Shown here one piece after another: positions 1 through 39,851 of a stretch of 39,851 bases of DNA (positions are counted from its first letter, which is position 1; each line of letters starts with the position of its first letter). The translations under genes were made by a program, and so were the position numbers. This stretch comes from Candidatus Binatia bacterium (GTDB lineage Bacteria; Vulcanimicrobiota; Vulcanimicrobiia; Vulcanimicrobiales; Vulcanimicrobiaceae): NCBI GenBank assembly GCA_035541935.1, contig DATKMJ010000059.1, positions 1-39,851 of the forward strand, given 5' to 3'. A model generated the notes under the pieces. That model searched no databases. It saw nothing but the letters and a program-made list of their open reading frames with translations, and had not been told where the DNA came from.

Positions 1-318
1 GTACGTCGCCGGCGCGCCTCCGCAGATCTGGATCACCGCGTGCTTCTCGAAGACGACGTCCTTCCAGTTGTCGTCGAACTGCGCGTTCGAGAAGACGTCG
101 GCGGCCTTCAGCGGCTTGGGCGATTTGAAGAGCATCAGCACTTCGCGGTCGTTCGACGGCGGCCGCCAGAACTGCATGAAGCCGAGAATTCCAGGCGAGG
201 AGCGCCAGCCCGGCGGCGCCTGAAAGTGTTGCAGCGAGTCGGCGGGGCTCGCGGCGAGGGCGCAGGCGGTCGCCGCGAGCACTGCGAGCGCCGCAACGGC
301 GCGTGTGAGAATCCTCAT
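1..318 (-). CDS. Secreted protein of unknown function (C-terminus beyond window)
   Basis: The gene reads leftward off the window, so only the first 106 codons are seen. The start is ATG at 318, overlapping the stop of the lytic transglycosylase by four bases (ATGA), so the two are co-transcribed and probably coupled. The N-terminus (MRILTRAVAALAVLAATACA followed by LAAS) is a clear signal peptide, perhaps with a lipobox-like ATAC. The mature part begins with a short conserved-looking segment rich in aromatic residues (HFQAPPGW, MQFWRPP, DDNWKD) and I do not recognise the family. Pairing with a peptidoglycan-cleaving enzyme suggests an envelope location, nothing more. The opposite-strand reading frame lacks sensible protein features and is taken as a shadow. 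Confidence 0.7.
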   Translation of the reverse strand, partial: MRILTRAVAALAVLAATACALAASPADSLQHFQAPPGWRSSPGILGFMQFWRPPSNDREVLMLFKSPKPLKAADVFSNAQFDDNWKDVVFEKHAVIQICGGAPATY

Positions 319-1025
319 TTTACGCCCTTCTTCCGCACCGCCCCCGTGTCATCCTGAGACACCTCGTACGACGCGATGCGGGACCAGCGGTCGTAGATGA
401 GATCGATGTATTCGCGCGTCTCGGCGTAGGGCGGAACGCCGTCGTACTGCTCCACCGCCCCCGGACCGGCGTTGTACGCGGCAAGCGCCGTCGCGTACGG
501 CTCGTCGTAGCGGTCGCGGTAGGCGGCGACGTAGTTGCCGATCAATCTCGCGGCGGCGCCGATCGAGGCGAATGGATCGGTCGGATCGAGCCCGGCACCG
601 GCTGCCGTATCCGGCATGAATTGCGCGATTCCGATCGCGCCCGCGGACGAGACGGCCTGCGGATCGTACGCCGACTCTTGCAAGAGCGTCGCCGCGAGAA
701 ACTCGGGCGGCAGCGAGTTCGCGCGCGCGGCGCGCGTCGTCGCGCCCGCGAAGAAGAGCGCGGCGGCTTGGAGAAGCCGCGGATTCGTACGCAGGATCGC
801 GCGCGCGATCGCAAGCTCCGGCGCTTTGACGGGAGGACCGTCGCGCAAGAGCACCGCGCCTTTGAGCGCGTCCACACCCGACGGTTCCGGCCAGCTTAAC
901 GCGATGTTAAGGGCGCGATCGAGCCGCACCGTCGCGCGCGGCGCGGCGTTGGGGTGGTGTATGCTATGAATCATGCAGCCGCACAACGAGGTCGCCGCCA
1001 GCATGCTCTTTATTACCGCTCTCAT
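315..1025 (-). CDS. Lytic transglycosylase, SLT domain
   Basis: A 236-residue Slt70/MltC-type lytic transglycosylase that cleaves the MurNAc-GlcNAc bond of peptidoglycan with 1,6-anhydro product formation. The catalytic glutamate sits in LLQESAYDP (about residue 117), followed by GAIGIAQFMP and later AYNAGPGAV, the three signature blocks of the family. The N-terminus chosen here (MRAVIKSMLAATSLCGC) looks like a short lipoprotein signal with an LCGC lipobox, which would place the enzyme on the outer face of a membrane. The start is uncertain: ATG at 1025, ATG at 1004 (behind AAAGAG) and ATG at 974 are all in frame, and the first two overlap the 5' end of the divergent gene. It overlaps the downstream secreted-protein gene by ATGA. 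Confidence 0.88.
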   Translation of the reverse strand: MRAVIKSMLAATSLCGCMIHSIHHPNAAPRATVRLDRALNIALSWPEPSGVDALKGAVLLRDGPPVKAPELAIARAILRTNPRLLQAAALFFAGATTRAARANSLPPEFLAATLLQESAYDPQAVSSAGAIGIAQFMPDTAAGAGLDPTDPFASIGAAARLIGNYVAAYRDRYDEPYATALAAYNAGPGAVEQYDGVPPYAETREYIDLIYDRWSRIASYEVSQDDTGAVRKKGVK

Positions 1026-1530
1026 CGTCACGCTCGTCGCCGGCGATTTCGCCTCGACGTTCTTCTATCACGTTCCGCAGCATCTTTGGTTCACGTTGCA
1101 TCTGCGAACGCATCACGATCGCCGCCGCTCGTACTTCGACCATGCCGTCGTCTCTACCGATCCCGCCGTGCTGCTCGACGGGTTCCTCGGCGCGGTCCCC
1201 TATCTCGTCGTCGCCGCGTTCGCCTGGCGACTCTCTTGGCCTGGAGTCCTGAGCGGGCTCGCGCTGGGCCAGCTCCACGTATGGTGGCGCCACACCTCCG
1301 ATCTGGGGTGGCACACGCCCGAATGGCTGAGAACCCTCCTCCGCCCCCTCGCGGTAGTACTGCCCGAGGACCACGATGGACACCACCGAAACCCCGACAT
1401 CGAGTTCGGCGACATCTTCCGCTTCTACGACCCGCCGGCTCGGGCGCTTCTGGCTTGGCTTGCTCCGACGAGCCGCAGAACCAGGAACGCAGGCCGGCGG
1501 GCGACGAGGAGGGTTCCGGCCAGAGCCTAA
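973..1530 (+). CDS. Fatty acid hydroxylase / CrtZ-like di-iron membrane protein
   Basis: A 185-residue membrane protein with the histidine clusters of the fatty acid hydroxylase superfamily. The first block is YHVPQH..LHLRTHH (about residues 32-47), then WWRH and GWH, and finally EDHDGHHRNP (about 136-145). These eight or so histidines would hold a di-iron centre at the cytoplasmic face that hydroxylates a lipid C-H bond. Hydrophobic stretches lie at about 10-27 and 70-100. The family includes sterol desaturases, fatty acid hydroxylases and CrtZ carotenoid hydroxylases; substrate cannot be told from sequence. Start alternatives are ATG 973 (a TATGCT box just upstream would make it nearly leaderless) and ATG 1003 behind a GAGG. 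It lies 12 bases before a glycolipid synthase gene, hinting at a membrane-lipid role. Confidence 0.75.
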   Translation: MQPHNEVAASMLFITALIVTLVAGDFASTFFYHVPQHLWFTLHLRTHHDRRRSYFDHAVVSTDPAVLLDGFLGAVPYLVVAAFAWRLSWPGVLSGLALGQLHVWWRHTSDLGWHTPEWLRTLLRPLAVVLPEDHDGHHRNPDIEFGDIFRFYDPPARALLAWLAPTSRRTRNAGRRATRRVPARA

Positions 1531-1542
1531 TCGGGAGAGCGT

Positions 1543-2739
1543 ATGAGCAAACGGGCGCTTCTGCTAATCTCGGATACGGGGGGAGGGCATCGGAGCGCCG
1601 CCAACGCCATCGCCGCCGCCCTGCAGGAGACCCCCACGCCCAACGCCTTCGAACCGCGGATCGAAGACGTCGCGGCCCATTGCGCCTTCCCGCTCACCCA
1701 GCTCGGCCTCGGCTACAGCATGGCCCTGCGCTACGCGCCCCCCGTCTACGGCGCGCTCTACCACGCCACGAACGGACGCCGCCGCTATCGAGCGCTCGTG
1801 CGCTTCTGCGAGCCGCTCTACCGCGAGCGTCTGCGCGACCTCTTCATTAGTTATCGGCCCGACGTGATCGTTTCGGTCCATCCGCTGCTCAACCACGCCG
1901 CGCTGCGCGCGAGGGACGATGCGGAGATGCACCACATCCCGGTCGTCACCGTCATCACCGACCTCGGGAAGGTCCACGAGTCGTGGCTCGTCCCGGAGGC
2001 CGACGCGGTCGTCGTGCCGGCGCGCGAAGTCTACCAGCGCGCGCTCTCGCGCGGCGTGCCGCCCTCGCGCCTGCGGATGCTCGGCCACCCGATCCACCCG
2101 AAGTTCGACGACGTGACCGGCAGCAAGAGCGACTTGCGCGCCCAGCTCAAACTCTCGCCGGATCTTCCGGCCGTCATGCTGATGGCCGGCGGCGAAGGCG
2201 GCGGCAAATTGCTCTCGACGGCGCTCGCGTTGGCGCGGGCACGCCTGCCGATCGAGCTCGTCGTCGTAAGCGGGCGCAACGAGCACCTCGAGCAGAAACT
2301 CACCGAGCTCTCGTCATCGCTGCCGACGCCGATGCACGTTCTTGGATTCACCGATAAGATTCCCGAGTATTTCCGCGCGGTCGACCTGCTCGTCACGAAG
2401 GCCGGGCCGGGGACGCTCGCCGAGGCAAACGCCGCGCAGCTTCCGGTCGTCGTCTACGACTACGTGCCCGGGCAGGAACGCGGCAACGTCGATTTCGTGC
2501 GGCACAACGGGCTGGGCGTCATCGCGCTGCACGGTTCGTCCTCGGTCGTCGCTGCGGTACGCACGCTGATCCGCGCGCCCGAACGCCTCGCCCAGATCCG
2601 AGAAAATCAGGAGATCGTCGCGCCGCGGCGCAGCTCGCGGCGAATCGCGGCGCTGATCGCATCCATCGCGCAGACCGGCACCATCCCAGCAGCCGACGAT
2701 TTCACGACGAGGACCCTGCAGGCGGCAGCCGCCGTTTAA
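1543..2739 (+). CDS. MGDG synthase / processive diacylglycerol glycosyltransferase family protein
   Basis: A 398-residue GT28-family glycosyltransferase. The N-terminal Rossmann half starts with LLLISDTGGGHRSAANAIAAAL, the hallmark of the MGDG synthase domain, and contains VHPLLNH and VVTVITDLGKVHESW. The C-terminal half holds the sugar-nucleotide site: LMAGGEGGGK, HVLGFTDKIPEYFRAVDLLVTKAGPGTLAEA and VVVYDYVPGQERGNVDF. Relatives transfer galactose or glucose from a UDP-sugar to diacylglycerol at the inner face of the membrane. Length is normal for the family. The ATG is preceded by GGGAGAG at good spacing. The gene follows the hydroxylase by 12 bases and precedes the STAND regulator by 4 bases, so the three probably form an operon. 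Exact sugar and acceptor are not predictable. Confidence 0.87.
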   Translation: MSKRALLLISDTGGGHRSAANAIAAALQETPTPNAFEPRIEDVAAHCAFPLTQLGLGYSMALRYAPPVYGALYHATNGRRRYRALVRFCEPLYRERLRDLFISYRPDVIVSVHPLLNHAALRARDDAEMHHIPVVTVITDLGKVHESWLVPEADAVVVPAREVYQRALSRGVPPSRLRMLGHPIHPKFDDVTGSKSDLRAQLKLSPDLPAVMLMAGGEGGGKLLSTALALARARLPIELVVVSGRNEHLEQKLTELSSSLPTPMHVLGFTDKIPEYFRAVDLLVTKAGPGTLAEANAAQLPVVVYDYVPGQERGNVDFVRHNGLGVIALHGSSSVVAAVRTLIRAPERLAQIRENQEIVAPRRSSRRIAALIASIAQTGTIPAADDFTTRTLQAAAAV

Positions 2740-2743
2740 ACCG

Positions 2744-5161
2744 GTGGAGAGCGAGAGACGCTCCCAGCCGATCCCCGAGTTCGGAGCGCTTCTCCGCGAA
2801 CACCGCCTGGCCGCCGGACTCTCGCAAGAGGCGCTCGCCGAACGCGCCAGCATGAGCTCGGAGGGAATCAGCGCGCTCGAGCGCGGGCACCGGCGCACGC
2901 CGCATCGCGACACGCTCGCGCTTCTGATACGCGCGCTCAAACTCGACGACGAACGGCGCGGCGAGTTCGAGGCGGCGGCCGCGCGCTCCGCGCGTACCCG
3001 GCGAGGCGGCGCGCACGATCCGTTCGCCGACGGCGGCGCGCCGCTTCCGCTCTCGCTGACGAGCTTCGTCGGGCGCGACGCGGAGTTGCGCGAGATCGCC
3101 GAACTCGCGCGAGGCCACCGCTTGATCACGCTGACCGGAACCGGGGGCATCGGCAAGACGCAGACCGCGCTTCGCATCGGCTCGGCGATCGCGCAGGAGG
3201 GTGAAGAGACCGCGATCTTCGTCGGGCTCGGCTCGACCGGCCGCGCGCGCGTCGTTGAGACGATCGCGTCGGTCCTCGGCGTGCAAGAGGTTCCGAACCG
3301 GTCGCTGGTCGGCTCGCTGATCACGTTCCTCAGGAATCGGCCGCTGCTGCTGATCCTCGATAACTGCGAGCACGTCGTCGCCGAGGCGGCGGCCGCAGCA
3401 AGCGCGATCCTCGGGGGCTGCCCGCGCGTGCGAATCCTCGCGACGAGCCGCGAGCCGCTGAAGATCGCGGGCGAACGCACCTATCGCCTTCCCTCGCTCG
3501 TCGCAACGGATGCAGTCGCGCTCTTTGCCGATCGCGCCCGTGCCGTGGACCATCGCTTCGCCCTTACCGAAGAGAACGCGCCGGTCGTGGCGGATCTCTG
3601 CGAGCGCCTCGACGGCATCCCGCTCGCGATCGAGCTTGCGGCCGCTCGCGTGAACCTGCTCTCCGTCGGCGCGCTCTTGGAGCGCCTCGACGAACGCTTC
3701 CGCATCTTGACCAGCGGCGAACGCGTCGCGCTCGCGCGGCAGCAGACGATGCGCGCCGCGATAGACTGGAGCTACGACCTCCTCAATCCCGCGGAGCAAC
3801 TGCTCTTCGAGCGCCTCTCCGTCTTCGTCGACGGCTGGACGCTCGAAGCGGCCGAGGCCGTCGCCGCCGGCGACGAGATCGAAGGCGGCGATGTCTTCGA
3901 TCTGCTCTCGTCGCTCGCCGAGAAGTCGCTCGTCGTCGCCGATCTCGAGGGAATAGAACCCCGCTATCATTTCCTCGAATCTACGCACGCCTTCGCGCTC
4001 GAAAAAACCGAGCAGCGCGGGGAGCGCACGGCGGTCGCTCGCAGGCACGCGCAGTGGGCCGCCTCGCTCGCCGAGCGCGCGCAGAAGACGGCGTCGACGA
4101 CGCCGGTCGAGCATTGGGCACGCGAATTCGAGCCCGAACTGGAGAACGCGCGAGCCGCAATAGACTGGGCGCTCGTCGCCGGCGAGTCGTCGCTCGCCGC
4201 GGTCGTTGCCTCGGGCTTCACCGGCATCTGGCGGATGAACCACGGCGTCGAGCAGCCGCGCCGGTGGCTCAACGCCGTGCTCGCGGAGCCGAAAGCGCTC
4301 GAACCCGCGATTGCGGCGCGCGTCTGGCTCGCGCTCTCGACCGTCTCGTTCGGGATGCATCGCGTCGAGGCGGCGCGGAAGGCGCTCGAACTCGGCGTCG
4401 GCGCGGCCGACCCGCGGCGAGACGTCGGTGCGCACTATCAAACCGGAATTGGTTTTCTCGAGACGGGACGGCTCGAAGAAGCAGAGGCGGCCAACGAGCG
4501 CGTGCTCGCGCTCTGCAAGGAGCACGACCTGACGCGCGCGAGCCGGTACGCGGCGGCGCTCGATATCCGCGCGAGGATCGCCGCGATTCGAGGCAAGACC
4601 GGCGAGGCACGGCGCTGGTTTACCGAAGCTCTCTCGCTCTTCGCCGCGCTCGGCGACGACCACGAGACGATCCTCATCCGCATCAACATGGGCGAGCTGG
4701 AGTATCGCGCAGGCGACGTCGTGCGCGCGCTCGAGTTCGCGAGCTCGGCCGCCGAGGCGGCCCGCCGCGTCGGCTCGCGCCACCGCGAGATCACCGCGCA
4801 GGACAACCTCGCGGCCTACCGCCTCGCGCTCGGCGACGTCACCGGCGCGCGCGCCGGCGGGCGTGAAGCGCTCGCGCTCGCGCCGTTCGCGCCGTCGCTC
4901 GAGGTTGCGATCGCCGTGCAGCATCTCGCCGCCGTTGCGGCGCTCGCGGGAGACGCGCGCCGCGCGGCGCGCCTTGGCGGCTACGTGGACGCGTGGTATC
5001 GCAAGGAAGCCTGCGAACGCGAGTTCACCGAGGAGCGGAGCCGCGAGATGCTGATGGGCGCCCTGCGCGCGCAGTTGAGCGATGCCGAGCTCGCCGTGCT
5101 CGCCGCCGAAGGCGCCGGCCTATCGGAAGAGCAGGCCGTGGCGGAGGCGCTCGACGTCTGA
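2744..5161 (+). CDS. XRE-type HTH regulator with STAND ATPase and helical repeat domain
   Basis: An 805-residue modular regulator starting at GTG. Residues about 12-66 are an XRE-type helix-turn-helix (LLREHRLAAGLSQEALAERASMS.. ISALERGHRR). A STAND-type ATPase module follows: FVGRDAEL, P-loop GTGGIGKT (132-139), Walker B LLLILDNCEH (201-210), the sensor ILATSREPL, and the GIPLAIELAAARV motif, then an AAIDWSYDLL winged-helix segment. From about residue 430 to the end the protein is alanine-rich helical repeats resembling TPR. STAND proteins oligomerise on ligand binding and ATP exchange; here the DNA-binding domain implies transcriptional control. It starts 4 bases after the glycosyltransferase stop, so lipid glycosylation could be a linked target, but that is a guess. 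The ligand is unknown. Confidence 0.85.
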   Translation: MESERRSQPIPEFGALLREHRLAAGLSQEALAERASMSSEGISALERGHRRTPHRDTLALLIRALKLDDERRGEFEAAAARSARTRRGGAHDPFADGGAPLPLSLTSFVGRDAELREIAELARGHRLITLTGTGGIGKTQTALRIGSAIAQEGEETAIFVGLGSTGRARVVETIASVLGVQEVPNRSLVGSLITFLRNRPLLLILDNCEHVVAEAAAAASAILGGCPRVRILATSREPLKIAGERTYRLPSLVATDAVALFADRARAVDHRFALTEENAPVVADLCERLDGIPLAIELAAARVNLLSVGALLERLDERFRILTSGERVALARQQTMRAAIDWSYDLLNPAEQLLFERLSVFVDGWTLEAAEAVAAGDEIEGGDVFDLLSSLAEKSLVVADLEGIEPRYHFLESTHAFALEKTEQRGERTAVARRHAQWAASLAERAQKTASTTPVEHWAREFEPELENARAAIDWALVAGESSLAAVVASGFTGIWRMNHGVEQPRRWLNAVLAEPKALEPAIAARVWLALSTVSFGMHRVEAARKALELGVGAADPRRDVGAHYQTGIGFLETGRLEEAEAANERVLALCKEHDLTRASRYAAALDIRARIAAIRGKTGEARRWFTEALSLFAALGDDHETILIRINMGELEYRAGDVVRALEFASSAAEAARRVGSRHREITAQDNLAAYRLALGDVTGARAGGREALALAPFAPSLEVAIAVQHLAAVAALAGDARRAARLGGYVDAWYRKEACEREFTEERSREMLMGALRAQLSDAELAVLAAEGAGLSEEQAVAEALDV

Positions 5162-5167
5162 GCGCCC

Positions 5168-5187
5168 CGCTCTAGCGTTTTAGAGCG
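5168..5187. terminator. Short hairpin between convergent genes
   Basis: Seven-base arms CGCTCTA and TAGAGCG enclose the six-base loop GCGTTT in the 18-base gap between the STAND gene end (5161) and the phosphoesterase end (5180). The hairpin includes the phosphoesterase stop codon. No T-run follows on either strand, so it is at best a weak bidirectional terminator or an RNA 3'-end stabiliser. Confidence 0.35.
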
Positions 5188-6568
5188 TCCCGTTCCATAC
5201 GATGCCGCCGGGAAGAACTTCCGGCAGCCGCGGTCTCTGCGTGAAATCGAAGTCGCGGCGCAGGTCGCCGAGGATCGAGACGTTCTCGCGGACGGTCGGA
5301 CGGCGATCGGGGCGTCCGTCGGTCGCCGGATCGATGCGCGAGCCGCCGAGAAAATCGTCTTCGATGAACTTGACGTAGGCGTCGTGGCTCAACGTCTGAT
5401 GATCGACGAATCCGCGCCGCGCGTATGGGCTGATGACGAGGCCCGGCACGCGGATGCCGTAGCCGTTCTCGTCCACCGTGGGCGGCGCGACGTGATCGTA
5501 GAAGCCGCCCCAATCGTCCCAGCTCAAGAAGATCGCCGTGCTCTTCCAATCCGGGCTGCGCATGATCGCGTCGATCAGGCCGGTGACGTAAGCCTGGCCG
5601 CGGCTGACGAGCGCCGGCGGATGCTCGCTATACGGCGCGGCCGGACAGATCCAGACGACGCTGGGAAGCGTGCCGTTTGCGGCCGCGACGTAGAAGTCGC
5701 GCAGGTCGCGAACGTTACCCAGTTCGCCGTCGCGCTTAACGGTATCGAACGACGGAAGCACGTTCCAGATGCCCGGCGTCTTCGCTTTCTGCGGGACTGC
5801 GGCGCAGGCGTCCATGTCGTTCGCGCAATCGGGCTCCGTGCCGGCCATCACGTAGTAGGCCCAACTGACGCCGCGCTGGTGGAGCAGATAGGTAATATCG
5901 GTCCACGCGTAGTCGGGGCGCCCGGGCGGATGCGCGCGCTCGTTGCGCGGATCGAAGTCGCGCGGATAGTCGGGACTCTGCAGCTCGTTCGTACAGCTCA
6001 TCGGATCGCCGATCTGCGAGCACGACGCCGACCACTCGGAGACCATGAAGAGATGCTGCGGCAGACTCCACGAGGCGTTGGGCTGGAAGAGATGGTCCTG
6101 CAGCACGTAATCGTGCGCGTACCGCCAGTAGTTGGGAATCTCGCGCGCGTCGTGATAGCCCATGATCTCGGTGCTGCCGGGACAGTTCGGCGCGTTGGGA
6201 TCGCGACAAACGCGGCGCCCGTGCTCGGCCTGATCGATGAAGCCGTCCATCCTGCCGCCGTCGATGTCGGCGCGCGCCGCGTGCATCGAGTGCGGAGCGC
6301 CCCGGTTGAGATCGTCGGCGTCGTGATACGGCTGCACGCAGTTGCCGCCGCGCGGATCGGGAACGCAGACCGTCGGCACCCCGTCCTTCATCGGAATTCC
6401 GTCGGCGCCGGGATAGGTTCCGAAGTAGGAATCGAACGAGCGGTTCTCTTGCATGATGATGACGATGTGGCGAATCTTGTGGATGTCGCCCGTCTGCGAG
6501 CGCACCGGGACCGCCGCGACGGCGAGCGCCAGCGCGAGGAACGGCCCTTTATACCGCAAGGTTCGCAC
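5180..6568 (-). CDS. Secreted phosphoesterase, phospholipase C / acid phosphatase family
   Basis: A 462-residue member of the alkaline-phosphatase-fold phosphoesterase family that holds phospholipase C and AcpA-type acid phosphatases. After a signal peptide ([16 protein letters not shown]) comes [21 protein letters not shown], whose asparagine and serine/threonine region forms the metal-nucleophile site. Late in the protein are [17 protein letters not shown] and [15 protein letters not shown], the conserved metal-ligand block. The likely role is release of phosphate or head groups from phospholipids or phosphoesters outside the cytoplasm. The start is GTG at 6568, overlapping the ROK kinase stop by 20 bases; a TTG three codons in is an alternative. 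Both genes are minus strand and probably one transcript. Substrate class (phospholipid or phosphomonoester) is not resolved. Confidence 0.88.
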
Positions 6569-7511
6569 CCGCCGTCAAACCGCCGCGAAACGCCATCGTC
6601 GCTGCGCCGACCTGCCCTGCGTTGTTGCCGAGCGAAGCGACGACGATCTGCGTCGTGCCGCGCGGCACCATCGTCGTCAGCGCGTCGGCTTGCGGACGAA
6701 CGGCGTCGAGCATGAAGTCCTCGGCGCTCGAGACGCCGCCGCCAAGCGCGATCGTCTCGGGATTGACGAACGCGATGACGTTCGCCAAGCCGATCGCGAG
6801 GTCGGCGATGAACCTGTTCCACGCCGCGACCGCGTGCTTGTCGCCGGCCTGCGCGGCGCGGCGGATCTTCTTCGAGCTCAGCTTATCGCGCGGCGCGTCG
6901 AGCAGGCCGCTGCGCGGGAAGGACGGCGCGACGGCAAACGCGTGGCGGATCAGCCCCGTCCCCGACGCCTGCGCCTCGAAGCAGCCAATCTTTCCGCAAC
7001 TGCAGATGAAGCCGTCGGCCGGGCGGATCTGGTGGTGGCCGATCTCGCCGGCGCCCCACCGGTTCCCGAGCAGCAGCTCGCCGCGCGCGACGATGCCGCC
7101 CCCGATTCCCGTTCCCAGCGTCAACAGAACGAAGTTCTTCGTTCCCCGCCCGGTCCCGAATGCGTACTCGCCGAGCGTCGCGCAGCGCGCGTCGTTTCCG
7201 ACGAAGACCGGCACCCCGAATTTCTTGCGCAGGGCCTCGCCGAGCGGCACGTCCTCCCAGCCGAAGTTCGGGCTGTAGAGAACCGCGCCGGTGCCGGCGT
7301 CGATGTTCCCCGGCGAGCCGACGCCGATGCCGATCGCGTTGCCGGCCTCTTTGAGCGCCGCCCCGATCGTCGCGTCGAGGGCGGCGATCACCGCCTCGAA
7401 TCGCAGGTCCTCGAGGTCTTGCTCGTGCTGGCTATGGATTGCGCCGTCTTGCGTGACGACGGCAGCCGTTACGTGAGAGCCGCCGAGATCGACGCCGATA
7501 GCCGTCTGCAT
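6549..7511 (-). CDS. ROK family sugar kinase (glucokinase-like)
   Basis: A 320-residue ROK-family kinase. The N-terminal phosphate loop is [15 protein letters not shown], the catalytic base aspartate is in [10 protein letters not shown] (D107), and the second nucleotide-binding stretch is [10 protein letters not shown] (131-140). The ROK zinc site is complete: GEIGHH with [12 protein letters not shown] (cysteines 170, 172, 177). There is no N-terminal winged helix, so this is a kinase and not a NagC-type repressor. Closest functional reading is glucokinase; fructo-, allo- or amino-sugar kinases share this plan. The ATG at 7511 is chosen because upstream codons lie antisense to the YkgJ gene and carry no ROK similarity. 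It is divergent from the YkgJ gene across 63 bases. Confidence 0.88.
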
Positions 7512-7574
7512 GGGCGCTATCTTTTGCTCTCCGCACAGGCGGGACCCGCAAGACGCGGGAAACGAACAAGCGCT

Positions 7575-8258
7575 ATGCAGACCATCGATCTCATTAAGTT
7601 GCGGCGCTTTTCGAGCCGCACCGGACAACCAACCCATCCCGAGCTTCTTGACGCTCGCCCGCTCGAGCACGTCAACAAAATCGAGATCGACGAAGAGAAC
7701 ATCTCGATCGAGTTCGACGAACGGACGACGCGCTATTACAACACGACCGAGACGACGCGCCGCGAATGGGTCTATAAGTATAACGACGACCCGGCGTTCG
7801 TCGCGGCCGTCAAGAAAGTAATCGACGTCGCGCGCTCGCATCTGCGCGATCTTCCCGAGAACGTCGCCTGCCCGCCGGGTTGCGCGGAGTGCTGCAGCGG
7901 CTACGAGCCGTTCGTCAGCAAGGCGGACGTTACGCGGCTCGCATCGCATCTCGGCATGAGCTACGACGAGACCGTGCGCCGCTACGTCGTCGAGCGGCCG
8001 TCGGCCGACGGCTATCACGTCGGCTGGCTGCGCAAGGTCGGCGACGAACTCGCCGATCAGTGCATCTTCCTCATGGGTTCGCGCAGCGGGCGGCACTACT
8101 GCGGCGTCTACGAAGGGCGTCCGGGCGACTGCCGCGAGTTCACCCCGATCGGTTGCGAGGACGTGGATGCCTCGCTGCCGCGCAAGACGAACTGGAAGAT
8201 CGGCCCGGCCTTCCAACCGAAGCGGCGTAACGGCCGGCGCAACGGCCGACGCCTATGA
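7575..8258 (+). CDS. YkgJ-family cysteine cluster protein
   Basis: A 227-residue cytoplasmic protein with the YkgJ-type metal-binding pattern: ACPPGCAECC (cysteines 99, 103, 106, 107) followed by DQCIFL and HYCGVYEGRPGDCREFTPIGC. This family is predicted to bind zinc or an iron-sulfur cluster; some members are linked to protein methylation, most have no known role. The first 95 residues are charged and not recognised. The start is ATG at 7575; the longer open frame upstream is antisense to the ROK gene. Its stop overlaps the start of the large beta-propeller gene (ATGA at 8255-8258), so the two are translationally coupled. That suggests a functional link, perhaps maturation of the partner, but no sequence detail proves it. 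Confidence 0.8.
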   Translation: MQTIDLIKLRRFSSRTGQPTHPELLDARPLEHVNKIEIDEENISIEFDERTTRYYNTTETTRREWVYKYNDDPAFVAAVKKVIDVARSHLRDLPENVACPPGCAECCSGYEPFVSKADVTRLASHLGMSYDETVRRYVVERPSADGYHVGWLRKVGDELADQCIFLMGSRSGRHYCGVYEGRPGDCREFTPIGCEDVDASLPRKTNWKIGPAFQPKRRNGRRNGRRL

Positions 8259-11176
8259 CTGCCGCGCTGCTCGCGATCGTCGTCGCAGTATCGCCGTCGT
8301 TCTATCAGGCGCTGCATTGGCGGTTCGTCGGCCCGCTGCGCGGCGGGCGCACCGTCGCGATCGACGGCGTCGCGGGGCAGCCGAATCTCTTCTACATGGC
8401 CGCCGTGAACGGCGGCATCTGGAAGAGCGAGGACGCGGGCCGCACGTGGGTTCCGATCTTCGACGGCGAGCCGACCGGCTCGATCGGCGCGCTCGCGATC
8501 GCTCCGAGCGATCCCCGCGTGATCTACGCGGGCAGCGGCGAAGGCCTGCAGCGGCCGGATCTCGCGGTTGGCGACGGCGTCTACAAATCGGTCGACGGCG
8601 GCGCGACCTGGGCGCATCTCGGCCTGCGCGACGGACAGCAGATCGCTTCGATGGCGGTGGACCCCGCGAATGCGAACCGGCTCTTCGTCGCGGTGCTCGG
8701 CCATCCGTACGGTCCGAACGGCGAGCGCGGCGTCTACCGTTCGCTCGACGGCGGCGCCACGTTCCAGCGCGTCCTCTACGAGAACGAGAACGCCGGCGCG
8801 TTCGACGTCGTGCTCGATCCGAACGATCCGCACGTCGTCTATGCGACGCTCTGGGCGGCGCGGCAGATGCCGTGGGAGATCGGCGGCTCGTTCGAGATTC
8901 CCGGCAGCGGCATCTTCAAGTCGAGCGACGGCGGCACGACGTGGGCGCCGCTGACGAACGGACTGCCCGCGCGGATCGGCCGCGCCGAGGTTGCCGTGGC
9001 GCCGAGCAACTCCAACGTCGTCTACGCGTATGCCGACGTCGAGCAGAGGGGCGATGAGGCCGGCGCGCTCTATCGCAGCGACGACGCCGGCGCGCACTTT
9101 ACGCGCGTCAACGACGCCGCCGAGATCGCGCAGCGCGGCGACGATCTCGTCTCGCTCGCCGTGGATCCGCGCGATCCGCAGACCGTCTATTTGACGAACA
9201 CCTCGACCTATCGTTCGACCGACGGCGGCAAGCGGCTCGTCGCGATCAAGGGCGCTCCGGGCGGCGACGACTATCACACCGTGTGGATCAACCCGCGCGA
9301 CCCGCGCATCATCGCGCTCGCCGCCGATCAGGGCGCGGCGATCTCCGTCGACGGCGGCGCGACCTGGAGCTCGTGGTATAACCAGCCGACGGCGCAGATG
9401 TACCACGTCAACGCGGACGACCGGTTCCCGTACTGGGTCTGCGGTGGACAGCAGGAGAGCGGTTCGGCATGCGTGCGCAGCCGCGGCGACTGGGGAGAGA
9501 CGACGCAGCGCGACTGGAATACGGTCGGCGCGCAAGAGTATGGCTACGTCGTTCCCGATCCGCTCCATCCCGGCATCTTCTACGGCGGGAAGCTCGAGCG
9601 GTTCGACGAGCATACGGGGCAGACGCAGGAAGTCTCGCCGATCGCGCTGCCGTCGAAGAAGTTTCGCGTCGTACGCACCGAGCCGATCGCGTTCGACCAC
9701 TTCGACAAGCACCGGATCTACTTCGGTGCGAACGTCGTTTTCGCGACGGAGAACGGCGGCCACAGTTGGCGCGTCCTCAGCCCCGATCTCACCCGTCCGC
9801 TCGTGCGCGGCAAATGCCTCGCGTGTTATGGCCCGTCCGATCCGTTTCTCGCCGACGATCCGCAGCAGGGAACGCATCGCGGCGTCGTCTACGCTCTCGC
9901 GCCGTCGTACGCGCATGCCGGCACGATCTGGGCCGGAACCGACGACGGCCTCGTCTGGATCACGCGAGATGCCGGCCGGCATTGGAAGAACGTGACGCCG
10001 CCGGGCCTGACGCCGTGGAGCAAGGTGGCGCAGATCGATCTCTCGCGCGGCGACGACGATACCGCGTTCGTCGCGGTCAACCGATTCCGGCTCGACGACC
10101 TGCGCCCGTACGTCTACGTGACGCGCGACGGCGGCGCGACGTGGCGGCTGATGGTAGACGGACTGCCGAATCAGCCGGTCAACGCGGTGCGCCAAGATCC
10201 CGTCGAGCCGCGGCTGCTCTACGCCGCGACCGAGAACGGCGTCGACGTCTCGTTCGATGCGGCCGAGCACTGGCAGCCGCTCCAACTCGATCTGCCGCAC
10301 ACCTCGGTGCGCGATCTCATCGTCCACGGAAACGACGTCGTCGTCGCGACGCACGGGCGCGGGTTCTGGATTCTCGACGATATCGAACCGCTCCGCGAGT
10401 TGGCGAGTGGCCGCGTCGCCCTTCGACAGGGACGGGGTGAGAAGGTTCTCTTCGCGCCGGCGCTTGCGTACCGCGTGCGGCGCAGCACGAACACCGACAC
10501 GCCGCTTCCGCCCGAGGAGCCGGCCGGCGAGAATCCGCCGGACGGCGCGATTATCGATTACGCGCTCGCGTCGCCGGCGCGGCACGTTTCGATTGCGATT
10601 CTCGACTCGAGCGGACGCCCGGTGCGGACCTATTCGAGCGACGACGCGCCGCCGCAGCCGATTCAGAATCTCGATAAGCCGGCCTACTGGGAACGGCCGT
10701 TCGTCGCTCCGGCGACGAGCGCGGGGATGCATCGCTTCGTCTGGGATATGCGCGACGCGCCGCCGCGCGCGCTGAATCAGGATCTCCCGATCTCGGCGGT
10801 TCCGCACGACACGCCGCGCGTTCCCGAAGGCCCGCTCGTCGTGCCCGGCCGGTATACGGTTCGCGTTGACGTGGACGGAACGATTCTCGAGCAGCCGCTC
10901 GAGATCGCGATGGACCCGCGCGTCACGATCTCGAGCGGCGCGCTGCAGGAGCAGTACGCGCTCTCGCGCCGGCTCGTCGCGTTGATGAACGGCAGCTACG
11001 AGCGAGCCATGGCCGCCGCGAAGGCCGGAAACGCAAAGGCGGAGGGCACGGCGACGATGACCAACGACCAGGCCGCCTTCTTGCTCGACGTCGTTGACGG
11101 CGCCGATGCGCCGCCGACGGAGCAGGCGATCGAAGCGGTTACCCGCCTCGAGGCCGCGAATGGAGCGAGCCCGTAG
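8255..11176 (+). CDS. Large Asp-box (BNR / VPS10-like) beta-propeller protein
   Basis: A 973-residue repeat protein of the sortilin/VPS10-like family often labelled glycosyl hydrolase. I count about ten Asp-boxes of the S/T-x-D/E-x-G-x-T-W type, for example SEDAGRTW (58-65), SVDGGATW (112-119), SLDGGATF, SSDGGTTW (223-230), SVDGGATW (about 365), TENGGHSW, TRDAGRHW and TRDGGATW (about 625). They fill the first two thirds and would form one or two beta-propellers. The last third holds a beta-rich region and a helical end. The N-terminus (MTAALLAIVVAVSPSFYQ) is hydrophobic but lacks basic residues, so export is likely yet not certain. No catalytic residues for glycoside hydrolysis can be assigned. 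It is coupled to the YkgJ gene by a four-base overlap. Confidence 0.85.
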   Translation: MTAALLAIVVAVSPSFYQALHWRFVGPLRGGRTVAIDGVAGQPNLFYMAAVNGGIWKSEDAGRTWVPIFDGEPTGSIGALAIAPSDPRVIYAGSGEGLQRPDLAVGDGVYKSVDGGATWAHLGLRDGQQIASMAVDPANANRLFVAVLGHPYGPNGERGVYRSLDGGATFQRVLYENENAGAFDVVLDPNDPHVVYATLWAARQMPWEIGGSFEIPGSGIFKSSDGGTTWAPLTNGLPARIGRAEVAVAPSNSNVVYAYADVEQRGDEAGALYRSDDAGAHFTRVNDAAEIAQRGDDLVSLAVDPRDPQTVYLTNTSTYRSTDGGKRLVAIKGAPGGDDYHTVWINPRDPRIIALAADQGAAISVDGGATWSSWYNQPTAQMYHVNADDRFPYWVCGGQQESGSACVRSRGDWGETTQRDWNTVGAQEYGYVVPDPLHPGIFYGGKLERFDEHTGQTQEVSPIALPSKKFRVVRTEPIAFDHFDKHRIYFGANVVFATENGGHSWRVLSPDLTRPLVRGKCLACYGPSDPFLADDPQQGTHRGVVYALAPSYAHAGTIWAGTDDGLVWITRDAGRHWKNVTPPGLTPWSKVAQIDLSRGDDDTAFVAVNRFRLDDLRPYVYVTRDGGATWRLMVDGLPNQPVNAVRQDPVEPRLLYAATENGVDVSFDAAEHWQPLQLDLPHTSVRDLIVHGNDVVVATHGRGFWILDDIEPLRELASGRVALRQGRGEKVLFAPALAYRVRRSTNTDTPLPPEEPAGENPPDGAIIDYALASPARHVSIAILDSSGRPVRTYSSDDAPPQPIQNLDKPAYWERPFVAPATSAGMHRFVWDMRDAPPRALNQDLPISAVPHDTPRVPEGPLVVPGRYTVRVDVDGTILEQPLEIAMDPRVTISSGALQEQYALSRRLVALMNGSYERAMAAAKAGNAKAEGTATMTNDQAAFLLDVVDGADAPPTEQAIEAVTRLEAANGASP

Positions 11177-11197
11177 CCCCAACCGAAAGGAACCGAG

Positions 11198-11617
11198 ATG
11201 AAGTATCGCAGCCTCTTGCTCGCAGCGCTTGCCCTCGCCGTGGTCGCCGCGGCCTCACCCGTGCGAGCCGCCGATCCGAGCGTCACCGTCACCTTGGCGG
11301 AGCAGAACGGCTCGGGCGAGAGCGGAACCGCGACGCTGACGCAGAGCGCCGCCGGCGTGACCGTCGTGCTCGTCCTCACCGGCGCGCCGGCGACGACGCC
11401 GCAGCCCGCGCACGTTCACAACGGAACGTGCGCCGACCTCAAGGACCCCGTCTATCCGCTGACGAGCGCGGTCGCCGGAAAGTCGACGACGACGATCAAG
11501 GGTGTGACGATCGCGCAGCTGCTCAAAGGGCCGTTCGCCATCAACGTGCACGCGAGCGCGACGGACTTAGGCAAGTACGTCGCGTGCGGCAATATCGCCG
11601 CGCCGACCTCTATGTAG
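11198..11617 (+). CDS. Secreted CHRD-like / SOD-like domain protein
   Basis: A 139-residue exported protein. The signal peptide is MKYRSLLLAALALAVVAAASPVRA. The mature beta-rich domain carries SGTATLTQ, VVLVLTGAP, QPAHVHNGTC and FAINVHASATDLGKYVACGNI, a pattern shared with CHRD-type and superoxide-dismutase-like small secreted proteins. Two cysteines (in NGTC and VACG) could form a disulfide in the same way as in that group. The histidines of AHVH and NVH might bind metal, but the full Cu/Zn SOD ligand set is not visible, so dismutase activity is unlikely. The ATG has a good AAAGGA site. It lies 21 bases after the propeller gene and its end overlaps the end of the convergent dehydratase by 8 bases. 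Confidence 0.75.
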   Translation: MKYRSLLLAALALAVVAAASPVRAADPSVTVTLAEQNGSGESGTATLTQSAAGVTVVLVLTGAPATTPQPAHVHNGTCADLKDPVYPLTSAVAGKSTTTIKGVTIAQLLKGPFAINVHASATDLGKYVACGNIAAPTSM

Positions 11618-12605
11618 AACGCTCGTCGAGCAACTCGGCGAAGCGGCGGCCGTCAATGTTGCCGCCGCTGACGATCGCGCCCACGCGCTTTCCCGCGATC
11701 TCCGCGATCCGTTTCTGCAAGAGCGCGGCCAGCGGCGCGGCGCCGCTCGGCTCGATGACGAGCTTCATGCGTTCGAACGCGAAGCGCATCGCGTCGCGCA
11801 ACGCTTCGTCGCTGACGGTCACGACCGCGCGCGCGTGATCGCGCGCGATCGCGAAGGTGAGCTCGCTCGGCGCGGTCGTCTGCAGGCCGTCGGCGATCGT
11901 CTTCGGCACCGGGATCGTTACGCGCTCCCCGCGCGCGAGCGACTGCGCGACGTCGTCGCCGGCCTGCGGCTCGACGCCGTAGATCGCGATCTCCGAGTTC
12001 ACCCCATGGGCTGCGAGCGCGGTGCCCGAGAGCAGGCCGCCGCCGCCGACCGGCACGACGATCGCCTCGAGATCGGGCACGTCCTCCAACAGTTCCAGCG
12101 CGGCGGTTCCGGCGCCGGCGACGATGCGCGGATCGTCGAACGGCGGCACGAGCGTCGCGCCGCGCTCCGCAGCCATGCTCTTGGCGATCTCTTCGCGGTG
12201 CGACGTCGCGCGCTCGTACTGCACGACCTCGGCGCCGTACTCGCGCGTCGCCTCCAACTTCACTTTCGGCGCGTCGAAGGGCATGAGGATCGTGGCCGGG
12301 ATGCCGAGCAGACGCGCCGCAAGCGCGACGCCCTGCGCGTGGTTGCCGCTCGAATAGGCAACGACGCCGCGCTCGCGCTCCTCGGCCGTCAGCGACGAGA
12401 GGAAATTATAGGCGCCGCGAAATTTGAACGCGCCCATCCGCTGGAGGTTCTCGCACTTCACGTAGACGCGCGCGCCGCAGCGCTCGTCGAGCGTGCGCGA
12501 GGTTACGACCGGGGTTCTGTGCGCGATCCCTTCGAGTAGCCGCGCCGCGGCGCGGATCTCGGCGATTCCGACTCCGGGTCCGCCTACGGTGGACCGACGT
12601 TCCAA
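11610..12605 (-). CDS. Threonine/serine dehydratase (PLP-dependent)
   Basis: A 331-residue fold-type II PLP enzyme that deaminates threonine (and usually serine) to the 2-oxoacid. The Schiff-base lysine is in MGAFKFRGAY (K61), the substrate loop is YSSGNHAQG, the phosphate-binding loop is VPVGGGGLLSG, and the C-terminal cofactor contact is AIVSGGNIDG. There is no C-terminal ACT regulatory domain, which points to the short catabolic or serine-racemase-like form over the isoleucine-feedback-regulated form. I place the start at TTG 12605, which has an AGGAAAGG site seven bases upstream; no ATG is available near the conserved N-terminus. It overlaps the lipoprotein gene upstream by 22 bases and is the last gene of the prfC operon. 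Confidence 0.88.
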   Translation of the reverse strand: MERRSTVGGPGVGIAEIRAAARLLEGIAHRTPVVTSRTLDERCGARVYVKCENLQRMGAFKFRGAYNFLSSLTAEERERGVVAYSSGNHAQGVALAARLLGIPATILMPFDAPKVKLEATREYGAEVVQYERATSHREEIAKSMAAERGATLVPPFDDPRIVAGAGTAALELLEDVPDLEAIVVPVGGGGLLSGTALAAHGVNSEIAIYGVEPQAGDDVAQSLARGERVTIPVPKTIADGLQTTAPSELTFAIARDHARAVVTVSDEALRDAMRFAFERMKLVIEPSGAAPLAALLQKRIAEIAGKRVGAIVSGGNIDGRRFAELLDERST

Positions 12606-12940
12606 TTGACGACCTTTCCTGTTTCGTCGAGCCGCATGCGCTCGACGTACGTGCGCTTCTCGAACCTGGCGTCGAAGCAGCGCCAGCCCGCCCGGCACTC
12701 CGCCGTCGTCTGCCGCACGGCGAGCAGCGTTCCCGCCGCGTTGAAGAGATCCGACCACTGCGCGATTCGCGCGCGCGATATTGTCGCGTTCGCCGAAAAC
12801 TCGCCTTCGACGGGGCGCATGTCGTTCGCCACGATCGCTGCGGTGATGCGCTCGGCCTGCCGCTGCGTGGCGCTTGCGGCGGAGCAGCCCGCGACGAGCT
12901 CGGCGGCCGCGGCGACGCAGAGGATGCGCGCCAGCGTCAC
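12584..12940 (-). CDS. Small lipoprotein of unknown function
   Basis: A 118-residue protein starting at GTG 12940, which overlaps the prfC stop by four bases (GTGA). The N-terminus (ARILCVAAAAELVAGCSAAS) is a lipoprotein signal with lipobox LVAGC. The remainder (about 95 residues) contains a pattern like small NTF2-like or DUF4878-type domains: a helix ERITAAIVANDMRPVEGEF, ARIAQWSDLF, then beta-rich CFDARFEKRTYVERMRLDETGKVVNWNV. That fold assignment is tentative. Its place between a translation release factor and an amino-acid dehydratase gives no clear functional hint. Confidence 0.75.
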   Translation of the reverse strand: MTLARILCVAAAAELVAGCSAASATQRQAERITAAIVANDMRPVEGEFSANATISRARIAQWSDLFNAAGTLLAVRQTTAECRAGWRCFDARFEKRTYVERMRLDETGKVVNWNVGPP

Positions 12941-14532
12941 GAGGCCAGCGCTTCTTCGCCGGTCTGAGCGGAGAAGCGAACGAACCGCAGCTGCGGGTTC
13001 CACTCCTGCGCGAGGCGGACGCTCCACTCGCTCTCGAAGAGCGCCGCGGGCCGGCCCTCCCAATCCTCGACCATCTTTGCATTCGATGGAAGGTGCGCTT
13101 GCGCGATCTGCTCGCGTTCGCCCTCGACGTGGCGCGCGAGCGCGTACGGCAGCGTCGTGAAGATCGTCTTGACGTTGTATTCGGATTCGAGCCGGTACTT
13201 CGCGACGTCGAACTGCAGCTCGCCGACGGCGCCGAGCATCGGCTCGGTACGCGGCGTGCCCCACGGGTAGAAGACCTGCACGGCGCCCTCTTCGCGCAGT
13301 TGCGAGATGCCCTTGCCGAACGCTTTGTAGCCGGCGACGTCGGCGCTGCGCACCGACGCGAAGTGCTCCGGCGCGAACGCGGGGATCGGCGGAAACTCGA
13401 CCGCCGCGCCTTCGTAGAGCGTGTCGCCGATCGCGAAGGCGCCGGGATTAGCGAGGCCGACGACGTCGCCGGCGTAGGCGACGTCGAGCGACTCGCGATC
13501 GTCGGCGAAGAGGCGCATCGCGCGCGAGAGGCGGATCTGCGCGCCGGTGCGGGCGTTGCGAACGGTCATGTCGCGCGCGAACTCGCCGGAGCAGACGCGC
13601 ACGAACGCGACCCGGTCGCGATGGCGCGGGTCCATGTTCGCCTGAATTTTGAAGACGAAGCCGGTGAAGGCGTCGCCATCCGGATCGACGCCGGCGCGCG
13701 GCGTCGGGGCGGGCGCCATCTCGACGAACTCGTCGAGGAAGAGCTGCACGCCGAAGTTCGTGACGGCGCTCCCAAAAAAGACCGGCGTCGTCTCGCCGCG
13801 CAGCATCGCCTCGCGGTCGAACCGTTCCCCGGCGCCGTCGAGCAGTTCGATGCCCTCGCGGAACTGCTCGTAGACGGGCGCGCTGACCATCGCCCGGAGC
13901 TGCGGATCGCGCACGTCGGTGACGGAGACCGATGCTCGCGTCGCGCCGTGCGCGGCGCGCTCGAAGACGTGGACGGTGCGCGCGCGGCGATCGTAGACGC
14001 CGTGGAACTCGTCTCCGCTCCCGAGCGGCCAGTTCATCGGAAAGGCGCCGATGCCGAGCACGCTCTCGAGTTCGTCGAGCAGCTCGAGCGGATCGCGGCT
14101 CGGGCGATCGAGTTTGTTCATGAAGGTAAAGAGCGGGATGCCGCGTTCGCGGCAGATCGCGAAGAGCTTTCTCGTCTGCGGCTCGACGCCTTTCGCCGCG
14201 TCGATCAGCATGACGGCGCTGTCGGCGGCGAGCAGCGTGCGATAGGTATCCTCACCGAAATCCTGGTGGCCCGGCGTGTCGAGCAGGTTGATCGTGTAAC
14301 CCCGATACGGGAACTGCAGCACGGTCGAGGTGATCGAGATGCCGCGCTCGCGCTCCAGCGCCATCCAGTCGCTCGTCGCCTGCCGCTGGCGCTTGCGGGC
14401 GGAGACCTGCCCGGCGACGTGAATCGCTCCGCCGTAGAGCAGCAGCTTCTCGGTGAGCGTCGTCTTGCCCGCGTCGGGATGCGAGATGATGGCGAACGTT
14501 CGACGCTTGCGCACGTTCTCGGCGATGGTCAC
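12937..14532 (-). CDS. prfC: Peptide chain release factor 3
   Basis: A 531-residue translational GTPase, the usual RF3 length. RF3 binds ribosomes after peptide release and ejects RF1 or RF2 using GTP. Visible motifs are G1 SHPDAGKTT (17-25), RGISITST for switch I, G3 DTPGHQDF, and G4 NKLD. The G1 histidine-proline-aspartate form and the KRQRQATSDWMALERERGISI stretch separate RF3 from EF-G and EF-Tu. The start GTG 14532 overlaps the stop of the upstream membrane protein (GTGA), and a second GTGA joins it to the lipoprotein gene downstream, so the four genes 15059-11610 form one coupled operon. The extra codons upstream of the GTG are antisense to nothing useful and overlap the previous gene, so they were dropped. 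Confidence 0.95.
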   Translation of the reverse strand: MTIAENVRKRRTFAIISHPDAGKTTLTEKLLLYGGAIHVAGQVSARKRQRQATSDWMALERERGISITSTVLQFPYRGYTINLLDTPGHQDFGEDTYRTLLAADSAVMLIDAAKGVEPQTRKLFAICRERGIPLFTFMNKLDRPSRDPLELLDELESVLGIGAFPMNWPLGSGDEFHGVYDRRARTVHVFERAAHGATRASVSVTDVRDPQLRAMVSAPVYEQFREGIELLDGAGERFDREAMLRGETTPVFFGSAVTNFGVQLFLDEFVEMAPAPTPRAGVDPDGDAFTGFVFKIQANMDPRHRDRVAFVRVCSGEFARDMTVRNARTGAQIRLSRAMRLFADDRESLDVAYAGDVVGLANPGAFAIGDTLYEGAAVEFPPIPAFAPEHFASVRSADVAGYKAFGKGISQLREEGAVQVFYPWGTPRTEPMLGAVGELQFDVAKYRLESEYNVKTIFTTLPYALARHVEGEREQIAQAHLPSNAKMVEDWEGRPAALFESEWSVRLAQEWNPQLRFVRFSAQTGEEALAS

Positions 14533-15059
14533 TTCTCGACCGCTGCTTCCGAGGCCAGGAGTTCGCGCCACCTCCCGTACGCATCGGCTTCTTTCGATAT
14601 CGGGGTCTGCTCCATCATCGCATTCCCGAAATCGCGAAAGCTGCTGCCGAACTGCCCCGCCGAGAGCTTCCATGCCGCGCGCATGCCCGGTCTCGACATA
14701 TAGAACTTGACCCCGGCGACGTAACTATCGAAGGCGGCGTCCGAGAGCATCCCGGCTTCGTGCTGAAGAAACGAGTCTTCGCCGCTGAGAAAGAGCGCGC
14801 GACAGATCACCATCCATTGCGTGAACTCCTCTCGCGTCATATCGGGATCTCCCGCGATGCCCTTCTCGAAAACTCGCGCGAGTTGGGGGCTCGCCACAGC
14901 CAGCGACGACGCAGACGTCCGATCGGCGCGGCCTTGTTGCATCGTCGCGCGCTGCACGCGCTCTGCCTGGCGCACTTGCTGCGCCAGATAGAGGAGGGAA
15001 GCGATCACTGCGACGGCGGCAACCGACTGGCTGATGTAAAAGACGTTCTCAAGCGACAT
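14529..15059 (-). CDS. Membrane-anchored protein of unknown function
   Basis: A 176-residue protein with a single N-terminal helix (about residues 8-27, ISQSVAAVAVIASLLYLA) followed by a helical cytoplasmic or periplasmic domain (QQVRQAERVQRATMQQGRADRTSASSL ... VKFYMSRPGMRAAW). Proteins with this layout are common in environmental genomes without a named function. It begins at ATG 15059 with no strong ribosome site and overlaps prfC by GTGA. Base composition is less GC-rich than the surrounding operon. It heads the prfC transcript. Confidence 0.7.
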   Translation of the reverse strand: MSLENVFYISQSVAAVAVIASLLYLAQQVRQAERVQRATMQQGRADRTSASSLAVASPQLARVFEKGIAGDPDMTREEFTQWMVICRALFLSGEDSFLQHEAGMLSDAAFDSYVAGVKFYMSRPGMRAAWKLSAGQFGSSFRDFGNAMMEQTPISKEADAYGRWRELLASEAAVEK

Positions 15060-15094
15060 AACTACGAAAACTCATATGGCAACGCTTCAAGTAT

Positions 15095-15120
15095 GAGGGC
15101 CGGGTGGACACCCGACCCTC
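15095..15120 (-). terminator. Strong hairpin downstream of the 15155-15682 lipoprotein gene
   Basis: Eleven-base arms (15095-15105 and 15110-15120; GAGGGCCGGGT on the plus strand) close on a four-base loop with one G-U type mismatch. It lies 35 bases past the stop of the minus-strand lipoprotein gene and just before the next minus-strand gene. On the minus strand no long T-run follows, so it may be a weak or factor-assisted terminator. Confidence 0.5.
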
Positions 15121-15154
15121 TTGTTCTGCGGTGATCTTCTTGGATGAGCGAGCG

Positions 15155-15682
15155 CTATTCCTTAGGAGTCAAAGCAATCCCGAGCTTCAAGGTGTAGGAG
15201 TTGCCGCTGCAAGCGCTCGGCGAGAACCCGATGCAATAATAGTCGGTGTATTTGACGGGACCGTCCTGCTTGGGAGCCTTGCCTTTATAGAGAATGTACT
15301 GATAGGTCGGGTTACCGGGATCCGGAGAGAAGTATGTCTTGAACTTCTTGTCCGGCTTGGCTTTCTTGCTCTTGTTCTTCGCGATCCAGGCGCTGTTGTA
15401 CAGCTCGTACCCACTGCCGGCCGACGTGTTAACGTAAGGTCCGGGATTGCCCGGAGTTACGTAGAAGCAGAAGGCGTAGACGCTGTAGTTACATCCTATG
15501 GTCATGGGCTTGACTCCCGGCATCAGCCGGGTCACCAGGCCGTGGCCGTGGGACCGATCCATCGTCACGACTTGCCCGCCGGATGACGGCACGGCCGACG
15601 ACGAACCTGCATTGCCGGAACACGCTGAAAGTGCCAGGCCGGCGGCGAGCGCGGCACCGGCACAGAGAAGGCGTAAACGCAC
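15155..15682 (-). CDS. Orphan lipoprotein, lysine/tyrosine-rich
   Basis: A 175-residue protein beginning at GTG 15682, which has AAGGAG seven bases upstream. The signal MRLRLLCAGAALAAGLALSAC has a lipobox LSAC, so it is a lipoprotein. The mature part has four further cysteines (GCNYS, FCFYV, YYCIG, SACSG), many tyrosines and a lysine cluster (AKNKSKKAKPDKKFK). I do not recognise the family. It stands alone, with a hairpin at its 3' end and an inverted repeat upstream, and its AT-richer codons differ from neighbours, which fits a recently acquired or fast-evolving gene. Confidence 0.7.
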   Translation of the reverse strand: MRLRLLCAGAALAAGLALSACSGNAGSSSAVPSSGGQVVTMDRSHGHGLVTRLMPGVKPMTIGCNYSVYAFCFYVTPGNPGPYVNTSAGSGYELYNSAWIAKNKSKKAKPDKKFKTYFSPDPGNPTYQYILYKGKAPKQDGPVKYTDYYCIGFSPSACSGNSYTLKLGIALTPKE

Positions 15683-15704
15683 GTTGTGGCTCCTTCCGTT
15701 AGCT

Positions 15705-15718
15705 GGTCCCCAGGGACC
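15705..15718. promoter_or_regulatory. Palindrome upstream of orphan lipoprotein gene
   Basis: GGTCCC and GGGACC flank a CA dinucleotide, 22 bases before the GTG of the lipoprotein gene. Further upstream (15728-15733) the minus strand reads TATTGT, a possible -10 box with no clear -35. The palindrome would lie in the leader and could be an operator or a small RNA hairpin. Confidence 0.3.
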
Positions 15719-15775
15719 GCCGAAATAACAATACGGTAATGGGTATGCGAGCCTACCCTATGCTTTCCTTTGAAC

Positions 15776-16273
15776 TCACGGAACGGGAGAGCCCGCTCGA
15801 ACTGGTTGGTAGACGCGGAGCTCGGCGCCGTCGGGCGTTTCGCGAAATAGCGCGAGCGAACCGGGCGCGCGATAGAAGCGCGCCCGCGGCGGAATGCGCA
15901 GCCGGTCGGTGCCGCGGCGCACGTATGCCTCGTCGCCGGCGATGCTGATGCTGCAGTCGCCGTAGACGAGCGTCGCGGGCGGCGCGATCGGCACGGCACC
16001 GGCGGGCAGATGCGCGAGAACGTAGGCGCGCGGGCCCCGCGACTTCGTCGTCTGCGTCAGACATTCGGGCAGCGCCGAGAGCGCCCACGGGGCGTCGCCT
16101 CGCAGCGGCGCGGCAGTCCCGGAATCGGCCGGATTGCGCTCGCCGGGCTTCGCCGGAACCGGCGCGTAGACCGACGCGATCTTGATGCGGATCAGATCGC
16201 GGTTCACCCACGCCGCAACGAGCACCGTGGTGCCGATGACGATGACGGCCGACAGGATCAGATACCTGATCAC
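15776..16273 (-). CDS. Single-pass membrane protein of unknown function
   Basis: A 165-residue protein with an N-terminal membrane helix (MIRYLILSAVIVIGTTVLVAAWV) and an extracytoplasmic domain of about 140 residues, with two cysteines (PECLTQ, YGDCSI) that could pair. It starts at GTG 16273, one base after the GH130 stop, so it is the distal gene of a three-gene operon with GH130 and a lipoprotein. I do not recognise the domain. Confidence 0.7.
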   Translation of the reverse strand: MIRYLILSAVIVIGTTVLVAAWVNRDLIRIKIASVYAPVPAKPGERNPADSGTAAPLRGDAPWALSALPECLTQTTKSRGPRAYVLAHLPAGAVPIAPPATLVYGDCSISIAGDEAYVRRGTDRLRIPPRARFYRAPGSLALFRETPDGAELRVYQPVRAGSPVP

Positions 16274-16274
16274 G

Positions 16275-17384
16275 TTACGAAGAAGCGATCACCATCCGGG
16301 CGGCGCCGACCGAGAAATCGCCCATCCCGTAGTAGACGTCGTACGTCAGCTCGCCGAGATCGGGGCGCGGATCGAGCCCCGTCGGAAAGACGACGTTGTT
16401 GACCACGCCGTATCGCTCGCGGCGCGTCTCCGGAACGAGCACGGGCTTCGGCGAGCGGTAGAGGATCGTGTCGGGCCGCTCGATATCGTGAATCACCACG
16501 CCCGCGCTGTAGCGCAGATGCGGTTTGCGGCCGCGCTCGCCGACGGAGTCCACGCCGTGAAAGGCCGACATCCAGCCCTCGACGCCGCCGATAACGACGC
16601 GCACCGGCGGCGTCCCGGCGCCGATCTTGATCGAGCCCCATTGCGCGTCGGGGGAGAGCACCTGCACGCTCTCGGCGACGTGACAGATGTTCGCGCGATT
16701 CTTCAGCACCGGGCCGAGCGGCACGTACGCGATGCGGATCGACTCGCGATCTTCGTAGGGCATGCGTTCGATCATCGGAATCGCCGCGCGTCCGTCGACG
16801 CTCGAGAGATGGAGCATCGGGCGATGATAGAAGGCCAGCGAGCGCCGCCCTTCGGGCGAGATGACGGGCTCGGGAAAGAACGCAGCGTCTTTGTCGTCGC
16901 CGACGACGTTGGCGGTGCCGGCGAACTGCGCCAGACCGAGGCGCCGCCAGCGATAGCCGTCGTCGGAGATCGCGATCGCGATGCGCGGGCCGTCCGGACC
17001 GAACGCGGTATACGTCATCACGTACGATTCGATCGCCGGGACGTGCGTGACGCGCGGATCCTCGCAGCCGTATCCCGGATGCGGACGCTTTTCGTACGCG
17101 GCCTTCGGCTCGAGCGCGAAGGCAAGCCGGTCGGTTTTGAAGCCCTCGGCGAGCGCCTGCGTGCGGACGGTGCCGACGCGCGAGATGTTTCCTTCGGCGA
17201 CGCAGCGCGGGTAGAGCAGCAGCGAGCGGTCCGCGGCGCGCGTCGCGCCGGGGTTGAGAATGCCGCAGGCTTCCTTCGGATCGCCGTCGGGCTCGAGCAC
17301 GACGCCGAGCCGCTCGACGCGCACGGCGAGGCTTTCGATCCGTTCCGGCGCGCGCGCCCGGTTACGGTAAGTACGTTGATGCAA
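16275..17384 (-). CDS. GH130-like glycoside phosphorylase/hydrolase
   Basis: A 369-residue five-bladed propeller enzyme of the GH130 (beta-1,4-mannoside phosphorylase) type. Motifs in order: GILNPGATR, GYGCEDPRVTHV (the aspartate is the proposed general acid), KDAAFFPEP, GWMSAFHGVD, VVNNVVFPTG and YYGMGDFSVGAARM. GH130 members split beta-mannosides by phosphorolysis or hydrolysis, and this sequence cannot be assigned to either from motifs alone. There is no signal peptide, so it acts in the cytoplasm. The start is TTG 17384, which overlaps the lipoprotein gene upstream by 23 bases; no ATG precedes the conserved core. Neighbours on both sides are envelope proteins. Confidence 0.85.
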   Translation of the reverse strand: MHQRTYRNRARAPERIESLAVRVERLGVVLEPDGDPKEACGILNPGATRAADRSLLLYPRCVAEGNISRVGTVRTQALAEGFKTDRLAFALEPKAAYEKRPHPGYGCEDPRVTHVPAIESYVMTYTAFGPDGPRIAIAISDDGYRWRRLGLAQFAGTANVVGDDKDAAFFPEPVISPEGRRSLAFYHRPMLHLSSVDGRAAIPMIERMPYEDRESIRIAYVPLGPVLKNRANICHVAESVQVLSPDAQWGSIKIGAGTPPVRVVIGGVEGWMSAFHGVDSVGERGRKPHLRYSAGVVIHDIERPDTILYRSPKPVLVPETRRERYGVVNNVVFPTGLDPRPDLGELTYDVYYGMGDFSVGAARMVIASS

Positions 17385-17805
17385 TCGGCTCGTTGCTCGG
17401 CGTGACGACTTCGACCCGAACGCCGCGCCGGTAGACGCTGTTCGGAACGATCCAGAGCGTGTACGTGCGATACTGCGGCGAAGGCTCGCCGCCGTCGGCC
17501 GGGTCTTGTTCGAACGCGACGACGCGAACGCGCTGGCCGTTCGCGCCGATCGATTCGACGATCTGCTTATATCCGGTGCGATCGTGCGGTCCCATGAGCA
17601 GGACGACGCCGAACTCGCTCTTGTAATGCACCGGCGCGTGAATATCGAGCTTGGTGAGGGTGGCCGCGTCGCGCACGATAAGGATTTGATTCCCTCCCAA
17701 AACGGTGGTCGTGCCCGTTGCGAGCGTCTTGACGCGAACCTCGCGACATCCGACCAGCAAGACGAGCCCCAGGGCTAGACCCGCCAGGGCCGACCAGCGC
17801 TTCAC
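17362..17805 (-). CDS. Lipoprotein of unknown function
   Basis: A 147-residue protein starting at GTG 17805. The signal MKRWSALAGLALGLVLLVGC has a perfect lipobox LVGC. The mature region is beta-rich (TTTVLGGNQILIVRD, FGVVLLMGPHDRTGY, QRVRVVAFEQDP, YRTYTLWIVPNSVYRRGVRVEVV). No family is recognised. It is the first gene of the GH130 operon and is divergent from ctaA across about 105 bases. Confidence 0.72.
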   Translation of the reverse strand: MKRWSALAGLALGLVLLVGCREVRVKTLATGTTTVLGGNQILIVRDAATLTKLDIHAPVHYKSEFGVVLLMGPHDRTGYKQIVESIGANGQRVRVVAFEQDPADGGEPSPQYRTYTLWIVPNSVYRRGVRVEVVTPSNEPIASTYLP

Positions 17806-17910
17806 GACCCCGCGCTTCGCCCGTGGCCACCCGCCGCCTCCAAGGCGCCGGAATTTTTCTTCCTATTGTCGTTGCCCGCGCGGCACGTCAACGCTACTCT
17901 AAGGGGACGG

Positions 17911-18810
17911 ATGAAGCGTCTCCTGACTCTCGCGCTGGCCGCCGATCTCGCCGCCCTCATCACCCTGATGCTGGGCAGTTGGACGCGGATCAACGGCGCA
18001 GGCCTCACCTGCCCGGACTGGCCGCTCTGTCACGGACGCCTGCTCCCCGCGCTGAGCGACGGAACGCTCTGGGAGTGGTCGCACCGCTTGCTTGCGTTTT
18101 CGGTCGCGCCGCTCGTCGTCGCGCTCGTCGTCGTCGCGTGGCGTCAGCGCGCCGCCTCGCCGTTCATCGCGCCGACGATCGCCTCGATCGCCGCACTCTT
18201 CGCGGCGCAAGTCTTTCTCGGCGCCGAAACCGTTCGACTCGGCAACTCGCCTCTCTCCGTCGTCGCGCACTGGGCGACGGCGATGGCGCTGATCGCCGCG
18301 CTCTCCGCGATGGCGGTATTCGCCGCGGTCTCCGCGCAGCCGCACGGCGGCCGCGCGCACGGATCGCCGGTGCTCGCAATCGTGCTCGGCCTTACCGCGG
18401 CGGTCGCGTTCGCGACGATGTGCGTCGGCGCGTACGTCAGCTCGAGCGGAGCAGGGCTCGCGTGCCTCTCCATTCCGGGCTGCGCCGGCAACGTCGTCGT
18501 CTACACGCACGGCCAGTTCGCGCAGATGCTCCATCGCTCTGCCGCGGCCGCGACGCTCCTCTGCGCCGCCGGCGCGCTCGCCCTCGCTTGGGCGCAGAAC
18601 GCATCGTCGCGCGTTCGCATCGCGATCGGCGCCGGCATCGCGCTCGTCGCGGTGCAGGTACTGCTCGGCCTCCTCAACGTCGCGCTGCGCCTGCCGACCG
18701 ATCTGCGCGAGGCCCATGCCGCAAACGCGGCGTTCGTCTTCCTCGCCTTCTTCGTCGCGGCGACGTTCGCGGCGCTCGACGTTCCGGTGCGAGTGCCCGC
18801 GCGCCGATGA
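17911..18810 (+). CDS. ctaA: Heme A synthase (COX15/CtaA)
   Basis: A 299-residue, eight-helix membrane protein that oxidises the methyl group of heme O to the formyl of heme A. Features: GSWTRINGAGLTCPDWPLCHG with the conserved cysteine pair, EWSHR (conserved glutamate plus heme-ligand histidine), AHW, a second cysteine pair GLACLSIPGC, MLHR, and REAHAAN. ATG 17911 is preceded by AAGGGG. An in-frame longer start would add a poor, charged N-terminus. It overlaps ctaB by ATGA. Together with ctaB it supplies heme A to the caa3 oxidase encoded convergently downstream. Confidence 0.94.
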   Translation: MKRLLTLALAADLAALITLMLGSWTRINGAGLTCPDWPLCHGRLLPALSDGTLWEWSHRLLAFSVAPLVVALVVVAWRQRAASPFIAPTIASIAALFAAQVFLGAETVRLGNSPLSVVAHWATAMALIAALSAMAVFAAVSAQPHGGRAHGSPVLAIVLGLTAAVAFATMCVGAYVSSSGAGLACLSIPGCAGNVVVYTHGQFAQMLHRSAAAATLLCAAGALALAWAQNASSRVRIAIGAGIALVAVQVLLGLLNVALRLPTDLREAHAANAAFVFLAFFVAATFAALDVPVRVPARR

Positions 18811-19679
18811 GGGTTCCCGCGCCCGCCGTCGCCTACTACGAGCTCTCGAAGCCGCGCATCATCGTGCTGCTGCTCGTCACGACCGCGGCGGCGATGATCA
18901 TGGCCGCGCGCGGCATCCCCAGTCTCGCACTGCTCTTCTGGACGCTGCTCGCGGGCGCGCTCGCCGCCGCTTCGGCCGGCGCGTTCAACTGCGCGTGGGA
19001 TGCCGACATCGATCGCGTGATGAAGCGGACGCAGGCGCGGCCGATCCCGCAGGGCCGCATCTCGGTGCGCAGTGCGGTGATCTACGCGACGATCGTCGGC
19101 GCGCTATCGTTTACGATCTTCTACTACTTCGTCAACCCGCTCGCTGCGTGGCTATCGCTCGCCGGCAACGTCTACTACGTCGTCGTCTACACGATGTGGC
19201 TCAAGCGCATCACGCCGCTGAACATCGTCGTCGGCGGCGCCGCGGGCTCGGTGCCGCCGCTCGTCGGCTGGGCCGCGGTCACGCACACCGTCGGCGCGCC
19301 GGCGCTCGGCCTCTTCGCGCTGATCTTCCTCTGGACGCCGCCGCATTTCTGGTCGCTCGCGCTCATGACCGAGACGGAGTACGGCAAAGCGAAGATCCCG
19401 ATGTTTCCCAACGTCTACGGAACCGAGCGCACGAAGCGCGAGATCGTCTACTACGCGCTCGTGCTCGTCGCAGCGTCGCTGCTGCTCTATCCGCTCCACG
19501 TCATGGGCGCCTTCTACTTCGCGGCCGCCGGCCTGCTCGGCGCGATCTTTCTCTTCGACGCGGTGCGAACGTGGCGGGAACAGGGCGCCACGCTCGAGGC
19601 GCGCAAGCTCTTTCGTTTCTCGCTCGTCTACCTCGCGCTGATGTGCGTCGTCATGGTGATCGATCGCATCGTAACGTGA
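18807..19679 (+). CDS. ctaB: Protoheme IX farnesyltransferase
   Basis: A 290-residue UbiA-superfamily prenyltransferase that attaches farnesyl to heme B, giving heme O. The first aspartate-rich motif is NCAWDADIDRVMKRTQARPIP and the second block is YTMWLKRITPLNIVVGGAAGSVPPLVGWAAVT; WTPPHFWSLA and IPMFPNVYG are also typical. About nine membrane helices are visible. The start ATG 18807 overlaps the ctaA stop, and the stop overlaps the next gene (GTGA), so heme O synthesis, heme A synthesis and the MFS transporter are coupled. Confidence 0.95.
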   Translation: MRVPAPAVAYYELSKPRIIVLLLVTTAAAMIMAARGIPSLALLFWTLLAGALAAASAGAFNCAWDADIDRVMKRTQARPIPQGRISVRSAVIYATIVGALSFTIFYYFVNPLAAWLSLAGNVYYVVVYTMWLKRITPLNIVVGGAAGSVPPLVGWAAVTHTVGAPALGLFALIFLWTPPHFWSLALMTETEYGKAKIPMFPNVYGTERTKREIVYYALVLVAASLLLYPLHVMGAFYFAAAGLLGAIFLFDAVRTWREQGATLEARKLFRFSLVYLALMCVVMVIDRIVT

Positions 19680-21016
19680 ACCGTCTCCTCGCGACGCTCG
19701 CGCTCGGCGTCTTCGCCGGCGCGCTCGATCTGAGCGTCCTCTCGCCCGCGCTGCCGGCGCTCGGCCGCGACTTCACCGTCCACACCGCCGACCTCGCGTG
19801 GGTCTTCACGCTCTACCTGCTCGTCACGGTCGTCTCGATCGCGCTCGCGAGCACGCTCGCCGATCGCTACGGCCGCCGCCCCGTCTATCTCGCCTGCATC
19901 GCGCTCTTCGCCGCGGGAAGCGTCGTCGCGATTGCGGCGCCGTCGTACGGCGTGCTGCTGCTCGCGCGGGCGATCCAGGCGCTCGGCGCCGGCGGCATCT
20001 TTCCCGTCGCGACCGCGACGATCGGCGACGTCGTGCCCGCACAGCGGCGCGGCGCCGCGCTCGGCATCGTCGCCGCGACCTGGGGGCTCGCCGCGATCGT
20101 CGGTCCGCTCGTCGGCGGCATCGTGACGCACTTCGTCTCGTGGCGCTGGATCTTCGCGGCGAACGTGCCGCTGGCGGCCATCGTCTTCGCGATGGCGCTG
20201 CGCACCGTGCCGGCCTACGCGCCGCGCAGTCGCGAGCCGCTCGACGTGGGCGGCCTCGCGCTGCTCTGCCTCGGCCTCGTCGCGTTGATGGACGGCCTGA
20301 TCGCGACGCGCCTGTGGATCGGCCTGCTCGGCATCGTCATCTTGGCGTGCTTCGCGATCTGGGAGACGGCGGCGCGCGCGCCGATCGTGCCGCTCGAACT
20401 GCTGCGCGGCCCGCAACTCGCGAAGACCTACGCGCTCGAGACGCTCATCGGGATCCTCGAAGGCTCACTCTTCTTCATTCCGACGGTGCTCGTCGGCGCG
20501 CAGGGCCTCTCGTATCTCGCCGCCGGCCTGATTGCCGCGCTCGGCGCGTTCGTCTTCGTCGCGATCATCCCGGCGTCGGGGCGCGCGCTCGACCGCATCG
20601 GAAGCCGCGACGTGCTCTTGGCCGGCACGATCTCCACCGAAATCGGACTCGCGATTTTCGCGCTCGGTTTCCAGTCGCTCGCTCTCTCGATCGTCGCGAT
20701 CGTCGTCGCCGGCGCCGGATTCGGCGCGCTGCTCGGCGCGCCGACGCGCTACATCGTGACGAACGAGGTTCCCGAGCGCGTGCGCGCGACCGCGGTCGGC
20801 TTCTTGAGCCAGGCGCTGATCGTCGGGCAGATCGTCGGCAGTTCGCTCGCCGGCGGCCTCTTCGCCCTCGCGCAGAACGAGATCGCCGGTTACCGCGACG
20901 CCTATCTCGCCTTCTGCGCCGTCGCCTTCATCGCGCTGATCCTCGTCGCGACGCTCAAGCCGCAGCGCGAGGAGCGCACCCATCCGATCGCTGAGGCAGC
21001 AGCCGGAGCGGTCTAG
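19676..21016 (+). CDS. MFS transporter
   Basis: A 446-residue major facilitator protein. Motif A is LADRYGRRPVY (between helices 2 and 3), motif C-like GLAAIVGPLVGGIV occurs in helix 5, and about 12-14 helices are visible. The N-terminus (VNRLLATLALGVFAGALDLSVLSPALPALGRDF) matches the drug:proton antiporter style. It starts at GTG 19676, overlapping ctaB by four bases. Substrate is unknown; the operon raises the idea of export of heme intermediates, but family membership suggests a multidrug-type exporter equally well. Confidence 0.87.
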   Translation: MNRLLATLALGVFAGALDLSVLSPALPALGRDFTVHTADLAWVFTLYLLVTVVSIALASTLADRYGRRPVYLACIALFAAGSVVAIAAPSYGVLLLARAIQALGAGGIFPVATATIGDVVPAQRRGAALGIVAATWGLAAIVGPLVGGIVTHFVSWRWIFAANVPLAAIVFAMALRTVPAYAPRSREPLDVGGLALLCLGLVALMDGLIATRLWIGLLGIVILACFAIWETAARAPIVPLELLRGPQLAKTYALETLIGILEGSLFFIPTVLVGAQGLSYLAAGLIAALGAFVFVAIIPASGRALDRIGSRDVLLAGTISTEIGLAIFALGFQSLALSIVAIVVAGAGFGALLGAPTRYIVTNEVPERVRATAVGFLSQALIVGQIVGSSLAGGLFALAQNEIAGYRDAYLAFCAVAFIALILVATLKPQREERTHPIAEAAAGAV

Positions 21017-21031
21017 GGCGAAGCCCGCTCG

Positions 21032-21622
21032 ATGCCGTCGCAGGACTCGCGCTGGGGCTCGCTCGCCCGCCGGCCGTGGACGCCGTCGGAGCGCGCCATC
21101 GTCTGGCGCGGCCTCACGGGGCGCTTCGCGCTCGCGATCGAGCCGCTGATCGGCACGGTCGTCATGGCGCTGCTGACCTGGGGCATTCTCTACCGCGCGC
21201 AGCACGTCGCCGCCGATGCGACGCTGGCAAAGATCGCGTGGATCTTCGCGCTCGGCGCGATTGCGTTCGGCGGCTATTTCATCGCGGTGCTCGTCGCGCC
21301 GGTCGCCGCGTATCTGCAGACGTTCCGGCCGATCTATCTACTCGACGGCTACGTGCGCTACCGCGCTCCCGACGAACGCTCCCGCGCCGATGCCTGCGGC
21401 TACGCCGCCGCGCTCTTCGCGGATCGTTCGCTCGCGGCCGAGTGGGAGTGGTTGGGCCGGCGCCCGTTAGCCGACGCGACGATCCCCGCGCTCGTCGAGT
21501 TCTCGCTCTACGCGGGCATCCACAAGATCGACGGCAAGACGACCGGATTGCTCCCGGACGAAGCCATGCCGCTGCTCGCGATCGGCATCGCGACGAGGCA
21601 CGGAAGAACCGCCGACCTGTAG
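21032..21622 (+). CDS. Membrane protein of unknown function in heme A operon
   Basis: A 196-residue protein starting 15 bases after the MFS gene. Two hydrophobic segments (LIGTVVMALLTWGILY at about 39-54 and IAWIFALGAIAFGGYFIAVLVAPVAAYL at about 68-95) form a hairpin, followed by a cytoplasmic-looking C-terminal domain (YVRYRAPDERSRADACGYAAALFADRSLAAEWEWLG). I recognise no family. It is the last gene before the nested inverted repeat. Confidence 0.7.
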   Translation: MPSQDSRWGSLARRPWTPSERAIVWRGLTGRFALAIEPLIGTVVMALLTWGILYRAQHVAADATLAKIAWIFALGAIAFGGYFIAVLVAPVAAYLQTFRPIYLLDGYVRYRAPDERSRADACGYAAALFADRSLAAEWEWLGRRPLADATIPALVEFSLYAGIHKIDGKTTGLLPDEAMPLLAIGIATRHGRTADL

Positions 21623-21630
21623 GCTTTCGG

Positions 21631-21799
21631 TCGATTCTTCGGGCTGGCCGTAGCCGATGAGAAGCGTCTCAGCTTTTTCGGGCCAGCCACGGATGGCTGT
21701 TTCAAAGCTTGCTGGCCCGAAAAAGTGAGCGAGTAGGAGCGAACACGGATGTGAGCGACGGTCGTCTTCGAATCGGCTACGGCCACGCCGAAGAATCGA
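21631..21799. repeat. Nested inverted repeat (two stems) between convergent operons
   Basis: Outer arms at 21631-21658 and 21772-21799 match over 26 of 28 bases when one is reversed and complemented. Inner arms at 21673-21687 and 21711-21725 are 15-base perfect partners (CTTTTTCGGGCCAGC and its complement) with a 23-base loop. Short direct repeats (GTGAGCGA at 21725 and 21751; CACGGAT at 21688 and 21744) lie inside. The inner stem has A5/T5 tracts on both flanks, so it could end transcription from both operons. The outer arms are more than a terminator needs and resemble a palindromic repeat element. Reading frames across it look spurious. Confidence 0.8.
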
Positions 21800-21819
21800 T
21801 CGAATTCCAGTAGCGCGCT

Positions 21820-22020
21820 CTATGGATTGTTGTTGAGGGGCACGCGGACCGTCGTCATCGCGGGCCAGCGGTGTCCGTAGCCGGACATCGTCACGACGGC
21901 TCCGCCGATGATGAAGATGATCACGATCCCGGCGAGGGCGACGCGAACGAGGCTCGACGGAATGCCGCGGCTCTCGGGGACCTTCGAAAAATCGAGATAC
22001 TCGTCGTCGCGAACGATCAC
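21820..22020 (-). CDS. Small single-helix protein of the oxidase operon
   Basis: A 66-residue protein starting at GTG 22020, two bases after the previous stop, with GGGAG nine bases upstream. A soluble N-terminus (VRDDEYLDFSKVPESRG) precedes one membrane helix (SLVRVALAGIVIIFIIGGAVVTM) and a short C-terminal tail. It is the last gene of the cox operon. It might be a small accessory oxidase subunit; no family is recognised. Too short to be called by homology here, its support is the SD site, spacing and co-orientation. Confidence 0.65.
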   Translation of the reverse strand: MIVRDDEYLDFSKVPESRGIPSSLVRVALAGIVIIFIIGGAVVTMSGYGHRWPAMTTVRVPLNNNP

Positions 22021-22022
22021 GG

Positions 22023-22238
22023 CTAGACTCCCTTCGCGGGCGGCGTGAAGCCGATGACGTTGAGGCCGGCGAGCAGCGCGAGAATCGCGCCGATGCCGAG
22101 GAGCACGAGCATCAGCTTGAAGACTTGGTTCTCGACGCCGGTTGCGTTCCAGTCTTTGTAGAGCGCGTAGAACGCGACGATCCCGACGACGATGCCGCCG
22201 ATCACCGCTCCCAACCGTTCGATTATCACCGGATTCAC
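22023..22238 (-). CDS. Small two-helix protein of the oxidase operon
   Basis: A 71-residue protein starting at GTG 22238 behind a strong AAGGAG site, 12 bases after coxC. It has two membrane helices (about residues 8-25, AVIGGIVVGIVAFYALY, and 41-62, LMLVLLGIGAILALLAGLNVIG). Its place between coxC and the last small gene suits a subunit IV-like or assembly role, but the sequence does not match the classic CtaF/CyoD pattern that I know. Confidence 0.7.
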   Translation of the reverse strand: MNPVIIERLGAVIGGIVVGIVAFYALYKDWNATGVENQVFKLMLVLLGIGAILALLAGLNVIGFTPPAKGV

Positions 22239-22250
22239 GCGCTGCGCTCC

Positions 22251-22865
22251 TTATATGAGATAGAAGATCGAGAAGAGCACGACCCAGATCACGTCGACGA
22301 AGTGCCAATAGAGCGTGCCCGCCGTGATACCGAAGTACTTTCCTCGCGTGTAGACGCCCGCCGCCGACTGCAGCACGAGCACCGTCAGGTAACAGACCCC
22401 GACGAAGACGTGGAAGCCGTGCATCCCGGTGAGCGTGAAGAACGAGGCGCCGAAGATGCCGCTGCCGCCCCACGTCACGTGCTCGCCGAAGATCAGGTGG
22501 TTGTACTCGTAGGCCTGCCCGCCGAGGAATCCCACGCCGAGAACGATCGTCGCGAGCAGGAACCCCATGTATCGCATCCACTTGCCGTGCTTGTAGTTCT
22601 CGAGCGCGTAGTGCATCGTCGCGCCCGATCCGAAGAGCACGACCGAGTTCCACGCCGCGAACGCGACGTCGAGCCGGTGGATGCCCGGCGGCGGCCAACC
22701 CTGACCGCTGTTGCGCAGGTAGAGATAGGCGAAGATGAACGAGGCGAAGAGCACGCAGTCGCTGATGAGGAAGAGCAGGAAACCCTGCAGGCGCAGCTCG
22801 CGGACTTCGAGATAGAGCTGATCCGCATCGCCGTGCACGTCGTGGCCGAGCGTCGCGACCGACAT
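22251..22865 (-). CDS. coxC: Cytochrome c oxidase subunit III
   Basis: A 204-residue CtaE/CoxC protein with five visible helices, the short bacterial form. Typical motifs are LRLQGFLLFLISDCVLFASFIFAYLYLR, GATMHYAL, FGASFFTLTGMHGFHVFVGV and YWHFVDVIWVVLFSIFYLI. Subunit III stabilises proton uptake by subunit I. The ATG at 22865 shares one base with the coxA stop (TGATG), so the pair is translationally coupled. Confidence 0.94.
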   Translation of the reverse strand: MSVATLGHDVHGDADQLYLEVRELRLQGFLLFLISDCVLFASFIFAYLYLRNSGQGWPPPGIHRLDVAFAAWNSVVLFGSGATMHYALENYKHGKWMRYMGFLLATIVLGVGFLGGQAYEYNHLIFGEHVTWGGSGIFGASFFTLTGMHGFHVFVGVCYLTVLVLQSAAGVYTRGKYFGITAGTLYWHFVDVIWVVLFSIFYLI

Positions 22866-24541
22866 CAATGAGCTCCCGCCGCGACCGGCGGCGGCGAGTC
22901 GGTCAACTCTTCTTCGAGCCCTTTGTACGGAAGCGGCTGGCTGAAGTCGTACGGCAGGCCGTAGACCGTCGGGATGTGCTTGAAGTTGTAGTAGTGCGGC
23001 GGCGACGGCACCTGCCATTCGAGCGTTCGCGCGCCCCACGGATTCGGCCCCGCGCGCTTTCCGAAGCGCATGCTCCAGAGAACGTTCACGAAGAAGATCA
23101 GGATCGCGAACGTCATGAGATACGACGCGATCGATTCGAAGCGGTTCCAGAACGCGAACTGCGGATCGTAGGTCGCGACCTCGCGCGGCATGCCGAGGAT
23201 GCCGAGCCAGTGCATCGGGATGAACGTCGCGTTGAAGCCGATGAAGAAGAGCCAGAAGTGCAGTTTGCCGAGCGTCTCGTTCAGCAGCCGCCCCGACATC
23301 TTCGGGAACCAGTAGTACATGCCGGCGAAGATGCCCATGAGGCTGCCGCCGACGAGCACGTAGTGGAGGTGCGCGACGATGAAGTACGTGCCGTGTACGT
23401 GGAGATCGAACGGAATCGCGGCGAGGAAGATGCCGGTGATGCCGCCGAGCGTGAAGAGGCCGACGAACCCGATCGCAAAGAGCATGGCGGTCGTGAAGTG
23501 GATCTTGCCGCCCCAGAGCGTCGCCGTCCACGAGAAGATCTTGATCCCGGTCGGCACGCCGATCACGAACGTGATGATCATGAAGGGCAACTGCAAGAAC
23601 GGCGCGAGCCCCGACGTGAACATGTGGTGCGCCCAGACCATGAAGCCGGCGAGCGCGATCGCCATGGACGAGAAGGCGATGAGCTTGTAGCCGAAGATCG
23701 GCTTGCGCGAGAAGGTCGGCAGCACTTCCGAGATGATGCCGAACGCCGGAAGGATCATGATGTAGACGGCGGGATGCGAGTAGAACCAGAACATGTGCTG
23801 CCACATTACCGGGCTGCCGCCTTTGCTCGGGTCGAAGAACGGCACGCCGAACTGGCGCTCGATGAAGAGCGCGGCGAGCGCCGCGGCGAGCGCGGTCGTC
23901 GCGATCATCAGCAGCGGCGCGGTCGCGAACTGGCCCCACACGAAGAGCGGCATCCGCGTGAACGTCATGCCGGGCGCGCGCATCTTCAAGATCGTCACGA
24001 CGAAGTTGATGCCCGTCATCGTCGAGCTGACGCCGACGAGAAAGATCGCGGCGCACCACATCGACGTGCCCGCGGCGCCTTGCAGCGAGATCGGCGGATA
24101 CTCCATCCAGCCGGCCGTCGGCGCGCCCATCAGGAACGAGGCGAAGAGCATCAAACCCGAGACCGGGAAGATCCAGAAGCTCAACATGTTGAGCCACGGG
24201 AACGCGACGTCGCGCGCGCCGATCTGCACGGGGAAGACGAGGTTGCCGAAGCCGCCGGTCAGGATCGGAATGATGACGAGCCAGACCATCGCGCTGCCGT
24301 GAACGCTGTAGATCTCGTTATACGTTCCCGGCGCGACGAAGCCGCCGTTCGGGTTGAGGAGCTGCGTGCGGATCGCCTCCGCAAGCAGCCCCGAGAGCAT
24401 CAAGAAGACGAAGCCGGTGACGAGATACTGGATGCCGATGATCTTGTGGTCGAGCGAAAAGACGTACCGCCGGACGAATCCCTGCGGCTCCGGATGAATG
24501 TGGTCGGCGATGCCGCCCGCGTGTACCGCTGCTACTGCCAT
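22865..24541 (-). CDS. coxA: Cytochrome c oxidase subunit I, A2-type
   Basis: A 558-residue heme-copper oxidase catalytic subunit with 12 or more helices. Ligands: H81 (heme a), H256, H305 and H306 (CuB), H391 (heme a3) and H393 (heme a). Tyrosine 260 follows H256 at the spacing of the cross-linked His-Tyr pair. The helix VI stretch reads YSHPAVY, so the D-channel glutamate of A1-type enzymes (HPEVY) is replaced and the tyrosine-serine pair marks the A2 subfamily. The K-channel block PTGIKIFSW and the D-channel entry GARDVAFPWLN are present. It starts 16 bases after coxB. Confidence 0.96.
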   Translation of the reverse strand: MAVAAVHAGGIADHIHPEPQGFVRRYVFSLDHKIIGIQYLVTGFVFLMLSGLLAEAIRTQLLNPNGGFVAPGTYNEIYSVHGSAMVWLVIIPILTGGFGNLVFPVQIGARDVAFPWLNMLSFWIFPVSGLMLFASFLMGAPTAGWMEYPPISLQGAAGTSMWCAAIFLVGVSSTMTGINFVVTILKMRAPGMTFTRMPLFVWGQFATAPLLMIATTALAAALAALFIERQFGVPFFDPSKGGSPVMWQHMFWFYSHPAVYIMILPAFGIISEVLPTFSRKPIFGYKLIAFSSMAIALAGFMVWAHHMFTSGLAPFLQLPFMIITFVIGVPTGIKIFSWTATLWGGKIHFTTAMLFAIGFVGLFTLGGITGIFLAAIPFDLHVHGTYFIVAHLHYVLVGGSLMGIFAGMYYWFPKMSGRLLNETLGKLHFWLFFIGFNATFIPMHWLGILGMPREVATYDPQFAFWNRFESIASYLMTFAILIFFVNVLWSMRFGKRAGPNPWGARTLEWQVPSPPHYYNFKHIPTVYGLPYDFSQPLPYKGLEEELTDSPPPVAAGAH

Positions 24542-24557
24542 ATTGCTTTCGATCGTG

Positions 24558-25652
24558 TCATTTGAGTGCGCTCAAGAAGGCGACGAGATCTGCGATGTTC
24601 TGTGCGGAGAGCCCGTTCGCGCTCGCGTTCGGCATCGTGCCCATGCTGCCGCTGAATCCGCTCTCGAGGATTCCCGCGACGTTCTCCGCCGTCGCCGGTT
24701 TTCCGTCGACGAGATTGGGGTGCGACGGGTCTTTCAGGATGCCCGCGAGTCCGGGGCCGACGAGCGTCTGCGAGAACGGCGCGAGTTTGTGGCAGGCGGA
24801 GCACTTCTGCGTGAAGAGCGTGTGGCCGGCCGCGATGTTGCCGCCTTGGAGGGAGATCGCCTGACCGCCCGCGGCGGGGAGCGCGTTGCTCAGGTGCGCG
24901 TTCTTCGCTTGCCACGTCTTGTACCACGTGTCGAACGCGGGTTTACTCTCGATCACGAGCACCTGCTTGTCCATCTCGCTGTGGAGGACGCCGCAGAACT
25001 GCGTGCAGATGATCGGGAAGCGGCCGGTGAGCCGCGGCGTGAAGCGAATCGTCGTGACGAGGCCGGGAACGGTGTCGTTCTTCAGCCGCATCGCGGGAAC
25101 CCAGAAGCCGTGGATCACGTCGGCCGAGGTGAGATTCAGCGTCACCGGCACGCCGACCGGCAGGTGCATCTCGTCGGTGACCTCGCCGTTGATCTGCGGA
25201 TACCGGAACGAGAAGTAGAACTGGTGGCCGATCGCCTCGACGACGATGCCGTTCTCCGGCTCGAGCATGATCTCGTACCAGATCCGCACGCTGACGACCG
25301 AGAGGAGCACGACGAAGAGCGCCGGGATCACCGTCCACCAGAACTCGAGTTTGCTGTTGTCGTGGACCTGGACGCCGATCGCGTCGGGCGGATCGCTCGC
25401 CTTCGCGCGGTAGGCGATCGAGAAATAGATGAGGTAGCCGGCTACGAAGATGTAGAGCGCGCTGCCGGTCGCGGCCATGAATCGGAAGAGAAAGTCCACC
25501 TGGCGGGCGGTGACGATGGCCGCCGGCAGATACTTCTCGAGCGGGAACGTCGTCCAAAAGACGACTGCGGCAATCGCCAGGATGGCGAGGACCGCCGTGA
25601 CGCCCCAAAATCCGCGGCCGAGCCCGACCGGCTGCGCTCTGTTCTCAACCAA
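24558..25652 (-). CDS. coxB: Cytochrome c oxidase subunit II with fused cytochrome c (caa3 type)
   Basis: A 364-residue subunit II. Two N-terminal helices (about 15-33 and 56-79, plus 107-122) anchor a CuA domain with H181, C216, C220, H224 and M227 (CTQFCGVLHSEM). A C-terminal cytochrome c domain carries CSACH (284-288) with probable axial M340 (GTMPNAS), so this is a caa3-type enzyme that takes electrons through its own cytochrome. The aromatic patch near CuA is HQFYFSFRYP; the usual tryptophan is replaced by phenylalanine/tyrosine. The start is TTG 25652 behind a purine-rich GGGGAGAGAG; TATAGT at 25676-25681 may be its -10 box. Confidence 0.94.
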   Translation of the reverse strand: MVENRAQPVGLGRGFWGVTAVLAILAIAAVVFWTTFPLEKYLPAAIVTARQVDFLFRFMAATGSALYIFVAGYLIYFSIAYRAKASDPPDAIGVQVHDNSKLEFWWTVIPALFVVLLSVVSVRIWYEIMLEPENGIVVEAIGHQFYFSFRYPQINGEVTDEMHLPVGVPVTLNLTSADVIHGFWVPAMRLKNDTVPGLVTTIRFTPRLTGRFPIICTQFCGVLHSEMDKQVLVIESKPAFDTWYKTWQAKNAHLSNALPAAGGQAISLQGGNIAAGHTLFTQKCSACHKLAPFSQTLVGPGLAGILKDPSHPNLVDGKPATAENVAGILESGFSGSMGTMPNASANGLSAQNIADLVAFLSALK

Positions 25653-25675
25653 AAGAAAGCTCTCTCCCCAAACTC

Positions 25676-25681
25676 ACTATA
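25676..25681 (-). promoter_or_regulatory. Possible -10 box for the cox operon
   Basis: The minus strand reads TATAGT 24 bases before the coxB TTG start, in an AT-rich patch unlike the flanking DNA. No good -35 box is found at 16-18 bases, so this may depend on an activator or be chance. Confidence 0.35.
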
Positions 25682-25719
25682 AACGTAGAGTACCCGGCGC
25701 GCACCGACTAAACGGGCTG

Positions 25720-26394
25720 TTAAGAGCCTCTATCCGCGGCCCCTGCAAATTCTCGCACCAGCCAATCCACGTTCGTGATGGCGCTCCCCACCACGACCGC
25801 GTCGGCCCCGGCGTCGAGCGCGGCGCGTACGCCGGCGGGGCTGCGGACGCCGCCCTCGCAGAGGCAGAAGCTCTGCAGTTGCGCGAGTTCGCGCACGAGA
25901 TCGAGGGCCGGCAGCGCTTGCCCGGCCGTCTCGGGCGTGTAGCCGCAGAGCGTCGACGCGATCGCGTCGGCGCCCGCGGCGACGGCGGCAGCCCCGTCGG
26001 CGACGGTCGCGCAGTCGGCGAGCGCGAGGCGGCCGGCCGCGTGAATCGCGGCGACGAGGCCGGCCACGGAGACGCCGCCCGGGCGCGGCCTCGGCGTCGC
26101 GTCGAACGCGACGATCTCGGCGCCGCACGCGGCGATCGCAGCGACCTCCTCGATCGTCGGCGTGATGTACGGCTCGAATCCGGGATACGCGCGCTTGACG
26201 AGCCCGACGATCGGCAGCGAGACGCGCTCGCGCACCGCGCGCAGATCCTCGACGCCCTCGATGCGAACGCCCACCGCGCCGCTCTCCTGCGCCGCGCGCG
26301 CCATCGCGGCGATCACGTGCGGATCGTCCATCGCCGAGCCTTTCCACGCCTGCACCGAGACGATCAGCCCGCCGCGCAGATCCTGCAGCGTCAC
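25720..26394 (-). CDS. nanE: N-acylmannosamine-6-phosphate 2-epimerase
   Basis: A 224-residue TIM-barrel enzyme that interconverts ManNAc-6-P and GlcNAc-6-P. Typical blocks are LRGGLIVSVQAWKGSAMDDP, VGVRIEGVEDLRAVR, PIVGLVKRAYPG (catalytic lysine region), YITPTIEEV, EIVAFDATPRPRP, DCATVADG, ASTLCGYTP, and CEGGVRSPAGVRAALDAGADAVVVGSAIT. Length is normal. The GTG at 26394 overlaps the kinase stop by four bases, so kinase and epimerase are coupled. That fits a route from phosphorylated ManNAc to GlcNAc-6-P. No nagA or nagB is seen in this window. Confidence 0.92.
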   Translation of the reverse strand: MTLQDLRGGLIVSVQAWKGSAMDDPHVIAAMARAAQESGAVGVRIEGVEDLRAVRERVSLPIVGLVKRAYPGFEPYITPTIEEVAAIAACGAEIVAFDATPRPRPGGVSVAGLVAAIHAAGRLALADCATVADGAAAVAAGADAIASTLCGYTPETAGQALPALDLVRELAQLQSFCLCEGGVRSPAGVRAALDAGADAVVVGSAITNVDWLVREFAGAADRGS

Positions 26395-27299
26395 GCGCGC
26401 AACTCCGCGATCTCGCGGCCGGCTTCGCGGTAGGCGAGCAGCAGCGCGCCCTGCGCCGGCTCGTAACGCGCCCGCACGATCTCCGCGCCCGGTACGGCAG
26501 CGGCGATTCCGGCGCTCACGCGATCGCGAAAACCCGCGTCGTCGAAGACGCCGCCGACGAGCGCGCAGCGCGGCGGCGCGCCCGCCGCGACGACGCGCGC
26601 CGCAAGCAGCGCGAGACGATCGGCGCCGCGGTACGCGAGTTCGCGGAACGCCGGAAAGCGCAGCGCTCCTTGTGCGAACGTGGCGAGCCGGGGGCGCGAG
26701 ATCGCTCCTTTATAGAAGGCATGAACGAGCCGCCGCGGCGACTCGACGCGGAAGAAGTCGCACGCGGCTCGCTGCTCGATCGCCAACGACGCGTCGCCCT
26801 CGTCGTTCGCGCGCGCGATCGCGCGCAGCGCATCGCGAGCGATCGCGAAGGCGCTTCCCTCGTCGCCGAAGAGATAGCCCCAGCCGCCGAGCGTCCACGA
26901 TTCTCCGGCGGCGTCGCGCCCGTAGACGACCGAACCCGTGCCGGCGATCACGATGACGCCCGGCGCGCCGCCGAGCGCGCCGGCGTGCGCGATCGGCGTG
27001 TCGTGGACGAGCAGCACCAGATCCGACGGCAGTTGCGGCGCGCGGCCGTAGACGCGGCCGTCGTAACCGCTGATGCCCGCGACGATTGCGTCGAAGCGCG
27101 TCTCCGCCGGAAGCTTTGCGCGTCTGCGCGCGTCGTCGAGCGCGCCGCGCAGCGCGTCGTGCAGCCGCGTCGACTCCTTCGTCACGCCGATCTCGTCGGC
27201 AGGCCCGGCTTCGCCGCAGGCGATCGCGCGGCCGTTCTCGTCGCCGATGACGGCGACGGTCGAGCTCTGGCCGCCGTCTATGCCGGCAAAAAACCTCAC
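26391..27299 (-). CDS. BadF/BadG/BcrA-type kinase, N-acetylglucosamine kinase-like
   Basis: A 302-residue ASKHA-fold kinase. The phosphate-1 loop is FAGIDGGQSSTVAVIGD, phosphate-2 is VIAGTGSVVYGRD, and GGWGYLFGDEGSAFAIARDAL is the signature of the eukaryote-like GlcNAc kinase branch of the BadF/BadG family. The C-terminal ALVGGVFDD is the adenosine contact. With NanE next to it, the likely substrate is an amino sugar such as GlcNAc or ManNAc. The start GTG 27299 overlaps the upstream metallopeptidase stop (GTGA). The longer open frame would extend antisense-like into that gene and is rejected. Confidence 0.85.
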   Translation of the reverse strand: MRFFAGIDGGQSSTVAVIGDENGRAIACGEAGPADEIGVTKESTRLHDALRGALDDARRRAKLPAETRFDAIVAGISGYDGRVYGRAPQLPSDLVLLVHDTPIAHAGALGGAPGVIVIAGTGSVVYGRDAAGESWTLGGWGYLFGDEGSAFAIARDALRAIARANDEGDASLAIEQRAACDFFRVESPRRLVHAFYKGAISRPRLATFAQGALRFPAFRELAYRGADRLALLAARVVAAGAPPRCALVGGVFDDAGFRDRVSAGIAAAVPGAEIVRARYEPAQGALLLAYREAGREIAELRA

Positions 27300-27607
27300 G
27301 AGCGCTCCTGCGACGACAGCGAGCGCGCGAAATCGCAGGCCGCCGCCTCGCGCTCGGCACGATCTCGGACGACGGCGATCTCGCCGATCGCCTCGCGATG
27401 GTGGTAGAGTTCGTGCCCGACCGCGAGCGCGACGAACTCGTCGCGCTCGCGCGCGCTCATCCGTTCGGCGACGCGCCGGTTGAGCCGAATCTCGGGAATC
27501 GCGGGATCGTACTCCGAGCGCAGCTCGGCCTCGCCCCACGCGCCGAGATCGGCGAAGCGCACGCCGACGCCGTAGGAACGCGCCCGCGCGATTGCGTCGC
27601 CGCTCAT
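27296..27607 (-). CDS. Minimal ImmA/IrrE-like zinc metallopeptidase
   Basis: A 103-residue protein, ATG 27607 overlapping the FAD oxidoreductase stop (ATGA) and its own stop overlapping the kinase (GTGA). It contains HELYH (65-69), an HExxH zinc site, and a following EREAAACDFARSL (86-98) that fits the third-ligand helix of the ImmA/IrrE-type peptidases. The N-terminus has two beta strands (YGVGVRFADL, EIRLNRRV), as in that family. There is no HTH and no signal peptide. ImmA-type enzymes cleave regulators; here the target could be a repressor of the sugar operon, but none is next to it. Confidence 0.7.
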   Translation of the reverse strand: MSGDAIARARSYGVGVRFADLGAWGEAELRSEYDPAIPEIRLNRRVAERMSARERDEFVALAVGHELYHHREAIGEIAVVRDRAEREAAACDFARSLSSQERS

Positions 27608-28941
27608 ACGAGCACGCCGTCGGCGACGAGCTGCGCGCGCAACTCGGCGGTGTCGATGTCGCCGACGCGGACGCCGCTCGCGCAGGCGAGCGCGGCCGCG
27701 GTTCCCGCGGCCTGCCCGAGCGTCATCACCGTCGGCGTCAGGCGCGTGGAGGCGAGCGCCTCGTGCGTCGTCGAGATGCAGCGTCCCGCGACGAGCAACT
27801 GCTCGCGATTGACCGGCACGAGCGCGCGATAGGGAATCTCGTAACTCTCGCCCGGCGCAAGCCGCTCGGTCGTCGTGCCGCTGCCGGCGGGATTGTGGAG
27901 ATCGATCGGATAGGCGCTGCGCGCCACGCCGTCGTCGAATCGGCGCGCGGCGAGCACGTCGTCGCGCGTGAGCGTATAGCGCCCGACGATCCGCCGCGAT
28001 TCGCGGATGCCGATCTGCGTGCCGGTCGCCGCGATCCGCGCGTTCTCGAATCCGGGCACGCGCTGCCGGAAAAAATCGAGCAGCTGCATCGCCTGCAGCC
28101 GCGCCTCCACCTCCGCGCGCGTCAGATCGTCGGGGTCGAGCGGATCCACGTCCACGACGCGCGTCATGTTCACCGTCACCTCGTCGGGATACGGCGAGAT
28201 GAAGAACGAGACGAGCTCGCGCGGCACGTCCACGGCGCCGTCTTTTTGCGCCTCTTGCCAGAGCGCGTAGAGACCGGCGACGGCGGTCAGCGACGCGGCC
28301 GTGCGCTCCTCGGCGGGCAGCGAGCTGCGCATCTCCTGCGGATGCGCGCGAACGTATTCGGCGAGTCGATCGAGGTTGACGTGGCTGAGGCGGAAGATCA
28401 GCGTCGCGGGCTGCACGCGCCCGCGGTCGTCGCCCTGCTGCGTCGGCACGCCGGCGGAGAAGGCGACGAGCGCGTCGGCGGTCGCGTCGATCGTCACGGT
28501 TGCGCTGCGCGAACGCTCGCCCCCGATCGTCGCGAACGTCGCGCCGGTCACGCTCTCGCCGTCGAGCCGCGTTTCGAGAAAGTACGCGTGAAGCAGCAGC
28601 GCCACGCCGGCCTCGTGCATCATCTCGAAGAGCAGCGCCTTGTGCACCTCGGGATCGAACGGCGTGATCGTCGGCACGTAATCCGAGGAGTCGCGGAGAT
28701 GCCCCGGCGACGCGCCCTTGCGCATCAAACGCTCGACGATCTCCTGCGCGATGCCGCCGACGACGCGCTCGCGACCCGAGTGAAAGGTCATCCACGGACC
28801 GACCATCGCCGCGGTCGCCGTTCCGCCGAGAAAGCCGTAGCGCTCGACGAGCTGCGTGCGCGCGCCGCGACGCGCCGCGGCAATCGCCGCCGCACAACCT
28901 GCGTTGCCTCCGCCGACGACGAGCACGTCGAAATCGGGCAT
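27604..28941 (-). CDS. FAD-dependent oxidoreductase (FAD_oxidored family)
   Basis: A 445-residue flavoprotein. The N-terminal dinucleotide loop is FDVLVVGGGNAGCAAAIAAARRG, followed by ERYGFLGGTATAAMVGPW, a stretch typical of the FAD_oxidored family; ATVTIDATADA and LLVAGRCISTTHEALASTRLTPTVMTLGQAAGTAAALA near the end are the second FAD contact. No signal peptide. The start ATG 28941 is chosen because it immediately precedes the FAD loop; the longer frame is antisense to the DUF4870 gene. It heads an operon with a metallopeptidase, an amino-sugar kinase and NanE, so its substrate may be a sugar or sugar acid. Which one is not known. Confidence 0.85.
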   Translation of the reverse strand: MPDFDVLVVGGGNAGCAAAIAAARRGARTQLVERYGFLGGTATAAMVGPWMTFHSGRERVVGGIAQEIVERLMRKGASPGHLRDSSDYVPTITPFDPEVHKALLFEMMHEAGVALLLHAYFLETRLDGESVTGATFATIGGERSRSATVTIDATADALVAFSAGVPTQQGDDRGRVQPATLIFRLSHVNLDRLAEYVRAHPQEMRSSLPAEERTAASLTAVAGLYALWQEAQKDGAVDVPRELVSFFISPYPDEVTVNMTRVVDVDPLDPDDLTRAEVEARLQAMQLLDFFRQRVPGFENARIAATGTQIGIRESRRIVGRYTLTRDDVLAARRFDDGVARSAYPIDLHNPAGSGTTTERLAPGESYEIPYRALVPVNREQLLVAGRCISTTHEALASTRLTPTVMTLGQAAGTAAALACASGVRVGDIDTAELRAQLVADGVLV

Positions 28942-28978
28942 GGCAGGCCATTTCCGCGCCTTCCAAAATAACCCGCCA

Positions 28979-29425
28979 ATGCAGACGCAGCTACCCGCCC
29001 AAGATCGAAACTGGGCGATGGCCGCGCATCTCAGCGCGCTCGTCGCCATTGCAGGGCTGCCCTTCGGTCACGTGCTCGGACCGTTGATCGTCTATCTGAC
29101 GAAGGGACATGAGTCCGAGTTCGTCGCCGGGCACGCGCGCGCGTCGCTCAACTATCAGATCACGGTGACGATGGCGCTGATCGTCTTCGTCATCATCGCG
29201 ATCGCGGCGACCGTCGCGTTTGCGATTCCGCTGGCCGCAACCAACGAATCGGATTCCTCGGGCGCCACCGCGGCCGGCCTTACCTTCGTAGGATTCTGGG
29301 TCGCCATCGGCGGCGCGGCGGTCGTCGTGCTGCTGCTCTCGCTCGTCTTCATCATTCGCGGCGCCTATGCCGCGAGCAACGGCGAGCCCTACGAGTATCC
29401 GTTCGCGATCCGCTTCTTCCACTGA
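28979..29425 (+). CDS. DUF4870 membrane protein
   Basis: A 148-residue membrane protein of the DUF4870 family. The signature stretch is NWAMAAHLSALVAIAGLPFGHVLGPLIVYLTKGHESEFVAGHARASLNYQIT, with helices at about 17-39, 56-82 and 96-120 and a tail NGEPYEYPFAIRFF. No biochemical role is known for this family. The start ATG 28979 is 37 bases from the divergent FAD oxidoreductase start. The amino acid permease follows 19 bases later and may be co-transcribed. Confidence 0.85.
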   Translation: MQTQLPAQDRNWAMAAHLSALVAIAGLPFGHVLGPLIVYLTKGHESEFVAGHARASLNYQITVTMALIVFVIIAIAATVAFAIPLAATNESDSSGATAAGLTFVGFWVAIGGAAVVVLLLSLVFIIRGAYAASNGEPYEYPFAIRFFH

Positions 29426-29444
29426 GGCTCGAAAGGAGTAGCCG

Positions 29445-30965
29445 ATGTTGATGCAACGTGTGAAACCGCTCGCGCGCATCCTGGCAGAGGGAAGCGACGA
29501 GGAGCGCGGCCTCAAGCGCTCGCTCGGACCGTGGGCGCTCACCGCGATGGGCATCGGCGCGATCATCGGCACCGGCATCTTCGTGCTCACCGGCGTCGCA
29601 TCGGCGACGCGCGCGGGCCCGTCCATCACGATCTCGTTCGTCGTCGCCGGCATCGTCAGCGCGCTCGCCGCGCTCTGCTACGCCGAGGTCTCGAGCAAGA
29701 TCCCGATCTCGGGCAGCGCCTACACCTACACGTACGCGACGCTCGGCGAGTTCCTCGCGTGGATCATCGGCTGGGATCTCATCCTGGAGTACGCGCTCGG
29801 CGCGGCGACCGTCAGCATCGGCTGGTCCGGCTACTTCGTCAACATCCTCCATCAAACGGGAATCGGTTGGCTCAACATTCCGCCGGAATGGACGAACGGA
29901 CCGCACTGGGGGCTCACCGGTCAGGCCGGCATCTCCGGCTACGCGAACCTTCCGGCCGCAGGCATCATCCTCGTCATCACCGCGCTGCTCGCGCGCGGGA
30001 CGCGCGAGTCGGGATCGGTCAACGCCGTCATCGTTTCGATCAAACTGCTCATCGTGCTCTTCTTCATCGCGATCGGCGTCGGCCACATCAACGGCGCGAA
30101 CTACCACCTCCCGCCCGGCGGACCCGCCGGACTCGGCGGCTACTTCCCGTTCGGCTGGAGCGGCATGCTCGGCGGCGCCGCCTTCATCTTCTTCGCATAC
30201 ATCGGCTTCGACGCGGTCTCGACGACCGCCGAAGAGGCGCGCAATCCGGGCAAGGATCTGCCGTTCGGCATCATCATGAGCCTCGTGATCTGCACGGTGC
30301 TCTACATCATCGTCGTGGCGATCCTCAACGGCATGGTGCCGTTCTTCAAACTCAACGTCGCCTTCCCGGTCGCCTACGCGATGAACTACGTCGGCCTCAG
30401 TTGGGCCGGCGTCGTCATCTCGATCGGTGCGATCGCCGGCCTCACGACGGTGCTGCTCGTGATGATGTTCGGCCAGAGCCGCATCTTCTACGCGATGTCG
30501 CGCGACGGGCTCATTCCGGCGTCGTTCACGCGCATCCATCCGACGTGGCGCACGCCGATCTTCTCGACCGTGTTCTTCGGCATCTGCATCTCGATCATCT
30601 CGGCGCTGACGCCGATCAACATCGTCGGATCGCTGACGAACATGGGAACGCTTGCCGCATTCATCCTCGTCTCGATCGCGGTTCCAATCTTACGCACGCG
30701 CCATCCCGAGATGCGCGGCTCGTTCCAACTTCCGTTCGGGCCGTATCTCATTCCGGCGCTCTCCGCGGTGACCGCGCTCGGCCTGATCTACTACCTGAAG
30801 GTCGGCAACCCGGTCGCATGGGGCTTCTTCCCGATCGTCTGGCTCTGGTTCTTGATCTGGCTCGCCATCGGCCTCGTCTTCTACTTCGTCTACGGGCGTC
30901 GCAAGAGCACCGTCGCGCTCGAAGAGGCGGAACGCCTGGCCGTCGCGCAACCGCCGGTCAACTAA
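29445..30965 (+). CDS. APC-family cationic amino acid permease
   Basis: A 506-residue transporter with about 12 helices. The N-terminus GLKRSLGPWALTAMGIGAIIGTGIFVLTGVAS is the substrate-binding helix 1 region of the CAT/YfnA group (GAIIGTGIF), with PAISISF-like GPSITISFVVAGI and SGSAYTYTYATLGEFLAWIIGWDLILEYA after it. FIFFAYIGFDAVSTTAEEARNPGKDLP is also diagnostic. It probably imports cationic or neutral amino acids with protons. ATG 29445 has AAAGGAG seven bases upstream. Its 3' end overlaps the convergent HyuA-like gene by 4 bases. Confidence 0.92.
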   Translation: MLMQRVKPLARILAEGSDEERGLKRSLGPWALTAMGIGAIIGTGIFVLTGVASATRAGPSITISFVVAGIVSALAALCYAEVSSKIPISGSAYTYTYATLGEFLAWIIGWDLILEYALGAATVSIGWSGYFVNILHQTGIGWLNIPPEWTNGPHWGLTGQAGISGYANLPAAGIILVITALLARGTRESGSVNAVIVSIKLLIVLFFIAIGVGHINGANYHLPPGGPAGLGGYFPFGWSGMLGGAAFIFFAYIGFDAVSTTAEEARNPGKDLPFGIIMSLVICTVLYIIVVAILNGMVPFFKLNVAFPVAYAMNYVGLSWAGVVISIGAIAGLTTVLLVMMFGQSRIFYAMSRDGLIPASFTRIHPTWRTPIFSTVFFGICISIISALTPINIVGSLTNMGTLAAFILVSIAVPILRTRHPEMRGSFQLPFGPYLIPALSAVTALGLIYYLKVGNPVAWGFFPIVWLWFLIWLAIGLVFYFVYGRRKSTVALEEAERLAVAQPPVN

Positions 30966-33043
30966 GCCGAGCGCGTAACGAGGAGCAGCGCGACCGGTTC
31001 GTCCGGCGCGCAGCCTTCGAGTTCTTCGCCGGCGAGCGCGGCGGCTTGCTCCGCGCTCGTCAATCCTTCGTAGGTCGCGATGCGTCCGCCGCGCACGAGA
31101 TAGAGCGCGGGCAGCGCCCGTCCCACGTCGCCGAATCTCGTCGCCGCCTCGACGCGCTCGCGCGCGGCCCGGCCCGCGGCGCCGGCGTTGGTTCTTACGA
31201 CGATCGCGTCGGTCAGCGCGAGGAGCGCGACGCCGCGCTCGTCGAGGATGCGCAGATCGCGAGCCTTCCGGTAGGCGCAGAGCGCGCTCGTCAACTCGAT
31301 TCGCTCCAGTTCGCCGGGATCGCAGCGCAGCATCTGCGCCGCCGACGCGCGCCGCTCGCCCTCGTCGCACGGCGGAAGGCGCGATGCATCCACCAACGCG
31401 GTCGCTCCCGAGGCGGTCGCGCGGACGCGGTTGCGCTGCGCGTCGATCTCGACGTCCACCTCGACGCGATCGGGTGAGGCGCCGGCCGCGACGACGCGGT
31501 CGGCGGCCTCGCGGCGGATTCGCGCGATCTCTTCCGGCGTCGGCGCGACGACCGTCCGCTCGACGACGTCGCGCACGAGCGCGAGCGCGACGCCGACCGG
31601 CGCGATCACCTCGGCGTCGCGGGCGATGCGATACGGAAGGTTCATCGTCCGCGCGACGCTCGGAAGAAGCGCGCCCGCGCCGCCGCCGCCGCCGACGAGC
31701 GTGACCGCGCTTCGCTCCATCTCGTAATCGGCAACGATCCGCTCGATCGCGGCGCGCAACTTCGTGCCCGCGATCTCGAGGACCGTGCGCGCGAGCGCAT
31801 CGGCGTCGCTGCCGAGCCGCCGCCCGAGCAGCTCGAAGCCGCGCCGCGCGCTCTCGCGATTTCCCGCAGCGAACGCGCCCTCGGGAACGAGGCCGAGCGC
31901 GTTCGCCGCGCAGGTCGTCGTCAGCGCGATCCGCCGTCCGTCGCGCGCGGCGAAAACTGCATGCTCCGCTTCGACGCTCGCGCCGTCGAATGCGGAAGGC
32001 TCGACGAACGACGCGTAGACGCAGCCGGCGATGTGCGCGCTGCGCGGCCCGACGCCGGCGATCGCGTTGCCGTCGAGTTTGACCACGCTCCCGCCGCCGA
32101 TGCCGAGCGTCCGCACGTCGAGCGTTCGCAGCAGCGTGCGATGGCCGCCGATCCGCGCGGGCTGCATCTGCGGGCGTCCGTTGCGGATCGCGGAGCAGTC
32201 GGAACTCGTGCCGCCGACCTCGACGAAGATGCCCTCGCTCAAGCGTTCGTGGAAGAGCGCGCCGGCGATGCCCGCCGCAGGCCCGGAGAGCAGCGTGAGA
32301 ATCGGCCGGCGCTCGATCTCGGCGACGTCCATCACGCCCCCGTCGCTGCGCATCACCATGAGCGGCGCGGGAATCGCCGCCTCGCGCACGGCCGCGGCCG
32401 TCATGCGGGCGGTGCGCACCATCTTCGGCAGGATCGCCGCGTTGAGCGCGGCGGTGCGCGTGCGCGCGCGCAGGCCGTAGGCGGTCGAGACGTCGTGCCC
32501 GCTCGTCGCCTCGACGCCGCGCTCGCGCGCGTACGCGACGGCGCGCTCTTCCCGCTCGGGCCGATCGACGCCGAAGCTTTCGCTCGCCGCGATCGCTTCG
32601 GCGCCGCCGGCGATGAGACGGTCGATACCGGCATGCATCGCAGCGTCGTCGTTCGCGAGCGCGAAGTCGAAGAGCGGCGCAAACGACGCGTCCGGCGTCA
32701 GCGCGACCCGGCCGAAGCGCATCTGCCGTTTCGAGAGCCAGGCGAGGCCGTCGAGCAGCCCGAGCACGCCGACGCGCGCGAGATCGCCTTCGAGCAGCGC
32801 GTTCGTCGCCTGCGTCGTCGAGTGCGCGATGAACGCGATCGCTTCGGGATTCACCGCCGGATCCGCGAGCAGTTGCCGCAATCCCGCCACGATGCCGGCT
32901 GCGACTCCCTCGGGCGCATCGTGCGTCGTCGGCACCTTGACGCGCGCGACGATCTCCCGCGTCGCGGCGTCGATCGCGACGACGTCGGTGAACGTGCCGC
33001 CGACGTCGATGCCGGCCCTGATCCTGGGCCCGCTCCCGTTCAC
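30962..33043 (-). CDS. HyuA-like hydantoinase/oxoprolinase subunit A
   Basis: A 693-residue ASKHA-fold protein of the hydantoinase A / 5-oxoprolinase family. Motifs: RAGIDVGGTFTDVVAID, FIAHSTTQATNALLEG, ILTLLSGPAAGIAGA, VEVGGTSSDCSAIRNG, TLGIGGGSVV and VTLVGGGGGAGALL near the ATP site. The family uses ATP to open lactam rings, usually together with a HyuB partner, which I do not see here. It starts at GTG 33043, one base after the methyltransferase stop, and is the last gene of the GH20 operon. A repair or carboxylase-like role in amino-sugar or amide metabolism is possible but unproven. Confidence 0.85.
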   Translation of the reverse strand: MNGSGPRIRAGIDVGGTFTDVVAIDAATREIVARVKVPTTHDAPEGVAAGIVAGLRQLLADPAVNPEAIAFIAHSTTQATNALLEGDLARVGVLGLLDGLAWLSKRQMRFGRVALTPDASFAPLFDFALANDDAAMHAGIDRLIAGGAEAIAASESFGVDRPEREERAVAYARERGVEATSGHDVSTAYGLRARTRTAALNAAILPKMVRTARMTAAAVREAAIPAPLMVMRSDGGVMDVAEIERRPILTLLSGPAAGIAGALFHERLSEGIFVEVGGTSSDCSAIRNGRPQMQPARIGGHRTLLRTLDVRTLGIGGGSVVKLDGNAIAGVGPRSAHIAGCVYASFVEPSAFDGASVEAEHAVFAARDGRRIALTTTCAANALGLVPEGAFAAGNRESARRGFELLGRRLGSDADALARTVLEIAGTKLRAAIERIVADYEMERSAVTLVGGGGGAGALLPSVARTMNLPYRIARDAEVIAPVGVALALVRDVVERTVVAPTPEEIARIRREAADRVVAAGASPDRVEVDVEIDAQRNRVRATASGATALVDASRLPPCDEGERRASAAQMLRCDPGELERIELTSALCAYRKARDLRILDERGVALLALTDAIVVRTNAGAAGRAARERVEAATRFGDVGRALPALYLVRGGRIATYEGLTSAEQAAALAGEELEGCAPDEPVALLLVTRSA

Positions 33044-33044
33044 G

Positions 33045-33770
33045 CTACCAATCGACGACGAGCACGTAGGTGACGGTCGCGAGGCGCACGCTCCCGTCGC
33101 GCTCGAAACGCTCGAAGAGCGTGCGAAGGTCGGCGTTGAGGCGCTCGGCGTCGGGACCGGACGACGGAAGATACGACGACGATGCGGCGCGCCCGAGCAG
33201 CCCGTCGAGATCGAGCGTTTGGTACGAGGCGTGCTCGGCGCGCGTCAGGCGCGCGTCGGGAAAGGCGGAGAACGCCTCGAGCGCGCGCCGGCGCAGCGTT
33301 TCGGTGTCGTCGGTCGCGTACGACCGAACGACCTCGCCGTACGCCGCCGTGAACGGATCGCCCTCGTGCCGCTCGTACTGAAGCATCGCGGCGCGGCGGC
33401 GCGCGATGCGGCGAAACTCGCGAAACGCATCGGGCATGACGAACCAATGCGCGGCTTGGCACGCGACGACCGCATCCACGCTCGCGCTCTCGAGGCCGGT
33501 GTGCTCGGCGGTTCCGTCCTGCCACGTGACGCGCGGATGCGGCTCGGCATTCTCGCGCATCGTCGCGTTCGGCTCGATCGCGGTCACGCGCACGCCGCGA
33601 TCGGCGAAGAGCCGCGACGAGATTCCGGTTCCCGCGCCGACGTCGGCGATCGTCAGCACGTGCGGCTCGCCGAGCCCCGCGAGCACCGCGTCGATTGCCT
33701 CGGGCGGATACGACGGACGGAAGGCGGCGTACGCCTTCGCGCGCGAGCCGAAGCGCCCGGTCGGATTCAC
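33045..33770 (-). CDS. SAM-dependent methyltransferase (class I)
   Basis: A 241-residue methyltransferase with the usual start FGSRAKAYAAFRPSYPPEAI. The SAM-binding loop is IADVGAGTGISSRLFADRG (motif I), then VTAIEPNATM, DGTAEHTGLESASVDAVVACQAAHWF (motif II and post-II). The Methyltransf_11 fold is clear; substrate is not. GTG 33770 overlaps the transporter stop by four bases, and it is followed one base later by the HyuA-like gene. Confidence 0.9.
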   Translation of the reverse strand: MNPTGRFGSRAKAYAAFRPSYPPEAIDAVLAGLGEPHVLTIADVGAGTGISSRLFADRGVRVTAIEPNATMRENAEPHPRVTWQDGTAEHTGLESASVDAVVACQAAHWFVMPDAFREFRRIARRRAAMLQYERHEGDPFTAAYGEVVRSYATDDTETLRRRALEAFSAFPDARLTRAEHASYQTLDLDGLLGRAASSSYLPSSGPDAERLNADLRTLFERFERDGSVRLATVTYVLVVDW

Positions 33771-35764
33771 GCGGTAAACGGCGCGCCCAAGCGAATCTCG
33801 AGCGTCTTGCCGTCGCGCAGGATGCCGAAGTCGTGCGGCCTGCCGTCGTAGGCGCGGCGCTCAGATTGAAACGTGCCGAGCTCCCACCACAACGTGCCGT
33901 CGATCGTCTCGATCGTGTCGCCGGAGCGCAGGCCGGCGTCGTAGGCCGGACCGCCCGCGCGCACGTACGCGCGCATGTTGCCGTCGACGCTGCGAAAGAG
34001 GGCGTAAAAGTACGTCGGCTTCTCTCCCGGCCGCGCGGCGACGCCGACGTCGAAGAGATTCGCGCTTACGACCGGCTGCGCGCGCGCCCAATCGCGCAAC
34101 CGCGCGACGCCGTCGAGCGCGAGCGCGCGCGCTTGCTCTTCGTTTGCGGGCGGCGGCACGATCTCGTGGTCGTGCCACTCGTTGACGATCCAGCCGCCGC
34201 AATCTTGCAGGCGCAGCCCGACGTCGAGATCGTCGCCTTCGGTCAGCGAGAACGTCGAGGTCGTCACGAAGAGGTAGGCGGCGTAGCGCTTGCGCGCGCA
34301 ATCGCTCGCGTTCGGATCCTCGTGCAGGCGCATCGTCTGCCACGAGCCGCCCGCAAGCGCGCCGGCCGTCGCGCCGGCGGCCGCGCGACTCAGGGCGCTG
34401 CCGTCGTCGTCGATCGCGATGCGATCTCGCGCGGAGGCCGGCGCGTAGAGGCCCGGGTAGGCTTCGTCGGCGCGCGCGGCGTGGGCGATTCGCGCGAAGG
34501 CGTTGACGCCGAAGAGCGCCGGCGTCGCGAGCACGACGGCGAGCGTCGCGGCAATCGCGACCGCAGTCTGATAGCCGAGCGTGCGCTTCGTGATCGTATC
34601 GATCGGAACGCCGGTGAAGTTCGCGATCCAGACGTTCGCGGTATTCGTGGGGTCGCAGACGTTCTGCACCTGCACGACGGCCATGATCGCCGCGACGAGC
34701 ACGACCGGCGGCAGCACGTTTGCCGCGAGCAGCGCGGTGAAGATCGCGATGCCGACGCCGAAGGGATTTAGGGGACCGCGATAGAGCGCGAGCGGGCTCC
34801 CGACGCCGAAGAGCGCGACGTACGCGACCGGATTGCGCACCCAGCCGCCCGCCACGAGCGGCTGCAGCGCGGCCGAGAACGCGGGCTCCTTCGTCGCGAC
34901 GAGCAGCATGCCGATTCCCATGAAGAGCAGCACCGCCGGCGCGACGTCCTCGACGCCGCGTATCGCGGCGGCGACGAGCCGCTGCACCGCCTCGCTCGGG
35001 CGCGTCATCAGCACGCCGAAGATTGCGGCGACGAGAAATGCCGGCGCGGCATCCATGTGCAGCGCGTAGTAGAGCAGCAGCGGCAGGACCGGCGTGAAGA
35101 GCGCGACCGCCGGGACGCGCCGCTCTTCGGGCGAGTTCGCGTTGACGGCCCAGGTCGCATAGCCGCGTTCGCGGCGGAACGAGACGATCGCGTAGGCGAC
35201 GAGCGCGATCGCATCGAGCACCGCGAGCACGATCGCGTAGCGCACGAGCTGGTCGGGAACGACGCCGAAGTACTTCGTGTAGAACGTCCAGTTCGCGATG
35301 TTGAAGATGAAACCGAGCGCGAACGACATGAGGAAGAGCGTCGCGGCGATCGTTCGCGGAACGCCGGCCGTCATCATGATCGGCAGCACGATCGAGCCGG
35401 CCATGATGATGCCGCCGAGCCCCGAGAGCGAGGTGAAGAGCAGCGCGACGATCGCGCAGAGGCCGAGCGAGAGCAGCAGCGGCTGCTCGCCGCCGTACTC
35501 CGCCGCGAAGTCCACGATCGCGCGCGCGATTCCGGTCTCGATCGTCACCCTTCCGAGCAGCGCGCCGAAGATCACGGCCACGTAGACCGGCGCGAGCTGC
35601 ACCGCCCCGCTCGTAACGATCTCGCCGAGATGCCAGGCCGGCACCCCCGCCGCCAACGACATCACGATCGCCATCGCCGGCACCGCGATGAGCGCCGGAA
35701 CCCAACGCGCGTACATGAGCACCGCGAAGACCGCGAAGACCAGGAGTATGAGTACGGCGGTCAT
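33767..35764 (-). CDS. Ion-transporter-superfamily permease fused to a PDZ-like domain
   Basis: A 665-residue protein. Residues 1 to about 420 have 10-12 membrane helices and resemble the GntP/CitMHS/DASS-type organic-anion transporters (LFTSLSGLGGIIMAGSIVLP, LFLMSFALGFIFNIANW, GIGMLLVATKEP, CDPTNTANVWIANFTGV). The rest is soluble: a region with two cysteines (SDCARKRY, LQDCGGW) and then a PDZ-like domain (RAYVRAGGPAYDAGLRSGDTIETIDG, about 590-620, and the end RDGKTLEIRL). The combination is unusual; I know of no named family. ATG 35764 overlaps the GH20 stop (ATGA). Given its neighbours the cargo may be an amino-sugar derivative or sugar acid. Confidence 0.8.
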   Translation of the reverse strand: MTAVLILLVFAVFAVLMYARWVPALIAVPAMAIVMSLAAGVPAWHLGEIVTSGAVQLAPVYVAVIFGALLGRVTIETGIARAIVDFAAEYGGEQPLLLSLGLCAIVALLFTSLSGLGGIIMAGSIVLPIMMTAGVPRTIAATLFLMSFALGFIFNIANWTFYTKYFGVVPDQLVRYAIVLAVLDAIALVAYAIVSFRRERGYATWAVNANSPEERRVPAVALFTPVLPLLLYYALHMDAAPAFLVAAIFGVLMTRPSEAVQRLVAAAIRGVEDVAPAVLLFMGIGMLLVATKEPAFSAALQPLVAGGWVRNPVAYVALFGVGSPLALYRGPLNPFGVGIAIFTALLAANVLPPVVLVAAIMAVVQVQNVCDPTNTANVWIANFTGVPIDTITKRTLGYQTAVAIAATLAVVLATPALFGVNAFARIAHAARADEAYPGLYAPASARDRIAIDDDGSALSRAAAGATAGALAGGSWQTMRLHEDPNASDCARKRYAAYLFVTTSTFSLTEGDDLDVGLRLQDCGGWIVNEWHDHEIVPPPANEEQARALALDGVARLRDWARAQPVVSANLFDVGVAARPGEKPTYFYALFRSVDGNMRAYVRAGGPAYDAGLRSGDTIETIDGTLWWELGTFQSERRAYDGRPHDFGILRDGKTLEIRLGAPFTA

Positions 35765-37725
35765 CGCGACGCTAGCGCCCTGCGCCCTTCGACTACGCTC
35801 AGCCCTTCGACTCCGCTCAGGATGACATGAAGGTCGGGCAGCGTGCCCGTTTGGAGATAGCGGCGCGTTACGTCGTAGAAGGCGTCGGCGTAGGCGATGG
35901 CTCGTTGGGCCGAGAGATCGTAGCGCTCGAGATTGCTTGCGAGATGCCCGTCGCGGCTCTCGTAGCGCCAGGCGCGGGCGTAGAGCGGCTCGATCTCTTC
36001 GTAAGCGTCGCGGAGCTCCCACATCCAATAGCGGCACCAGTAGAGATCGCGCAGCGTGCGGTCGCGATCGGTTGCGGCGTGCGCCTGCGCGTCGGCATAC
36101 ATCGCGGCGACCTCGGCGCCGATCTGGAACTTGCGCGAGAGCGCGTCGTAGCGGCGCGCCGAAAGCAGCATCACCGCCGCCGCGTTCGCGTGGAGCGGCG
36201 GCGCTCCGAAGTAGCGGTCTTCCTCCACGCGCTCCGCCGAGAGGCGCACCTGGCGCAGATCCACGTTCGCGAGTTGACCGGCCGCCGTCGGGTCGAACGG
36301 GTCGGCCCAGAAGAGCGCGTCGCTCTGCCCGTACGCGTAATTCTTTGGCTCGAGCGCCTGCAGCACGGCGCCGAGCGCCGCGACGTCCGCGCCGTAACTC
36401 GCGTCGTCGCTCCCGAAGAACGCCGAGGGAAAGTCGCTCGCGAACCGCGCCGGCTCGACGTCACCGCTCTGCCACGCCGCCGCCGCCGCGTAGATCACCG
36501 GATACCACGTCGCCTCGTAGAGCGTCTCGCCGTCGTCGTGCCAGACCGTCTGGAAGAGGCCGAGCACTCTTGCCGCCTTCCCTTGATTGATGAATCTCCG
36601 CTCGTTCGCGAGCGCGACGGCGATATTCGGATAGATCTCGTTCCAGTTGCTCGCGCCGGGCGCGACCATCTGCTGGAAGCCGCCGCGCGCGACCGTCTGA
36701 ATGTAGGGCTCGAACGTCTCCTCGGCGCCGTAGTGCCAGTTCGCAATCACCGCGCTCTTCGGAATGAGGCCCATGATCGCGGGGTCGCTCTGAATCCCGT
36801 CGTCCCAGAGCATCAGTCGCGCGCCGGACGGCGCGATGAGGCCGTTCATCGCGACGATATGGTCGGCGTAAACTTGCGAGCGGCCGCGTTGCGCGACGTA
36901 CGCCTGCGTCTGCCCTAGCCCGAGCGTCGCCGTCTCGTCGGAACCGATGTGGAAGAACGGCGGCCGGCCGACCGCGGCTAACTCTTGCCCGATCACGCGC
37001 GAGAGATACTCCTGCGAGAGCGCGACGTTCGGCGCGAGCAGAAATCCGTGCGGCAGTGCCGCGGCGCTTGCGTACTTCTCGACGCGCAACGTGTTGTGCA
37101 TGTGAGCGAAACTCTGCTGCTCGGGGATCAGCGCGACGTGGAAGCGCGCGGCATACGCCGTCAGCTCGCGGAGCTGCGCCGGCGTGATGCCGTCGAGCGG
37201 AGCGGGGAGCGGATCGGTCGGGCTGACGAAGACGTGCTCCATATACGGCGAGTAGCCGTTCATCTTGAACGCTGCGATCGTGCGAATCCGCTCTTCGAAG
37301 TAGCGCAGCGTCGGCAGCGGCCCGCGCGAGACGTCGTCGGAGAGCACGCGCCACTCCAACGCCGGTCGATCCTCGATGGAGATGCAAGGCATCCTCCAGC
37401 CGCCGCGGGTGCGCCCGGGCAGTTGCGCGAGCGTCATCGCCCCGTAGAAGGCGCCGGCCGCATCGGCGCTCGCGATCGTCGCGCGACCGTCGGCGACGGT
37501 TAAGCGGTAGGCTTGCGGTGCGAGCGACGCGTCGCGCCGCACGACGATCGCCGCATCGTTTGCGACGACGCGAACGCTGCCGATCCCGAGCGCCTGCCAG
37601 CGCTCGTTCAACTCGATGCGCGCCGCCGGATCAAAATCGGCGGCAATCGTTCTGGGAATCTGCGAGGCGCTCGACGCGCACGCGACGCTCTCGATCCGTG
37701 CCGGCTGCGGCACGAGATGGAGCAC
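35761..37725 (-). CDS. GH20 family beta-N-acetylhexosaminidase
   Basis: A 654-residue GH20 enzyme. A beta-rich N-terminal GH20b domain (about 1-100; AYRLTVADGRATIASADAAGAFYGAMTLAQL) precedes the TIM barrel with RPALEWRVLSDDVSRG, FKMNGYSPYMEHVF and the catalytic pair in FFHIGSDETATLG (aspartate-glutamate), plus LMLWDDGI. The aspartate orients the substrate acetamido group, which acts as nucleophile. There is no signal peptide, so it probably acts on imported oligosaccharides or muropeptides. GTG 37725 shares one base with the previous stop (TAGTG). The last 17 or so residues (VILSGVEGLSVVEGRRA) are encoded by a tandem repeat, so the native C-terminus was probably shorter. Confidence 0.9.
   Translation of the reverse strand: MLHLVPQPARIESVACASSASQIPRTIAADFDPAARIELNERWQALGIGSVRVVANDAAIVVRRDASLAPQAYRLTVADGRATIASADAAGAFYGAMTLAQLPGRTRGGWRMPCISIEDRPALEWRVLSDDVSRGPLPTLRYFEERIRTIAAFKMNGYSPYMEHVFVSPTDPLPAPLDGITPAQLRELTAYAARFHVALIPEQQSFAHMHNTLRVEKYASAAALPHGFLLAPNVALSQEYLSRVIGQELAAVGRPPFFHIGSDETATLGLGQTQAYVAQRGRSQVYADHIVAMNGLIAPSGARLMLWDDGIQSDPAIMGLIPKSAVIANWHYGAEETFEPYIQTVARGGFQQMVAPGASNWNEIYPNIAVALANERRFINQGKAARVLGLFQTVWHDDGETLYEATWYPVIYAAAAAWQSGDVEPARFASDFPSAFFGSDDASYGADVAALGAVLQALEPKNYAYGQSDALFWADPFDPTAAGQLANVDLRQVRLSAERVEEDRYFGAPPLHANAAAVMLLSARRYDALSRKFQIGAEVAAMYADAQAHAATDRDRTLRDLYWCRYWMWELRDAYEEIEPLYARAWRYESRDGHLASNLERYDLSAQRAIAYADAFYDVTRRYLQTGTLPDLHVILSGVEGLSVVEGRRALASR
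35785..35820. repeat. Two tandem 18-base extragenic-type repeat units
   Basis: Units 35785-35802 and 35803-35820 read CCCTTCGACTACGCTCAG and CCCTTCGACTCCGCTCAG, one mismatch apart, followed by GATGACAT. Sequences of this form are widespread short repeats in many bacterial genomes and are often mistranslated as HPERSRRA or PSTTLSP peptides. Here it lies inside the 3' end of the GH20 gene, upstream of the transporter start. Confidence 0.8.
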
Positions 37726-38132
37726 TACAAGCTCTTGCTCGCGGCCGCGCGCAGCGTCGCGTCGCGCCGATCGAGCAGCGCGGTCACGCCGTCGAGGTAG
37801 CGCGACGCCGAGTCGGCGTTCACCGTAGCCGCCTCGCCGGCGAGCGCGACCGTTGCGGCATCGGCGGCGGCAATCGGCCCGCCGTCGTTCGCGCGCGCTG
37901 CCGCGTGGCCGTCGTGCACGTCGAACGCCGTGGGATCGGCGAACGCGACGCGCAGCATCAGCGCGTCGACTCGCGCGCGGTCCTCGGGCGCCAATTGGCA
38001 ACGCGCCTCGAGATCGGCGAGCGCCTCGCCCAAGTACGAGCGCACGAACTGGTCGGATCGGCGACGGTCGAGCGCCGAGTCATAGCCGGGAAATTCCGCG
38101 ATCTTTGCGCGCAGCTGAGCGAGCGGCTCCAT
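37725..38132 (-). CDS. Unknown soluble protein, first gene of GH20 operon
   Basis: A 135-residue protein, mostly helical, with no signal peptide or membrane segment (EPLAQLRAKIAEFPGYDSALDRRRSDQFVRSYLGEALADLEARC ... RYLDGVTALLDRRDATLRAAA). No family is recognised. ATG 38132 faces the divergent RskA-like gene across 62 bases. The stop shares a base with the GH20 start, so it is coupled to the hexosaminidase. Confidence 0.7.
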   Translation of the reverse strand: MEPLAQLRAKIAEFPGYDSALDRRRSDQFVRSYLGEALADLEARCQLAPEDRARVDALMLRVAFADPTAFDVHDGHAAARANDGGPIAAADAATVALAGEAATVNADSASRYLDGVTALLDRRDATLRAAASKSL

Positions 38133-38194
38133 GGCCGCAACCTACGACGCATCCGGTCGAAGGGCCTCGAAGCCTCCCTGGGAAGATACGTACC

Positions 38195-38701
38195 GTGAAG
38201 CACGCAACGTGGCCCGCGTATCTCGTGGCGGCAGCCTGCTTCGCGATCGCGCTGATATCGTCGATCGCCAACATCTCGCTGCTCGGCCAGCTCAAGCAGA
38301 CGCAGCGCGAGCTGGCGAATCTCGAGAAGCGCTCGACCGCGCTCGCGCGCAATCTCGCCGTCGAACGCACGGCGCTCTTCGATATGCTCGACGGCCGCGC
38401 CGGCCACTATCGCATCGGCGACGGCGAGGTGATCACGCAAGGCGGGCGCATCTATCTCGCGCTCCGCGGGCTCTCCGAGCCGCCGCGCGGCAAAGTCTAT
38501 CAGGCGTGGACGCTCGAGCGCGGGAGCGTCAAGGAGACCGCGTCGCCGACGTTCCTGCCCGACGCGCGCGGCGTCGCGTTGATCGTGCTCCCCGCCGACG
38601 CGCGTTCGACCGCCGAGGTCTCGGTGACGCTCGAGCCCGAGGGCGGCAGCAAGGAGCCGACGGAGAAGCCGCTGCTGGAGGCGTCGCTGCTCACCCGATG
38701 A
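38195..38701 (+). CDS. RskA-like protein lacking the sigma-binding domain
   Basis: A 168-residue membrane protein starting at GTG 38195 behind GGGAAG. A membrane helix (about 8-30, YLVAAACFAIALISSIANISLL) and a coiled coil (QLKQTQRELANLEKRSTALAR, about 31-52) lead into an extracytoplasmic domain of the anti-sigma-K (RskA C-terminal) type: GRIYLALRGLSEPPRGKVYQAWTLERGSVKETASPTFLPDARGVALIVLP. The usual cytoplasmic helical domain that binds a sigma factor is missing; only about seven residues precede the helix. So it cannot act as a normal anti-sigma factor and may be a sensor or a degenerate relic. It overlaps the GNAT gene by ATGA. Confidence 0.75.
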   Translation: MKHATWPAYLVAAACFAIALISSIANISLLGQLKQTQRELANLEKRSTALARNLAVERTALFDMLDGRAGHYRIGDGEVITQGGRIYLALRGLSEPPRGKVYQAWTLERGSVKETASPTFLPDARGVALIVLPADARSTAEVSVTLEPEGGSKEPTEKPLLEASLLTR

Positions 38702-39504
38702 TTGCGCAGCTCTCGCGCTCGAACGAGGCCTCAGCCCTCGAGTATCTCTCGCGCGAACCGATTCTCAACGTCTTTCTCGATTACGTCATCGTCCACGACA
38801 CGCCCGCCCGCAAGAACGTCGCCGTCGTGCTCGACGGCGATCGCGTCGACGGCGTGATCCACAGCGGACGCAGTCTGGTCGTCGCCGCGGAACCGCGCGC
38901 GATCGGCGAGCTCGCCGAGTACCTCAGGCGGCGGCGCGGCGAACGCATGATCGTCGGACCGCGCGATCAGGTTCGCGCGCTCTGGGAGCGGATGCGCGAG
39001 TGGCACGATCCGCCGCGCCTCGTCCGCGACCGCCAACTCGTGATGGCGGTGGACCGCGCGAGCCTGCGCCCGTACGAGCGGCTGACCGAGGTGCGGTACG
39101 CGCGCATTGACGAGTCGAACGCGATCGCCGACGGCTCGGCCGAGATGGTGCGCCAGGAATTAGACTACGATCCGCGCCGCGGCGCGCCGGAGTTTCGCGC
39201 CGGCATCCGGCAGATGATCGAGCGCAGGCTCTGGTGGGTCGGAACGGCCGAAGGGCGAATCTGCTTTCTCTGCAACATCGGCCCCTGGAGCGAGAAGACG
39301 ATTCAGCTCCAAGGGATCTGGACGCCGCCCGAGCTGCGCGGGCGCGGCCTCGCCACCGCCTCGCTCGCAGCAATTTGCGACCGCCTGCTCGAGGTCGCGC
39401 CGGTAATCTCGCTCTACGTCAACGACTTCAACGATACCGCAATAGCACTCTACGATCGCGTCGGATTCGATCGAACCGGGGAGTTTCAAACACTGCTCTT
39501 TTAG
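38698..39504 (+). CDS. GNAT family N-acetyltransferase
   Basis: A 268-residue protein with an N-terminal domain like the DUF4081 region of actinobacterial acetyltransferases (REPILNVFLDYVI ... RDRQLVMAVDR) and a C-terminal GNAT domain: LQGIWTPPELRGRGLATASLAAICDRLL holds the acetyl-CoA pyrophosphate loop (RGRGLA), and SLYVNDFNDTAIALYDRVGFDRTGEF is the family's final strand and helix. Substrate unknown. Coupled to the RskA-like gene by a four-base overlap. Confidence 0.88.
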   Translation: MIAQLSRSNEASALEYLSREPILNVFLDYVIVHDTPARKNVAVVLDGDRVDGVIHSGRSLVVAAEPRAIGELAEYLRRRRGERMIVGPRDQVRALWERMREWHDPPRLVRDRQLVMAVDRASLRPYERLTEVRYARIDESNAIADGSAEMVRQELDYDPRRGAPEFRAGIRQMIERRLWWVGTAEGRICFLCNIGPWSEKTIQLQGIWTPPELRGRGLATASLAAICDRLLEVAPVISLYVNDFNDTAIALYDRVGFDRTGEFQTLLF

Positions 39505-39513
39505 GAGGATCCA

Positions 39514-39851
39514 ATGCGTCGTCTGATCGTCACGCTCGCGCTCGTCACCGTGCCGCTCGCCGCGGCATCGAAGGAACCCGTCGTCTGGAAGGCCGATCTC
39601 GTGCACTCCCGCGCGGAGTTCACCGTCTCGCACCTCGTCGTCTCAAAGGTGTGGGGGCACATTCCCATCACCGCGCTGACGATCGTCAATCCGGGCGGCA
39701 CGATCGTGCCGCGCACCATCGACGCCGTGCTCGACGTCAGCCACGAGGACACCGACAACCACGACCGCGACCGCGATCTGCGCTCGCCGACCTACTTCGA
39801 CGTCGCGCGGTATCCGACGATGACCTTTCGCTCGACCTCGATCTCCGCGGT
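39514..39851 (+). CDS. YceI family periplasmic protein (truncated by window edge)
   Basis: The first 112 codons are seen. The start ATG 39514 has a perfect AGGAGG site. A signal peptide (RRLIVTLALVTVPLAAAS) precedes VVWKADLVHSRAEFTVSHLVVSKVWGHIPITALTIV, the YceI lipocalin-like opening, and LDVSHEDTDNHDRDRDLRSPTYFDVARYPTMTFRST, its conserved middle. YceI proteins bind isoprenoid or quinone-like lipids in the periplasm. It follows the GNAT gene by 9 bases. The C-terminus lies beyond the window. Confidence 0.88.
   Translation, partial: MRRLIVTLALVTVPLAAASKEPVVWKADLVHSRAEFTVSHLVVSKVWGHIPITALTIVNPGGTIVPRTIDAVLDVSHEDTDNHDRDRDLRSPTYFDVARYPTMTFRSTSISA

Follow-up and report, generated by a model that had tools for sequence, protein, structure and literature searches.

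The window, by which we mean the whole stretch of 39,851 nt that was analysed, carries between its ctaA and cox genes one copy of a structured element that is unannotated and dispersed in Ca. Eremiobacterota. From its fold and covariation, its copy number, unit boundaries and location, the flips of its core and its match to the Rfam model RF01731, we consider it probable that the element is a divergent TwoAYGGAY-type RNA that has spread as a mobile repeat; as such it would be transcribed, would bind and titrate CsrA, and would possess a mechanism of mobility. The first-pass annotation had offered a structured RNA and a mobile palindromic element as separate candidates for this place, and both were borne out: covariation, tandem G.A pairs, an asymmetry between the strands and the alignment to TwoAYGGAY argue for the first, and a palindromic repeat that is dispersed and moves as a unit answers to the second. 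We hold that the two are one thing, and this form of TwoAYGGAY-kind element is known so far only in one order of Eremiobacterota.

A conserved fold between two convergent genes

The element begins 3 nt behind the stop codon of the 196-aa CDS and fills the gap between this gene and the convergent 66-aa CDS (Table 1). A nested inverted repeat had been described here from 21631 to 21799, with 28-base arms and a 113-base interior; the place was right, and the arms reach a few bases further. In our own inverted-repeat scan 30 of the 33 positions of each arm matched across an interior of 113 nt, and the repeat search gave 39-nt arms with 87% complementarity (21626-21664 / 21766-21804) together with the perfect 15-bp inner stem already noticed (21673-21687 / 21711-21725, 23-nt loop). 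One of two short direct repeats reported earlier is possibly TGAGCGA, which is repeated in and beside a third hairpin (21733-21763) that had been missed and is part of the element. The inverted repeat is far beyond chance: in our scan it is the only one with at least 20 matched pairs in the 39.9-kb window, and folding of both strands, a check proposed with the annotation, placed its energy 10.2 SD (+) and 9.5 SD (−) below dinucleotide shuffles, a value that 0 of 200 shuffles reached. The A5/T5 tracts of the inner stem are present as described, but their order is opposite to that of a rho-independent terminator, since both strands read 5'-CTTTTT...AAAAAG-3', so that the T5 tract lies 5' and the A5 tract 3', and transcripts of either strand lack a U tract after the stem (21673-21725). 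We therefore rejected a rho-independent terminator, and the simple bidirectional terminator considered earlier finds no support in this polarity.

Table 1. Features of the window copy and of its two neighbouring genes.
Feature	Position	Strand	Basis or remark
Whole element: private outer stem plus three-way-junction core	21626..21804	+	repeat search, folding, own scan
Outer stem, left arm (private sequence)	21626..21658	+	repeat search, inverted-repeat scan
Outer stem, right arm; 30/33 pairs	21772..21804	+	repeat search, inverted-repeat scan
Conserved core	21655..21774	+	covariance model R1, 107 bits, E 9.7e-23
Tandem G.A mismatch at the core base: G21659.A21771 / A21660.G21770	21659..21771	+	alignment A1
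Hairpin P3, long stem CTTTTTCGGGCCAGC / GCTGGCCCGAAAAAG plus its base	21665..21731	+	97.8% of cells paired
P3 apical hexaloop ACGGAT (A-N-GGA-N, CsrA-type)	21689..21694	+	GGA invariant, 23/23 A1 sequences
Hairpin P4 with conserved tandem G.A: G21737.A21758, A21738.G21757	21733..21763	+	alignment A1
P4 loop ACACGGATGT = ACANGGANGU, CsrA-type recognition sequence	21743..21752	+	sequence; consensus PMC7652899
Upstream CDS, 196 aa, without Pfam family	21032..21622	+	last of ctaA-ctaB-MFS-CDS
Convergent downstream CDS, 66 aa, without Pfam family	21820..22020	−	adjoins cox3, cox1, cox2 on the same strand

The core of about 120 nt is a three-way junction formed by the outer stem and the hairpins P3 and P4. 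In alignment A1, which holds 23 copies and is the source of covariance model R1, 24 of 39 pairs had changed on both sides, compared with 13.2 in shuffles (0 of 500 shuffles equalled it), and the covariation score was 0.329 compared with 0.134; every control in which the pairing was slid gave far lower covariation. Both-sided changes were found in 11 of the 16 pairs of P3. The loops of P3 and P4, of the form A(N)GGA(N), are kept although the stems change wholly: P4 stems run from GCCCACA/TGTGGGC to AAAAATTTCA/TGAAATTTTT below a constant loop, and the P4 loop contains GGA in 94 of 98 copies. The tandem at the base of P4 is similarly stable (G.A in 22/23 and A.G in 23/23 sequences of A1), and many copies have further tandem G.A pairs in P2 and higher in P4, with one more G.A pair above the conserved tandem in the P4 of the window. 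When the two strands of the copies were compared, the complementary strand had no GGA hairpin loop.

Dispersed copies, private arms and flipping cores

A single copy without conservation in relatives, together with transcription that stops only at the inner stem, would, according to the first-pass annotation, have reduced the feature to a terminator. The DNA search of the host and its relatives returned multiple, conserved copies, with partial ones elsewhere in its own genome (2.41 Mb, 71 contigs) and others in 13 of 60 relatives; those relatives that are named put the host in Candidatus Eremiobacterota. In the own genome, where copy number is about 10-14, model R1 gave 14 matches at E<=1, and it matched 59 of 148 relatives, with at least 24 matches in some of them, genome G023 included. 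By a tally of the R1 matches listed, the element occurs in 55 of 91 genomes of the family and in 4 of 4 of the sister family, whose copies score weakly with R1 and have the same plan with other P3 and P4 stems; the 53 genomes beyond these two families had no R1 match. Bradyrhizobium matches to the DNA pattern lack the fold and were rejected as elements, viral contigs had no match to that pattern, and the phage and plasmid collections had none to the element. The own-genome loci L083-L088 (52-69 bits) are of a GC-rich subtype in which P3 GACGCGAGCGCC...GGCGCGAGCGC replaces the T5/A5 stem, and they perhaps represent a second old lineage of the family. Whole or partial elements also occur as adjacent, oppositely oriented pairs, at L071:1324-1443(−) and 1501-1616(+), G000:C69:7907-8135 and G000:C37:7327-7552.

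A protein-binding site common to two operons of one pathway had also been suggested; copies lie at many other genome places, and none of the congeners with a readable gap has one at the window place, which argues against it. In these congeners the two stop codons are about 10-25 nt apart, with neither hairpin nor element between them. Since these gaps are short and empty, and since removal of the 179-bp element from the window leaves 18 nt between the stop codons, matching the congeners' intergenic size, the window copy is, as judged from the sequences compared, a whole-unit insertion in this lineage. Genome G004 (L198) has a 624-bp gap behind its orthologue of the 196-aa CDS, with another repeat (TGTCATCCTGAGGAGCGCGC ... 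CTCAGGATGACACA). Genome G013 has two copies that share 98.7% identity over 159 bp, bounded at the outer stem and flanked by unrelated sequence. Nearly all alignable copies of G080 and G023 are at orthologous positions, and no empty site was found among them. In the copies inspected by eye no target-site duplication was evident.

The sequence of the outer stem, about 20-35 bp long, is private to nearly every copy, and its pairing is kept. Beyond the core the private stem measures 31.1 +/- 3.6 bp in genus g7 (n=45) and, where traceable, a more variable 21.3 +/- 7.0 bp outside it. The DNA search found no further copy of the window arm in the own genome, so a likeness of this arm to coding DNA of two relatives (L019 and L020; gatB- and aminotransferase-like) is probably due to chance. 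Sequence information is strong for about 10 nt from the core, weak to about 26 nt and then absent, and the arms of genus g7 have a common consensus that fades; because information fades outward in this way, the arms appear to come from a common ancestral stem and to have drifted while paired. In orthologous copies of G080 and G023 the arms have changed on both sides and the core is nearly unchanged. Read on the GGA strand, the arms contain 60 G.T and 18 A.C pairs at equal penalties (p about 1e-6); of these, 23 and 3, respectively, come from co-directional copies that lie antisense to the gene they abut. Both kinds of pair would be equally frequent in a symmetric DNA palindrome, so the folding strand is the GGA strand, either as RNA or as single-stranded DNA.

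Private arms and a position behind stop codons could both be accounted for if units had inserted into the loops of ordinary terminator hairpins, the arms being host DNA. We give this very little credence: the congeners' gaps at the window site hold no hairpin to receive a unit, the g7 arms have their fading consensus, in G013 the unit has carried its arms along, and arms of this length occur in no other inverted repeat of the 822 kb formed by G023, G088 and the window. All inverted repeats with at least 30 matched pairs in these 822 kb are elements; three further inverted repeats, with 21-24 matches and short loops, are not.

For 98 copies the context was read from the gene calls of our own codon-usage gene finder: 44 lie between convergent genes (>E<), 28 (<E<) and 13 (>E>) between co-directional and 2 (<E>) between divergent ones, the rest being at contig ends or within a called gene, and in 75 of 96 copies the outer stem ends at most 25 nt from the 3' end of a gene. 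These contexts would suit a 3'-end device, a long hairpin that has no notable protein partner and that, between convergent genes, either halts transcription or shields the 3' ends of mRNAs. Such a role we find improbable, since the U tract is missing on both strands and the tract polarity is wrong, since a plain stem would make two GGA loops, tandem G.A pairs and a junction superfluous, and since most of the sampled sequence lacks such a hairpin despite many gene ends.

In 4 of 11 orthologous pairs of G080 and G023 (L177/L117, L180:8-190/L130:127-308, L181/L154 and L184/L170) the core is inverted relative to the arms and flanks, the flipped segment being about 100 nt between inverted arms of about 40 bp. 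Recombination or template switching between the arms could flip the core and homogenise the arms. Some of the flips are near the ends of draft contigs and are possibly in part assembly error. Two contigs (L182:1-393 and L183:1-600) open with inverted arms of 146 and 253 nt centred on an element, probably as foldback assembly artefacts. A cobalamin riboswitch (RF00174, 77.6 bits) lies at L122:6708-6897 on the − strand.

TwoAYGGAY likeness and the possible link with CsrA

The Rfam family TwoAYGGAY (RF01731, clan CL00106), a predicted CsrA-binding RNA, aligned end to end with the window copy in a permissive search, with model positions 1-168 over 21629-21801 on the same (+) strand and the same two-hairpin plan. 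Taken alone this match is weak, as its 23.4 bits (E 0.15) do not reach the curated cut-off of 43 bits, and animal and plant microRNA models fit the window stem equally well. The L075 copy scored 38.2 bits, and a copy in G099, the only one above the cut-off, scored 43.6 bits. Over 148 genomes RF01731 gave seven matches at E<=0.01, where about 1.5 are expected by chance, and all seven are on R1 elements and on the same strand. Known TwoAYGGAY RNAs have two hairpins with CsrA motifs, tandem GAs and an external stem of poor conservation (PMC4333381), and come from the human gut, Gammaproteobacteria and Clostridiales (PMC2864571); the elements, too, have tandem G.A pairs and an external stem that varies.

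CsrA recognises ANGGAN hexaloops, CAGGA(U/A/C)G and RUACARGGAUGU, and its L4 and R44 are critical residues (PMC7652899). The window copy presents GGA in two hairpin loops of ANGGAN type, at 21689-21694 and, in P4, at 21745-21750, as is expected of an RNA that serves as a CsrA sponge. A CsrA gene is found in the own genome (C18:44791-44943) and in 17 of 18 genomes of the host genus, and four family sequences that we read keep the RNA-binding residues L4, R6 and VHR. None of the 18 genus genomes has FliW, the protein antagonist of CsrA; G023 has FliW alongside many copies of the element. Across the family we found no association between presence of the element and CsrA, and in genus g10 (G026 and G082, with genomes 97% and 90% complete) elements are present and CsrA was not detected; G026 has FliW. 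In copies from outside g7 the GGA strand runs, as a rule, antisense to the one gene that they abut (<E< about 25, >E> 3-4), and sigma-70-like promoters are not enriched upstream of elements, which speaks against the RNA reading and makes the route of transcription puzzling.

These four observations, i.e. the missing co-variation with CsrA, genus g10, the antisense GGA strand and the missing promoter signal, make a folded single DNA strand serving a transposase the main rival. The element would then be REP/MITE-like miniature mobile DNA, of no benefit to the cell, in which the GGA loops and G.A pairs serve the transposase and not CsrA. The dispersal of the copies, the recent G013 duplicate bounded at the outer stem, the absence of the window copy from the congeners with a readable gap and an orientation independent of the neighbours' sense strand would all fit. 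We nevertheless think it unlikely, because G023 has almost every alignable G080 element at the orthologous position, the core is far more conserved than the arms, the ends hold no conserved sequence that a transposase could recognise, and the RNA family that is matched is known from other phyla. A REP/RAYT identity was rejected, as PF01797 (Y1) occurs in 0/18 genomes of the genus and 0/7 others of the family, and terminal inverted repeats common to copies, as in a MITE, were not found, arm sequence being common to copies up to about 10-25 nt from the core and private further out.

Proposed mechanism and comparison with known systems

In the favoured reading as a TwoAYGGAY-type RNA, the + strand of about 180 nt folds into a long outer stem, free in sequence and kept in its pairing, a three-way junction with tandem G.A pairs, and two hairpins with A(N)GGA(N) loops. 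Once transcribed, the element most likely binds a CsrA dimer via the two loops, which could titrate CsrA or recruit it locally, and the long stem would make for a stable transcript. Copies spread as discrete units into short gaps behind stop codons, mostly between convergent genes, with a core able to flip between its own arms. A further step, which we put forward tentatively and regard as rather doubtful, is a self-spreading CsrA sponge, with an outer 30 bp inherited as pairing, dozens of copies behind stop codons, core flips, and a copy number that sets free CsrA. If it held, the level of free CsrA would depend on copy number and not on a regulated sRNA gene.

The elements would form a deep TwoAYGGAY-type family outside the phyla named so far. 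Its dozens of natural variants retain the GGA loops and the G.A pairs and differ in most other respects, and they make the CsrA-sponge prediction directly testable. Outside Gammaproteobacteria, TwoAYGGAY as a CsrA sponge is predicted and, as far as the literature found says, unproven. Two usually separate subjects, regulatory sponge RNAs and intergenic repeats, would thereby be joined, and the private pair-preserving stems with their flipping core would offer a clean natural example of concerted evolution of a palindrome.

REP/REPIN and ERIC units are conserved in sequence, and REPINs are tied to a RAYT transposase. REP/REPIN and ERIC are short palindromic intergenic repeats in many copies (see PMC3116915, PMC2229807), and in this the element is alike, but its outer arms have no common sequence and a Y1 transposase is found in 0/25 family genomes searched. 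With CsrB/CsrC and RsmX/Y/Z it has in common the paired GGA hairpin loops and the matches to ANGGAN and CAGGAUG (PMC7652899), although these RNAs come from dedicated genes, one to a few in number, and CsrB has many GGA sites, where the dispersed element has two, both in loops. Compared with TwoAYGGAY, the P3 and P4 stem sequences differ, most copies score below the curated cut-off, and the elements are many per genome, beside gene 3' ends and with core flips; their host phylum is not among the groups named for TwoAYGGAY in the literature found (PMC2864571). It is nonetheless with TwoAYGGAY that the element shares a junction with two AYGGAY-type loop hairpins, the tandem G.A pairs, an external stem of low conservation, a similar 3' junction sequence and an alignment from end to end.
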